A DNA stretch of 51,390 nucleotides from NCBI GenBank assembly GCA_026015185.1, contig JAOZGX010000016.1, forward strand, positions 1-51,390. Direction: 5' to 3'. Source of the stretch: Candidatus Bathyarchaeota archaeon (GTDB lineage: Archaea > Thermoproteota > Bathyarchaeia > 40CM-2-53-6 > RBG-13-38-9). The position numbers were made by a program, and so were the translations under genes. The notes below the pieces were generated by a model, which did no database searches, had not been told where the DNA came from, and saw nothing but the letters and a program-made list of their open reading frames with translations. Below, piece after piece: positions 1 through 51,390 of this stretch (position 1 is the first letter of the stretch; each line of letters opens with the position of its first letter).

Positions 1-230
1 GGGCCTGTGGATAACAGCACAAAGTATTGCCCCTCAGGAGGAGTTATCGTTGCTGTAAACTCAGATGCCTGAAGAACTTCCACGCTGCCTTGGGAAGACC
101 ATCCGCTCAGATCACCGGTTTCAAAACCATGATTTATTGGTTGGGAATAAGATGAAGGGATAGGAAATAGAATTAACATTAAAGCTATGGCAACAAATAT
201 TCTAATGTAGGCTAGTAGCTTTCTTCTCAC
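1..230 (-). CDS. Partial secreted protein, N-terminal part only
   Basis: The frame is open from the GTG at 230 to the window edge, so only about 76 residues are visible and the C-terminus is missing. The start MRRKLLAYIRIF leads into a hydrophobic stretch and a likely signal peptidase site near SYSQP, so export is probable. The mature part begins NHGFETGDLSGWSSQGS and continues to EGQYFVLLSTG. This resembles the start of carbohydrate-binding or jelly-roll secreted proteins, which often open with N-G-x-F-E-T-G-D-L-x-G-W. The gene starts 20 bases after the stop of the Tat-exported repeat protein on the same strand, so the two are probably co-transcribed. The precise function cannot be seen. Confidence 0.6.
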   Translation of the reverse strand, partial: MRRKLLAYIRIFVAIALMLILFPIPSSYSQPINHGFETGDLSGWSSQGSVEVLQASEFTATITPPEGQYFVLLSTG

Positions 231-250
231 ATTGCTCACTGGTATCTGCC

Positions 251-1552
251 TTAATTGACTATGAAGTAGCCGATGTTCATATCATTCCTTGAAAGTCCGG
301 TCAGATGAACTCGGAATTGGTCGCTTGATAGCCTCTCAACCCATCTGACGCCTATGTTGCTGGAATTGTTCATTATCGTAACGAATATCATCGCATCGGT
401 GCCTATAGTAATCCCACTTGGAACGGTAATGTCATGAGATCTTACGCCTGTTGGTACGATTGCTCTTTGAGCAGAGTTTAATTGAATGGAGTTGGTGCTT
501 AATTTTCCATTATTGTCTATTTTTGTTGAGGTTGTTGGATTACCCGAACCGTCTATATCAGTAACAAATCTGACTCCACCAGTGCAGCGTACAGCAAATT
601 CGTTTGCAGCAATAGAGTCAAAGTCTTTATCGTTATCATCCGAAAAGAGGAAAACACCATCGTGGGTAGCCTTGGCCCTCCGTCCTGTAGTATAGCTGTA
701 CCTTCCTGCAGCCGTATTAGAGGTACCTCCGGGCACCGTTGAAGCATACCCGCTGGCAGTGTTTGTGTTACCTCCGCCAACCGTTGACCTATTCTCGCTG
801 GCAGTATTTGAGTGCCCTCCGCCAACCATTGATTGAAAACCGCTGGCAATGTTGGAGTAACCTCCACCAACCGTTGACCTATTCCCGCTGGCAGTGTTGT
901 TGTCTCCTCCACCAACCGTTGACCTATTCCCGCTGGCAGTGTTTTTTTCTCCTCCGCCAACCGTTGAACCAAACTTGCTTGTAGTGTTGTTGATTCCTCC
1001 GCCAACCGTTGAACTATTCCAGCTGGCAGTGTTGTTTCCTCCTCCGGCAACCGTTGACCTATACTCGCTGGCAGTGTTGCTGTCTCCTCCGCCAACCGTT
1101 GAATAACTCCCGCTGGCAGTGTTGAATAAACCTCCGCCCACAGTTGCGTACATTGCATTTAAAGCATCTGTGTCATTATTACCAGCCCGATTCTTATTTC
1201 CACCGCCAACTGTTCCGTAATTATCAGTCACCATGTTCACTTTGCCGATTGCTCCACCACCTGATATTGTTGCTCCAGTTACACCCGAAGTTATAGAGTT
1301 TCCGCTATAGCCCCCAATGAAGTTTCTGTTCGTATCATCCCATTTGAGATGATCGCTACCTGTTATGGTATCTGAATCAAACCAGAATGTGATTTGATCC
1401 GTTGCACCTGAACCATCAAGAGCATGTGCTTTTTCAACCTTTTGACTCAAAATTAAGCTTGCCAAACTGCCGAAAGCCGCTAAACCTACAAGCTTATGAA
1501 GGAAGTTTCTTCTATCAACATTCTCATTTCTATTTTTCAATTTCTGATTCAT
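251..1552 (-). CDS. Tat-exported protein with YadA-head-like repeats
   Basis: 433 residues. The N-terminus has a twin-arginine signal (DRRNFLHK at residues 13-20, then a hydrophobic stretch and cleavage near KAHA), so it is probably exported folded. Residues 136-285 are ten 15-residue repeats of the form STVGGGxxNTASGxx, the left-handed beta-roll repeat of YadA-type bacterial adhesin heads. After the repeats comes SYTTGRRAKATHDGVFLFSD and a region ending in FAVRCTGGVRFVTD, a layout known from bacterial surface and tail-fibre-like proteins. The C-terminal 90 residues look like a small beta domain. There is no outer-membrane anchor and no C-terminal membrane helix. GC content is clearly higher than in the core genes. 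A horizontally acquired surface or trimeric fibre protein is inferred; the role is unknown. Confidence 0.8.
   Translation of the reverse strand: MNQKLKNRNENVDRRNFLHKLVGLAAFGSLASLILSQKVEKAHALDGSGATDQITFWFDSDTITGSDHLKWDDTNRNFIGGYSGNSITSGVTGATISGGGAIGKVNMVTDNYGTVGGGNKNRAGNNDTDALNAMYATVGGGLFNTASGSYSTVGGGDSNTASEYRSTVAGGGNNTASWNSSTVGGGINNTTSKFGSTVGGGEKNTASGNRSTVGGGDNNTASGNRSTVGGGYSNIASGFQSMVGGGHSNTASENRSTVGGGNTNTASGYASTVPGGTSNTAAGRYSYTTGRRAKATHDGVFLFSDDNDKDFDSIAANEFAVRCTGGVRFVTDIDGSGNPTTSTKIDNNGKLSTNSIQLNSAQRAIVPTGVRSHDITVPSGITIGTDAMIFVTIMNNSSNIGVRWVERLSSDQFRVHLTGLSRNDMNIGYFIVN
698..1147 (-). repeat. Ten 45-bp tandem coding repeats
   Basis: Ten in-frame 45-base units encode residues 136-285 of the YadA-head-like protein. 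Neighbouring units are near-identical in places; the two units around 860-955 encode almost the same 15 residues (STVGGGDNNTASGNR). This suggests recent duplication or recombination between units. The repeat number could vary between strains. Confidence 0.9.
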
Positions 1553-1785
1553 CCCTTTAAAATTCTAGGAATAAACAATGAATTTTTTAGATAGCTTACG
1601 CTATCTTCAAAGAGTATGGCTTCTTGCGAACTTAGAAATTCTGTAGGTATTGTATAGACACGATACTTACGTATATACAAACACGTGATCCAACTGGATT
1701 ACTACATATTATTCTTGAGTAGCTTTTAGAGAGAGGGTACCTAGCTGCGAGCATTTAAATTTGAATCGATCTATGATTTCCACAT
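1553..1785 (-). promoter_or_regulatory. Upstream region of the repeat protein with perfect hairpin
   Basis: This 233-base gap lies between the terminase stop and the repeat-protein start. It holds a perfect inverted repeat at 1589-1606 (AGATAGC, loop TTAC, GCTATCT), 37-54 bases before the ATG at 1552. A TATA-like GTATATAC lies at 1671-1678. If that is the promoter, the hairpin sits in the leader and could be an operator or an RNA element. No gene is seen here. Confidence 0.4.
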
Positions 1786-3405
1786 CTATTCAAAGAGGTC
1801 TTGGATTACGAGATCAGGTGTAAGTCTGCCTATCGCATCGCCTATCAAAGCATAGATGAAGGAATGAAGAGCATCGTCAGGCTCTCCTTCAGGATGAGTA
1901 TAATGATGATATTTTTTGCCTGAAACTGTCTCCTGCTCTTCCATCTCGATACAGCAGAAATGATCTATTATCCACTCGTTCTCTCTAGCAACATTTTCAT
2001 TCCAGGGAATTACCAAGTCTGGAATCGATTCTCCTTTCCGATCTTTCTTCTTGATTATCTGGATAGCTTTCTCGATCCAGAAGCTCCTATCTGCTTGGAC
2101 CATCAGCTGAGCTATCCGCTTGCCAAACTCATCCTTCTGAACTCTCTGAAGTGGCATGGCTGGATTTCTGATATACTGGCAGCCATAGACTCTATCTCCG
2201 AATCTCTTCTGCAGCTCTGAGACCTGGACAGCTCCGTATCCTATATCGGCCACTGCTTGCTTTACATTGAATCCTTCAATCATTTTGCCTATAGTTTGAA
2301 CCTGCTTCATGGGATCTTTTTCATCAAATTTATGACAGTATAGCAACCTCCATCTTTCTAGCTCATCCAAAGCCATGATCCAGATAACAGTGAATGCAAA
2401 CTCTCCTCCTCCCCAATCGATTCCTGCGTATGATTGATATGGAGGATCCAATCTGCTTACATTGTCGAGAGTTCTATCCACACATTTCAACATATCATCA
2501 GGGATTAATGGTTTGGCCAATCCTCGATAGAAAAGACCTAGAACTTCGTTCATGTATCTTCGTTCTGAGTATCGCTGCCTCTTGGCCTCTAGTGAGTTGG
2601 GATGCTCTGGAGGAAGATTGATTATCCAGGAAGCCATTCGCTGATCGATGTGGTAGCCTGAATAGAATTTGTTCTCAGGCTTTTGTTGGATCCAAGCATT
2701 CTTATTCCATTCCTTTTTATCTGATTCCTCCCATAGCTTGCTGAATTGATCTCCCTCATCGCTGGCAGTTCCTACAGCTATCATGAATCCATAAGAGCTG
2801 TGACTCATACACTCTTCAATAACTGGAACAGCTTCTCCCTGGACATCTTGCATCTCGTCTACTGCTATAAAATCAGCAGGAATGTTTCTGATCGCCCCAA
2901 AATCTCCCCATGCTGAAACCAAATAGCATACAGAGCCGTTTGAAAATGGGATCCTGGTAATGGCTGGCTCTCCTAATTTCTCATCTCTTCTCTTACGTCC
3001 TAATAGATATTCTCTTAATTTTTCAGAATCGAGAATAGCAGCTCTGAATCTGTCCTGGCTGAATCTTGAAACCTGATCCATTCTGGGAGCTGTGTAGATT
3101 CCAGTTGTGAAAGGATTATTCGTTAGTTTGATGAGCAGCCAGTTTACTATCCACTCAGTCATTTCCATTTGTCGAGACTTTACTATAACTATTCTATGAG
3201 ATGTATCTCTATAGATAGGGAAAAGATAATCTCTGTCCTGAAAGCTGAATGGCTTGCCTTTAAGAATTCTGTATTCCTTGGTCCATTCTACAGGATCTGA
3301 TGGAGGAGGTAGACTAACCCTCTCATGTTCAAATCCAATTTGTATATATTCACTTTTTAGATCTAATAGCGTCTCTAAGCCTCTTCGCTTCGGCTTTAAG
3401 TTCAT
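1786..3405 (-). CDS. terL: Phage-type terminase large subunit
   Basis: 539 residues, normal length for a DNA-packaging ATPase/nuclease. The N-terminal ATPase shows an adenine-motif-like FSFQDRDYLFP, a Walker A region IVKSRQMEMTE and a Walker B FIAVDEMQD. The C-terminal RNase H-like nuclease shows acidic motifs YAGIDWGGGEF, AVADIGYGA and GEPDDALHSF. The usual Gly of the KSRQxGxS/T Walker A variant is Glu here, so ATPase activity is uncertain. The ATG at 3405 is supported by a strong GGAGGAGG ribosome site about 5 bases upstream, inside the preceding gene, which it overlaps by 56 bases. No portal, capsid, protease or tail gene is visible nearby, so this is an orphan packaging gene. It could be a provirus remnant, a domesticated gene or a defence-like ATPase. 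Confidence 0.85.
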   Translation of the reverse strand: MNLKPKRRGLETLLDLKSEYIQIGFEHERVSLPPPSDPVEWTKEYRILKGKPFSFQDRDYLFPIYRDTSHRIVIVKSRQMEMTEWIVNWLLIKLTNNPFTTGIYTAPRMDQVSRFSQDRFRAAILDSEKLREYLLGRKRRDEKLGEPAITRIPFSNGSVCYLVSAWGDFGAIRNIPADFIAVDEMQDVQGEAVPVIEECMSHSSYGFMIAVGTASDEGDQFSKLWEESDKKEWNKNAWIQQKPENKFYSGYHIDQRMASWIINLPPEHPNSLEAKRQRYSERRYMNEVLGLFYRGLAKPLIPDDMLKCVDRTLDNVSRLDPPYQSYAGIDWGGGEFAFTVIWIMALDELERWRLLYCHKFDEKDPMKQVQTIGKMIEGFNVKQAVADIGYGAVQVSELQKRFGDRVYGCQYIRNPAMPLQRVQKDEFGKRIAQLMVQADRSFWIEKAIQIIKKKDRKGESIPDLVIPWNENVARENEWIIDHFCCIEMEEQETVSGKKYHHYTHPEGEPDDALHSFIYALIGDAIGRLTPDLVIQDLFE

Positions 3406-3817
3406 TTAGATCCTCCTCCCATTCTGAGGGTATTCTGATCTCGGCTATGGATTCAAGTATATGAATGGCAGTAGCGGCTTTTCTAGCCTCTATCTCGTCA
3501 GCCAAAAGCCATGTATAGAGATCTATCATAGCCTTAAGGATGCTTTCTTTATTTTCACCAGGATCGTAATTTAATTTGATAGCTGGATAGAATTTGTACT
3601 TTCTACCAGAATCTTCTCGTTTTCCTCCGCTATAGGGCCTAGGGCCTCCCGAATTTGGTCTTGGTCCTCCACTATTAGATCTGGCTCCTCCCCAACTCGA
3701 TTTTTTCTTTCTATCTTGCTGCTGCTGATTAATTCGGGTTTCGGGGTAATCGAGACTTTGGGGGCTTTTTTCTATAAATTCCTGGAATTTGGCTGTAAAC
3801 CAATGAGTAAATTTCAT
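3350..3817 (-). CDS. Possible terminase small subunit
   Basis: About 155 residues from the ATG at 3817. An in-frame ATG at 3841 would add eight residues but overlaps the upstream gene. Residues roughly 40-72 are a Gly/Pro/Ser-rich linker with three copies of a GGxRxxSGG unit, followed by a charged helical C-terminus (ATAIHILESIAEIRIPSEWEEDL). Linkers like GGARxNSGGPRP occur at the start of phage small terminase and HTH proteins. Together with the overlap with the large subunit this suggests a small-subunit role, which is an inference from position. No clear helix-turn-helix is seen. Confidence 0.5.
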   Translation of the reverse strand: MKFTHWFTAKFQEFIEKSPQSLDYPETRINQQQQDRKKKSSWGGARSNSGGPRPNSGGPRPYSGGKREDSGRKYKFYPAIKLNYDPGENKESILKAMIDLYTWLLADEIEARKAATAIHILESIAEIRIPSEWEEDLNELKAEAKRLRDAIRSKK

Positions 3818-3822
3818 TTTAA

Positions 3823-4707
3823 CTACCCTTTCTCTACCCATCCTGCCATCTGCAACAAAATATCTAATTTAGCTTCGATTCGCTTCATGTTTGGAATGCT
3901 GGAACTAAATTTTAATTCCAATGAATAAGGGTGGCTACCATCTCCTAAAACAAGAACAATACCATAAGGAATCTCAATTCTCTTTCCTCTCCACTCCTTG
4001 GGCCAAGAAAATCCATCTATCGTCATATGCATGCTTTCATCATTAGATTCTAACGCACTAAAAATATGGGACATTAGACCTCTCGGCCAACCGTAAGTTA
4101 CCAGTTGTTCTTCTAGCCAATCTCGCCAGTCAATTCGAGCATTGTGAATGTAAACTGTGATATAGCCATTTTTGGTAATCTCAAAGGTGCATGGAAGATT
4201 AGTGCTGCCAACATATTTCCTCCCATTATTAGAAGAGGGGATTTTGAGGAGTTGAAAGAAATTCTCTGTATACATCCATTCAGGTGGACGAGTACCGTTT
4301 GTTAAAAGGCATTCTTGTTTACCCTTAATAAGTTCATTAAGGGTTATGGGTTGCCCATTCCAGACGAGCTTATATGTGCCACAGTGATGGAAATGGACCA
4401 ACTGCCTACGCATTTTTGCAACTAATTTTCTAACATAGGAGTATTTACTTTTGAATACTGGAGAATCTTCATTTAAGCTAGGATAGATAATTTTTGTAAT
4501 ATCTTTTTCAGTTCTCTTAACATTCTGTTTTAATAAGAAAGCTACTTTGTCTTTTACTGTACCTTCAGGGAGAGGCTTGGGTGTGCAACTATGCCATTTT
4601 GCAACCTCATTGCAACCTTTGAGTCCCATGAATTCTCTAGAGGTTCTAGGAGTTCCTTCAGTAAGGCCCTTAGTCTTATTACTATATATCTCAATCTCTT
4701 TAGGCAT
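3823..4707 (-). CDS. Hypothetical protein of terminase cassette
   Basis: 294 residues, not recognised. Residues about 45-115 (EGTVKDKVAFLLKQNVKRTE, then YSYVRKLVAKMRRQL) look like a winged-helix DNA-binding region followed by a basic helix. The central part (LPCTFEITKNGYITVYIHNA) looks like a beta domain. The C-terminus ends in an amphipathic helix (IPNMKRIEAKLDILLQMAGW). The stop lies at 3823, just before the small-subunit-like gene, and all three genes share one strand, so this is the first gene of a probable operon. A DNA-binding or regulatory role in the element is possible but unproven. Confidence 0.55.
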   Translation of the reverse strand: MPKEIEIYSNKTKGLTEGTPRTSREFMGLKGCNEVAKWHSCTPKPLPEGTVKDKVAFLLKQNVKRTEKDITKIIYPSLNEDSPVFKSKYSYVRKLVAKMRRQLVHFHHCGTYKLVWNGQPITLNELIKGKQECLLTNGTRPPEWMYTENFFQLLKIPSSNNGRKYVGSTNLPCTFEITKNGYITVYIHNARIDWRDWLEEQLVTYGWPRGLMSHIFSALESNDESMHMTIDGFSWPKEWRGKRIEIPYGIVLVLGDGSHPYSLELKFSSSIPNMKRIEAKLDILLQMAGWVEKG

Positions 4708-5102
4708 CGATTCACTTTCTGTTAGATAATGACTTTAAAGCAGCCATTCTCTACAGCCGAAATTCGCAGCCCCTTCTTTGCAACCATTAAATATTTTCAG
4801 GAACCTAGGTTACAATAACGCCCATTAGCAGTTGTTGTCTGCTTGTAGGGATTTGTAATCTTTTTGTGTTGATTCTGATTTATGATAGATAGTATCTTCT
4901 TATTAACTTCTTAGTTACTAATAATATAAAAAGAATATCAGACTTATTTAAAGTTTTAAGCAAAGAAATTAAGAAAATAGACCCTATGCTACTTACTTTA
5001 ATCTAAGTTGATAACGTCATTTTATTATTACTACAGTAAGGAAATAACAAAATTTTTTAAACAATTGGTAACAAATTGGTTACTAAAAGGGGCTGTAAAA
5101 AA
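4708..5102. promoter_or_regulatory. Divergent intergenic region of the terminase element
   Basis: About 395 bases separate the terminase cassette (minus) from the small plus-strand protein. It contains a 10-bp palindrome AACCTAGGTT at 4802-4811 and an inverted repeat GTAAC-6-GTTAC at 5068-5083. The second repeat lies just downstream of a TATA-like AATTTTTTAAAC near 5050, and just before the preferred start of the next gene. Operator sites are a reasonable reading. No RNA gene was recognised. Confidence 0.35.
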
Positions 5103-5294
5103 GTGCCGAGAAAGGCTATTAAAGGAGAGTCATCTGCAGTAAAAATACCATTAGAAATGAAGAATGCTATAATGGATTTTTTAAATACACAAAAAGCTAA
5201 AGAGTTGGGCTTCGATTCTTTCAGCGATGTTGTGACTGCAGGAACGAGGATGCTTCTTGAGCATTATGGATTTTTTGAAAAGAGAAAGTTTTGA
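5103..5294 (+). CDS. Small ribbon-helix-helix-like DNA-binding protein
   Basis: 63 residues from the GTG at 5103, which has AGGGG about 10 bases upstream. A TTG at 5076 would extend the N-terminus by nine residues but lies inside a palindrome and has no ribosome site. The pattern is a basic strand (KVPRKAIKG, then SSAVKIPLEMKNAI) followed by two helices (DFLNTQKAKELGF and SFSDVVTAGTRMLLEHYG). This matches the CopG/MetJ ribbon-helix-helix shape, in which the strand contacts DNA. It faces away from the terminase cassette across 400 bases with inverted repeats, so it may control that cassette. The family call rests on pattern only. Confidence 0.55.
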   Translation: MPRKAIKGESSAVKIPLEMKNAIMDFLNTQKAKELGFDSFSDVVTAGTRMLLEHYGFFEKRKF

Positions 5295-5405
5295 GACCCT
5301 ATTTTTATCGTTAAATATATCACAATTTAGTAAGTTATTAAATATAATAAATATCCTCTATCTAGTTAATAGATGGAAGAATAATTTAGGAGCTGAATTT
5401 CTAAG

Positions 5406-5936
5406 TTGAAAAAACCAATCAATATTCTACTTGCCACGGTTTTGATATTTTCAATAATAGTGATCGGGATGATAAATGTCTATAATTCTAATTCTGAATG
5501 TTCGGCTCAACTCGGCGGAGTAAAAGGAACCGTAAGAATTAGAGATAGAATGGAAAATTTCATCCCTTTTGCTTGGGCAACAATAACAATCACCTCGCTT
5601 GACGGTCCCTTCAGTGTCAACACTACCTCAACCTCTGCTGGAACATATTGGGCTACTGGTCTACCCAATGGGGATTATAATGTCAGCGTTTGGGCACCAC
5701 ATCCAACAAAAACAGATTGGTATTGGTTTGACTCCAAATTGGTTTCTGTTCATAATGGAGATTCATTAGCTGATTTTTACCTTGATGATGATGAACATCT
5801 GGTACCTGAATTCTCTGATTATGCGATAACAGCATTATTAATGATATCTTTGCTATCTTCTTTGATAATGATTAAGAGAATGAAAAATAGATTGGGCATT
5901 CCAGATAAGGGATCAGATTACATCATCCAAAGATAG
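5406..5936 (+). CDS. Surface protein with PEF-type C-terminal anchor
   Basis: 176 residues from a TTG with AGGAGC about 12 bases upstream. A signal peptide covers residues 1-34. The mature domain (GGVKGTVRIRDRMENFIPFA, then GTYWATGLPNGDYNVSVWAP) is a carboxypeptidase-regulatory-like beta-sandwich. The C-terminus has VPEFSDYA, a 20-residue hydrophobic helix and a basic end (IKRMKNR). That order (PEF, helix, basic cluster) is the layout of archaeal PEF-CTERM sorting signals handled by archaeosortases. No archaeosortase is present in this window, so processing is inferred; it may simply be membrane-anchored. Confidence 0.65.
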   Translation: MKKPINILLATVLIFSIIVIGMINVYNSNSECSAQLGGVKGTVRIRDRMENFIPFAWATITITSLDGPFSVNTTSTSAGTYWATGLPNGDYNVSVWAPHPTKTDWYWFDSKLVSVHNGDSLADFYLDDDEHLVPEFSDYAITALLMISLLSSLIMIKRMKNRLGIPDKGSDYIIQR

Positions 5937-5957
5937 TGTATGCTAAGATTTCAATTC

Positions 5958-7157
5958 TCAATCCATTTTTATCTTAGAACCTGCGTGGTAATACTTTCCC
6001 TTTAACAACATTACCCATTTTTGTTCCTCTTTTTCTAAGGTCTTGGTTTCTAGAAAAACATATACTTGTAGCGCACTATCAAATGTCAAAAGCAAAGGTA
6101 TGTATTGTAAGAATTTGGTCTTTCCAATTTTGATCAGACCCCATGATAAAGCCAGATACATAAATAATGTAGGAATGAAATAGATCATTGTGTAGCTTGT
6201 TAATGTATTCTGTATTGTGCGATTCAATACTATGATCAGGAAATAAATCAATGAAAAAAATGCCATTGACTGCATAGAAATTGGGTAAGCTCCCAATGAC
6301 TTATCTACCCGGTTTTTATCCTTTACCAATCTTAGAACATTTGATGAATACCATCTTTTTCGCTGACGTATGTATTGTTCTGCATCTTCTACTTCTTCTT
6401 GCCAAAGGTTCGCATCGGACGCAGCTATCTTCCATCCCTTATCATAGAGTCTATGTGTCATCTCATAATCTTCAATCAATGTTTTTCCATGGCTTCCACC
6501 AACACTTTTCCATGTCGCCTTTCTAAGAGCATAATTGGCTCCACAAATAGGCTGGAAATCACTTACCTTGATCTTTCCATTCTTTCCATGAACTGCAATA
6601 TTATACCACCATTCATCCTCGATAGCGCGGAATTTTGTAAATAGATTTTTATAATAATTTCCACAATGTGTAGTTCCTGCGACTGCCCCCACTTTTGGAT
6701 CTTTAAAGGGTTGAACGATCTTTTTTAGCCAATCTTTCTCACATACACCATCCGGATCTGTTAGAGCAATTATTTCAGATTTCACTACATTTTTAATCGC
6801 CGAATCCAAAACTGGTGCTTTTCTATCATAAGCTTTCTTAGGTGTGAAATATTTGATCAGGCCTTGCTTCTTGTATTTTAAACAGATATCTTTTGTTTCA
6901 TCGGTCGATTTGTTATCATAAATTACGATTTCAAGTTTATCTTTCGGATAATTTTGTTGTAAGAAATTTTTTATTTTTCTTTCGATCACATTCCCTGATT
7001 GCCAAGCATACGCCATTACACAGACTTTGGGGGCATATTCATTCTCGAATTTAGGCCTCTTCATATTCCATACTGTAAGAAGATAAAATAATGAAGAAAG
7101 AAGGAAAATGAATCCTATTGAATAGACTATAATCTTGCCAATAGGAAAGAAAATCAT
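5958..7157 (-). CDS. Membrane glycosyltransferase, family GT2
   Basis: 399 residues. It has one N-terminal membrane helix (about residues 5-27), a cytosolic GT-A domain, and three or so C-terminal helices (about 293-370). The GT2 motifs are in order: VIYDNKSTDET near the nucleotide site, ALTDPDGVC as the DxD region, LIEDYEM with the catalytic acidic pair, and QRKRWYSS as the Q-x-x-R-W motif of processive enzymes. It probably extends a surface polysaccharide or lipid-linked glycan. It is converged on by the PEF-anchored protein gene (22 bases between stops). The acceptor and sugar cannot be told. Confidence 0.85.
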   Translation of the reverse strand: MIFFPIGKIIVYSIGFIFLLSSLFYLLTVWNMKRPKFENEYAPKVCVMAYAWQSGNVIERKIKNFLQQNYPKDKLEIVIYDNKSTDETKDICLKYKKQGLIKYFTPKKAYDRKAPVLDSAIKNVVKSEIIALTDPDGVCEKDWLKKIVQPFKDPKVGAVAGTTHCGNYYKNLFTKFRAIEDEWWYNIAVHGKNGKIKVSDFQPICGANYALRKATWKSVGGSHGKTLIEDYEMTHRLYDKGWKIAASDANLWQEEVEDAEQYIRQRKRWYSSNVLRLVKDKNRVDKSLGAYPISMQSMAFFSLIYFLIIVLNRTIQNTLTSYTMIYFIPTLFMYLALSWGLIKIGKTKFLQYIPLLLTFDSALQVYVFLETKTLEKEEQKWVMLLKGKYYHAGSKIKMD

Positions 7158-7280
7158 GAACCATATCTAATATTTATTTGGAATATATTTTTTTTGATAT
7201 TTATAATTAAATTATAGCAATTTGTAACAAAGTAACAATTTTATCATTATCCAATTAATCGAAATTGGAGAGTTGATTTA

Positions 7281-7837
7281 ATGAAGGTAAAAATTGGTAA
7301 AACCACTATTAGCATAATGTAAGGGGATATAACCGAACAAGAAACAGATGCCATAGTAAATGCGGCAAATTCATCTTTGATGGGGGAGGTGGAGTGGATG
7401 GTGCAATCCATAGAAAAGGGGGTCACAGGATCCTTGATGAGTGTAAGAAGATTCGAGAAACAGAATACAAAGATGGATTACCGATAGGCAAAGCTGCAAT
7501 AACTAATGGAGGTTCTTTAAAATCCGATTATGTAATTCATACTGTTGGGCCTATATGGAAAGGGGGCAATCATTCTGAGGAAAAGTTCTTGAGAAATGCT
7601 TATCAAAACTCTTTAGAAATTGCAATTAATAAAGGAGTCAAGACAATATCGTTCCCATCAATAAGTACTGGTGCTTATGGATTTCCGATTAATAAAGCAA
7701 GTAAGATTGCCATCAACGCTGTTAAGGATTATTTGGAAAGAAATGTTAATCTTGAAAAAATAATCTTTGTCCTGTTCAGTGAGGAAGATTTTGAAATTTA
7801 CAAAAAAGTAATGAGGGAAATATTGAAGAATGATTGA
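7281..7837 (+). pseudogene. Broken macro-domain (ADP-ribose-binding) gene
   Basis: Reading from the ATG at 7281 gives MKVKIGKTTISIM and then a TAA stop at 7320-7322, followed by GDITEQETDAIVNAANSSLM. Next, a run of five G bases near 7382 is one short; a sixth G would restore the frame into GGVDGAIHRKGG. The rest (SDYVIHTVGPIW, then ISFPSISTGAYGFP) is a clear macro domain of the O-acetyl-ADP-ribose deacetylase type. Two independent lesions, a stop where family members carry Q-G-D-I-T and a one-base deletion, mark it as a pseudogene. The deletion lies in a homopolymer and could be a sequencing error; the stop could not be explained the same way. Confidence 0.85.
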
Positions 7838-7939
7838 AAATTAAGCTCATGTTTTTAAGTAAGACATTTATTATTAAGGCAGATAAAATGGACTCTTTAT
7901 GAGTTGTTCCTTAAATTAAACATCTTGAGGTTGTAAAAA

Positions 7940-9160
7940 GTGAAAAAGATTTTTAGAAATTTCACAATCTTGATTATTCTCACTTCTTTAATTTTTCCTA
8001 CGATATTCTATAGCCATGAAGTTAAAGCATGGAAAGGTGAAGTAGATCAATTTGTTATTTGTGAGAGCGTAGATGTCCTAGTTGACCCTGTTCAACCTAA
8101 GAATGTAAGGAGTGTATTTCTATCAACTGAAAAAGCAGCTTTTGCTTTTTTACGAATGGAAAATATTGAAGGCCCGCTTACCTTAAGTATCGAATGGGTA
8201 GATCCTAATGGTGAGGTCTATAATTCTACAAAATTCACACCTATAACTAATCAAACTGAATATACAATAAAGATTAGCTATCTGGACTTTTCACTGGTGA
8301 TGGATAAACTAGGAGAATGGGAGGTTAATGCATACGCAAATGATGAATTAATCTCAAGTACCAGTTTCAAACTACTTGAATCAGCCCCCCTACTTACTGT
8401 AGTAAATGTTTCTTTAAATCCAGAGGCAGGAATGCCCTTCTATCTAGGAAGCACGTTGACAATAACTTACGCTTTAGAGAATGTTGGTGGAGAAATAGCT
8501 AGGCAAGTAAGAATGACTATGGAAGATTTGGATCCATCGGATGGAATAATAGTATCACCTTCCGATACAAAAGATCTGGAACCGGCTGAATCTGATGATT
8601 GGACAATTGAATTGGTAGGAGAAAAACCTGGTAACTATACCGGCAAGATGACTTTGTATATTGGCGATGAAAGAATCAAAGTCTGGGACTGGACGATTAT
8701 TGTCTCTTTGCCGGAACTAGAATTGGTAGATATAGTAATGTTTTCCAAAGGAGGAAAGCAGAGACCTAAAGCAGGTGATTTCGTTACAATAACCTACGTT
8801 ATTAGAAATGTCGGAAAACTTGATGCAAAACAAATTGGATTTGATGTTAAGCTACCAGAAGATCTGGAATTGATCCACATAACTCCAACAAAAGACATAG
8901 GAGTTAATCAAACCTCTAATTTTATTGTTGAATTGCTGACGAAAAAAGAAGGGGATTACACAGTGGAAGTAGCTCTTTATTCTTATGATTATAAAATTAG
9001 TGAGGAAAAAAGAGTAATACAAGTTTCTCCTGCGAGTACTGAAGATACATGGATGCTATTGATTCTAGGGTCAATAATAGTATTAGTAATGATTGTTGCA
9101 ATAATCTTGATTAAACGTAGACTTAGTAAGAGCAAAGATTCCAGAAAGCTTAAACGTTAA
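7940..9160 (+). CDS. Secreted, membrane-anchored CARDB-like protein
   Basis: 406 residues from a GTG preceded by GAGGT. A signal peptide covers residues 1-30. There is then an N-terminal beta domain (to about 145) and two related domains, about 150-250 and 255-350. Each has the LTITYALENVGGE or VTITYVIRNVGKL pattern of CARDB/APHP-type cell-adhesion beta-sandwich domains. A single membrane helix (about 372-394) and a basic tail (KRRLSKSK) follow, leaving the protein outside the cell. It is typical of archaeal surface proteins of unknown ligand. Neighbouring genes also encode surface proteins. Confidence 0.7.
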   Translation: MKKIFRNFTILIILTSLIFPTIFYSHEVKAWKGEVDQFVICESVDVLVDPVQPKNVRSVFLSTEKAAFAFLRMENIEGPLTLSIEWVDPNGEVYNSTKFTPITNQTEYTIKISYLDFSLVMDKLGEWEVNAYANDELISSTSFKLLESAPLLTVVNVSLNPEAGMPFYLGSTLTITYALENVGGEIARQVRMTMEDLDPSDGIIVSPSDTKDLEPAESDDWTIELVGEKPGNYTGKMTLYIGDERIKVWDWTIIVSLPELELVDIVMFSKGGKQRPKAGDFVTITYVIRNVGKLDAKQIGFDVKLPEDLELIHITPTKDIGVNQTSNFIVELLTKKEGDYTVEVALYSYDYKISEEKRVIQVSPASTEDTWMLLILGSIIVLVMIVAIILIKRRLSKSKDSRKLKR

Positions 9161-9228
9161 ATTTATTTGATGTAAAGATTCACAAGTTGTAAAATATTGG
9201 TCTAAGGTATTAAGGAGAAGAGTTATTC

Positions 9229-10263
9229 ATGAAAGCCATAGTATGCGATGGCCTTGAGTCGATATTAATAGAAGATGTTGATGAACGTAAACCCAAAATA
9301 CATGAAAAAATTGTTGAGCCCGTTTATGGTAGTATTTGTGGATCTGATATTGCGATCGCTCAATTTCATGGCAAGAAATATCCAGGCGTTAATCCTACAA
9401 AAGAAAATCCTGTAATTCTAGGTCACGAATGGTCAGGAATGTTTAATGGAAAACTAGTCAGCTCTGGAGCAAATATTGCATGCCATGCACTAGCTAGATT
9501 TCCAGCATGCAAGAATTGCACTATAGGCAGAGATGACCAGTGTTATGATAGAAATAGAATAGGTTTTGAGATACCTGGGGCATTTGTAGAGAGGATGCCT
9601 TTTCCGGAATCCTTGATTTATAATGCACCAGATGGCTTAAGTGCCAAAGATGCATGTCAAACAGAGCCTGTGAGTGTTTCTGTTGGAGCTGTAAGTCTGT
9701 TAGGAGAAGTGAATGGGGAGAAGAATGTATTGGTTTATGGTGTTGGAGCCATAGGGCTCTATGCTTTACAATATTCTAAAGTGATGGGTGCAAACAATGT
9801 TTTCGCTGTGGATATATCTGACTTTAGGTTAGATCTTGCGAAAAAATTGGGAGCCGATAGAATAATTAATGCTAAAAATGAGAATCCTGTCGATATTATT
9901 TTGGATGAAACAAATAATAATGGTGTTGAAGTAGCTCTTGAATGTACAGGAGTTCCACCAGCTTTTAACCAAACCTTGAAATCTACTGCTAGGCTTGGAA
10001 CGGTGGTCATTGTGAGTATTTATGGAAAAGAACTCACGATTGATGCGCCCTTCAAAGATATGACTGATAAAGGACTTACAATCAAGAATGCTAGATTAAG
10101 TCCAGGGAACTCTGTTAGAACAGCGATCTCATGTTTAGCAGATAAATCAATAAAGTCGGTAGTAACTCATGAGTTTGAAATGGAAAAAGCCGCAGAAGCT
10201 TTTGAAGTTGCTGCTAATCCCGAAGAACATAAAGCTATAAAAGTAGTTATCAAATTAAAGTAG
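9229..10263 (+). CDS. Zinc-dependent MDR alcohol/polyol/sugar dehydrogenase
   Basis: 344 residues, usual length for medium-chain dehydrogenases. Catalytic zinc residues are in GSICGSD (Cys about 37) and ILGHEWSG. The NAD(P)-binding motif is VYGVGAIGLYAL, followed by FAVDISDFR whose Asp suggests NAD preference. The structural-zinc loop ACKNCTIGRDDQC shows only three of the usual four cysteines; the first position appears to be Phe. The family includes threonine, sorbitol, galactitol and glucose dehydrogenases and the substrate cannot be chosen from sequence. The ATG at 9229 follows AAGGAGAAG, a good ribosome site. Confidence 0.8.
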   Translation: MKAIVCDGLESILIEDVDERKPKIHEKIVEPVYGSICGSDIAIAQFHGKKYPGVNPTKENPVILGHEWSGMFNGKLVSSGANIACHALARFPACKNCTIGRDDQCYDRNRIGFEIPGAFVERMPFPESLIYNAPDGLSAKDACQTEPVSVSVGAVSLLGEVNGEKNVLVYGVGAIGLYALQYSKVMGANNVFAVDISDFRLDLAKKLGADRIINAKNENPVDIILDETNNNGVEVALECTGVPPAFNQTLKSTARLGTVVIVSIYGKELTIDAPFKDMTDKGLTIKNARLSPGNSVRTAISCLADKSIKSVVTHEFEMEKAAEAFEVAANPEEHKAIKVVIKLK

Positions 10264-10299
10264 ACCAATCAATTTGCAAATGCATTCAAGCTGAGGCTA

Positions 10300-13200
10300 T
10301 TGATACATTACTTAAAGAGATATTCACTACTATTCATTATCTTATTTAATTTTTCTAGCCTAGTAGATACAACACCATCTGCCTTGGCTGATGAAAACTT
10401 TTCTGATGAACTCAATCTCGGAGAAACAAAATTATTTTGTATGACCCCCATAAGAAACAATATTCAGTATTTCTCAAATGGTTCAGCTGCAAATTTTATT
10501 AATAACTTCGCACCTTTGGGCGAAGGATCTATAACTATAACATTTGATCCAAGCTTTCCTTCAGATCGAAGAAGCTATGTAACTGATTTATTTAATACAA
10601 TTTATCCTGAAATAGTTGAAGTATATGGTAATCCTTCGAATATTATTACTGTAATTATCAAATATGACCCTGCCATCTATCCATGGAATTATTACGATCC
10701 TGGTGCCAATACTTTGGCAATGAGCGATCTACCACCAACAACTGGAATTAACCCTGGTTTCGATAATATCTTTACGCATGAAATGATTCACGCATTTCAT
10801 GACGCCATTTATATTATTCCTGAAAATTCTTGGGCCGAGGAGGGAATGGCAGAAGCAACAACAGAGATCGTCGCCATGAGGTTGCGGGATAAAGGAATTA
10901 GAGATATAGTATACAGAGACATGATAATTAATTTGAAATACTATGATGTTTGGAGTTATGCTGGTCTTGACTTTCTTGGAGGAACTGAATACTTCTTTAA
11001 TAAAATTGAAGCTGATCTCTCTTATCGTTCTGCAGCTGCCATGTTTTTGATACTTTCGAATCAATTAAGTATAGATCCATCAAAACCTTATGAATTCTTG
11101 GGTAGATTAAATGAGGGATTATATGATCGCGGTCTAACTTATGTTCCAGATTCTACTTTTAAAAATGTGGTAAGAGATGTTTCGGGGGGATCACTAGTTG
11201 AAGGTATATATGCAGATGATTGGCTTGGAAGCCAGCCTATAACTCATGCAACAGGTAAGTTAGATTCGTTTATTGGGATTTTTCCAATAAGACCAGAGAA
11301 CCCCGGAAAAGTAAAAGTCTATGCTTTTGAAAGATATCTTGGTGAATACGGAAGAGTTGAAGATCCAATCTCAAATGTGCAGATTAACGTCCAAATAAAG
11401 GATCATACAAGTACTGTAGTGGAAGAGTTCTCAATAATCACAAATAACCAAGGCACAGGTGAACAATCTATATCGTCTTTTCCGTTACCCATGGGAGGGT
11501 ATGAAATCTATACTTCAGCAACAATTAATGGTGTCGTTAAATCTTCACGTAGCTTTGCTTTAAGTCGAGGCCAGGACCTAACGATAAGCGATAAGGATGA
11601 AAATATCTATGGAGTAACTCTTGATCTGGAAGGGTCGCCTATATCTTCAGATCTTGATGTTACTGGAGGAACTTTAGTGACCCTGGATAATGGTGGTTTC
11701 ATATTAAAAGCAGGTGGAACTTCAGTTCCCTTTGAAGTTACTTTGAAATCAGGAGGGCATGAGAAGAAAGTAGGAAAACCAAACCCGTATACAAGAGTTG
11801 TTTGGACTTATGCAACTCCTATAGAGCCCTATTCAGTAACTGTCAATGTAATAAACTTGCCTTCAGAGTATCAGACGAATCTCTATGTTGATTCAATTTT
11901 TACGAAAACTCTCAAAGGGGGAGATTCCGACGTAATGAATTTCGAGGCGGGTATGACTCACACAGTTAGTGTAGATCAATATGTGAATTCGAGTTCTAAT
12001 AGTCGATTCCTTTGCCCGACGTATGTATTCACGGTTTCATCAGACTCTGTCTTAAATTTCACATACAATGGTGAATTCTTAGTTATTTTTGAACATAATA
12101 TTCCAAATACAATCGTTGATATCCAAGTTGGTGAACCACTTAAAGGTGATGAAACTAAAAATTATAGTCTACCTGCAAGTTTCTGGTGGAAGGATGGGTC
12201 CATTCATAGTTTTGTATACCCCAATACAGTAACTGATAAAAATGGAGTGCATTATGTACTAAATATTACATCTGTTGGTTCTCCTGTTACGATAAATTCA
12301 CCGATGACCATAGTTGGACACTACTCAAAAGAGCTTGCTATAATATCTGCTTTCAGTTTAAGGAGAAATACGCAAATTTCTATACAATTCACTATTGATG
12401 GTGCAATTCATACAACTCCTTATGAATTCTTTGATTTTTCTGGACAGCATACAATTGTAATGCCATCAGCAGATGATGCTGGAGATCCTTTCCTAAAATG
12501 GAGGGATACTAATTCTTCATCTCCTACAAGAATTATTGATTCTGCAGGTATTTATCAGGCTGTTTATGGATTAGCAGAACCTGATTTTACAATGGTCATA
12601 ATACCTAAAGCGCAAAGAATTGCACCAGGTTCCTCCGCATTCTATACAATACACCTGGAATCTTTAGGCGGATTTAACTCTCCAGTGACTTTTAGCATAG
12701 CAGGTCTTCCTTTTAATTCATCAGGAATATTTGACCCCCCAAGTATTACTCCGCCGGGAAATGTAACTTTGAGAATAAATATTTGGAAGGCAGCTATGGT
12801 TGGGCATTATCGATTTATAGTAAATGGTGTTGGTGAAGGAAAAGTTCATTCAACTGAAATCGATCTTAGCCTTGGCGCATGTATTATAGCCACATCCACA
12901 TATGGTTCAGAACTTTCGCCTGAAGTCAATCTGCTCAGAACTTTTAGAGAAGAATATGCTTTGCCAACATTTGCTGGAGAGCAATTTATGATAGTTTTCA
13001 ACGATTGGTACTATTCATTCAGCCCACAATTGGCAAAGGTTATTTCTGAAAATACGCTAATCAGAGAGTTTGTAAAAATAATACTTTACCCATTACTGTA
13101 TGCATTAAAAATCTCTTCTTATGCTTACAATTTCCTATCTTTTAATCCAGAGTTGGCCATCTTTACTTCAGGGTTCTTAGCGAGCGTTCTTATAGGAGTA

Positions 13201-13458
13201 TTCTATTTATTGCCACCACTATGTGTGCTAAGTTACCTTAAGAAAGAAAAATTTGGCTTTATGATTTTCAAGGTTCCAACATTAATTGCATTACTATTTT
13301 TAATAGCAAGTACCATTATAGCTATCTCTGCAGAAGTCATAAGAATTGAAAAAATAATGATGTTTTCTTCTATCCTTTTTGTTATTTCTTCAATATGCTT
13401 ATCAGCAACTTTTGGAACCCATGTGTTAAATGTTCATCTTAGAAAATTTAGAAAATAG
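10300..13458 (+). CDS. Large surface metalloprotease-like protein with CFI-box domain
   Basis: 1052 residues from a TTG preceded by GAGG. A signal peptide covers residues 1-30. An N-terminal gluzincin-like zinc protease domain has HEMIH at 160-164 and a likely third ligand in WAEEGMAEA (178-186). Several Ig-like and transthyretin-like beta domains follow (about 310-850). Near residue 861 is CIIATSTYGSELSPEV, the start of a CFI-box C-terminal domain known from archaeal and bacterial surface proteins. It continues through RTFREEY and FNDWYYSFSPQ. Three membrane helices lie in the last 130 residues. It probably acts on the outer face of the membrane. The substrate is unknown, and the Ig-like region may bind peptide or glycan. 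Confidence 0.75.
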   Translation: MIHYLKRYSLLFIILFNFSSLVDTTPSALADENFSDELNLGETKLFCMTPIRNNIQYFSNGSAANFINNFAPLGEGSITITFDPSFPSDRRSYVTDLFNTIYPEIVEVYGNPSNIITVIIKYDPAIYPWNYYDPGANTLAMSDLPPTTGINPGFDNIFTHEMIHAFHDAIYIIPENSWAEEGMAEATTEIVAMRLRDKGIRDIVYRDMIINLKYYDVWSYAGLDFLGGTEYFFNKIEADLSYRSAAAMFLILSNQLSIDPSKPYEFLGRLNEGLYDRGLTYVPDSTFKNVVRDVSGGSLVEGIYADDWLGSQPITHATGKLDSFIGIFPIRPENPGKVKVYAFERYLGEYGRVEDPISNVQINVQIKDHTSTVVEEFSIITNNQGTGEQSISSFPLPMGGYEIYTSATINGVVKSSRSFALSRGQDLTISDKDENIYGVTLDLEGSPISSDLDVTGGTLVTLDNGGFILKAGGTSVPFEVTLKSGGHEKKVGKPNPYTRVVWTYATPIEPYSVTVNVINLPSEYQTNLYVDSIFTKTLKGGDSDVMNFEAGMTHTVSVDQYVNSSSNSRFLCPTYVFTVSSDSVLNFTYNGEFLVIFEHNIPNTIVDIQVGEPLKGDETKNYSLPASFWWKDGSIHSFVYPNTVTDKNGVHYVLNITSVGSPVTINSPMTIVGHYSKELAIISAFSLRRNTQISIQFTIDGAIHTTPYEFFDFSGQHTIVMPSADDAGDPFLKWRDTNSSSPTRIIDSAGIYQAVYGLAEPDFTMVIIPKAQRIAPGSSAFYTIHLESLGGFNSPVTFSIAGLPFNSSGIFDPPSITPPGNVTLRINIWKAAMVGHYRFIVNGVGEGKVHSTEIDLSLGACIIATSTYGSELSPEVNLLRTFREEYALPTFAGEQFMIVFNDWYYSFSPQLAKVISENTLIREFVKIILYPLLYALKISSYAYNFLSFNPELAIFTSGFLASVLIGVFYLLPPLCVLSYLKKEKFGFMIFKVPTLIALLFLIASTIIAISAEVIRIEKIMMFSSILFVISSICLSATFGTHVLNVHLRKFRK

Positions 13459-13466
13459 TTTTTGAT

Positions 13467-14498
13467 CTAATATTTTCCTCTCCATAACTTTGTATCCTTG
13501 ATCTTTAATACTTTATTTATAAGAGTACCAATACCCTCAATCTCCATCTCAATAACATCATTTGGTTTAATCCACTTATCAATTTCAGCTCCACATCCCC
13601 CGCCTACGGTACCTGAACCAAAAAATTCACCGGGGTAGAGGGTTTCATCGTGTGAGCAATATGAGATAATTTCCTCCCAAGTCCAATACATATCTCCACT
13701 ATTTCCAACGCAAGTAACATCATCATTTATTTTAACCGCCATTTTCAGGTTTTTTATTTTTGGATGTAATTCATCTGTAGTTACCAAACAAGGCCCCATT
13801 ATATTGCTGTTGATGAAATCTTTGCCTTTTCCAGGCCCTACATTTACTCCCATCTCCAGCATCTGTCTGTCTCTGGCACTTATATCATTGAATATTGTAT
13901 ATCCCGCAATGTAATCTGATGCCTTTTTTTTGGGGATATCAATCCCTTGTTTACCGATATACATGCCCAATTCTAATTCATAGTCCAATTTGTTAGTATA
14001 GCTAGGCCATAGAATCGGATCATCAGGACCAGCGACCATATTTGGGTTTCCCTTATGATAAATTGGTATTTCATACCATATTTTTGGAATTGTTTTTCCA
14101 CGTTTTTTGACAGCGCTTTCTAGATGCTTTTTAAAACCCATAAAATCCCTTATAGTATTTGGTCTTCGTATTGGAGCCAATAACCTTACTTCATTCCGTT
14201 CATATACTATTTTCTCATTATTTGGCCCTATCAACTCTTCTTCTTTCTTTATTCTTGAATTCACATATTTGAGCGCTTTTTCTGCAGCGTCTCTTGCTAA
14301 TCTTCCACGCGCTAAAAATGTTGTCATATCGGAAGGTATAGTTAGATTAGCTATGGAGTAAATATCCTCTTCAGATTTCTCATTAAAGAGATAGTATGAG
14401 TAAGCTGAGTTTAAGTCAATTATTTGATCAAGGCTCATGGCACCAATTCTGGCTAAATTACCGATAAGTGTATTTAATTCAAAAGTCACTAGTTTCAT
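13467..14498 (-). CDS. Fumarylacetoacetate hydrolase-family enzyme
   Basis: 343 residues. An N-terminal region is followed by the FAH fold. The metal-binding carboxylates are expected in KLDYELELGMYIG and in GYTIFNDISARDRQ; the loop NVGPGKGKDF and the region EFFGSGTVGGGCG complete the active site. Family members hydrolyse or isomerise acylpyruvates or dehydrate 2-keto-3-deoxy sugar acids (KdaD in Sulfolobus), so the substrate is open. The gene starts 19 bases after the amidohydrolase stop on the same strand, which suggests a two-gene catabolic operon. Confidence 0.8.
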   Translation of the reverse strand: MKLVTFELNTLIGNLARIGAMSLDQIIDLNSAYSYYLFNEKSEEDIYSIANLTIPSDMTTFLARGRLARDAAEKALKYVNSRIKKEEELIGPNNEKIVYERNEVRLLAPIRRPNTIRDFMGFKKHLESAVKKRGKTIPKIWYEIPIYHKGNPNMVAGPDDPILWPSYTNKLDYELELGMYIGKQGIDIPKKKASDYIAGYTIFNDISARDRQMLEMGVNVGPGKGKDFINSNIMGPCLVTTDELHPKIKNLKMAVKINDDVTCVGNSGDMYWTWEEIISYCSHDETLYPGEFFGSGTVGGGCGAEIDKWIKPNDVIEMEIEGIGTLINKVLKIKDTKLWRGKY

Positions 14499-14517
14499 TA
14501 ATTATAACCTAAAGAAT

Positions 14518-15894
14518 TTAATCTAATCTACTAGAGTGCAAAGGTTTTTCTTGAAAAAAAAGTTCTATCGCGTTTTCTCTAAGTAATCGTTTAGCGATTT
14601 TAATAGTTTCGTCAAGTGTGACAATTCCCTCATCAATCTTTCTTTGTAAAACATTGGTGACATTACGTCTTGCAATAACAGAATGGCCATAGCTCCCCTC
14701 TATAAATGTATAATCACCTCCGAAACCAAGTATTTTATTTATAGGCAAAGTATCTAGCCATTCATACAATACTCTTCTTGCCGTTGAAGGCGAGATTATA
14801 TGAAGCCAACACAAGTCTACATAGACGTTCTGAAAATTCTTGACTATTGCAGCTGTCTCTTCAAGAAATGGATAACCAGCATGGAATATATCAAATTTCG
14901 CTTCTTTATACTCAAGAAATAGATTTGTAAGATTTGTAGGATTTGAGTTGTTTATAATATTTTCATTTCCCTCATGAATTCCGGTATGAATCTGTAAAGG
15001 AAGCTTATGTTTTATTGCAAGTTTTATCATCTCATGTACCATGAAGTCTTGAAGTGGTTTAGCCTCTTTGAATGATATTCCCTCTGGAAATGTAAGTCTA
15101 GTTCCGCTTACATCGATTCTTTTGAAGCTGTCTTGTTTATAAATCTCATTAAAAGTCTTTTCAGCTTCTGCGTATGTAGTTTTTTCGAAGAACATACTCC
15201 TTCTATATGCTAACCAGATCTTTACAGCATAAATCTTAGAAGAAAGATTCTCGAATTCAGTTCTAAAGACTTTTACTAGATCCTCTAAAGAATGAATTGA
15301 GTAATTGAGCCTTCGTGATAATGAATCTAAATCTGTTCTTTCCATTATACCAAGGAAATCTTGGAATCTATGAACTGGAGCAAACAGACTTCTATCTATA
15401 TCTAAAGTCTTAGCTATTGGTTTAATGTTCCAATAATCATAATCCTTGGCTTTTAATATGGTATCATGAAGAGCTATCTCTATTCCTGCTTTATCTTTCA
15501 ATATAGTCTTATAGAGCCCTCTCTTATTCAATTGCTTCATCTTTTCAGTTAATTCAGTAATCGTATTTTTCTCCAGTCCATCAACTCCATAAATATCTTT
15601 AACTGCGATATGTAATGCTTGGGCATAACCAGTATTTTGTACATTATCCCAATATTGAGATAATTTTTCCCATCTATCCTTTATTGAAATTTGATTATTA
15701 ACTACTACATTAAAATCCTCAATTGGCATTCCAGAAGAGATTAGATCTGAAGATACATACTGGCCTAGAAATAATTGTAATGGATCAACTTCAGACTTGA
15801 GTCTGTTCTCCTCTTTTTGTAAATGTTCATGTGTATCAATAATTTTTATCTTATTGACTTCATTTTCGATTTTTTTAAAATTATCTGATTTCAA
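14518..15894 (-). CDS. Amidohydrolase-superfamily protein (COG2159-like)
   Basis: 458 residues. Metal-binding motifs of the amidohydrolase TIM barrel are visible in order: IDTHEHL near residue 20, LQIHTGIHEG, FDIFHAGYP, and the late Asp in GFGGDYTF. The length and motif layout resemble uronate-isomerase-related and COG2159 proteins, which are mostly uncharacterised. It probably binds one divalent metal in the cytosol and acts on a carboxylate or sugar acid. It is the first gene of a probable operon with the FAH-family enzyme. No neighbour fixes the pathway. Confidence 0.75.
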   Translation of the reverse strand: MKSDNFKKIENEVNKIKIIDTHEHLQKEENRLKSEVDPLQLFLGQYVSSDLISSGMPIEDFNVVVNNQISIKDRWEKLSQYWDNVQNTGYAQALHIAVKDIYGVDGLEKNTITELTEKMKQLNKRGLYKTILKDKAGIEIALHDTILKAKDYDYWNIKPIAKTLDIDRSLFAPVHRFQDFLGIMERTDLDSLSRRLNYSIHSLEDLVKVFRTEFENLSSKIYAVKIWLAYRRSMFFEKTTYAEAEKTFNEIYKQDSFKRIDVSGTRLTFPEGISFKEAKPLQDFMVHEMIKLAIKHKLPLQIHTGIHEGNENIINNSNPTNLTNLFLEYKEAKFDIFHAGYPFLEETAAIVKNFQNVYVDLCWLHIISPSTARRVLYEWLDTLPINKILGFGGDYTFIEGSYGHSVIARRNVTNVLQRKIDEGIVTLDETIKIAKRLLRENAIELFFQEKPLHSSRLD

Positions 15895-16337
15895 TTATCC
15901 CACACACGCAATAAAATCATGATATAATCAAGTCCTTATTATATTATCCAGAAGATTTTTAACGCTTAGTAATAGCGTTGGATATTTTAGATCAAATCCT
16001 GTCAATTCAACCTATTTAAATATGGGTCGCCCAAATCAATGCCGCAATTTTTTCTAAGATAACTGAGGTTATCCTTTTAATCAAATGATACCGCGCCGAC
16101 ATTTTTTAGATTCAGGGGATTAATGTTTTCACCCCTCTTTTTCGTTTAGGAATAAAGTATAGAGTGTTTTTATGTGACACATAACAACACTTAAATATTT
16201 CATGGATCAAATAAATATATTGAGATAAGCTCGTGTGCTAATCCTAATAATGCGCGCTATCAAATTTAGGCTAGCAAACGTAGCTTTGATTACAAATATG
16301 ACTCCATGATAGAAAAGGGAGTTGTTAAAGTAACAAT
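15895..16337. other. Divergent intergenic region before the HEAT gene
   Basis: This 443-base gap between divergent genes holds, besides the predicted small RNA, a stem AACGC/GCGTT at 15961-15979. A second TATA-like box TTAAATATTT lies near 16192 and probably drives the HEAT-repeat gene with a leader of about 110 bases. No open frame of note was seen. Confidence 0.35.
16015..16142 (+). ncRNA. Predicted small RNA with promoter and hairpins
   Basis: A consensus TATA box TTTAAATA lies at 16015-16022, which would place the start of transcription near 16045. A perfect hairpin (GATAAC, loop TGAG, GTTATC) lies at 16058-16073. A second stem (AGGGG at 16114-16118, CCCCT at 16132-16136) is followed by CTTTTT, resembling a transcription stop. 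No plus-strand gene ends just upstream, so this is not an ordinary gene terminator. A transcript of about 100 bases is inferred. No known RNA family was recognised. Confidence 0.35.
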
Positions 16338-17438
16338 ATGGTCCTTAGACTCTTTAAACCGAATATTGAAAAAATGGAAGAAAAAAATGATGTTGAAGGT
16401 TTGATAAGGGCCTCGCAAACGGAGAAAGACTATGAAATTAGAGCAAGGGCTGCAGGAGCCCTCGGAAATATTGGTGATCCTAGAGCAGTAGAACCTCTTT
16501 CAAAGGGGCTTAAAGATACTTATTATCCTGTTCGTGTAGAAGTCGCAAACGCTCTTGGCAAGATAAGAGATCCAAGAGTGGTAGAACCTCTTTTAGGGGC
16601 TTTAACAGATCAGGATATAAACGTAAAAGAGAAAGCATGGGATGCTCTTCAAAAATCATGTGATGCAAGAGACATCAATTCACTAATAGAAGCACTTCAT
16701 AATTCTGAAACCAGAGATTATGCTGCAAGAATTCTTGGAAAAATAGGAAAACCAGCTGTTGAGTCATTGATCAGGGCATTAGAAAATAACGAATATTTTG
16801 TCCGCGTATCTGTTATTGAACAACTTGGAAGAATTGGAGATGAGAGAGCAGTCGATCCATTAATTGAATTACTTCGGGATCAAGATTTAATGACTCTTGC
16901 TGTGGAGGCACTTGGAAGAATTGGAGATGAGAGAGCAGTCGATCCATTAGTAAAATTATACGAGGAAGGGCATTCTCCGAAGGAAATTGTTGGAGCACTT
17001 GAGAGTATCGGAGATGAAAGATCGATGGATTTGTTTATAAAGATACTTGAGGATACAGGTGAAGAAAAAGAGATGCGGGAGAGTGCTGCCAGAGTACTAT
17101 CGGGATATGATGATAAGACAGTAATTGAACTTTTTATAGAAACTCTGAAAGATTGTGACTTATACTCACAAGTTCCTGAAATTGCAATGGAAGCTTTGAC
17201 AAATATAGGAAAACCAGCAGTTGAGCCTCTTTTAAAAGCCTTTGAAGATAAAAAACCTGAGTATTCTAATCCATTTTCAACCACGGAAGGTTATGAAAAA
17301 TCAACGCAACTTGCAAGAATTGCAACAGTTCTTGGAAAAATAAGAGACAAAAGAGCAATCGAAGTTCTGTCTCAAGCCTTGAAAGCTGAGAATCGAGTTG
17401 TTAAAATAGCTGTTAAAGAAGCTCTGGAAAAATTTTAG
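16338..17438 (+). CDS. HEAT-repeat (PBS-lyase-like) scaffold protein
   Basis: 366 residues made almost entirely of helical repeats of about 31 residues. The signature is IGDxRAVxPLxxxLxD, seen for example as IGDPRAVEPLSKGL and IGDERAVDPLIELLRD. No catalytic residues are visible and there is no signal peptide. Such alpha-solenoids bind protein partners, and some assist phycobilin lyases or hydroxylases in other organisms. The partner here is unknown. The gene stands alone with its own promoter region and faces the DNA ligase gene. Confidence 0.85.
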   Translation: MVLRLFKPNIEKMEEKNDVEGLIRASQTEKDYEIRARAAGALGNIGDPRAVEPLSKGLKDTYYPVRVEVANALGKIRDPRVVEPLLGALTDQDINVKEKAWDALQKSCDARDINSLIEALHNSETRDYAARILGKIGKPAVESLIRALENNEYFVRVSVIEQLGRIGDERAVDPLIELLRDQDLMTLAVEALGRIGDERAVDPLVKLYEEGHSPKEIVGALESIGDERSMDLFIKILEDTGEEKEMRESAARVLSGYDDKTVIELFIETLKDCDLYSQVPEIAMEALTNIGKPAVEPLLKAFEDKKPEYSNPFSTTEGYEKSTQLARIATVLGKIRDKRAIEVLSQALKAENRVVKIAVKEALEKF

Positions 17439-17557
17439 AAAATAAAAATAGAGTGATATGCTCTTCCTAAAGGTCTTAACGTGGATTGCCAGATTTGTAT
17501 TTTTATACCGGTACCTTAATGCACATTAATTATGAAAAAGATTAATAGAGTCTGTAA

Positions 17558-17585
17558 GTTAGCACTTCCTTAAGTGCGCGCTAAC
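17558..17585. terminator. Hairpin between convergent genes
   Basis: A stem of GTTAG/CTAAC continues with ACTT/AAGT around a CCTT loop; the CGCG part bulges. It lies between the HEAT gene stop (17438) and the ligase stop (17595), which converge. A role in separating the two transcripts is likely but not shown. Confidence 0.4.
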
Positions 17586-17594
17586 TCGCCAGAA

Positions 17595-19358
17595 CTATAT
17601 TGATAATTTTTTTAATTGTTTCTTATACATCGCTAGAATTTCTTTCTCTGTAGTTGCATCTTCAGGAGTTTTATCTGTGCGATATTTACCGGTGAACCTT
17701 GGAAATCGTATAGCTAATCCAGTTTCAGGTCTCAAAAATCCCTTAGAGGCTGTATGAATTGGGCTCAGGGTTATCTCATCTCCTGTAATCTCTAGAACAA
17801 GCGAAGGGGTAAACCATAGATCAGGAACCAATTTCGAATTTACTCTTGGGTGCTTATGATTTAATAAATAGGGTTTTAATTTTTTTGGGATTTCTGCTAG
17901 ATCTTCATCAGTAAAACCGGTTCCAATTTTACACACAGTTTTGAATTCATCTATTTCTTTATCATAAGCTGCTAAAAGTAATGCTCCATAATGGCCTACT
18001 CTTTTACCTTTTCCGTAAAAGGCCCCTACAACAACCAAATCAACTGTGTCAGCCATCTCAGATTTATAACCTCTTTTATATTTTATCCATGTCCAACCTC
18101 TAGCCCCAGCTTTGTAGATTGAGTTTTGGGAGGTAGACTTGACCATTAATCCTTCACAACCTTCGGCCACCGCTTTTTGTATAAAATCTTCGATTTCTTT
18201 TGGATCTTTTATGATATGCTGCCAAGATATCTTTACTCTATCGTTTTCTTTAACGATTTTTCTTAGTTTTTCCCTTCTCTCTACGTATGGCTTCAATGTA
18301 TAGTCATCTCCGTCAACATATAGAATGTCAAAAAGAAATAGGATAACCGGAATCTCTTCAGCCATCTTTTTGATATCGTATTTTCTACCTCTTCTTTGTG
18401 AAATCACCTGAAAGGGAAGCATCTCTTCTGTGTCAGGATCAATTGCTACACATTCGCCTTCTATAACAGCTTCATTTACTTGTATACTCTTCCTAAGACT
18501 ATCTACAACATCAGGAAATTGATTAGTTACATTCTCAAGCCTTCTTGAAAAAAGATGCGCTATATTTGAACCTAAATGAGCTTGTAATCTGAGGCCATCA
18601 TATTTATATTCAATAGAACCTTCTCCACCAAGTTTCTCAAGTATCTCTTTTGGATCAGATAATCTCTCAGCTAGCATAACTCTTATTGGCTTTCCAATTT
18701 CAATCTTAACATTATTTATTCCTTCTATCCCTTGAGATACAGCTACATTAGCTATGTATCCTAAATCTGATGAAATGTTGTATCCTCTTTCAAGGAGGTC
18801 TTTATTTTTCTTATCTCCGGTATAAGCGATAGCTAATGCGTCTAATATAGTCATATCAGCAATTCCTAGTCTTAACTTTCCAACAGCCATTCTCATAATA
18901 TATTTGGCTTCTTTGGGAGTTGCATCGTTAAATAAGCTGCATAAAAACCTAATCTTATTTTCAATGGCTCCCTCGCCTGAAATACGAGCAATTTTATCAA
19001 GAGTTTCATAAACTTTTTCTGCTGTCAAGACTTCTTTGAAAAGCGATAGTTGTGCTCTTTTGGTTAAAATTTTTTCAGCAGTTATACCTAAATCCCCAGT
19101 TTCCCTAAAGGTCCTCTCTATTTCCGAGTCGGACCTTCCAGATGATATCTTCAAAGCTTTTAATGTTAATTTTTCAGCCAGACCAAGTTCAATTCCTCTA
19201 TAATCTGGATAAAGTATTCCTTGTGTTAAATACACAACTTTGTCTATTAGATTGTTTGGAGTTTGTTTAAATAGACTAACTAATAAGTCGGTCATCTCTA
19301 GCCTTTTCATTGTTGATTCAATTTTTTCATAGGTATCGGCTAGAATCGCGTATTTCAA
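17595..19358 (-). CDS. lig: ATP-dependent DNA ligase
   Basis: 587 residues, normal for archaeal replicative ligases. Domains in order are an all-helical DNA-binding domain (1-215), the nucleotidyltransferase domain with the adenylated lysine in YKYDGLRLQAH, motif III-like ILFLFDILYVDG, motif IV EGLMVKS, motif V WIKYKRGY, and a C-terminal OB fold. It seals nicks between Okazaki fragments and after repair, using ATP. The start is a TTG at 19358; the N-terminal helix (MKYAILADTYEKIE) agrees with archaeal ligases, and the first internal Met would truncate it. The gene is monocistronic. Confidence 0.95.
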   Translation of the reverse strand: MKYAILADTYEKIESTMKRLEMTDLLVSLFKQTPNNLIDKVVYLTQGILYPDYRGIELGLAEKLTLKALKISSGRSDSEIERTFRETGDLGITAEKILTKRAQLSLFKEVLTAEKVYETLDKIARISGEGAIENKIRFLCSLFNDATPKEAKYIMRMAVGKLRLGIADMTILDALAIAYTGDKKNKDLLERGYNISSDLGYIANVAVSQGIEGINNVKIEIGKPIRVMLAERLSDPKEILEKLGGEGSIEYKYDGLRLQAHLGSNIAHLFSRRLENVTNQFPDVVDSLRKSIQVNEAVIEGECVAIDPDTEEMLPFQVISQRRGRKYDIKKMAEEIPVILFLFDILYVDGDDYTLKPYVERREKLRKIVKENDRVKISWQHIIKDPKEIEDFIQKAVAEGCEGLMVKSTSQNSIYKAGARGWTWIKYKRGYKSEMADTVDLVVVGAFYGKGKRVGHYGALLLAAYDKEIDEFKTVCKIGTGFTDEDLAEIPKKLKPYLLNHKHPRVNSKLVPDLWFTPSLVLEITGDEITLSPIHTASKGFLRPETGLAIRFPRFTGKYRTDKTPEDATTEKEILAMYKKQLKKLSI

Positions 19359-19459
19359 ATTTCTCTCAACAGAATTATAAAATTGATACCTTCAATTAAT
19401 CTTCTTGTATTTTTTTACTAAAAACTTATGTATATATCTAGAGTGAGCCGTCCAATCTT

Positions 19460-19475
19460 TAAAACTTGTATATAT
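19460..19475 (+). promoter_or_regulatory. TATA-like promoter before 19521 gene
   Basis: The stretch ACTTGTATATATTGTC near 19464-19479 fits an archaeal TATA box about 50 bases before the ATG at 19521. It would drive the small protein gene and the overlapping Fae-Hps gene. The exact boundaries are approximate. Confidence 0.4.
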
Positions 19476-19520
19476 TGTCTTAAAACAGGAGCGCATGGAA
19501 AAAATTAAATATGGTAAAGA

Positions 19521-19838
19521 ATGTTTGTTGAATTCGTGGTTATCTTGCCCGGTAAAGCTAAGGCAAGCAATAAAGAGAGCGTCTTTCATAAGAAGCTGAA
19601 ATTAAAATTAAAAGCCAAGGGTAAAGAAGGCAGAATAATCTTCCTCAAAGATTACCTGGACTATACCATAAGAAACAATAGAACATTACCCCCCGACTTT
19701 CCCACTTTCGTTAGAGAGATCATGGGTTTAGATACAAGAAGTGGTTTTATTCACATCAGAATATGGCACGAAAATAGCGAATTGGTTGAGTTTGCAAAAG
19801 AAAGGAAATATGAGTTCAGGATCGACCACTATGATTGA
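19521..19838 (+). CDS. Small basic hypothetical protein ahead of fae-hps
   Basis: 105 residues, not recognised. The N-terminal half is strongly basic (KAKASNKESVFHKKLKLKLK), followed by IIFLKDYLDYTIRNN and a short beta-like end (GFIHIRIWHENSELVEF). It has no signal or membrane helix. Its last codons overlap the start of Fae-Hps, which suggests translational coupling. It may bind nucleic acid because of its charge, but that is a guess. Confidence 0.5.
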   Translation: MFVEFVVILPGKAKASNKESVFHKKLKLKLKAKGKEGRIIFLKDYLDYTIRNNRTLPPDFPTFVREIMGLDTRSGFIHIRIWHENSELVEFAKERKYEFRIDHYD

Positions 19839-21027
19839 TGAGGATTTCTTAATTGGAGAAGCTCTCGTGGGAGAAGAGCCTGAAATAGCTCATATTGACC
19901 TAATAGTCGGTAAAAAAAGTGGACCCGTGGGGGGAGCATTTACTAATACCATAGCTCAAACAAAAGAGGGGCATACTCCAATTTTGGGTATTATAAGACC
20001 AAATCTTCCAGTCAAACCTGCGACACTCATAGTACCTAAGGTTACTATAAGAAGTTTAGAAGATGCTGAAAAGATGTTCGGCCCTGCTCAAAGTGCAGTT
20101 TCTAAAGCAGTTGCAGATGTTGTCGAAGAAGGAGTCATATCAAAAGATTCAGTAGAAGAGCTAGCTGTTATAGTCTCAGTATTTATCCACCCTCGAGGGA
20201 AGGATTATCAAAGAATATATCGATACAACTACGCTGCAACAAAATTGGCTTTAAAAAGGGCTATGAATAAATTTCCATGTATAGATAAAGTTTTAGAAGA
20301 GAAGGATAAATCCATGCATGCTATGATAGGATTTAGAATAAATAATTTGAAAAAACCTCCATATCTAGAAGTAGCTTTAGATATTCCGGATTGGAGAAGA
20401 GTAGAGGGGATTATAAGATCATTGCCTAGAAGCGATGCTATAATAATTGAAGCAGGTACACCATTGATAAAGAGATATGGTGTAGAGGTTGTCCAAAAAA
20501 TTCACCAGCTTAGACCGGAAACTGTAGTATTGGCTGATTTAAAGACTTTGGATACAGGTAATTTGGAAGCCAGAATGGCTGGAGATGCTACAGCCGATGT
20601 TATTGGCTTTTCAGGTCTTGCTCCAATCAAAACCATGGAAAGATTTATCGATGAATGTAAGAAGGTTGGTGCATTATCTCTCATGGATACTATAAATGTT
20701 CAAGATCCTGTTGCTGTTCTCAAAAAATTAAAAACTAAACCAGATATTATAGAGCTCCACAGGGCAATAGATGTTGAACAAACCGAAGAGTCGGAGTGGG
20801 GGAATATTGATAAGATTAAGAAAGTTTGCAATAACAAGGTACTGGTAGCTGTAGCTGGAGGGATCAGAGTCAACAAAGTGAAGAAAGCTCTCAAATCTGG
20901 AGCTGACATACTTGTAGTTGGACGTTCAATAACCTGTGCTAAAGATGTCACTGGAGCAGCTAGAGCCTTTCTACAAGAGATGGGTGTAGAAGAAATAGAT
21001 CAATATAGAGTAATGACTGATTTTTAA
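19831..21027 (+). CDS. fae-hps: Bifunctional Fae-Hps (formaldehyde-activating enzyme / hexulose-6-phosphate synthase)
   Basis: About 398 residues. Residues 1-160 are a Fae domain, with the conserved His in [10 protein letters not shown] and the signature [14 protein letters not shown]. The rest is a 3-hexulose-6-phosphate synthase of the orotidine decarboxylase fold, with [20 protein letters not shown] and [12 protein letters not shown]. In archaea this fusion makes ribulose 5-phosphate from hexulose 6-phosphate and captures the released formaldehyde on tetrahydromethanopterin. It thereby replaces the oxidative pentose phosphate path. The ATG at 19831 fits the family N-terminus. An ATG at 19810 has a better ribosome site (AAAGGAAAT) and is possible. 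Confidence 0.93.
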
Positions 21028-21124
21028 TTCCAGAGAATTATGCTATTGAATATTACCTTCTTAATAAAAGATCAGTAAAAGTTACAAGCATTTTAATTCT
21101 CATTCATATTATGGGATCGATTCA

Positions 21125-21355
21125 TTGAGCCTTGAAAAGAATTTATCTGAAGAAAATCGTTTATGGCCGATTTTGGTTAAGACTGTGCATTCATTAACAA
21201 TGTATCCTTACCATAAGAGGTATGTGATGAATAATCTACTGAAAAAGAATCCTGACATTACTCCCCAAGATTTGTCGGTGCAATTAGATATACCCTTAGG
21301 AGAGGCTCTTGTCATTCTTCATGAATTAAAAAATGAAAAAGAGCAGATTATATAG
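21125..21355 (+). CDS. Small winged-helix-like protein
   Basis: 76 residues from a TTG. Two helical segments (RLWPILVKTVHSLTMYPYHK and RYVMNNLLKKNPDI) are followed by TPQDLSVQLDIPLGEALVIL, which fits the recognition helices of a winged helix-turn-helix. It could be a small transcription factor. The stop lies 14 bases before the convergent glycosyltransferase stop. The family was not identified. Confidence 0.5.
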   Translation: MSLEKNLSEENRLWPILVKTVHSLTMYPYHKRYVMNNLLKKNPDITPQDLSVQLDIPLGEALVILHELKNEKEQII

Positions 21356-21368
21356 AATTAGATATATA

Positions 21369-22595
21369 CTATCTCTTAGTAGAATTTGCAACTTTGATTA
21401 TTAAATCTGTGGCAAATTCAACGCCATCATTTACTAAAGCCGCTTTGCTGAACTTTTTTGCTTTATCATAAAAATGAGAATTTATCACATTATCAATAGA
21501 TTGTTTAAGGTTGATTTCATTCAATTCTCGTTGCTCGATTACTTCTGCAACTCCCAATTCTTTAGCTCTAAAAGCATTTCCAAATTGTTCTGTCTGATTT
21601 GGAATTGGAATTAAAATTAATGGTTTACCATAGGCCAAAGATTTAGTGATTATTCCGTGCCCAGCTCGACTAATTATGACGTCGGAGGCTTTTAATAACA
21701 TGGACTGCTCAACTTCATCAACCCAATCATAAAATATTACATGTTCCTTTTTTTTAGACTTAAATTTTGATCCTGGGGAGCCTTTAGTTAGAATTATCTG
21801 ATAGTTGTTAGGCAAAATTTGTAAAATCATTGATAATTTTTTTATGAGATAAAACCTCTCCTTTCCTGGTCCACTAATTGCCGCATAAATTAAAGGTTTC
21901 TTAAATTCAAAGCCAAAATCTTTTCTTATATCTTTAACATCAGACAAATTCATAGGCTTAGTTGAGATTATTGGACCTATTAGTTTCACTTTTTTTCTGA
22001 ATCTCTTTGGCATTCTTAGGTTCTTTATAGAGATGGTATATGGGGCCGGATAATCAGGTATTAATATATAATCGCTCCACATCCACACTCCGGATATTAA
22101 TGTCCTAGCAAATATCCAGAAAAAATTAGCTATAGTAAAAAAAACCATGTCAAAAAATTTCAGTTTCTCTTTTGGTTTCCCGATAATTTCTACTCTAAAT
22201 TGATTAAGTAATAATATTATGGGTTTTCTTAATAGTTTGGCTGCAATAATTGTAGAAGCCCTAGAATCTGAAAAAATAACATCTGGATCATAGCTTCCAA
22301 TATTTTGAATTTCTCTAATTATTTGTTTTAAAAATCTATGTACGCCCAAAGTGAATCCACTATTTGTGGCAGTTTTCTTGAAATCTACCGAACCATCTTT
22401 GCTCGCTTGGTAAGTTATAGGTTTAGCTTCTTTTAGCTTAAATCCCATTTTACGTACATAATCTATCCCATCAAGATAAGTAGAAAATACTGTATCTGCT
22501 CCTTTCTTATTCAATTCATTAGCTATAGCCGAAGATCTTGTTACATGCCCAAGGCCAATCCCGCTTGGAGCGATATAAACTTTCACGAGTTTCAC
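21369..22595 (-). CDS. MurG-like (GT28/GT1) glycosyltransferase
   Basis: 408 residues with a GT-B fold. The N-terminal domain opens VYIAPSGIGLGHVTRSSAI, with the Gly-rich loop and His of nucleotide-sugar transferases. The C-terminal donor site reads SRAGHGIITKSLAYGKPLIL and IPNQTEQFGNA, typical of GT28 C-terminal domains. A hydrophobic segment near 150-175 may tether it to the membrane. It probably transfers a sugar to a lipid or surface glycan. The GTG start overlaps the AMMECR1 stop by four bases (GTGA), so it ends a four-gene minus-strand operon. Confidence 0.8.
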   Translation of the reverse strand: MKLVKVYIAPSGIGLGHVTRSSAIANELNKKGADTVFSTYLDGIDYVRKMGFKLKEAKPITYQASKDGSVDFKKTATNSGFTLGVHRFLKQIIREIQNIGSYDPDVIFSDSRASTIIAAKLLRKPIILLLNQFRVEIIGKPKEKLKFFDMVFFTIANFFWIFARTLISGVWMWSDYILIPDYPAPYTISIKNLRMPKRFRKKVKLIGPIISTKPMNLSDVKDIRKDFGFEFKKPLIYAAISGPGKERFYLIKKLSMILQILPNNYQIILTKGSPGSKFKSKKKEHVIFYDWVDEVEQSMLLKASDVIISRAGHGIITKSLAYGKPLILIPIPNQTEQFGNAFRAKELGVAEVIEQRELNEINLKQSIDNVINSHFYDKAKKFSKAALVNDGVEFATDLIIKVANSTKR

Positions 22596-23212
22596 CTAAG
22601 GGTTCTAAGATGGATTTTTCCATTTGGTTCTTCTTCCTCAAATACAATTGCTTGAAATTTATAGATTTTTGTATCTTCCATAACCCAGCAATCGAACGGC
22701 AACCCAGCCTTAGCGCAAAGATTTGCTAAATATTCTTCTTTATCCCAATTCCATTCAACAGGTACTTGAGGTAACAATAAACCTTTGATAGGGCCTTTTT
22801 CTATTATCAGACCATCTTCTCCAATTTTGATTTCTTTTGACAATTCTAAAGGTTCATTTACTTTGATTAAATCCGGTTTGGTCAATACACTTACCTCAAC
22901 TATGATCTTATTCAATTCGTCTATTGTGATCGAGGGAAACCTAGGATCGCCTGTTGCTGCTTCAATGGCAGAATTTATTAAAGCAATGACTAGTGGATCG
23001 GTTGGGTATGGATATCCTATACAGCCCCTCAATTCCTTGGAATCGTCTTTTTTATTTAATGTAACAAAAACACCAGACTTTTCCATAAATTTCTCTGGAG
23101 TTTCCGGGGGAGGCATCAATCTTTCATTTTTATTTAGAAAGTTTTTTATCGAATCCCTAGCTAGTCTAATTAGAAATTCTCCGTCTTCGATTGTTAAGTT
23201 TGATTTTAGCAT
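22592..23212 (-). CDS. AMMECR1-domain protein
   Basis: 206 residues, standard length. The family hallmark LRGCIGYPYP lies near residue 65, followed by AATGDPRFPSI and KGLLLPQVPVEWNWDKEEYL. The structure is known for archaeal members, and its Cys-containing pocket suggests an enzyme, but the biochemical role is unsettled; some members work with MEMO1-type partners. It overlaps the upstream Mut7-C gene by seven bases and the downstream glycosyltransferase by four, so it is translated within a tight operon. No MEMO1 homologue is in this window. Confidence 0.9.
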   Translation of the reverse strand: MLKSNLTIEDGEFLIRLARDSIKNFLNKNERLMPPPETPEKFMEKSGVFVTLNKKDDSKELRGCIGYPYPTDPLVIALINSAIEAATGDPRFPSITIDELNKIIVEVSVLTKPDLIKVNEPLELSKEIKIGEDGLIIEKGPIKGLLLPQVPVEWNWDKEEYLANLCAKAGLPFDCWVMEDTKIYKFQAIVFEEEEPNGKIHLRTLR

Positions 23213-23700
23213 TCACTCAATCTCCCAGCAATTACATTTGCACGAGACAATACCCTTTCTATTTTTTCCCAATGACTACCATACCAATATATTTTACTGC
23301 ATTCATTATTGGTACAAATCCAGAATCTATTCTGAATTTTCAATGTAGAGATCGGAACTTTATTATTAACACTTTCTTTAGATACGTCTTTTATAGATGA
23401 GCCACAAGTTGGACATTTGGACATTATTGGATCTATTTTTAAATTGAGCTCATACCGATTTGCCAACTGAGCTAGTATTCCAGCTTTATCTCTTCCTTTT
23501 ATTAGCATTACTTCTAAATCCTTTTTTCTTGCAAGTTTAAAAAGTTCAACATCTTTGGTCAGCAAGATTCTTCTTTCCCTAGAAGCTTCTTCTATTAATA
23601 GTTGGTCATCACAATCTCGCAAATATTTCGTATCATGCCCCAGAAGCCTAAGCCATCTGGTTAGACTTCCGAGCATAGAATCGGCGATGAACTTCATCAT
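23206..23700 (-). CDS. Mut7-C RNase-domain protein (PIN-like, zinc ribbon)
   Basis: 164 residues. The N-terminus MMKFIADSMLGSLTRWLRLL and the later ILLTKDVELFKLA carry the acidic residues of the Mut7-C/DUF82 PIN-like nuclease fold. The C-terminus has a four-cysteine zinc ribbon: CPTC at about 115-118 and CTNNEC near 144-149. It is predicted to cleave RNA. Two adjacent ATGs (23700, 23697) are both usable. It overlaps the dihydroorotase gene upstream and AMMECR1 downstream. Confidence 0.85.
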   Translation of the reverse strand: MMKFIADSMLGSLTRWLRLLGHDTKYLRDCDDQLLIEEASRERRILLTKDVELFKLARKKDLEVMLIKGRDKAGILAQLANRYELNLKIDPIMSKCPTCGSSIKDVSKESVNNKVPISTLKIQNRFWICTNNECSKIYWYGSHWEKIERVLSRANVIAGRLSEC

Positions 23701-25016
23701 ATATCCCTTGTAATGATCTTACCGATTCCAGGATTTTCAATAATCTCTCCTGATTCCATAACCTGATTTCCAGAAACAAATACCTTTACAGCTCTGCCTT
23801 TGCATTTTATTCCATCAAAAGGCGAGTATTCGGCTTTAGTGAATAATTTGTCAGAGCGTATAACGTGCTCAGCTTTCAAATCTACTAAAGTCAGGTCTGC
23901 ATCTTTTCCTTCTTTTAAAGCACCTTTATTATCTAAATGAAAAATTCTAGCCGGGCCCTCTGCTAAAATATCAACAATTCTTTTTAAAGTGAGTCTCTTA
24001 GAGTTTACTTCTGTCAGAAGAAGTGGTAAAGTCGTTTCTAGACCAGGAATACCTGGTGGAATTTTATTAGCATTAGAACAGAGTTTTTCTTTTAATGTAT
24101 GTGGAGCATGATCACTAGCTACAATATTTATTACTTTTTCTTTTAGAGCGTTGAAGAGATTCTTTATTGTCTTCTTATTTCTTAGAGGGGGGTCAGTTAG
24201 GATAAGTGCTCCGTGCTCTTTGAATAAATCTTTACTTAAAAAAAGGTGATGAGGAGTGACCTCACATGAAATATTAAGTCCACTTTTTCTCTCCTCTTTT
24301 ATAATTAGAACTGATTCGCTCGCACTAAGGTGACATATATGAGTTTGGCATCTGCTTTTCTGAACAAGTCCTAGAATTCTTCTTAATGCATTTACTTCTA
24401 ATTCCTCACTGCGATTCTTAATATGATTATTTAATGAATCTATCTCTTTTACTTCAGATAATTCTTCAGCATGAATTGTCAAAGGTGTATTTAATTGAGC
24501 ACATTCATTCATTAATTTGCATAATAATTCATCATTTCTTACATCCAAATCTTGCTCAGATTTATTAAGATAGAGCTTGAAGGACATGATGCCCATTTGG
24601 GCCAATCCTGCTAACTCGTGTATTTCTTTATTTAACATCGCATGAAAGCCTATATTGACCATTGCTTTTTGCTTAGCTACATCAATCTTTTCTTTCAATC
24701 TCTCACATGAATCAGTAGGTGGAATTGTATTTGGCATATCTAAAACGGTTGTAAAACCGCCAGCGGCGGCCGCACAAGTACCAGAATAAAAATCTTCTTT
24801 GTGAGAGAGCTGCATATCTCTAAGATGAACGTGGGCATCTATTAAACCTGGAAGAGCTAACAAACCATTTGCATCAATTTCCTTTTCAGCTTTGGGAACG
24901 TTACTGTGTTTACCGATTTTAATGATTTTACCATTCGCGATAGAAATATCTGCCTTAATTAAGTCGCTACCTTCTAATAATTTTGCACCTACAATATTGA
25001 TATCACAATTAGTCAT
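23697..25016 (-). CDS. pyrC: Dihydroorotase
   Basis: About 439 residues, the long class I type. Zinc ligands are visible in GLIDAHVHLRD, a likely carbamylated Lys in GIMSFKLYLNK, His in TIHAEE and HICHLSA, and the catalytic Asp in VASDHAPHTLKE. It makes dihydroorotate from carbamoyl-aspartate in pyrimidine synthesis. The ATG at 25016 is chosen; a TTG two codons upstream (25022) is an alternative. It leads the operon with Mut7-C, AMMECR1 and the glycosyltransferase. No other pyr gene adjoins; pyrG and pyrK are elsewhere in the window. Confidence 0.93.
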   Translation of the reverse strand: MTNCDINIVGAKLLEGSDLIKADISIANGKIIKIGKHSNVPKAEKEIDANGLLALPGLIDAHVHLRDMQLSHKEDFYSGTCAAAAGGFTTVLDMPNTIPPTDSCERLKEKIDVAKQKAMVNIGFHAMLNKEIHELAGLAQMGIMSFKLYLNKSEQDLDVRNDELLCKLMNECAQLNTPLTIHAEELSEVKEIDSLNNHIKNRSEELEVNALRRILGLVQKSRCQTHICHLSASESVLIIKEERKSGLNISCEVTPHHLFLSKDLFKEHGALILTDPPLRNKKTIKNLFNALKEKVINIVASDHAPHTLKEKLCSNANKIPPGIPGLETTLPLLLTEVNSKRLTLKRIVDILAEGPARIFHLDNKGALKEGKDADLTLVDLKAEHVIRSDKLFTKAEYSPFDGIKCKGRAVKVFVSGNQVMESGEIIENPGIGKIITRDI

Positions 25017-25089
25017 TTTCAATTATTGTCTATTTGTTGAACAACTATTTATTTATGAATTAATTTAGAATTCTACAAGAATTATGACT

Positions 25090-26022
25090 TTAAACTAGGG
25101 ACTTGTTACAATTTGGGCAGATAATATCTTCAATATTTTTTGTCCCATCACAAAATCTACATTTATTTATGAATGCTTTTTCGAAAATTCTTCTTTGTTG
25201 AAGTTTCTTTTTTATTTTTAAATATTGAGTTGAATCTGTAAAATCTTTTAGAGCATTTAATCTATTCAAATGAGTTGGGTGGTTGCTCAAAATTTCAAAA
25301 AATGAATTCAAGTTAGTTTTGAACTGAATTGTGTTAGGATTTTCAACGATTTTAGTAAACATTGAGGCTATAGAATTCAAATTATCTGTTACAATAAGGC
25401 TAGCTCTATCAGCACTAAATTCAGATTCTCTATGCCAAGCTTTCAATGCCAACCTTAATGGTATTGATAGTAATCGAAAACCCATTAATGAAGTTGAAAA
25501 TTCCAATCCTTGTTCTAAAAGTTCTGCTATAGAATGATATAATAAATGGTGGCATTTTATGTGTCCCATCTCATGACCTATCAATGAACGCAATTCATCA
25601 TCTGATAGATAGCTAATTAGAGAGCCATCGATAATTATCACAGGTTTTGAATTTATCTCAGTTGTAAAAGCATTTTTCTGTCCTAGATCTGTTACATGAA
25701 TGTCTGGTAGATAGTCTAAAAATAATATATCGCCACACTCAACATTAAGCATTCTAATTTTTTCATGGAATGTTGATTTTTCTGTTGTCTTAGATATTTT
25801 TTCAGTTAAGTTTCTTAATCTAGATTTTATGAAAGTTGAATAAAGAAGATTGAAAATTGGTTTCGTCTCTTCGAGAATTTCAAAAGCATCTTTATCCCCT
25901 TCTGTTAAAAAATCATCCATAGTAATATCGAAGCTTGTAGAATTTTTGAGATTTGAGAGACAGATTTGACAAAAGATATTACCGATGGAATTCTCGAATC
26001 CGCATTGTTTACACTTTAACAA
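25090..26022 (-). CDS. M48-family metallopeptidase with two zinc ribbons
   Basis: 310 residues from a TTG. An N-terminal zinc ribbon (CKQCGFENS, then CQIC) precedes the peptidase domain with its zinc motif in LIGHEMGHIKCHH near residue 150 and a third ligand region ESEFSADRASL. A second zinc ribbon closes the protein (CRFCDG, then CPNC). M48 proteins such as HtpX degrade membrane proteins, but here no multi-helix membrane anchor is clear; a short hydrophobic stretch lies near 168-185. The ribbons suggest binding to a partner or nucleic acid. It lies 51 bases after the NFACT stop on the same strand. Confidence 0.8.
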   Translation of the reverse strand: MLKCKQCGFENSIGNIFCQICLSNLKNSTSFDITMDDFLTEGDKDAFEILEETKPIFNLLYSTFIKSRLRNLTEKISKTTEKSTFHEKIRMLNVECGDILFLDYLPDIHVTDLGQKNAFTTEINSKPVIIIDGSLISYLSDDELRSLIGHEMGHIKCHHLLYHSIAELLEQGLEFSTSLMGFRLLSIPLRLALKAWHRESEFSADRASLIVTDNLNSIASMFTKIVENPNTIQFKTNLNSFFEILSNHPTHLNRLNALKDFTDSTQYLKIKKKLQQRRIFEKAFINKCRFCDGTKNIEDIICPNCNKSLV

Positions 26023-26073
26023 CTATAATTCAACCAAAGTTTCACTTGTATTCTTGAAATAATTGATTAAAGA

Positions 26074-28062
26074 TCAAATGATATCTGCTTTACCTGCAGG
26101 TATTAATCTTTGAATATCGTCTAAATTAATATTTTTCATCAAATGCCTATAATTTTCTGGAACTTTCGAAGTTAAAATACTCAGAATTTTCTTAGCTAAC
26201 TTTCCACTTTGGGTTTTCCCGGGGGATATTTCTATGTATGCTAATACGGTTTCTTTTATAGCTGATACCGGAACTGAAGTTATCATTGCATTTTCTTCAT
26301 CGAGTTTCAATACACAAATAGCGAGTCTCGTGACTATTCCTTTGATGTAATTTCTTTTTCCTCTTATCATGAACATCCCTTTACTAATATATTGGCCTGA
26401 TGGTGGCATCTTACTTACCTGGTCAGGTTTTACCCAATACACATCAACAGCTGACACCCCACTTGTCCATGCTTTACTATAAGACGCAGCAAATTGAGCC
26501 GCCTCTTTAATAATTCTTTGATCAACTTTTTTTCCTTCAGTTTTTATCAGAGCAAAAGATGCGCCATGAATTTCAGCATGCAAAACTATATCTTGAGGCT
26601 CCATATGACGCTTAATTAATAACTCATTATTCGATGCATCGCGCCCACATAAAACTAGAATGCCGTCTGATTGAAACCAGTAAAACTTCTCATACCAAGA
26701 TTTTTCACGTCTTTTGACTAGTTCGGGTAGTTTTCCCAATGTTTCTTTGGTTTCAATATCAGTTTTTTTTATCTTTTTTTGAATATCAATTATTGATTTA
26801 TTTAAGCCAATTAATTTTGTTTCAATTTTTTTTGCTTTATTATAAAATGATGAAGCAATATTTTGAGGCTTTTGCCTTAGACTTATAGATATATCCACAT
26901 CTTCTAGTTTGATGATATATTCTAATTTCTTTGGAATCATCTTTTGAAAATAAGTTTCAGGTTTTTTACCTTCTTTTGCTTGATGTCTTATAAAAGATTC
27001 AATCTCTTTCCAATCATTGCCGTCCTTTTTTTTAGAGAGGATAAGTTGTGAAAGATGATCAATTTCATTTATATGCTGATAAATAAGCTCCCCTTTCTTT
27101 CGACTAACCTCTGTAGTTGTTTGAAAAGCTTTTTTCTGCTCAAATTGACTAGTCAGAATTCGCTGTAACTTTGCACTTTTTTTTGATGATTGCTTATCTA
27201 ATTCTTCTTTGTCTATATCGGAGGCAATATTAGAGAAATATTCATCTGTTGCCTTATTGAATGATTCAAAGCTCTTTTTCTTAGCTGTATTATATATGTT
27301 TAAGGAAAAGGGAACAAGATCTACTTGATTTCCCACTTGATCCAGAATTATTGTGGGTTCATAGGGACCTTTAGATATTTTTTTCATTAAATCTTTTACA
27401 GATCCATAAATTCTTTCAATATCGTTATTTGATAAATCATTAGTTTTTGTAACTACAATTTCTGCTTTCGAAAGTATTTCCTTCGTGTAGAGACCATCTA
27501 GGGCTACTAAATCCATAATGGCCCTTTCAATTTCTACTTTATCACTATGCTTTAGCTTCTCTAAACCTTCTTTGGTCAATTCTATAAAGCTAATTTTTGA
27601 GCTAGGAGCTGACTTATAGCTTTCTCTTGCCAATATTTTTCTATCTTTCATAATAGTTGGCTTAAGAGCTGCAATGATTTTTCCATCTTGGTCCACCAGT
27701 ATAATATTTCCTCTTTTGAATGATTCAACTATAATCCGATAATTTTTTCCTTTTGACTCAATGGAGAGTTCTATAATTCTTTCAAATTTTGGATTGTCAA
27801 TTTTAACAATTCGACCTCTGGATAAATATTTTCTTAATACCATGCAGAATTGGATGGGTTTTGGAGGGGTTTTTACCAAATAATTTGTTAAATGTACCCT
27901 TTTTCCTGCCTCTAGAATTATGAATAGCGGCCCGGGTTTTATTCGGATTAGTAAGGTTTTTTGATTCAAGTGATAAACGTTATCTATATGTTTGTCTATT
28001 ATCATTTGTCTAAATTCAGAGGTTATAGCCGCAATGTCGAAATTTGACATAAATTCTTTCAA
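26074..28062 (-). CDS. NFACT-family protein (Rqc2/NEMF/FbpA homologue)
   Basis: 662 residues, full length. The N-terminal NFACT-N and helix-hairpin-helix regions run to about 300. A long charged coiled coil follows (about 290-450). The NFACT-R domain is near FYWFQSDGILVLCGRDASNN. The start is a TTG at 28062 (MKEFMSNFDIAAI) with AAGGGA upstream; an ATG at 28050 is possible. Relatives bind split 60S/50S subunits carrying stalled peptidyl-tRNA and add C-terminal tails in ribosome quality control. That role is inferred here. The start overlaps the 5' end of a divergent small membrane protein gene. Confidence 0.9.
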   Translation of the reverse strand: MKEFMSNFDIAAITSEFRQMIIDKHIDNVYHLNQKTLLIRIKPGPLFIILEAGKRVHLTNYLVKTPPKPIQFCMVLRKYLSRGRIVKIDNPKFERIIELSIESKGKNYRIIVESFKRGNIILVDQDGKIIAALKPTIMKDRKILARESYKSAPSSKISFIELTKEGLEKLKHSDKVEIERAIMDLVALDGLYTKEILSKAEIVVTKTNDLSNNDIERIYGSVKDLMKKISKGPYEPTIILDQVGNQVDLVPFSLNIYNTAKKKSFESFNKATDEYFSNIASDIDKEELDKQSSKKSAKLQRILTSQFEQKKAFQTTTEVSRKKGELIYQHINEIDHLSQLILSKKKDGNDWKEIESFIRHQAKEGKKPETYFQKMIPKKLEYIIKLEDVDISISLRQKPQNIASSFYNKAKKIETKLIGLNKSIIDIQKKIKKTDIETKETLGKLPELVKRREKSWYEKFYWFQSDGILVLCGRDASNNELLIKRHMEPQDIVLHAEIHGASFALIKTEGKKVDQRIIKEAAQFAASYSKAWTSGVSAVDVYWVKPDQVSKMPPSGQYISKGMFMIRGKRNYIKGIVTRLAICVLKLDEENAMITSVPVSAIKETVLAYIEISPGKTQSGKLAKKILSILTSKVPENYRHLMKNINLDDIQRLIPAGKADII

Positions 28063-28348
28063 ATCAAATCCCTTATTTTTTGGGCCATCGAATATAGTCT
28101 ATTGGTCAAGATTTTTTCTTGGAATAATTGCTGCATTAGTATGTTTCACATTTAAGCTGAAGGGAGCAAGTGGAATCAATGTTCTACTCATCTTTTATAT
28201 GATTTCATACATTGTATTCAGAAATATTCTACACTATGGAGAAGAAGAATTAAAAGGTAAACATAAAGTTTTAACTTTAGGAGTGGGAACCTGTATCTTC
28301 ATTTGGGCTGCTTTGTGGATACTGCTTTACACTTTGTATCCTTATTAG
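28034..28348 (+). CDS. Three-helix membrane protein, EMC6/Rab5IP-like (tentative)
   Basis: 104 residues from the ATG at 28034 (MSKFDINSFKSNPLFFGPSN). Three membrane helices are visible: WSRFFLGIIAALVCFTF, VLLIFYMISYIVFRNIL and LGVGTCIFIWAALWILLYTL. The first helix with an Arg and small residues, then a Gly-containing loop (KGASGIN), resembles the EMC6 / Rab5-interacting layout of membrane-insertase subunits. This is a pattern-level match only. The 5' end overlaps the start of the NFACT gene on the other strand by 17-29 bases. The stop overlaps the next minus-strand gene by four bases. Confidence 0.65.
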   Translation: MSKFDINSFKSNPLFFGPSNIVYWSRFFLGIIAALVCFTFKLKGASGINVLLIFYMISYIVFRNILHYGEEELKGKHKVLTLGVGTCIFIWAALWILLYTLYPY

Positions 28349-28698
28349 CCTTCTTTTTGTTTTTTCCATGGTCTGTTTTTTTCTATGGTAATAAGATAAT
28401 CTAGTAAAGCTGAAAAGTAACCTCTATCAAATTCTGCATGAAGAGAATTTTCTGTATGAGCTTTGAATTCTTTGTGTAGTTCGATGATATTATCTTCATT
28501 AAATTTCTTAGTAAAAAAAAGATACTTTTCACTATTAGGTTTTAAAGTAAGAAGTAGACCTTCCAAAGCTTTACGATATCCTTCTTTCCATTCTGAGTCT
28601 ATCTTTTCTTCGATAGCTATCTTCTCGAAAATTCTTTCGCTTTCTTTTAGATTTTCTGTAAGAACCTGGTTAAAGAATTCGGTATGTTTATTATCCAT
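28345..28698 (-). CDS. Small helical hypothetical protein
   Basis: 117 residues, almost all helix, with no signal or membrane segment. Motifs are EGYRKALEGLLLTL and FDRGYFSALLDYLI, suggesting two similar helical hairpins. It resembles the partial protein at the right edge of the window (RYLKGLECVLESV), which may belong to the same family. It lies 28 bases after the radA stop on the same strand, so it may be co-transcribed with radA. No function is known to me. Confidence 0.6.
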   Translation of the reverse strand: MDNKHTEFFNQVLTENLKESERIFEKIAIEEKIDSEWKEGYRKALEGLLLTLKPNSEKYLFFTKKFNEDNIIELHKEFKAHTENSLHAEFDRGYFSALLDYLITIEKNRPWKKQKEG

Positions 28699-28726
28699 AT
28701 TTTAAAGGCCCTTCTTTATTCTGTCT

Positions 28727-29698
28727 TTAACTCCTTTCTCCCTCAACGTCTTCTATACCGTTATCAGTTATCTTAAATAATCTTTCTCCTTCAGGAAGAT
28801 ATGGGCTAGATACTAATCTAGCAATCCTGACAGTGCTACTGGCCGTCCTACGTAAATAAACTCTGGTGTGGCTTGTATGTGCAACTATATGTCCACCTGC
28901 AGCTTCAACAGCGCTGGAGAAGAATTGATCAGGTTTAGCTAAAACTTGATTTGTTACTACAGCAACAGCATTAAAAGCTCTAGCTAACCTAGCTAATTGA
29001 TGCATATGCTTGTTCAGTTTTTGTTGTCTTTCAGCCAGCATCTCTCTACCAATATATTCGCTCCTAAAATGAGCAGTTAAGGAATCTATTATTATCAACC
29101 TTATCTTATTTTTCTTGACTACTTCATCACATTTCTCAAGGAGTAAAATTTGATGGTCGCTATTATAGGCTTCACAGTAAATTATCTTTTTAGTAGCCTC
29201 TTCTGGATCTATTCCTAAATGATTCGCCATCTTGATTATCCATTCAGGTCTAAAGGTCCGCTCGGTATCAATGTAAAGTACACCGCAATTTAGACCCCCT
29301 TGCTCAATTGACCTTTGGGCATTAACTGAGAGTTGATGGCATAAAATTGATTTACCTACGCCATAAGGACCATAAAATTCGGTGATTGTCTGAGTTTCTA
29401 AACCACTATCTAATAATTCATCTAAAGTTTGACTCCCAGTTGACAAACGCTGAACATTCTTTCTTATGTCCATCAATTCATTAGCACGTACGAATTCTAT
29501 TGTTATAGATTCCCTAGCTCTAGAGATTATCTTTGTAGCTAGCTTTTCACTAATTCCCGTAGATAGTAATTCTTTAACAGTAGCTGTTGCCAAAGATTCG
29601 GGTGTATGAAATCCTAATTCTTTTAACTTATCAGCAATCGCTGGTCCGATCTCCTCTAAATCTTCTATGTTTTCTATTTTTTTCTTTTCCTCCGTCAA
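28727..29698 (-). CDS. radA: DNA repair and recombination protein RadA
   Basis: 323 residues, normal for archaeal RadA. An N-terminal helix-hairpin-helix domain (GPAIADKLKELGFHTPESLA) is followed by the polymerisation motif region, Walker A GPYGVGKS, Walker B LIIIDSLTAHF and the L2 region. It forms ATP-dependent filaments on single-stranded DNA and drives strand exchange. The start is TTG at 29698 with GGAGG overlapping downstream; no suitable ATG lies near the conserved N-terminus. Confidence 0.97.
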   Translation of the reverse strand: MTEEKKKIENIEDLEEIGPAIADKLKELGFHTPESLATATVKELLSTGISEKLATKIISRARESITIEFVRANELMDIRKNVQRLSTGSQTLDELLDSGLETQTITEFYGPYGVGKSILCHQLSVNAQRSIEQGGLNCGVLYIDTERTFRPEWIIKMANHLGIDPEEATKKIIYCEAYNSDHQILLLEKCDEVVKKNKIRLIIIDSLTAHFRSEYIGREMLAERQQKLNKHMHQLARLARAFNAVAVVTNQVLAKPDQFFSSAVEAAGGHIVAHTSHTRVYLRRTASSTVRIARLVSSPYLPEGERLFKITDNGIEDVEGERS

Positions 29699-29898
29699 TT
29701 AATTTCACTTTTTAAAAATGATTTTGGAGGGCAAATTATTCTAAATAAGGAGTTATGAATTAATATTCAATATATTAGATTATTCAATATTCTTTAATGA
29801 TTCCTGTAAGAGTGGTATTTATCAAAGCTTACGCTTGTAATTAGATATTTGCGAAGGGCGGTTGCAATATTATATAATGAATTGTTAAATAAAATAGT

Positions 29899-30987
29899 CT
29901 AAACGATTACTTCTTCGGTTTGCCTATCGAGTACGTAGAGTTTATCCTTATTTAGATTTGCCCATTCTTTTTTTCCAATTTCCGTTTCATAGGTAGGCGG
30001 CACTACTGCTTTGAAAAGGATGTTACCCTTCTTGAGATGTAGAATTGTCTCGTTACCTAAAACCTCTTGTAATGCAACTGTTGCTTCAATAGAATCCTTA
30101 CTTTTTTCTTTAGTGACTTTAATCTGCTCGGGTCTTACACCAATTATTAGCTCTGAACTTTTTGCACCTTTGGTTATAGCGGTTTTCATCTTTGTGACGT
30201 CTATTTGGAATTCCCCGGTATCGAGGTAAGCTTTTCCAGCCTTTTCAACTAAGGTACAATCCATAAAGTTCATTGCCGGACTGCCTACAAAATCCCCTAC
30301 ATATTTATTAGCAGGACGATTGTAAATTGCGTCCGGTTCTGCTATTTGCTGTATTTCTCCTTCTCGAACTACAGCGATTCTATCAGACATACTCATAGCT
30401 TCGAGTTGGTCTGGTGTACTGTAAATTATCGTCTGACCGAATTCTTCTTGTAATCGCTTTAGTTCAGTTCTCATACCCAATCTTAGAAGAGCGTCTAAGT
30501 TGCTCAATGGTTCGTCCATTAGAAATACTTTTGGACTTCTGACTAATGCCCTACCTATTGCAACTCTCTGTCTCTCTCCTCCGCTTAAGGTCGCAGGCCT
30601 TCTATCCAAGAGGTAGTCTATCTTTAGAGTGTTTGCTATCTCCCTAACTCTTTTATCGATTTGATCTTTTGGAATTTTACGAAGTTTTAAAGTGAATGCC
30701 ATATTATCGAAGATTGACCAGCCAGGATATAACGCGAGATTTTGGAAGATCATTGCGACGTCTCTTTCACTTGGCAAAACATCATTTACAAGCCTATCTC
30801 CAATGTATATATTGCCTTTATCTTGTTTTTCAAGCCCAGCCACCAGTCTTAGTGTGGTGGTTTTTCCTGCACCCGGACGACCTAATAAGCAAAAGAACTC
30901 CTTATCCTTAACATTAAAAGTAAAATCATTTACAGCTTCTACTTTTCCAAACTTTTTTGTCAGATTTTCAATTTTTACTTCTACCAT
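29899..30987 (-). CDS. ABC sugar-type ATPase, H-loop lacking partner
   Basis: 362 residues from the ATG at 30987 (a TTG two codons upstream is an alternative). It is a MalK/UgpC-type ATPase with Walker A GRPGAGKTT, Q-loop FQNLALYPG, signature LSGGERQRVAIGRAL and Walker B FLMDEPLSNLD, followed by a TOBE regulatory domain. The H-loop reads YSTPDQLEAM: the His that contacts the gamma phosphate is Pro. The signature is canonical. It follows a closely related gene 17 bases upstream that shows the opposite pattern, so the two probably form a heterodimer with one working ATP site. No permease or binding protein is in the window. Confidence 0.9.
   Translation of the reverse strand: MVEVKIENLTKKFGKVEAVNDFTFNVKDKEFFCLLGRPGAGKTTTLRLVAGLEKQDKGNIYIGDRLVNDVLPSERDVAMIFQNLALYPGWSIFDNMAFTLKLRKIPKDQIDKRVREIANTLKIDYLLDRRPATLSGGERQRVAIGRALVRSPKVFLMDEPLSNLDALLRLGMRTELKRLQEEFGQTIIYSTPDQLEAMSMSDRIAVVREGEIQQIAEPDAIYNRPANKYVGDFVGSPAMNFMDCTLVEKAGKAYLDTGEFQIDVTKMKTAITKGAKSSELIIGVRPEQIKVTKEKSKDSIEATVALQEVLGNETILHLKKGNILFKAVVPPTYETEIGKKEWANLNKDKLYVLDRQTEEVIV
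30131..30272 (-). repeat. Gene-conversion tract, downstream copy
   Basis: 142 bases in the TOBE-coding part of the downstream ATPase match 31240-31381 of the upstream ATPase at 135 of 142 positions. The first 68 bases (30131-30198) are identical. The rest of the two genes is much more diverged. Confidence 0.9.
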
Positions 30988-31004
30988 CTTCAATCGCCCT
31001 TTTT

Positions 31005-32108
31005 TTAAAATATTGTAAGCCCAGTTTTCCGATCAATTAAATGCATCTTATTCATATTGAAGCCCATCCATATTTCATCATCGATTTTTGGCCTAAATGT
31101 TCCTGAAACTAAAGACCTTATCATAGATTTTCCGGCTTTAACATCTATTATCGTTTTTGCTCCAAGCGGTTCAATTAGATATACTGTTCCTTTAATTGAG
31201 GTTTTGGCTGATTTTTTCATTTCTATGTAAACTTCTTCAGGTCTTACACCAATTATTAGCTCTGAACTTTTTGCACCTTTGGTTATAGCGGTTTTCATCT
31301 TTGTGACATCTACTTGGAATTCCCCGGTATCGAGGTGGGCTTTTCCAGCCTTTTCAACTAGGGTGCAATCTATAAAGTTCATATTAGGGCTACCAATAAA
31401 GTTGGCTACAAATCTATTTGCTGGTTGATCGTATACTTCAGATCGAGTTCCATACTGTTGTAATTTACCATTATCCATAATAGCTATTCGATCGGCCATT
31501 GCCATAGCTTCAATTTGGTCATGAGTTACATACAGGATTGTTTGATTTAATTCTCTCTGAAGTCTTTTTAACTCAACTCTCATAAAGGATCTGAGAGAGG
31601 CGTCCAAATTACTAAGAGGCTCGTCCAATAAGAAGAATGCCGGTTTAGTAATCATGGAACGACCTAATGCCGTCCTCTGTTGTTCGTCTAACCTTAACTT
31701 AGCAGCTTTCCTATCAAGGATAGGTGTTAATTGTAAAGTCTCAGCAACTTTCATTACTTCATTCTTTATTTCATTATCAGGAGCTTTTCTAACTTTCAAT
31801 CCAAAAGCTAGGTTTTCATATACTGACATTCCTGTAAAAATCGCATAATTCTGAAAAACTAAACCTACATTTCTAGCTTTTGGAGGCAGATCAGTTATAT
31901 CTGAATCGCCAACATATATATTCCCAGAAGTTGGTTCAAGAAGGCCTGCAATCATATTCAAAGTAGTCGTTTTTCCACATCCTGAGGGGCCTAGAAGGCA
32001 GGCAAATTCTCCTCTTTTAACCTCAAGGTTTAAATCATTAACAGCTACTAGATCACCAAATTCCTTCCTTAGGTCTACCAAGCGTAGATTTTTACCTAAA
32101 CTCTCCAT
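31005..32108 (-). CDS. ABC sugar-type ATPase, degenerate signature partner
   Basis: 367 residues. Walker A GPSGCGKTT, Q-loop FQNYAIFTG, Walker B FFLLDEPLSNLD and H-loop YVTHDQIEAM are all canonical. The signature motif is degenerate: KLRLDEQQRTALGRSM instead of LSGGQ. A TOBE domain follows. The ATG at 32108 has a strong AGGAGATC ribosome site. With the next gene it looks like GlpS/GlpT-type pairs, in which two ATPases serve one importer. Substrate is unknown; carbohydrate or polyol is likely from the family. Part of the TOBE coding region is nearly identical to the downstream gene. Confidence 0.9.
   Translation of the reverse strand: MESLGKNLRLVDLRKEFGDLVAVNDLNLEVKRGEFACLLGPSGCGKTTTLNMIAGLLEPTSGNIYVGDSDITDLPPKARNVGLVFQNYAIFTGMSVYENLAFGLKVRKAPDNEIKNEVMKVAETLQLTPILDRKAAKLRLDEQQRTALGRSMITKPAFFLLDEPLSNLDASLRSFMRVELKRLQRELNQTILYVTHDQIEAMAMADRIAIMDNGKLQQYGTRSEVYDQPANRFVANFIGSPNMNFIDCTLVEKAGKAHLDTGEFQVDVTKMKTAITKGAKSSELIIGVRPEEVYIEMKKSAKTSIKGTVYLIEPLGAKTIIDVKAGKSMIRSLVSGTFRPKIDDEIWMGFNMNKMHLIDRKTGLTIF
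31240..31381 (-). repeat. Gene-conversion tract, upstream copy
   Basis: Partner of 30131-30272. Both copies encode the segment FIDCTLVEKAGKA (with FMD in the other) to SSELIIGVRPE. The sharp drop in similarity at both ends suggests copying between the two genes and not simple conservation. Confidence 0.9.
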
Positions 32109-32422
32109 TAAGATCTCCTACCAATAAAAAGAGAATCGATTGATTCGACCGTTTCTCATCAGATTTTCCGGATTTTCGTAAATTTAACCTCTTATATGCA
32201 TATAAACTTAACTATGAATTTCATTATTTATTGTGAGATAACGACTCAGTTTAGGCTTAAATGTATTTTTAGTATCCTGAAGTATAATTAGATACATTTA
32301 TTAAAATCCGATAATGGATTCTAATGAATTTGATTAAAAATATTTTAATCAAATTGTTTAACATGATAGATTTCATAAATGCTGTCAAGAATGCTAAATA
32401 ATTCAATTCTCATGTGATTTTA
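32109..32422. promoter_or_regulatory. AT-rich divergent intergenic region
   Basis: About 310 bases between the ABC ATPase pair (minus) and the SerK/ParB-like gene (plus). It is very AT-rich. TATGCATATAAAC near 32195 can serve as a minus-strand TATA region, and several ATT/AAT-rich inverted repeats lie near 32330-32350. No gene or clear RNA was seen. Confidence 0.3.
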
Positions 32423-33046
32423 ATGATGGAGCATATCGATAAGCTCAAAGAACATGAACAAACGGACCCCCTTCGATTGGAAGAAATTAAAGCGATGTTG
32501 ATTAAAGATAATTTTCAAAGAGATCCGATAATAGTAGATAAAAAAACCCTTGTAGTAGTTGATGGCCATCATAGATTAAACGCACTAAAACAGTTAGGTC
32601 ATAAAAAAGTAGCAGTTTATTACGTCAATTATTTAGAAGATGAAAATATTATTGTCCGCACATGGTACCCAATAATACTTGGGTCAAGATGGAAATTAAT
32701 GACTTTAGTTAATGAGAAATTCATTAATTCAAATTCAGATCCTAAGCAATCACCCTACGGGGAACTTATCATGAAAGGTAAAATTTTTCCACTTAAATCC
32801 GGAAGAGATAGTATAATGAGAACTCTGGTAGGTAAGGTCAGAATTGATTATGCATTCACGATTGAAATAGCTCGGGACCTTGCATTTAGAGGCAAAGTGG
32901 CTGGAGCACTTATATTCAAATCTGTATCAAAAAGAGATGTGATTAATGCTGCTTTAAGTGGGAAAAAATTTCCACCAAAAACTACACAAAATATAATACC
33001 AAATAAACCAAGAAATTGGTATGTGCTCTTAAAAAAGCTAATTTAA
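32423..33046 (+). CDS. ParB-fold protein, SerK (ADP-dependent serine kinase)-like
   Basis: About 207 residues from ATG at 32423 (GTG at 32414 and ATG at 32426 are alternatives). The ParB-like core is visible in DPIIVDKKTLVVVDGHHRLN, then ALKQLGHKKVAVYYVNY. The C-terminus has FPPKTTQNIIPNKP. That C-terminal PPK-T motif and the lack of a DNA-binding helix domain resemble archaeal SerK and SbnI, ParB-fold enzymes that phosphorylate free serine with ADP or ATP. A serine kinase role feeding cysteine synthesis is an inference. No ribosome site is seen, so translation may be leaderless. Confidence 0.7.
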   Translation: MMEHIDKLKEHEQTDPLRLEEIKAMLIKDNFQRDPIIVDKKTLVVVDGHHRLNALKQLGHKKVAVYYVNYLEDENIIVRTWYPIILGSRWKLMTLVNEKFINSNSDPKQSPYGELIMKGKIFPLKSGRDSIMRTLVGKVRIDYAFTIEIARDLAFRGKVAGALIFKSVSKRDVINAALSGKKFPPKTTQNIIPNKPRNWYVLLKKLI

Positions 33047-33137
33047 CAACATAATAAATTTAAAAAGATTAAGTTGAGTAGAAAAGGTTTTTATATTGAA
33101 TATTAACTTAAGTGGAAAACCTAAGTAAGGGATTAAT

Positions 33138-33374
33138 TTGGAACCATCAAAGAAACCTCTAAATCTATTGATTAAAAAAATTAATCAAGACGTCACTGTT
33201 AAACTGAAGAATAATTCAGAATATAAAGGTAAAATGATTGAATGTGATGGATACATGAATATTATTTTAGAGGGTGCTGAAGAATTTAGAAACGATGAGG
33301 CAACAGCGAATTTCGGTTGCGTAATTGTTCGAGGTAATAATGTGCTTTACGTATGCATAGATGGACCAAAATAA
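33138..33374 (+). CDS. Sm-like archaeal protein (LSm)
   Basis: 78 residues from a TTG with AAGGGA upstream. The Sm1 motif (VTVKLKNNSEYKGKMIECDG, then YMNIIL) and Sm2 motif (VIVRGNNVLYVCI) are both clear. Archaeal LSm proteins form heptameric rings that bind U-rich RNA. It is the first gene after the SerK-like gene on the plus strand and converges with the DUF460 gene 38 bases away. Confidence 0.95.
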   Translation: MEPSKKPLNLLIKKINQDVTVKLKNNSEYKGKMIECDGYMNIILEGAEEFRNDEATANFGCVIVRGNNVLYVCIDGPK

Positions 33375-33412
33375 TTGGTGCACGCGCAAATTAATTAATA
33401 TTAATTTCAGAA

Positions 33413-34621
33413 TTATTGGATAATATAGAAATTATCTTTAATGAGTTGTTTTTTCTTAGATAAGTCTGATTTTGCTTTTTTGATCGCATTATTGATTTCA
33501 TTGGTCTCAATATATGGCCTATTATTTACCCATTTTATATTGAGCTTTTTTGATGATAGAGTGGGAATATTTTCGCTTATTAACTTATTTTCTGCATGAT
33601 GGGACATTGGATTACAAAATATAACTGCTTTTATACCTACATCGATCAAGCTTTGAGCAGCAGAGTTGCCTCCCCCACTCGCATCCATTAATAAAGCGAT
33701 ATCTCCAGAAATTATGTCAGATTTAAATATGGCCATATTGACTTGTGTGGATGAGAATTTTTTTATGGGTTTGAGAAAAATTATTTTTTGATCAGTTTCC
33801 AATTGATCAATAATGTCTAAATTTTCTTTTTGGTTAATTTCTTTAATCTCTAATTTTCTTAATTTCTTACTCAGTTCAGCTATCTCTCTTTTCTGTAACT
33901 GAATAAGTCTATCTTTAAAAGCCTCTACCTCGATTTCCTTGTTTTTTTTCTTGATGAAGGTTCTTAGTCTTGAAATCTCATTATTTAACTTCTCTATTTT
34001 ATTAATCAGATTCTTTTTTTCTGTTTTTAATCCTTTAATTTCTATTGACCTTTGGGATAATTTTTCTGAAATCCTACTAACAACTTTTTTCCTTTTTAAA
34101 GTAGGTTTTATTTTTTTAATTTCTTTTTTCTTTTTCAGAGAATAGATGGCTTCTTTAATCCTCATGCCTTTAACAACGGCACTTTTAATGTTATCCAAAT
34201 CAATGTCAGGATCTTGTTTATTTTCTATTTGAATGAATTTATCCTTATAATAATTATAGGCCTTGAGAGCAGCCGCTAATGCATCAATCACATGGGTATC
34301 TTTGATAAACAATTCATGTTCATGCAAGAATTTATTGACCAATTCTCTTTTTTTCTCGCCTTTCATTAATACTTTTGGGACGAATATAGTTGAATTAAAT
34401 TTTGAAGCGACTTTTTTAATATAATTAGGTGTTGGTGTTACATCAGTGGCTATAATTATTGGTTTTCCTATATCCAGTATTTGAGTAATAATATCACTAA
34501 CTGAGATGGCTTTTTCGCTTTTTAGTACGAGAGGATTTGCATCCAAATCTAGAATGGCTAAACCACAAGTAATCCCTGGATCTATTCCAATTATTAAATT
34601 CCTTTTTTTAGAATTCCCCAA
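33413..34621 (-). CDS. DUF460 (COG2433) RNase H-fold protein
   Basis: 402 residues from TTG at 34621. The N-terminal RNase H-like domain reads LIIGIDPGITCGLAILD, then IATDVTPTPNYIKKVASKF and DTHVIDALAAALKAY, the archaeal DUF460 pattern. A long charged coiled coil (about 170-285) follows. The C-terminal domain contains IALLMDASGGGNSAAQSL and VIFCNPMSHHAENKL. Many relatives are longer (about 600 residues), so this is a short form. A nuclease or structural role in nucleic acid metabolism is suspected but untested. Confidence 0.85.
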   Translation of the reverse strand: MGNSKKRNLIIGIDPGITCGLAILDLDANPLVLKSEKAISVSDIITQILDIGKPIIIATDVTPTPNYIKKVASKFNSTIFVPKVLMKGEKKRELVNKFLHEHELFIKDTHVIDALAAALKAYNYYKDKFIQIENKQDPDIDLDNIKSAVVKGMRIKEAIYSLKKKKEIKKIKPTLKRKKVVSRISEKLSQRSIEIKGLKTEKKNLINKIEKLNNEISRLRTFIKKKNKEIEVEAFKDRLIQLQKREIAELSKKLRKLEIKEINQKENLDIIDQLETDQKIIFLKPIKKFSSTQVNMAIFKSDIISGDIALLMDASGGGNSAAQSLIDVGIKAVIFCNPMSHHAENKLISENIPTLSSKKLNIKWVNNRPYIETNEINNAIKKAKSDLSKKKQLIKDNFYIIQ

Positions 34622-34648
34622 TTAATGCTTCTACTCTCTGATGCATTC

Positions 34649-36259
34649 TTATTTTTTAGCTTTCTTTTTTTCTAGACATGCCTCAATAAATCCAAAATAT
34701 GGAGGAGATGGTTTGCCAGGTCTGGATTTAAATTCCCCATGAAATTGGGTGGCAAAATGAAAACTCTGTTTTGGAATCTCTAGAATCTCCATTCTTTTCT
34801 TATCTAGACTTTTTCCTGAAAAAAGGATTCCTTGCTTCTCAAGATGTGAAATATATTTTGGATTTACTTCATATCTATGTCTATGCCTCTCGGAAATTCG
34901 GTCCATATGATATAATCTATAAGCTACGGAATCAGGATTTATCATTAATTCATGAGCACCTAGTCTCATACTTGAACCTTTAACATCAATTTTCTTCTGT
35001 TCGGGCATCAGATCTATTACAGGATATGGATTATCTGGGTCGTTTTCTGTACTGTTTGCACCATTCATTCCAATACTCCTGGCAAATTCCACAACAGCAA
35101 GTTGAAATCCAAGACATATCCCTAGAAATGGAATATTACTAGTTCTTGCATAACCTATAGTCTTAATTTTTCCTTCAGTACCTCTAATTCCAAATCCACC
35201 TGGTACTAAAATGCCATCATATTTTTGAAGCTCCTTCAGTTTTGGATCATGATTTTCGAAAATTTCTGTTTCAATCCAGTCTAAATTAATTTCAGTACCC
35301 AAAAATGCTCCGGCATGTCTTAAGGCCTCATTAACGCTAACGTATGAGTCAGAAAGCTCTGCATATTTTCCGCAAATAGCAATTTTAACGCAATTTTTTT
35401 GATTGATTAATCCTTCAACTATTTTTTTCCAACTGCTCCACTTTGGTTGTTTATACCTAAATTTTAACTTTTTACAGACATAATCACCAATACTTTGTTT
35501 GTCAAGGATCAATGGAGATTCATAAATCAGTTGAATATCAGGGGAAGTAAAAACTGCATGCTCCTCAACATTACAGAATAAAGCTATCTTTCTTCTAGGT
35601 TCTTTTAATAATGGCTTCTTGCTTCTAGCTATAATTACATCAGGTTGTACACCTATTCTTCTTAACTCATTAACACTATGTTGTGTAGGCTTGGTCTTCT
35701 GCTCACCTACAGAATCCAATTCAGGTACAAGAGTTACATGAGCATAAAGGACGTTTTCAGTACCTTCTTCCATCCTCATTTGACGTGCAGCTTCTAAGAA
35801 AGGAAGGCTCTCTATATCCCCAACTGTCCCACCGATCTCAACAATAAGGCAATCAATCTTACTTCTCTTTGCAACGTCTCTAATTTCATATTTTATTTCA
35901 TTTGTGATATGAGGGATAATTTGAACACATTTACCAAGAAATTGTCCTTTCCGTTCTTTACCAATTACCGATAAGTAAATTTGTCCAGTTGTTATATTAT
36001 GTTCCCTAGTAAGATTTACATCAAGAAAACGTTCGTAAGTGCCAATATCCATATCAGTTTCTCCCCCATCTTCAGTCACAAATACTTCGCCATGCGTATA
36101 GGGATTCATTGTTCCTGCATCTGCATTCAAATACGGATCTATTTTTGCAATACTTACTTTGATAGCTCGTGTTTGTAGTATTTTACCAATTGAAGCTGCT
36201 GCAACCCCTTTCCCAATTCCTGACATTACTCCTCCAGTAACAAAAATATATTTAGTCAA
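34649..36259 (-). CDS. pyrG: CTP synthase
   Basis: 536 residues, full length. The amidoligase domain opens KYIFVTGGVMSGIGKG with the P-loop and continues with DPYLNADAGTMNPYTHGEV. The C-terminal glutaminase domain has the nucleophile in LGICLGFQLA and the His-Glu pair in QFHGEFKSRP (most enzymes read HPEF). It makes CTP from UTP with glutamine. The start is TTG at 36259: the conserved N-terminus begins there and the next Met lies inside the P-loop. The DUF460 gene starts 27 bases after its stop. Confidence 0.97.
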   Translation of the reverse strand: MTKYIFVTGGVMSGIGKGVAAASIGKILQTRAIKVSIAKIDPYLNADAGTMNPYTHGEVFVTEDGGETDMDIGTYERFLDVNLTREHNITTGQIYLSVIGKERKGQFLGKCVQIIPHITNEIKYEIRDVAKRSKIDCLIVEIGGTVGDIESLPFLEAARQMRMEEGTENVLYAHVTLVPELDSVGEQKTKPTQHSVNELRRIGVQPDVIIARSKKPLLKEPRRKIALFCNVEEHAVFTSPDIQLIYESPLILDKQSIGDYVCKKLKFRYKQPKWSSWKKIVEGLINQKNCVKIAICGKYAELSDSYVSVNEALRHAGAFLGTEINLDWIETEIFENHDPKLKELQKYDGILVPGGFGIRGTEGKIKTIGYARTSNIPFLGICLGFQLAVVEFARSIGMNGANSTENDPDNPYPVIDLMPEQKKIDVKGSSMRLGAHELMINPDSVAYRLYHMDRISERHRHRYEVNPKYISHLEKQGILFSGKSLDKKRMEILEIPKQSFHFATQFHGEFKSRPGKPSPPYFGFIEACLEKKKAKK

Positions 36260-36487
36260 TTTAATTTCCTCAGAAAAATAATTTTGTATGAAAAATCGAG
36301 CGCGAGTGCGTCATAAAGAGAAATTGAACAAAGATACTTGATATTATATGCTATTGTGTGCTTAGAGAAGTACGTAGAAATAAGCCTTCTTAAATCATCT
36401 TTTATAGGCATGTCTAAATTTATTTCGGTTCCCATTATTTAGTTTTTTCATAATTGCTTAAATTAATTTAATTAAATTAATACCCAA

Positions 36488-36500
36488 ATTTTATATTAAG
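36488..36500 (+). promoter_or_regulatory. TATA box upstream of the C/D RNA and purA
   Basis: The stretch ATTTTATATTAAG near 36488-36500 is a good archaeal TATA region. It lies about 55 bases before the candidate C/D box RNA and 175 before purA, so both could share one transcript. Confidence 0.4.
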
Positions 36501-36550
36501 AAATCTTGAGAAAGATTTAATTCTATAAAGTAAAAAGAGTTCTTAAAAGA

Positions 36551-36614
36551 ATGATGAAACCGGTATATTTGAGCGTAATTTAAGCGCTATGATAAGATTC
36601 GACGGGCAAACTGA
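36551..36614 (+). ncRNA. Candidate C/D box small RNA
   Basis: 64 bases with box C ATGATGA at 36551-36557, a D'-like TTGA near 36569-36572, C'-like ATGATAA at 36589-36595 and box D CTGA at 36611-36614. The guide before D' is about 11 bases and the guide before D is about 15 (GATTCGACGGGCAAA). Total size and box order fit archaeal 2'-O-methylation guide RNAs. The D' box and the 16-base gap between D' and C' are not ideal. It lies 60 bases before purA on the same strand. The target was not established. Confidence 0.5.
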
Positions 36615-36673
36615 CTTGATAAATTTTGTAACTATCATTAATTAAGATAAATTTCTTAGACGGTGGAGAAGTT

Positions 36674-37675
36674 ATGTCAAGCACTATCCTAGTTGGAGGC
36701 TTCTTTGGTGATGAAGGAAAAGGAAAGTTGATATCCTACCTAGCTTTGAATGATAAACCAAAAATTATTGCAAGAGGGGGAGTAGGGCCAAATGCAGGTC
36801 ATACTGTCGAATACAATGGGAAAAAATTCTTTCTAAGAATGATACCTAGCGGATTCTTAAATGAAAGTTCAGAACTTTTAATCGGTCCTGGTGTAGCTGT
36901 AGATCCAAAAATATTCTTCAAAGAAGTTGAATTAACAAATACTACTAAGAGGGTTAAAATAGATAAAAGATGTGCGATAATTGAAAAACATCATATTGAA
37001 GCAGAAAAAAAATCTGACTATCTTTCAAAGAAGATAGGTTCCACAAAAAGCGGTGTAGGAGCCTGTAATGCTGAAAGAGCTTTACGGAAAGTTAAATTGG
37101 CGCAGGATATTACTGAACTATCAGACTTTATAACTGATGTTCCATTAGTTGTTAATGAAGCTTTGAATCAAAATCAAACCGTCCTTATCGAAGGAACTCA
37201 AGGAACATATCTTTCTCTTTATCATGGTACATATCCTTTCTGTACTTCAAAAGATGTCTGTGCTTCTGCCATATGTTCTGATGTCGGTATAGGTCCGAGA
37301 ATGGTTGGAGAGGTTATAGTAGTCTTTAAAGCTTATGTAACCAGAGTTGGTGAGGGAAATCTAGATGGGGAATTAACACATGATGAAGCGGTTAAGAGAG
37401 GATGGATAGAGTATGGTACGGTTACTGGAAGGGAAAGAAGAGCTGCACCATTTGATTTCAATTTGGCTAAAAGAGCCATCTTGATAAATAGTGCTACTCA
37501 GATCGCATTAACAAAAATTGATATAATATTTCCGGAATGTAAAGGAATTCGTGGTTTTGATGAATTGCCACAAAGGGCAAAAGATTTTATCCAAGAAATA
37601 GAATCCAAGACTGGTGTTACAGTTACTTTAATAGGAACAGGTCCATCAGCTTTAGATGTTATAGATAGGCGTTAG
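36674..37675 (+). CDS. purA: Adenylosuccinate synthetase (archaeal short form)
   Basis: 333 residues, about 100 shorter than bacterial enzymes as usual in many archaea. The P-loop region reads GGFFGDEGKGKLISYLA, followed by GVGPNAGHTVEYNGK and the GTP-binding end LTKIDI. It joins IMP and aspartate using GTP in AMP synthesis. The ATG at 36674 has GGTGGAG upstream. A candidate C/D box RNA precedes it on the same strand. Confidence 0.95.
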   Translation: MSSTILVGGFFGDEGKGKLISYLALNDKPKIIARGGVGPNAGHTVEYNGKKFFLRMIPSGFLNESSELLIGPGVAVDPKIFFKEVELTNTTKRVKIDKRCAIIEKHHIEAEKKSDYLSKKIGSTKSGVGACNAERALRKVKLAQDITELSDFITDVPLVVNEALNQNQTVLIEGTQGTYLSLYHGTYPFCTSKDVCASAICSDVGIGPRMVGEVIVVFKAYVTRVGEGNLDGELTHDEAVKRGWIEYGTVTGRERRAAPFDFNLAKRAILINSATQIALTKIDIIFPECKGIRGFDELPQRAKDFIQEIESKTGVTVTLIGTGPSALDVIDRR

Positions 37676-37741
37676 AAAAATTCAATTATAGATTCGGATT
37701 GAGAATAATGCTAAATCCTATTATTAAACTAGGGCATATCT

Positions 37742-38131
37742 TCAATTTGAAGGGCTTTTCAAAACTGAATTCAGTTTAAATTGTGCCGATCTAACATAGG
37801 CAATAACTAATCTAATTTTCTCATATTTTTCTTTAGGATTTTTAGTGATTAATTTATCAATACCGGCAAGATTTTTTTTTGCAAATGTAACTATTTCTTT
37901 GAGATTTAAATCATTTTGAACCTTAAAATTTGGATAAACATCTATCAAATTCGAAGTTATTGAAATTAGAGATGCCATGTATTCAAGTTCTGCACTTATA
38001 TGCCAGAGATCTTTTGCAAGTCTGTCATTTTCTTTTTGATTATCAATATTTTCTATGCTTTCATTCAAAAGAGCCATAACATTTTTCTTGGATTTGAGAA
38101 TCCTTTCGTTTGCTTTGAGCATGAATTTCAC
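37742..38131 (-). CDS. Small helical hypothetical protein coupled to glmS
   Basis: 129 residues from GTG at 38131, overlapping the glmS stop by four bases (GTGA). It is all helical and charged with no signal; the pattern resembles a four-helix bundle (WHISAELEYMASLISITSNL). The overlap means it is probably translated with glmS and may work with it, but no function is known to me. Confidence 0.6.
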   Translation of the reverse strand: MKFMLKANERILKSKKNVMALLNESIENIDNQKENDRLAKDLWHISAELEYMASLISITSNLIDVYPNFKVQNDLNLKEIVTFAKKNLAGIDKLITKNPKEKYEKIRLVIAYVRSAQFKLNSVLKSPSN

Positions 38132-39948
38132 TCAACAGTGACAGACTTTGCTAAATTCCTAGGTTTGTCTGGATCACATCCCCTCTCTACAGCCATATAA
38201 TAGGCGAAAAGTTGCAATGGTACAATGTAAATTAATGGTGTGAATATATCTGCTATTTTTGGCATTTCCAAAAAGTCATCCGACAGATTTCTTAATTTCT
38301 TATCTCCTTTTTCGATTAAAGCAATTATATTTGCTCCCCTTGCTTTCATTTCCATAATATTCCCAATTACCTTAATATGATTTTCATCTTTAGGAGCGAT
38401 GAATATCGTTGGATACCCTTGCTCAATTGATGCTATAAAACCATGCTTACTTTCCCCAGCAGGATAAGCAAGAGATGGCAAATAAGATAACTCTAATAAT
38501 TTAAGACGCCCTTCCAAGGCTGTAGCAATATTTATTCCCCTACCCAAAAAGCAGATGCTTTTTGCGTTTTTATGCTTTTTAACGATGGACTTTATATCAT
38601 TACCGTGCATTTTTATTATTTTCTTGATATAAGCTGGCACTTTTTCTAATTCTGATTCCAATTCTCTTTTTCTTTCTTGTGATATTATTTTTCGATTATG
38701 GGCCATAGTAAGAGCTAATTTAGATAATATAGCCAATTGCGCAGTAAATGTTTTAGTTGCTGCAACTCCAATTTCAGGGCCTGAGTTTTGCGTCATAAAT
38801 ATATCCGATATTCCAGTTATTGACGAGCCGATTACATTAGTAATACTCAAAATTGTTGCTTTCTTTCTTTTTGATTTTTTCAAAGCTTCAAGGGTGTCTG
38901 CTGTCTCACCAGATTGGCTTAAAGCTAAAATTGCAGTTTTTGAATTTACAAGATCACCATATTGTTCTATAAATTCTGATGCTACAGATGCCCTACTATC
39001 GACATTTGCTAATTTGGATAATAAATAAGTTCCAGCGACACATGCATGGTAAGATGTCCCACATGCAGTTAAGAAAAGTTTATCGTGCTCTAGTAATCTA
39101 GAAGCCATCAACTTATGATATAGGGGATGAATTCTAAGCGCATCCTTGATTGATGAAGGTTGTTCATTAATTTCTTTTAAGGTGAAATGCGGATATCCTT
39201 CTTTTAAAGCATCATCAAATGACCAATCTATATTCAATATTTCCCTTTTTACTTCATTTCCAGTTTTGAATTTTAGTAATTGAATTTGATTTTGTCCAAT
39301 AACAGCTAACTCCTCTTCCTCCATTATCAAAGCTTTTTTTGTCAAAGGAAGAAAAGCAGTTATATCAGAAGCACAATAAAAACCAGTTTCCCCAATACCG
39401 ATAACTAGCGGACTTTCTTTTCTAACACAAATTATTTTATCATGTTCAAAAGTAGAAATTGCCAAGATAGCGAATGAACCTTCAAGATGTTTGGCACTTA
39501 ATCTTACAGCTTCTTTGAAGCTTTCTCCTTTTTTCATAAAGCTCTCAATCAAATGAGCAATAAGCTCAGAATCGGTTTCAGATTCTATTTTATGATCGTC
39601 TTCTTCAAGCTCTTTTCTAAGTTCAAGAAAATTCTCTATGATACCATTGTGAACTATAGCAATTTTACCTTCACAATCCATATGTGGATGAGCATTTTGT
39701 TTTGAAGGGGCACCATGTGTAGCCCATCTTGTATGGCCTATTCCGATTCTGCCTTCCATTTCATCAAGATTCAGTTCTTCATTGACTACCGAAATCTTTC
39801 CTTTATTCTTCTTGATGATAATTCTATCAGATGAAATTGTTGCTAGTCCTACTGAGTCATAACCTCTATATTCCAATCTTTTTAAAGCGGCATGAATAAT
39901 CGGAGCTGCTTTACCTTCGCAAAGAATGCAACCAAATATACCGCACAT
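38128..39948 (-). CDS. glmS: Glucosamine-fructose-6-phosphate aminotransferase
   Basis: 606 residues, full length. The N-terminal nucleophile Cys is in MCGIFGCI, glutaminase motifs include GHTRWATHGAPS and IVHNGIIEN, and two SIS sugar-isomerase domains follow (FLTACGTSYHACVAG, then ALSQSGETADTLEAL). The C-terminus DKPRNLAKSVTVE is the conserved end. It makes glucosamine 6-phosphate, the entry to amino-sugar glycans. The ATG at 39948 is required by the N-terminal Cys. Confidence 0.97.
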   Translation of the reverse strand: MCGIFGCILCEGKAAPIIHAALKRLEYRGYDSVGLATISSDRIIIKKNKGKISVVNEELNLDEMEGRIGIGHTRWATHGAPSKQNAHPHMDCEGKIAIVHNGIIENFLELRKELEEDDHKIESETDSELIAHLIESFMKKGESFKEAVRLSAKHLEGSFAILAISTFEHDKIICVRKESPLVIGIGETGFYCASDITAFLPLTKKALIMEEEELAVIGQNQIQLLKFKTGNEVKREILNIDWSFDDALKEGYPHFTLKEINEQPSSIKDALRIHPLYHKLMASRLLEHDKLFLTACGTSYHACVAGTYLLSKLANVDSRASVASEFIEQYGDLVNSKTAILALSQSGETADTLEALKKSKRKKATILSITNVIGSSITGISDIFMTQNSGPEIGVAATKTFTAQLAILSKLALTMAHNRKIISQERKRELESELEKVPAYIKKIIKMHGNDIKSIVKKHKNAKSICFLGRGINIATALEGRLKLLELSYLPSLAYPAGESKHGFIASIEQGYPTIFIAPKDENHIKVIGNIMEMKARGANIIALIEKGDKKLRNLSDDFLEMPKIADIFTPLIYIVPLQLFAYYMAVERGCDPDKPRNLAKSVTVE

Positions 39949-40154
39949 AGATAACTACTTCACCATAAAAATTCGAGCTTTACCTTCGAGTTAATTTGTG
40001 TGATTAATTAAAATATTAATAACGTCCACAGTCTTTTAATCGATTTCATTATATTCATAATTGGCAATTATAAAGAATTAATTTAGCATCTTTTAATTTT
40101 ACGTTATAATATGCTTATATAACAATTATTGATTAAACATAAGGATGATGGCCA
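39949..40154. promoter_or_regulatory. Divergent promoter region, glmS and zinc-ribbon gene
   Basis: About 200 AT-rich bases between glmS (minus) and the DUF5679-like gene (plus). TTATAATATGCTTATATAAC near 40104-40123 contains a TATA box for the plus gene. A short stem (TTCGAG / CTCGAA type) lies near 39969-39992. No other gene is seen. Confidence 0.4.
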
Positions 40155-40301
40155 ATGGAGTTCTATTGTGTAAAGTGTAGGCAAAAAGTAGATGTTCCAG
40201 ATGACAAAGTAACTCATGAAGATAAAGGTAATAGAAGGTTATATAGAGGGCAATGTCCAAATTGTGGAACTAAGACAGCTAAATTCGGAAAGAAGGACTA
40301 A
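40155..40301 (+). CDS. Small zinc-ribbon protein (DUF5679-like)
   Basis: 48 residues, easily missed because of size. It has two Cys pairs, CVKC at the start (MEFYCVKCRQKVDVP) and CPNC near the end (GQCPNCGTKTAKFGKKD), the layout of archaeal DUF5679 zinc ribbons. It is probably a nucleic acid or protein binding accessory; the role is unknown. The TATA region upstream and T-rich tract downstream suggest its own transcript. Confidence 0.8.
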   Translation: MEFYCVKCRQKVDVPDDKVTHEDKGNRRLYRGQCPNCGTKTAKFGKKD

Positions 40302-40310
40302 GCTACAAGA

Positions 40311-40330
40311 TCCCTTTCTTTATTTTTTTT
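40311..40330 (+). terminator. T-rich transcription stop
   Basis: A run containing TTTCTTTATTTTTTTT directly follows the zinc-ribbon gene. Archaeal RNA polymerase stops at T-rich tracts on the coding strand. Confidence 0.6.
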
Positions 40331-40387
40331 AGTATTCTGAGACTATAGGATTTCAACATTGGGATCGTATATTGCGTACATTTCTTA

Positions 40388-40424
40388 ATTTAGCGGAAGC
40401 GCTAAATGTTTTATGCTAAATATA
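40388..40424 (+). promoter_or_regulatory. Perfect palindrome beside the tyrA promoter
   Basis: ATTTAGCG, loop GAAG, CGCTAAAT forms a perfect 8-bp inverted repeat at 40388-40407. Directly after it is GCTAAATATAAAA (about 40414-40426), a TATA box for tyrA, whose ATG is at 40513. An operator site next to the promoter is likely. Confidence 0.5.
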
Positions 40425-40512
40425 AAATTAGTAGACTGCCTATATGCTAAATGATATTAAAATATAGAACTTCATATAATCGTTCGTAATTTTAGAATTT
40501 GGAGAAGTTACT

Positions 40513-41331
40513 ATGAGAACATTACAAGAGAAGGCATCTCTAAAGGACAGAACTATTTCTATTATTGGCGGCACTGGAGGAATGGGTAGACTTTTTGTAA
40601 AAGTATTCAAAAATAGTGTAAAGGAAGTTGCAATTTGTAGTAGATCCTTTAAAAAAGCTAAGAAAATCGCTAATGAATTTAATGTTTCAGCATGGCCAAT
40701 TGACGAATGTGAAAAAGCGGACATAGTAATTGTATCAGTTCCAATTGATGAAACCTACAGAATATGTGAATCTATAATTAGAAAAATGTCTACGGGATCC
40801 CTCCTTATCGAGTTCTCCTCAGTAAAACATGGAATAGCCGATAAATTATCGAAGGATTTGGAGTTTCTTGATATTGAATATTTAAGCTTACATCCTCTTT
40901 TTGGACCAAAAATAAAGAGTGTAGAAGGTAGAAGGGTAGTATTCATACCAATAAAGACTGGACCCCTTACTGAAGAGGTAGTCAATTTTCTAAAAAATAA
41001 GAAAGCTTTGTTAGTTGAGTCAGAAATAATAGAACATGATAAGTCAATGGCCGCCATGCAAGTAGCTCATCATTTTGCTTTCCTAACATTGATCGTTACT
41101 TTAAAGAATTATTCTAAAAAACACTCTTTACAAGAATTTGAGACAGAATCCTTCAAAAGTACCAAAAAAACATTAAAAATGATAAAAGAAAATTTTGATA
41201 CAATAATTGGGATACAAAAGAAAAATCCATATGCGAAAGCTGCAAGAAAAAGATTTGTAGAAAATGCGGGGGACATAAGTGGTATGGATGATTATTCACT
41301 AAGGCTTCTAAAAGAAGTTATGAAGAAATGA
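40513..41331 (+). CDS. tyrA: Prephenate dehydrogenase
   Basis: 272 residues. The dinucleotide motif is IIGGTGGMGRLF, followed by IVIVSVPIDET, LSLHPLFGPK and the helical C-terminal domain. It oxidises prephenate to hydroxyphenylpyruvate in tyrosine synthesis. The ATG at 40513 has TTTGGAGAAG upstream. No other shikimate-path gene is visible nearby. Its stop and the tbp stop lie one base apart, convergent. Confidence 0.9.
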   Translation: MRTLQEKASLKDRTISIIGGTGGMGRLFVKVFKNSVKEVAICSRSFKKAKKIANEFNVSAWPIDECEKADIVIVSVPIDETYRICESIIRKMSTGSLLIEFSSVKHGIADKLSKDLEFLDIEYLSLHPLFGPKIKSVEGRRVVFIPIKTGPLTEEVVNFLKNKKALLVESEIIEHDKSMAAMQVAHHFAFLTLIVTLKNYSKKHSLQEFETESFKSTKKTLKMIKENFDTIIGIQKKNPYAKAARKRFVENAGDISGMDDYSLRLLKEVMKK

Positions 41332-41332
41332 T

Positions 41333-41884
41333 CTAAGTGACATATTTTGTGATCTTTTCATATAATGTTGTCAAAGATTTGTGAACGTCTTCCTCAGTTT
41401 TTGCACCTGTACAAACAACTTTTCCATTAGTAAATATCAAGAAAGTAACTTTCGGTTCAACGTTCTTATGTATTAAACCTGGAAATTGATCAGGCTCATA
41501 AATGCTTTTTTCCAATAACCCTGATAGACTTTCCAAATCTACGAAAATTTTAAAATCGGAGTGGGCAACAATATTCTGCGTCTCAACATTAGGCTTATTT
41601 AGGAAGTCTAATCCGTTTTTATTCAATTTACTAACGAAACCAGTAATTGCCATTTTGGCTTGTCTTTCTGATTTTGCACCAGAGCATACTATTTTACCAG
41701 AATTAAAAGCTATTATTGAAATTGCTGAGTGTTTCTTTTTGAAAATCAAACCAGGAAAACGCTTTGGTTCGTAAGCTACTTTCCTAAATAATCTAGAGAT
41801 GTGCCCTAAATCTAAGGGTCTTTTTACATCTCCCATTGCAACAACATTAACAATTTGAGTTCCAAATGTATTTACATGCTGCAA
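41333..41884 (-). CDS. tbp: TATA-box-binding protein
   Basis: 183 residues made of two imperfect repeats of about 90. Matching segments are KRFPGLIFKKK and DQFPGLIHKN, followed by GKIVCSGAKSE and GKVVCTGAKTE. It binds the promoter TATA box and recruits TFB and RNA polymerase. The start is TTG at 41884 (MQHVNTFGTQIVNVV); no ATG lies before the conserved first strand. TFB is not in the window. Confidence 0.97.
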   Translation of the reverse strand: MQHVNTFGTQIVNVVAMGDVKRPLDLGHISRLFRKVAYEPKRFPGLIFKKKHSAISIIAFNSGKIVCSGAKSERQAKMAITGFVSKLNKNGLDFLNKPNVETQNIVAHSDFKIFVDLESLSGLLEKSIYEPDQFPGLIHKNVEPKVTFLIFTNGKVVCTGAKTEEDVHKSLTTLYEKITKYVT

Positions 41885-42136
41885 ATATAATCATCCCTAA
41901 GGGTTTACAATTTGTAAATGAACTGTTACTCGACATTAACACTTTGAGGCTGAAGTGATAAAAGACTTATTAGCTGTTTCCATCAAAACTTCGCATTTCT
42001 TTAAAGATCAATTGACAAATTGTTTTAAATTTTTAAAAATATTAAAGTTCAGAAATGGTATCTTTTGATCAATTTAATAGCAAAAATTTATCTAAATTAT
42101 TTATTCAATTTATATGAGCCTAATCAAGAGAGTGAA
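41885..42136 (-). promoter_or_regulatory. Upstream region of tbp
   Basis: About 250 AT-rich bases between gatE and tbp, both minus. Several TATA-like stretches, such as AATTTTTAAAAATATT near 42029-42044, lie here. No gene or clear hairpin was seen. Confidence 0.3.
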
Positions 42137-44044
42137 TTAAGCCGATTCAAACATTTTCAACTCATTTCTAAGTAAATCTGATACAATTTTCACATCAGCC
42201 TTACCGCGAACTTCTCTCATGATTATTCCTAAAAGCCTATTGAATGCTTTTCCAGGTTGTTTTGTTATAACATCTTCTTCATTCTTTACTATTTTCATTA
42301 TTATCTGCTTTAATTGTTCAATGTTTAACATTCCAATTCCTAAATCGTTAATTGCCTCATCTATTGAGGATTCCTTGTTTTTTGAAGCCCACTGTAAAAG
42401 TTCAACAATAGATTCTTTTGCAGTCAATCCTTCATTAACAGCTTTGAAAGCCTCATATATTCTATTTTCCGATAATTGATCTACTGGAAAACCTTCTCTT
42501 TCAAGATTTTTCATGTTCTCAGTAAGAATTGTAGCTATAAATGATGGGGTAAGTCTCATCTCTGCAACTATCTTTTCAAACAATCCTAAATAATCAGAAT
42601 CCATTAACTGCTCTGCTAATTTAGAGTTTATTTCATATTTTTTAGTCATGCTTTCAATGATTTCATTAGGAAGGGGTGGAAGTTCATTTTTTAAATTAGA
42701 TATCCTCTTAGAGTCGATTACAGTTGGTGGAACATCCGTCTCTGGATACATCCTTGCAGCTCCTGGTCTTGGCCGCATATATCGAGTTATTCCTTCTGGA
42801 GTTGCACCTCTTGTTTCTTCTGGCACACCATGAAAAGCTTCTTTAGACCGTTCAATAACTGCCTTAAGGGCATTAACCGCATTTTCTTCCCTGTCAGCTA
42901 CAAATACCACAGCATCCGATTCAGAAGCTTTCATTTTTTCTCTGAGTGCGTCTACCTCTTCCTGAGTAATTCCATATTTTGGAAGTTCGTCTGTATGAAA
43001 TATGCCTCCAACTTTACCCCAAAAAATTGCCCTATGCGCTAATTCCGTTCCAAATTTCAAATTAGAACAAAGTTCTATTCCAAGCATTCCTTCAAAATTT
43101 TTTAGCAGAATAGCCAATATTACCGCTTCTTTAGAAAGCCCATTTTTTAATACTTTACATGATGTTTTTCTAAATATATCCGATACATCTACAAATTCGT
43201 CTTTCAAATCATTTTCATTTACTAATTTTTTTCCTAGGTCGTTTTGAATTTCAAGTAATTTAAGTTGTCTTTTGGTCTCGTTTTCAACTATTTTGGATAT
43301 TAGATCCAGTTTTTGGACTCCTTTGATTTCTATGACAGCTCCATTTTCTATAGATATATTCAAGTCCTGTCTTATAGTTCCAAGGCCACGTTTAACTTTT
43401 CTAGTAGCCCTAAGTATTCTGCCAATTGCAAATGCAACTTCCTCAGCTTCTTTTGGATTTCTAATAACTGGACCCGTAGCTACCTCTATAAGAGGTATAC
43501 AGAGACGATCAATTCTGTACTTTGTAATTGAATTGGATTCTTCTACCTTCCGAGCAGCATCTTCCTCTAATCCTAAATGTTGTATTGGTACTTCTAATTC
43601 ACCAATTTTTATGCATCCATTTAGCGCAACAACACAGGTTCTTTGAAATCCAGTAGTATTTGAGCCATCTATTACGATCTTTCGCATAACATGAATTTCA
43701 TCGACTGGCTCAGCGTTGAGTAATAATGCAATAACTAGAGCTACATCAACAGCTTCCTGATTTAAATCATGTGGAGGCTCTTCATCCAATTCAACTAAGC
43801 ATGAAGTACCTGGCGGACTTTCATAGACAATATTCTTACCTTTCCCAAATTCAAATAGAGCTGCCTGATCCACTTCACCCATTTCGCTCTGAGTGGGTCT
43901 TAATTTTCTGAGGACAGTAAAATCAGGGTCCTCATCCGATATTTTATTCGGACAATTACAGAACAACTTTTTTGAGGTATCTAGTTGTTGATGTATTTCT
44001 AGACCTACTTTGAGCCCAATTTTTTTGTAGTCCAAGTCTTGCAT
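42137..44044 (-). CDS. gatE: Glutamyl-tRNA(Gln) amidotransferase subunit E
   Basis: About 635 residues from the ATG at 44044 (MQDLDYKKIGLKVGLEIHQQ), two bases beyond the gatD stop; a TTG at 44059 is a weaker alternative. GatB-like core motifs are LEIHQQLDTSKKLFCNC and GSNTTGFQRTC, with a C-terminal YqeY-like helical tail. It phosphorylates and amidates Glu-tRNA(Gln) using ammonia from GatD. GatDE is the archaeal route to Gln-tRNA. Confidence 0.97.
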   Translation of the reverse strand: MQDLDYKKIGLKVGLEIHQQLDTSKKLFCNCPNKISDEDPDFTVLRKLRPTQSEMGEVDQAALFEFGKGKNIVYESPPGTSCLVELDEEPPHDLNQEAVDVALVIALLLNAEPVDEIHVMRKIVIDGSNTTGFQRTCVVALNGCIKIGELEVPIQHLGLEEDAARKVEESNSITKYRIDRLCIPLIEVATGPVIRNPKEAEEVAFAIGRILRATRKVKRGLGTIRQDLNISIENGAVIEIKGVQKLDLISKIVENETKRQLKLLEIQNDLGKKLVNENDLKDEFVDVSDIFRKTSCKVLKNGLSKEAVILAILLKNFEGMLGIELCSNLKFGTELAHRAIFWGKVGGIFHTDELPKYGITQEEVDALREKMKASESDAVVFVADREENAVNALKAVIERSKEAFHGVPEETRGATPEGITRYMRPRPGAARMYPETDVPPTVIDSKRISNLKNELPPLPNEIIESMTKKYEINSKLAEQLMDSDYLGLFEKIVAEMRLTPSFIATILTENMKNLEREGFPVDQLSENRIYEAFKAVNEGLTAKESIVELLQWASKNKESSIDEAINDLGIGMLNIEQLKQIIMKIVKNEEDVITKQPGKAFNRLLGIIMREVRGKADVKIVSDLLRNELKMFESA

Positions 44045-44045
44045 T

Positions 44046-45377
44046 TTATGAACTTCCAATAGGTTGCTGAGAAAATTCCCAAGCCATATTTTTCAACATT
44101 ATCTTTTTTACTTCATCTTTATTTTTTGTTTGGCCGAAAGCCCACATCATTTTTACTAGAGCAGTCTCGGACAACATATCATCTAAAGGAAAAATACCTA
44201 AGGCCGATAAATCTCTACCTGTATAATATACATTCATATTAACCCGGCCCCATATGCACTGCGATGTCATTCCGATAAGCAATCCATTATCTATAGCTTT
44301 TTTAATAGCTTCATGTGTATATGCGCCTGCATGACCAAGACCAGTACCTTCAATTATTATACCCAAATATTCTTTTTTAATAGCCCAATCGATTATCTTG
44401 AGGTCTATCCCGGGGTAGAACTTTAAAAGCATCACCTTATCATTGAAATTTGGATTAAACTGAATTTTATTTGAAGGTTCTCTTTTAAAATACTCATCCT
44501 CATTTATGGTCAAACTTTTTTGATCCGCATCAAATCTAGCGAAAATTGGTGAATTTATTGTTCTAAAAGCATCTCTACCGCTAGTGTGACATTTTCTGAC
44601 CCTTGTCCCCCTATGTATAGATATAAATTCATCAGCTTTGGTTTCATGCATTGCAATAACTATTTCTGCAAAAGGAGCGCTTTTAGCTACGGTTACTGCT
44701 GAGATCAGGTTAGAAGCAGCATCTGAACTAGGTCTATCAGATGAGCGTTGCGAACCTACTAGTACTACAGGAATTGGTAAATTTTGTAAAGCGAAACTCA
44801 AAGCAGCGGATGAATATGCCATTGTATCTGTTCCATGACCAATGACTATGCCTTTTACTCCTTTCTTAGTTTCATCTTTTATAGCATTTGCTATATCCGT
44901 CCAATGTTTAGGCTCTAAATTTTCACTAAATTCTTTGTATAGTATTCTGGTTTCAATAGATGCAATTTTTGAGAGTTCAGGTACTGCAGCGTAAAGATCT
45001 TTTGCAGATAAGGCTGGTTCAACAGCCCCGGTGCGATAATCTACACGACTTGCTATTGTACCACCAGTACTAATTATTGTAACTTTTTCCAATTTCTTAT
45101 TCACCGGCTCTGAAATAGAATATTTGAATTTAGGTTTGCTTCCTCTTTCTATCAAGCTTACCTTTGTAAATTGGTCAATTGCAACTCCGATATTATAACC
45201 ACTCTTCATTTTCATCAAAATATGCTTAGCATCTGAGTATTCGCTACGAGGTAGGAGTATCCCTTCGTATGTCTCATTTTTCTTTTTAATCTGGATTAAA
45301 TCTCCAATAGATACTTTTGCTTTCTTCAATAATTCAAAAATAGTACCGTGATATCCTTCAATATCAGATTCGTGCAT
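44046..45377 (-). CDS. gatD: Glutamyl-tRNA(Gln) amidotransferase subunit D
   Basis: 443 residues. An N-terminal beta-barrel domain is followed by an asparaginase-type domain with the nucleophile Thr in ISTGGTIASRVDYRTGAV and the second motif VIGHGTDTMAYSSAAL. It releases ammonia from glutamine or asparagine and passes it to GatE. It lies directly upstream of gatE on the same strand, an operon common in archaea. Confidence 0.97.
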   Translation of the reverse strand: MHESDIEGYHGTIFELLKKAKVSIGDLIQIKKKNETYEGILLPRSEYSDAKHILMKMKSGYNIGVAIDQFTKVSLIERGSKPKFKYSISEPVNKKLEKVTIISTGGTIASRVDYRTGAVEPALSAKDLYAAVPELSKIASIETRILYKEFSENLEPKHWTDIANAIKDETKKGVKGIVIGHGTDTMAYSSAALSFALQNLPIPVVLVGSQRSSDRPSSDAASNLISAVTVAKSAPFAEIVIAMHETKADEFISIHRGTRVRKCHTSGRDAFRTINSPIFARFDADQKSLTINEDEYFKREPSNKIQFNPNFNDKVMLLKFYPGIDLKIIDWAIKKEYLGIIIEGTGLGHAGAYTHEAIKKAIDNGLLIGMTSQCIWGRVNMNVYYTGRDLSALGIFPLDDMLSETALVKMMWAFGQTKNKDEVKKIMLKNMAWEFSQQPIGSS

Positions 45378-45423
45378 TGAATTGACCTACTTTAAATTAA
45401 TTCCAATTATCCTGTAAGATAAC

Positions 45424-47058
45424 CTATCTTAGTATTTTGGACATATATGGTCCATCGTGTCTATATCCAAACTTCATGAAATATTTCTTTACCCCTAAGG
45501 CGCTCATAGCTAATATTTTTTCTCTATCAAATTTTTCAACAGATATCCTTTCTGCTTCGGAAATCAATTTCTTACCATAGCCCTTATGTTGCCAACCTTC
45601 ATTCTTATATTTGCCGACCGGGATTAATGGACCGTAAACATGCAATTCTCTTATCAATGAAGATTTAATATTTTTAATTTCTAGTCTATGTGCTTTTTCA
45701 GATGGAATTCGTAGTCGCAGATATCCAATTAATATATCATTTTTTGTATCTTCAAATGAAATGAATAGTTCAGTACCATTTGAAGATTTGTACTCACGAG
45801 TCTTTAATATTATATCAGCAGGGTCTGGTTCCAATCCTTCTTTCATTAATTTATGTCCAACTTCCCTACACCTAATGCATCTACATTTTAGACCTCTTTC
45901 TTTTAATTCAGCTTGAACTATCTCCCTTAGATTACCTTTTTTTACACCGTCAATAATTTGCCCTACAGGGATATCTCTCTGTATTCGCATTATTCTGACC
46001 CATGGTGGAATTATTTCTTTTATTCTAGATATTAATTCAACAGTCTGCTCAATATCGTAAGGTTGGTATTGGCCTTGTGACCACCATTCATAAACTTTGG
46101 TTCCTTTTAGTACAAGGCAAGGATATATTTTCAACATATCTGGTTTAAATCTATGGTCTGAAAAGAGTTGTCTAAATGCTTCTAGATCTCTTTTCATATT
46201 AGAACCTGGCAAACCGGGCATCATATGTGCCACTATTTTAAGAGCCGAGTCCTTTATTATTTGAAATGACTTAATAACGTCGTTAACTGAATGTCCTCTA
46301 TCAATTTTTTGATATATATCATCGTATAAGGTCTGAATTCCTAATTCAATTCGTGTAACGCCCATTTCTAACATTGAATCTATGTGATCTTGCTTAGCCC
46401 AATCAGGTCTAGTTTCAAAAGTAATTCCAACATTTTTAACTTCACTGGTTTCTGCCTTTCTTTTCGCATCTTCAAGGTTTTTTGAATTTTGGCTAGTTAT
46501 TGCATCTATACAATTTTTAATAAATTGCTTTTGATAATTGATAGGAGTCGCTGGAAAGGTTCCACCTTGTATTATTAGTTCAACCTTACTTGCATCATGA
46601 CCAATGGCTCTGAGTTGGGCTATTCTGCTTGATGCTTGTTTATATGGATCATAAGCATTCTGCAATCCTCTCATAGCAGCAGGTTCAAAACCAGTATAAC
46701 TATTTGGAACGTTCTCTTCTTGCGGACAATAAGCACATCTTCCGTGAGGACACTCAAATGGTGTGCTCATAACAGAAACTACATTTATCCCAGATATGCT
46801 TCTTACATTCTTTATTCTTACTTCTTTGGATATTTTCTCTTTTTGAAAAGAATCTAAATGCAATAATATTTCAGAATTTTTGGGCAACATGTTTAGACCA
46901 AATTTTTTACAACTTTCAACTTTTAATTTGTTTAGCTCTATTGATTCCTCTCCTTTTCTCACTAATTTTTCTGCAATTTCATCGCAGGCTTTTGAATTTT
47001 CATTACTACCTGAGCAATCGATCCTTGATGTTGTTGACAAGTCACGGAATTTTTTCAT
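45424..47058 (-). CDS. elp3: Elp3 tRNA uridine(34) acetyltransferase
   Basis: 544 residues. The radical SAM cluster motif is CPHGRCAYCP (Cys about 118, 123 and 126), followed by the beta/alpha barrel and a C-terminal GNAT acetyltransferase domain (GWQHKGYGKKLISEAERIS). It makes the carboxymethyl group at the wobble uridine of some tRNAs. Full length for archaeal Elp3. The start at 47058 is ATG. It precedes gatD by 46 bases on the same strand. Confidence 0.95.
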   Translation of the reverse strand: MKKFRDLSTTSRIDCSGSNENSKACDEIAEKLVRKGEESIELNKLKVESCKKFGLNMLPKNSEILLHLDSFQKEKISKEVRIKNVRSISGINVVSVMSTPFECPHGRCAYCPQEENVPNSYTGFEPAAMRGLQNAYDPYKQASSRIAQLRAIGHDASKVELIIQGGTFPATPINYQKQFIKNCIDAITSQNSKNLEDAKRKAETSEVKNVGITFETRPDWAKQDHIDSMLEMGVTRIELGIQTLYDDIYQKIDRGHSVNDVIKSFQIIKDSALKIVAHMMPGLPGSNMKRDLEAFRQLFSDHRFKPDMLKIYPCLVLKGTKVYEWWSQGQYQPYDIEQTVELISRIKEIIPPWVRIMRIQRDIPVGQIIDGVKKGNLREIVQAELKERGLKCRCIRCREVGHKLMKEGLEPDPADIILKTREYKSSNGTELFISFEDTKNDILIGYLRLRIPSEKAHRLEIKNIKSSLIRELHVYGPLIPVGKYKNEGWQHKGYGKKLISEAERISVEKFDREKILAMSALGVKKYFMKFGYRHDGPYMSKILR

Positions 47059-47156
47059 TATCTAAATTTACCTCATGAATTAAACTATAGTCAAGGAGAA
47101 TATTGAATAAATATTTTGATTTATCTAATTAGTAAACGTATTTTTTAGAAAACATG

Positions 47157-47165
47157 TTTAAATAT
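47157..47165 (+). promoter_or_regulatory. TATA box before the 47247 gene
   Basis: TTTAAATAT matches the archaeal TATA consensus and lies 90 bases upstream of the TTG at 47247, giving a leader of about 60 bases. Confidence 0.5.
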
Positions 47166-47246
47166 TCTAATAGTAAAACTTTTATCAACGCTTGTTCTTT
47201 ATCGCTGGATATCAATCAATAACCTACCAAATGAGGAAAATCAAGC

Positions 47247-47606
47247 TTGAATAAAAAACAATTCATAATTGGCTTTGTTATACTTGTGATTGGATTTATC
47301 GGATATAGATTTGGAGTAGCTATCAATATTGCGCAGAACCTTCTGGTTGCAAATTTAGTATTGAATTATGCTCCAACCGATGATTTAGATTTACTGGGCA
47401 TACTTCTTGAATTTGGTGGAGGAATAATCATGCTTCTTGGAGTTGTAATTTCGGTTGCAGCGCTATCAAAAGAAAAATTGGTGATCCAAAAGCCAGACGA
47501 ACAAACTCAAAAGAAAGCAAAGGCCGAAGTAATAGGATGTAAATTCTGTTCAGCTGAGATGGGAGATAATACATTCTGCCCTAATTGTGGAAGATCTCAA
47601 GAATAA
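47247..47606 (+). CDS. Small membrane protein with C-terminal zinc ribbon
   Basis: 119 residues from TTG with GAGGA upstream. Two membrane helices (FIIGFVILVIGFIGYRFGV and LLEFGGGIIMLLGVVISVAA) are followed by a charged linker and a zinc ribbon, CKFC at about 97-100 and CPNC near 111-114. The ribbon would lie in the cytosol. Such small membrane-ribbon proteins are common in archaea and of unknown role. Confidence 0.7.
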   Translation: MNKKQFIIGFVILVIGFIGYRFGVAINIAQNLLVANLVLNYAPTDDLDLLGILLEFGGGIIMLLGVVISVAALSKEKLVIQKPDEQTQKKAKAEVIGCKFCSAEMGDNTFCPNCGRSQE

Positions 47607-47651
47607 AAAATTATGGGAATGGATAAATAACTGGATTGTTGAGTGCTTAGT

Positions 47652-47822
47652 TTATCTCAATCTCATCCAATTCTGTCCCGACTTTCGCCCAGTAATAATC
47701 CTCTTCTCGTAGACTCTCCTTGATCTGACTCTAGGGGATGGAGATTTCCTAACTTTACCTTGAATTTTTGGTGTTTGACTTTTTACTTTTCCTGCTTTAG
47801 TTAATGAACCGTGAGTTGGCAA
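47652..47822 (-). CDS. rps30e: Small-subunit ribosomal protein S30e
   Basis: 56 residues from TTG at 47822, with a strong AGGTGAG site five bases upstream. The protein starts [19 protein letters not shown], continues [14 protein letters not shown] and ends with QNWMRLR. It is strongly basic and matches archaeal S30e along its whole length. It is present as a free gene, without the ubiquitin-like part found in animals. It lies downstream of pyrK on the opposite side of its stop, on the same strand. Confidence 0.93.
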
Positions 47823-47876
47823 TATTTCTCACCTTTGTTTTACAAGTTAAATGGATTTATTTAAACTTTCTTCCAA

Positions 47877-48707
47877 TTACTGTGTGATAGGAATTCTTTT
47901 TCCGGTACTATCTCTTTCATATTTACCGAAATCATCTAGATTTCTTAAAACATCATCATTAAACACTGGGCCATCCTTACAGACTCTATATGAACCTATG
48001 GAACAACTCCCACATATGCCAATCCCACATTTCATTCTCCTTTCCAGACTAACTTGTACTTTTATGTCCTTTTCGAGGCCTTTGTCAAATATTTTTTTCA
48101 TCATAAGCTCATGGCCGCATGCATAGATTATATCAAAACTTTCTGTCTCTAAAAGTTCCTCAACAACGTCGCATACAGTTCCTTTAACTCCAAATTTACC
48201 ATTTTCTGTTGCAGGTATTAACATTCCTTTAGACATTCTCACGATAGGCGAGAGTCTATCATAAAAGAGTAATTCACCAGTAGTTTCCGCTCCAAGAACT
48301 ATTGTAAATTCTTCCCCTTTTTTAGCTATAGTCTCAATCAATGGAAACAATGCAGCAGCCCCTGAACCTCCACAAGCAATCAATGCTCTTTTCCCGTTTT
48401 GGATTGTAAAGTTGGTGCCATACGGTCCACGAACCCCTATTAAACCTCCGACCTTTTTTAGATGCATTATTTGAGTGGCCTTACCAACAGATTTTACAGA
48501 GATTGCAGCTATATTATCCTTTCCAACATAGGAAATACTCATAGGCAATTCATCAATTTCAGGAATCCAAACCATTGCGAATTGACCAGGTTGAGCTTTT
48601 GAGCAATCCTCATCCCGAAAAAAGAAGGTTTTGATTGTAGGAGTTTCAATATTGACTTTTGTAATCTTGACAATTCTTGGTTTATGAGTAATTTTTTCCT
48701 TAAACAA
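47877..48707 (-). CDS. pyrK: Dihydroorotate dehydrogenase electron-transfer subunit
   Basis: 276 residues from TTG. An FAD domain (GQFAMVWIPEIDELPMSIS), an NAD-binding part (ACGGSGAAALFPLIE) and a 2Fe-2S site CGIGICGSCSIG with a fourth Cys seven residues on are visible. PyrK passes electrons from PyrD to NAD. PyrD is not in the window, so a role with another ferredoxin-type partner is also possible. S30e follows 54 bases downstream. Confidence 0.88.
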   Translation of the reverse strand: MFKEKITHKPRIVKITKVNIETPTIKTFFFRDEDCSKAQPGQFAMVWIPEIDELPMSISYVGKDNIAAISVKSVGKATQIMHLKKVGGLIGVRGPYGTNFTIQNGKRALIACGGSGAAALFPLIETIAKKGEEFTIVLGAETTGELLFYDRLSPIVRMSKGMLIPATENGKFGVKGTVCDVVEELLETESFDIIYACGHELMMKKIFDKGLEKDIKVQVSLERRMKCGIGICGSCSIGSYRVCKDGPVFNDDVLRNLDDFGKYERDSTGKRIPITQ

Positions 48708-48909
48708 AATGTTTCACTTGATTACCACAATTGATTTTCAATAATATCGTAAATTAAAGTTAAATAAGATTTACTTTAATGCGTGATTAATCAATTAGAT
48801 ATTAAAAATACCAATAAAACCCTAAAATGGTTGAGAAAAGATTTTATTATGTATTCTTTGATTAATTATGCTTAAATTTGCGGCCATAGTCTAGCCTGGT
48901 TTAGGACAT

Positions 48910-48937
48910 AACTTTACTACTATCATCAAGTGTCCAA
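48910..48937 (+). other. tRNA intron 1, after position 27
   Basis: 28 bases. Exon GGAC pairs with intron GTCC, and intron ACTT pairs with AAGT. This leaves 3-base bulges ATA and AAT at the two cuts, as in bulge-helix-bulge splice sites. The position is non-canonical. Confidence 0.75.
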
Positions 48938-48947
48938 TGGCCTTCCA

Positions 48948-48965
48948 AAGAAAAAGTCTGTGGAT
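48948..48965 (+). other. tRNA intron 2, canonical 37/38 site
   Basis: 18 bases in the anticodon loop. Pairing of TCCA (anticodon and next base) with TGGA near the intron end gives a central helix. The exact cut may be one base later with the same product. Confidence 0.75.
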
Positions 48966-49177
48966 AGCCAACAACCCGGGTTCAAATCCCGGTGGCCGCA
49001 CCACTTACCTTACTTCATATAAAGTTTAACCATGGCTTTAAGAAAGAATGGCTATAGAACTTTTATTTATATGCGTTTCTAGTGCAAAATACTGTTCCCC
49101 ACCGCAAAAACAATCAAAAATCTAGCAAGTGAGTGCGTTTTCAATAGAAAATTTAGAATGTCAATATAATCTTGATC

Positions 49178-49202
49178 GGTTCAAATTTGGGTGCTCGCAC
49201 CA
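49178..49202 (+). other. tRNA 3'-end-like fragment
   Basis: GGTTCAAATTTGGGTGCTCG followed by CACCA matches the 3' end of the nearby tRNA-Gly at 20 of 25 positions, including the T-loop and CCA. No matching D or anticodon arm precedes it. It may be a relic of integration or tRNA duplication. Confidence 0.35.
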
Positions 49203-49300
49203 AGGTACCCACACACACAATATTATTACTCATGATGTAATTATCAAAAGGAAGATAGGAAGGGGATTAAGGAAGAAGGAAGAGACTATAGCGCATGCTA
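49196..49300. repeat. Mosaic repeat A, 3' of the pilin gene
   Basis: It contains three modules: M3 at 49196-49216 (20 of 21 identical to 49952-49972 in inverted orientation), M2 at 49226-49268 (41 of 43 identical to 50904-50946), and M1 at 49287-49300 (13 of 14 identical to 50884-50897). It lies within about 150 bases of the pilin stop. On the minus strand it is pyrimidine-rich. Confidence 0.75.
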
Positions 49301-49348
49301 ATACAATATCGATATAAAAAAAGGTAAAGTATGGAAATAGAGTTTAAT

Positions 49349-49813
49349 CTAAGCCGCACGACCAGCTACAGCCGAATAGGTGAACACACCGCCTGATTCT
49401 GTAACGACTTTTATCGTATAAGCTGCACCAGGGGTCAGATTGGTTGAGGTTACACCGCATGTGAAAATTTCATACGTACCAATAGATATGACACCAGTAC
49501 CGCCAGATGCTGCACCGGCACCATCGAATACTTCGATTCCTGCATTAGTGGCTACATATAACTCGTCAACTATAATCTCAGCTCTACCTACGTTACGAAG
49601 GTACATCTCTAATGAACCGCTTGATGCATTCCAATCATATACGTCGAGTGTGATCTGCTCAGTGACTTGCTCACCGCCTCCGGTTTGCAGTCCTCCGATA
49701 AGACCCATGGCCCACACGTATACTAGAAGTGCTGCGGCTACTGCGATAGCGATTACAAGTAGAGTCGCAATTACAGGCGATACGGCTTTTCTATTTGCCA
49801 TCAATTTTTTCAT
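49349..49813 (-). CDS. Archaeal type IV pilin-like protein
   Basis: 154 residues. The class III signal is clear: a short basic leader MANRKAVSPVIATLL followed by a hydrophobic helix (VIAIAVAAALLVYVWAMGLI). A prepilin peptidase would cut just before or within the AVSPVIA segment and the helix would pack in a pilus core. The rest is a beta-rich head (DVYDWNASSGSLEMYLRNV, GTYEIFTCGV). It is likely an adhesion pilus subunit or a single-gene pilin. No prepilin peptidase or assembly ATPase is visible. The ATG at 49813 is chosen; an in-frame ATG five codons later (MANRK) is also possible. Confidence 0.85.
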   Translation of the reverse strand: MKKLMANRKAVSPVIATLLVIAIAVAAALLVYVWAMGLIGGLQTGGGEQVTEQITLDVYDWNASSGSLEMYLRNVGRAEIIVDELYVATNAGIEVFDGAGAASGGTGVISIGTYEIFTCGVTSTNLTPGAAYTIKVVTESGGVFTYSAVAGRAA

Positions 49814-49926
49814 TTTTAATTTCTTCTCCTATACTTTTAGTATTAAAAAAAATTGACACTTATGATTCTAAATACTCTCAATGTTAATTATATAAAAATT
49901 TCCATTAATATTAGAATTTCTATGCA

Positions 49927-50021
49927 CACCAATGCATCCGTATTCCACTATGTGTGTGGGTACATTGGTGCGCACACACACAGTTATTTTACTTATGTAG
50001 GCAATGGGATTAAGGAAGAAG
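49927..50021. repeat. Mosaic repeat B, 3' of the secreted-protein gene
   Basis: It contains a long imperfect stem (CACCAATGCATCC at 49927-49939 and GGGTACATTGGTG at 49958-49970), the M3 module, and a shortened M2 tail (GGGATTAAGGAAGAAG) near 50006-50021 shared with repeat A. It begins 19 bases after the stop of the 50040 gene. Confidence 0.7.
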
Positions 50022-50039
50022 AAACGAGTTAATGAAGGA

Positions 50040-50738
50040 TCAAACCCTAAATCTATATTTTCTATTAACCAATGAAAAAATAACAATACTACTAATCAAG
50101 CTAATGGCTAATAAATAAGGTGTAAGGACTTCCAATTTATTGATTTTATAGTAATCGCCTCCAACCACTTGACTGGTAATCCTGACTGGACCTGGATCTA
50201 CTGTTGCTCTAATCATATAGTCACAATCAAATCTATTCAGAGTCCAACTCCCAGGTGCGCCATCACATTCTGTACTATCATAGGATCTGCCATCTGGGTC
50301 CGTATAATCCATGCCGATATCGAGATCATTGTCCATGAATTGTACGGCTATATAAAAATCCCCAGTAACCATTATATTGTATGATGACAAGTCGGCATTA
50401 AACCAATCGGCAATAGTTGGTGTAACTACTAAAGGACCTAATAATACTGAACTGCCATCACTATCAAAAATATAAAGATTGAAGGCATCAGGATCTTCTT
50501 CAATATAAAACTTGGCTGTCAAGATCTTGGCCCTATCCAAACCTGGTGGTAAAGAAAATCTAACAGCAATGTAACAGCCATCCCCTCTTCCACGATCACC
50601 TGTAGATATACCATTGTCATAAGCCAACTCGATTGCTGCAAGTGCTTCAGATATAAAAGACGAGGCCATAATGGAAATTAAGAACATGATCATAATAGAA
50701 GTAATGGCTCTTTGTTTCAAAGAAGCTTTCCTTTTCAA
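50040..50738 (-). CDS. Secreted membrane-anchored protein
   Basis: 232 residues. A signal peptide covers 1-34. A beta-sandwich-like domain (about 35-185) includes ILTAKFYIEEDPDAFNLYIF and FYIAVQFMDNDLDIGMDY. A C-terminal anchor reads NKLEVLTPYLLAISLISSIV and a basic end (NRKYRFRV). The NKLxxLxPY-helix-basic order is common on archaeal surface proteins. There is no recognisable enzyme motif. It could be an adhesin or glycan-binding protein. Confidence 0.65.
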   Translation of the reverse strand: MKRKASLKQRAITSIMIMFLISIMASSFISEALAAIELAYDNGISTGDRGRGDGCYIAVRFSLPPGLDRAKILTAKFYIEEDPDAFNLYIFDSDGSSVLLGPLVVTPTIADWFNADLSSYNIMVTGDFYIAVQFMDNDLDIGMDYTDPDGRSYDSTECDGAPGSWTLNRFDCDYMIRATVDPGPVRITSQVVGGDYYKINKLEVLTPYLLAISLISSIVIFSLVNRKYRFRV

Positions 50739-50883
50739 TATACTTCCAATGTATTTGCTTCCCAGTTACAATTACTCCTTAAAACCAGCGTAAATAACCA
50801 GAAGATATCCTAACACATAGGATAGATAGGTCTTCATTAATATCGCTTTTGTATAAATTGTATATACGATATTTATTGAACAG

Positions 50884-50946
50884 TATAGCGCGTGCTAGAA
50901 ATTTTACTCATGACGTAATTATCGAAAGGAAGATAGGAAGGGGATT
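50884..50946. repeat. Mosaic repeat C, 3' of the right-edge gene
   Basis: M1 at 50884-50897 followed directly by M2 at 50904-50946. The M1-M2 order is the reverse of repeat A. It begins 12 bases after the stop of the edge gene on the minus strand. Confidence 0.7.
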
Positions 50947-50958
50947 GAGAAAAAACAT

Positions 50959-51390
50959 TTAGATGATAAAGGGAAAAAGAGTATAGAAAAAATTTGATTC
51001 CTGCAAGATAAAAAAATTAGTATCGGCGAATACCTCCAAAAAATCTAAAAAGTGGGCAAAGAAGAAGAATGAACTCTTCGCCTTTGTTTTATTGTTTTTC
51101 GTATGCTTCCATAGCTCTCTACACTCATATTCCAGCTTGAAGTAATGGCAACGTAAATCCCCTAATGCCTTAGCTTCCTCTTCTGTGAAGAACCTGCCAA
51201 TTTCGTATTGTTGGTTTACTAATTCATCAATAGCTTCAATAACCCGTCTGGGTTCTCTAACTGATTCTAGAACACATTCAAGACCCTTTAAGTATCTGGT
51301 CTCATGAGATTCCTGAAATTTTTCAGATAATTCAATTAGAATTTTCTTTGCTTCTTTTACCGAACCTTTTATAATAAGATCAAATAACTG
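50959..51390 (-). CDS. Partial helical hypothetical protein at window edge
   Basis: An open frame of 143 codons runs from the window edge to a TAA at 50959-50961; the N-terminus is outside the window. Visible segments include QLFDLIIKGSVKEAKKILIE, then RYLKGLECVLESV and RVIEAIDELVNQQ. It is all helical with no membrane segment until a Phe-rich tail (SSFFFFAHFLDFL). It resembles the small helical protein beside radA. Not identified; its stop sits next to mosaic repeat C. Confidence 0.5.
   Translation of the reverse strand, partial: QLFDLIIKGSVKEAKKILIELSEKFQESHETRYLKGLECVLESVREPRRVIEAIDELVNQQYEIGRFFTEEEAKALGDLRCHYFKLEYECRELWKHTKNNKTKAKSSFFFFAHFLDFLEVFADTNFFILQESNFFYTLFPFII

What the first reader, a model, noticed from the sequence alone, without database searches (positions are those of the whole stretch)
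49196..50946. Shuffled repeat modules after three consecutive genes
Three modules recur just downstream of three successive minus-strand genes: M1 (14 bp, 13/14), M2 (43 bp, 41/43 between A and C) and M3 (21 bp, 20/21, inverted between A and B). Their order and orientation differ between copies. Two of the three genes encode surface-type proteins. The elements may be mobile, serve in termination, or mark gene gain.
Basis: seen in the sequence. Interest (0 to 1): 0.6.

Follow-up and report, generated by a model that had tools for sequence, protein, structure and literature searches.

The report
Archaeal recombination-junction palindromes between genes
A 14-base motif, scattered about thirty times between the genes of one sediment archaeon and thirteen times in a relative, joins interchangeable end sequences and marks places where neighbouring genes have been swapped, but no known recombination enzyme accompanies it.

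Summary
In detail: M1 (13/14), M2 (41/43) and M3 (20/21, inverted) lie where stated, after three minus-strand genes. They are three different things. M3 is part of a genome-wide motif, core CGCACCAAGGTACC (29 exact copies in this 1.81-Mb Bathyarchaeia genome, 13 in one relative, DVMM_2, none in 255 other genomes of the class). Each core sits between two arms from a small repertoire: (GT)n, (CGT)n, (GA)n, a TATATCCCC type (on the other side as their reverse complements) and, on the left only, a tRNA-Gly 3'-end-like arm. Left and right arms assort independently. Pairs of sites share one flank, never both; one three-copy alignment is homologous up to the core and then diverges. In relatives a gene keeps its arm while the core is flipped. 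M2 is an accessory motif, mostly 40-70 bp from a core and pointing outward. M1 is a variant of a second dispersed palindrome, TAGCGCGCGCGCTA. Best reading: the core is a crossover point at which single-gene units have been rejoined. The enzyme is unknown: no tyrosine, serine, Y1 or IS110-type recombinase passes its cut-off in the genome. The main rival is a REP-like dispersed palindrome. Placement at gene ends fits REPs; arm exchange and kilobase-scale clustering do not.

The parts
49178..49195 (+). Left arm of copy A: tRNA-3'-end-like GGTTCAAATTTGGGTGCT (arm L1)
   Evidence: 80% identical over 25 bp to the tRNA-Gly 3' end at 48979-49003; the same arm is found at about 15 other sites in two genomes
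49061..49185 (+). Left flank unit shared with C20 and C100 (82-87% identical), joined there to other right flanks
49196..49210 (+). Core CGCACCAAGGTACCC, copy A (start of M3)
   Evidence: exact member of a dispersed family with 27 exact 15-mers in the genome
49211..49219 (+). Right arm of copy A, (AC)n (arm R1)
49226..49277 (+). M2 copy A, oriented outward from the core
   Evidence: 90% over 52 bp to 50904-50955; homologues beside cores in DVMM_2
49287..49300 (.). M1 copy A, TATAGCGCATGCTA (GC-palindrome variant)
49951..49957 (-). Right arm of copy B, (AC)n on the minus strand
49958..49972 (-). Core, copy B, CGCACCAATGTACCC (1 mismatch), inverted relative to copy A
49973..49982 (-). Left arm of copy B, (GT)n on the minus strand
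49991..50031 (+). Partial M2 beside copy B (AATGGGATTAAGGAAGAAGAAA), outward from the core
50884..50897 (.). M1 copy C, TATAGCGCGTGCTA
50904..50955 (+). M2 copy C, next to a GC palindrome instead of a core
49349..49813 (-). Pilin-like gene lying between the two inverted cores; about 93% identical paralogues on other contigs
   Evidence: PF07790 at 20.8 bits, below the 25.2 cut-off; paralogues
50040..50738 (-). Surface-type protein with signal peptide and C-terminal membrane tail
   Evidence: no Pfam match
50959..51390 (-). Gene of unknown family, continues into contig C31; 87% aa / 93% nt homologue beside core sites in DVMM_2
48880..49003 (+). Intron-containing tRNA-Gly(TCC), 193 bp upstream of copy A's core
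   Evidence: Rfam RF00005; ARAGORN allowing introns

Best explanation
M3 is one instance of a dispersed recombination junction. Its 14-bp core, CGCACC-AA-GGTACC, is an imperfect palindrome between two exchangeable arms. Shown: flanks and arms have been exchanged across the core many times in this genome and in a relative, the core can be flipped relative to a conserved gene-plus-arm, and sites cluster as islands with one or a few accessory genes between them. Inferred: the exchange is carried out by a dedicated site-specific recombinase acting on the core, so that the sites rejoin and invert single-gene units. The left half of the core, CGCACCA, equals a tRNA-Gly 3' end, which suggests the site descends from a tRNA-targeted attachment site. 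The enzyme would lie on an unbinned plasmid or virus, or belong to a family not tested. M2 is an accessory motif of the same sites and M1 a separate dispersed palindrome. Their roles (3'-end formation, protein binding) are guesses.
For: Core copies: 29 (G000), 13 (DVMM_2), 0 in 255 other genomes of the class. Arms assort independently: L1/L2/L3 x R1/R2 = 10:6, 11:3, 5:2, chi-square p=0.63 (arms classed by eye; test). (GT)4+ and (CGT)3+ runs hardly occur away from cores. Of 10 site pairs with one homologous flank none shares the other. The C16/C20/C100 alignment is homologous to the end of the core, then splits into AC or GAC arms and unrelated DNA. Three flanks lie beside the opposite half of the core in another site, arm kept. 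Sites cluster: 11 neighbour pairs within 6 kb vs 2.5 expected, 0/5000 simulations. C55 reads GT-core-GAC [SnoaL gene] CGT-core-AC, as if a CGT-core-GAC circle had entered a GT-core-AC site. Several site-neighbouring genes of DVMM_2 have homologues beside sites here.
Against: No tyrosine recombinase (PF00589), Y1 transposase (PF01797), serine resolvase (PF00239) or IS110 transposase (PF01548) passes its cut-off in this 96.6% complete genome; PF00589 and PF00239 also have no match in DVMM_2. Gene neighbours are ordinary accessory genes. No reads were available to show coexisting arrangements. In neighbouring direct pairs the inner arms match in only about 5 of 8 cases by my count, so the cassette model is not compelling. 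Inverting the pilin between 49196 and 49958 would carry its own promoter along, so no expression switch is evident. Paralogue homology stops at gene ends, not at the core.
Confidence: 0.45

Rival explanations
1. A REP-like family of extragenic palindromes: short hairpin elements dispersed by a lost or foreign transposase, whose arms were rewritten by slippage and template switching and which act, if at all, as hairpins at transcript ends.
For: About 30-36 nt, intergenic, palindromic when arms match, over-represented at convergent gene ends (8 of 20 vs 16% of intergenic bases, p=0.009), as published for REPs (PMC3733652). The CGT arm folds strongly, z -5.7. REPs have been reported in archaea (PMC12306157).
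Against: No RAYT/Y1 transposase. Many sites have non-matching arms and cannot form the long hairpin. Whole flanks up to 250 bp, not only arms, change at the core. Clustering is at 0.6-5 kb with genes between, not as tight dimers.
Confidence: 0.3
2. Transcript 3'-end modules: M2 read on the gene strand is a pyrimidine-rich tract after the stop codon, followed by a palindrome (core or GC type); together they end transcripts between genes.
For: M2 is at the 3' side of the adjacent gene in the window's three copies and beside the Alba and TFB genes; enrichment at convergent ends.
Against: No T-run follows the hairpin (T-tract on the 5' side, A-tract on the 3' side). Two M2 copies of DVMM_2 lie upstream of gene starts. 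Three cores lie between divergent genes. It does not explain arm exchange.
Confidence: 0.12
3. Decayed attachment scars of one family of integrating elements that used the tRNA-Gly 3' end (GCACCA) as target; arms are remnants of element and host DNA and nothing is active now.
For: A real intron-containing tRNA gene with a tRNA-Gly-like 3' end runs straight into the core..GGTGGCCGCACCA|AGGTACCC (C8:11726); about 15 sites carry a tRNA-3'-end-like left arm. tRNA 3' ends are usual archaeal targets (PMC8371274).
Against: No integrase beside the sites examined; the 15-mer in viral contigs gave only chance-like matches. The exact core is well conserved, unlike old scars.
Confidence: 0.13

Closest known systems
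REP / BIME palindromes (GTAG- and CGTC-tagged; PMC3733652)
   Same: short dispersed extragenic palindromes, at convergent and tandem gene ends
   Different: no RAYT, centre conserved instead of a tag at the foot, arms interchangeable, flank exchange at the core
Integron attC sites and CALINs, also reported in archaea (PMC9668308)
   Same: palindromic sites with variable stems, single genes between sites, crossover-like junctions
   Different: no IntI, no GTTRRRY/RYYYAAC ends by eye, conserved middle rather than ends, sites in both orientations and scattered over many contigs
Sites of serine DNA invertases (gix centre AAASSWWSSTTT, PMC5175349)
   Same: inverted half-sites round a central AA; the inner 8 bp ACCAAGGT fit ASSWWSST
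   Different: outer positions do not fit and half-site arms vary freely; no serine recombinase above cut-off in the genome
Archaeal tRNA-gene attachment sites of tyrosine integrases (PMC8371274)
   Same: left half is a tRNA-Gly 3' end; one core abuts a real tRNA gene
   Different: tens of copies per genome, no integrase found
Shufflons
   Same: several inverted sites interleaved with surface-protein genes
   Different: no Rci-like (PF00589) gene; sites lie between genes, not inside a pilin gene

Membership tests
REP elements | short extragenic palindrome in many copies | tested here: met
   29 exact cores, mostly intergenic, palindromic when arms match
REP elements | GTAG or CGTC tag at one foot of the stem | tested here: not met
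   CGTC occurs only in the (CGT)n arm, a minority of sites
REP elements | RAYT / Y1 transposase in the genome | tested here: not met
   PF01797 has no match at E<=1 in G000; CGTC-type REPs are also reported to lack a dedicated transposase
Integron / CALIN | IntI tyrosine recombinase | tested here: not met
   PF00589 0 matches in G000 and DVMM_2, control rings in 14/14; a CALIN would lack it anyway
Integron / CALIN | attC consensus ends RYYYAAC / GTTRRRY | tested here: not met
   absent from the sites by reading; no attC model was run
Serine invertase site | gix-like centre AAASSWWSSTTT | tested here: not met
   GCACCAAGGTAC fits only the inner 8 positions
Serine invertase site | serine recombinase gene | tested here: not met
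   PF00239 nothing above cut-off in 9 family genomes; the two weak hits here fall among ordinary genes
tRNA-targeted tyrosine integrase att site | core overlaps a tRNA gene end | tested here: met
   C8:11726 tRNA followed directly by the core
tRNA-targeted tyrosine integrase att site | integrase gene in an element bounded by direct att copies | tested here: not met
   no PF00589; neighbours examined are ordinary genes
IS110-type recombination site | DEDD transposase | tested here: not met
   PF01548 best hit E 0.2, below cut-off
Intrinsic terminator | GC hairpin followed by T-run | tested here: not met
   T-tract on the 5' side and A-tract on the 3' side of the palindrome
Active recombination site | coexisting arrangements in one population | tested here: inconclusive
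   C69 and C114 share 67+ identical bp up to the core and then differ; no reads. Sites lie near contig ends more often than chance: 7 within 250 bp vs 1.0 expected

The most novel reading that the evidence does not exclude
An undescribed archaeal gene-shuffling system: a site-specific recombinase of an unknown or unbinned kind acts on a 14-bp tRNA-derived core with modular palindromic arms, and moves single-gene units among about 30 chromosomal sites.
Probability: 0.25. Interest if true: 0.85.

Novelty: new variant of a known kind. Interest (0 to 1): 0.55.

Why it matters
If the junction reading is right, two Bathyarchaeia carry a lineage-specific way to rejoin single accessory genes (pilins, surface proteins, Alba, TFB, rhodopsin neighbours) without any of the usual recombinases, and the enzyme can be hunted with a precise 14-bp bait. 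If it is only REP-like, it is still a REP class with freely assorting arms and a tRNA-derived half.

Tried and rejected
Assembly or adaptor artefact: rejected, since copies lie inside contigs, their flanks have diverged to 73-90% identity, and the same core is in a second genome. Viral origin: the 15-mer in 2.9 million viral contigs gave 12 stretches without the arms. Gene cassettes cut at the core: paralogue homology ends at gene ends, not at the core, so the boundary enrichment (10 vs 2.9 expected for cores) is weak support only. L1 as a working tRNA-like gene: no Rfam tRNA match there. Known recombinase families: none above cut-off.

Full report
Observation. All three modules are present as described: M2 41/43, M3 20/21 and inverted, M1 13/14, each after one of three successive minus-strand genes. 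Chance is excluded locally. The window is contig C16 of a 1.81-Mb, 96.6% complete archaeal genome in 118 contigs. Its right end joins contig C31 by an exact 147-base overlap, so the third gene is completed there and the island goes on. On the joined contig four cores lie at 49196 (+), 49959 (-), 51643 (+) and 53236 (-), strictly alternating.

What the modules are. M3 belongs to a dispersed motif with core CGCACCAAGGTACC: 29 exact copies here, 13 in a family member whose records are Candidatus Bathyarchaeota archaeon DVMM_2, and none in the 255 other genomes of the class. A scan of 84,980 species genomes for core plus AC or GAC arm found only DVMM_2 and one chance-like bacterial match. The M3 core and the M1-type palindrome are the two strongest 10-mer outliers of the genome. 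M1 is a degenerate TAGCGCGCGCGCTA palindrome; 93 GC-rich alternating tracts were found in 1.48 Mb, with a patchy distribution over the class. M2 has two full copies here. Partial or homologous copies lie 41-67 bp from cores in both genomes, always pointing away from the core; two copies sit beside GC palindromes instead.

Arms. Each core is flanked by arms from a small set: on the left a tRNA-3'-end-like GGTTCAAATTTGGRTGCT, (GT)n, (CGT)n, (GA)n or a TATATCCCC type; on the right the reverse complements of the last four. (GT)4+ and (CGT)3+ are nearly confined to these sites. Matched arms make near-perfect palindromes, but many sites are mismatched, and left and right assort independently (p=0.63; arms were classed by eye).

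Exchange at the core. Flank comparison of 47 sites gave 10 pairs with one homologous flank and none with both. The clearest case is C16/C20/C100: about 120 bp of left flank plus arm plus core align at 85%, then the sequences split into AC, AC and GAC arms and unrelated DNA. In three cases a flank sits beside the opposite half of the core in another site, arm included, so the core is flipped relative to it. Genes next to sites in DVMM_2 have homologues next to sites here more often than I would expect, with other arms or neighbours; this was judged by eye, not tested. Sites cluster (11 neighbour pairs within 6 kb vs 2.5 expected) and lie near contig ends (7 within 250 bp vs 1.0 expected), as structural variation in the population would produce; no reads were available to show it.

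Origin hint. One core directly follows a real intron-containing tRNA gene ending GGTGGCCGCACCA (C8:11726). ARAGORN calls it Ser(TGA), which I doubt; its ends match the tRNA-Gly genes. The window's copy A lies 193 bp downstream of tRNA-Gly(TCC). So the left half of the core is a tRNA-Gly 3' end, a usual archaeal integration target (PMC8371274).

Mechanism. Shown: flanks and arms change at the core. Inferred: a dedicated recombinase does it. Against: tyrosine, serine, Y1 and IS110 families give nothing above cut-off in this genome, the first two nothing in DVMM_2 either, and the neighbouring genes scanned are ordinary (pilin-like, SnoaL, 2TM, DUF4386, Alba, TFB, methyltransferase). The central ACC-AA-GGT resembles the centre of DNA-invertase sites, but the full consensus fails. 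The REP rival is favoured by placement at convergent ends (PMC3733652) and disfavoured by exchange of whole flanks and by the absence of a RAYT.

Verdict. The reading as a recombination junction has moderate support, the enzyme is unknown, and the decisive test is read-level evidence of junction exchange.

Noticed in passing
whole genome, e.g. C44:4224, C113:6149; window 49287-49300, 50884-50897: A second dispersed palindrome TAGCGCGCGCGCTA, with 41 strand hits of TAGCGCGCGCGC here and 39 in DVMM_2, also in distant families (G013, G054) but absent from most relatives; often at edges of duplicated genes.
   Followed up: partly
contig C31:17832-18476, just beyond the window's right end after joining: A bacteriorhodopsin-like gene (PF01036, E 3e-29) beside a core site in a Bathyarchaeon.
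   Followed up: no
window 50040-50738; C9:377-1072; C114:60935-61564; C20:554-1873: Surface proteins next to core sites share a C-terminal tail of the form VGGYY..NKL.V..PYLA plus basic end, perhaps a sorting signal.
   Followed up: no
G000 and DVMM_2 genomes: No PF00589 match at all, so XerA seems to be missing, while some family members have such genes.
   Followed up: partly
C100:24930-26795, C103:19251-20249, C44, C73: Several closely similar transcription factor B genes, two of them beside core sites, one with an Alba gene.
   Followed up: no
C37 end, C79 end, C68 start: Assembly branch inside the pilin gene family: two different flanks lead into one identical 147-mer.
   Followed up: partly
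C69:3917-3978 and C9:15589: Variant sites with other centres: CGCACCATATAGGGCGACGACG, and CGTCGTCGTCGCGTACCGATGTACCCACACACA.
   Followed up: no
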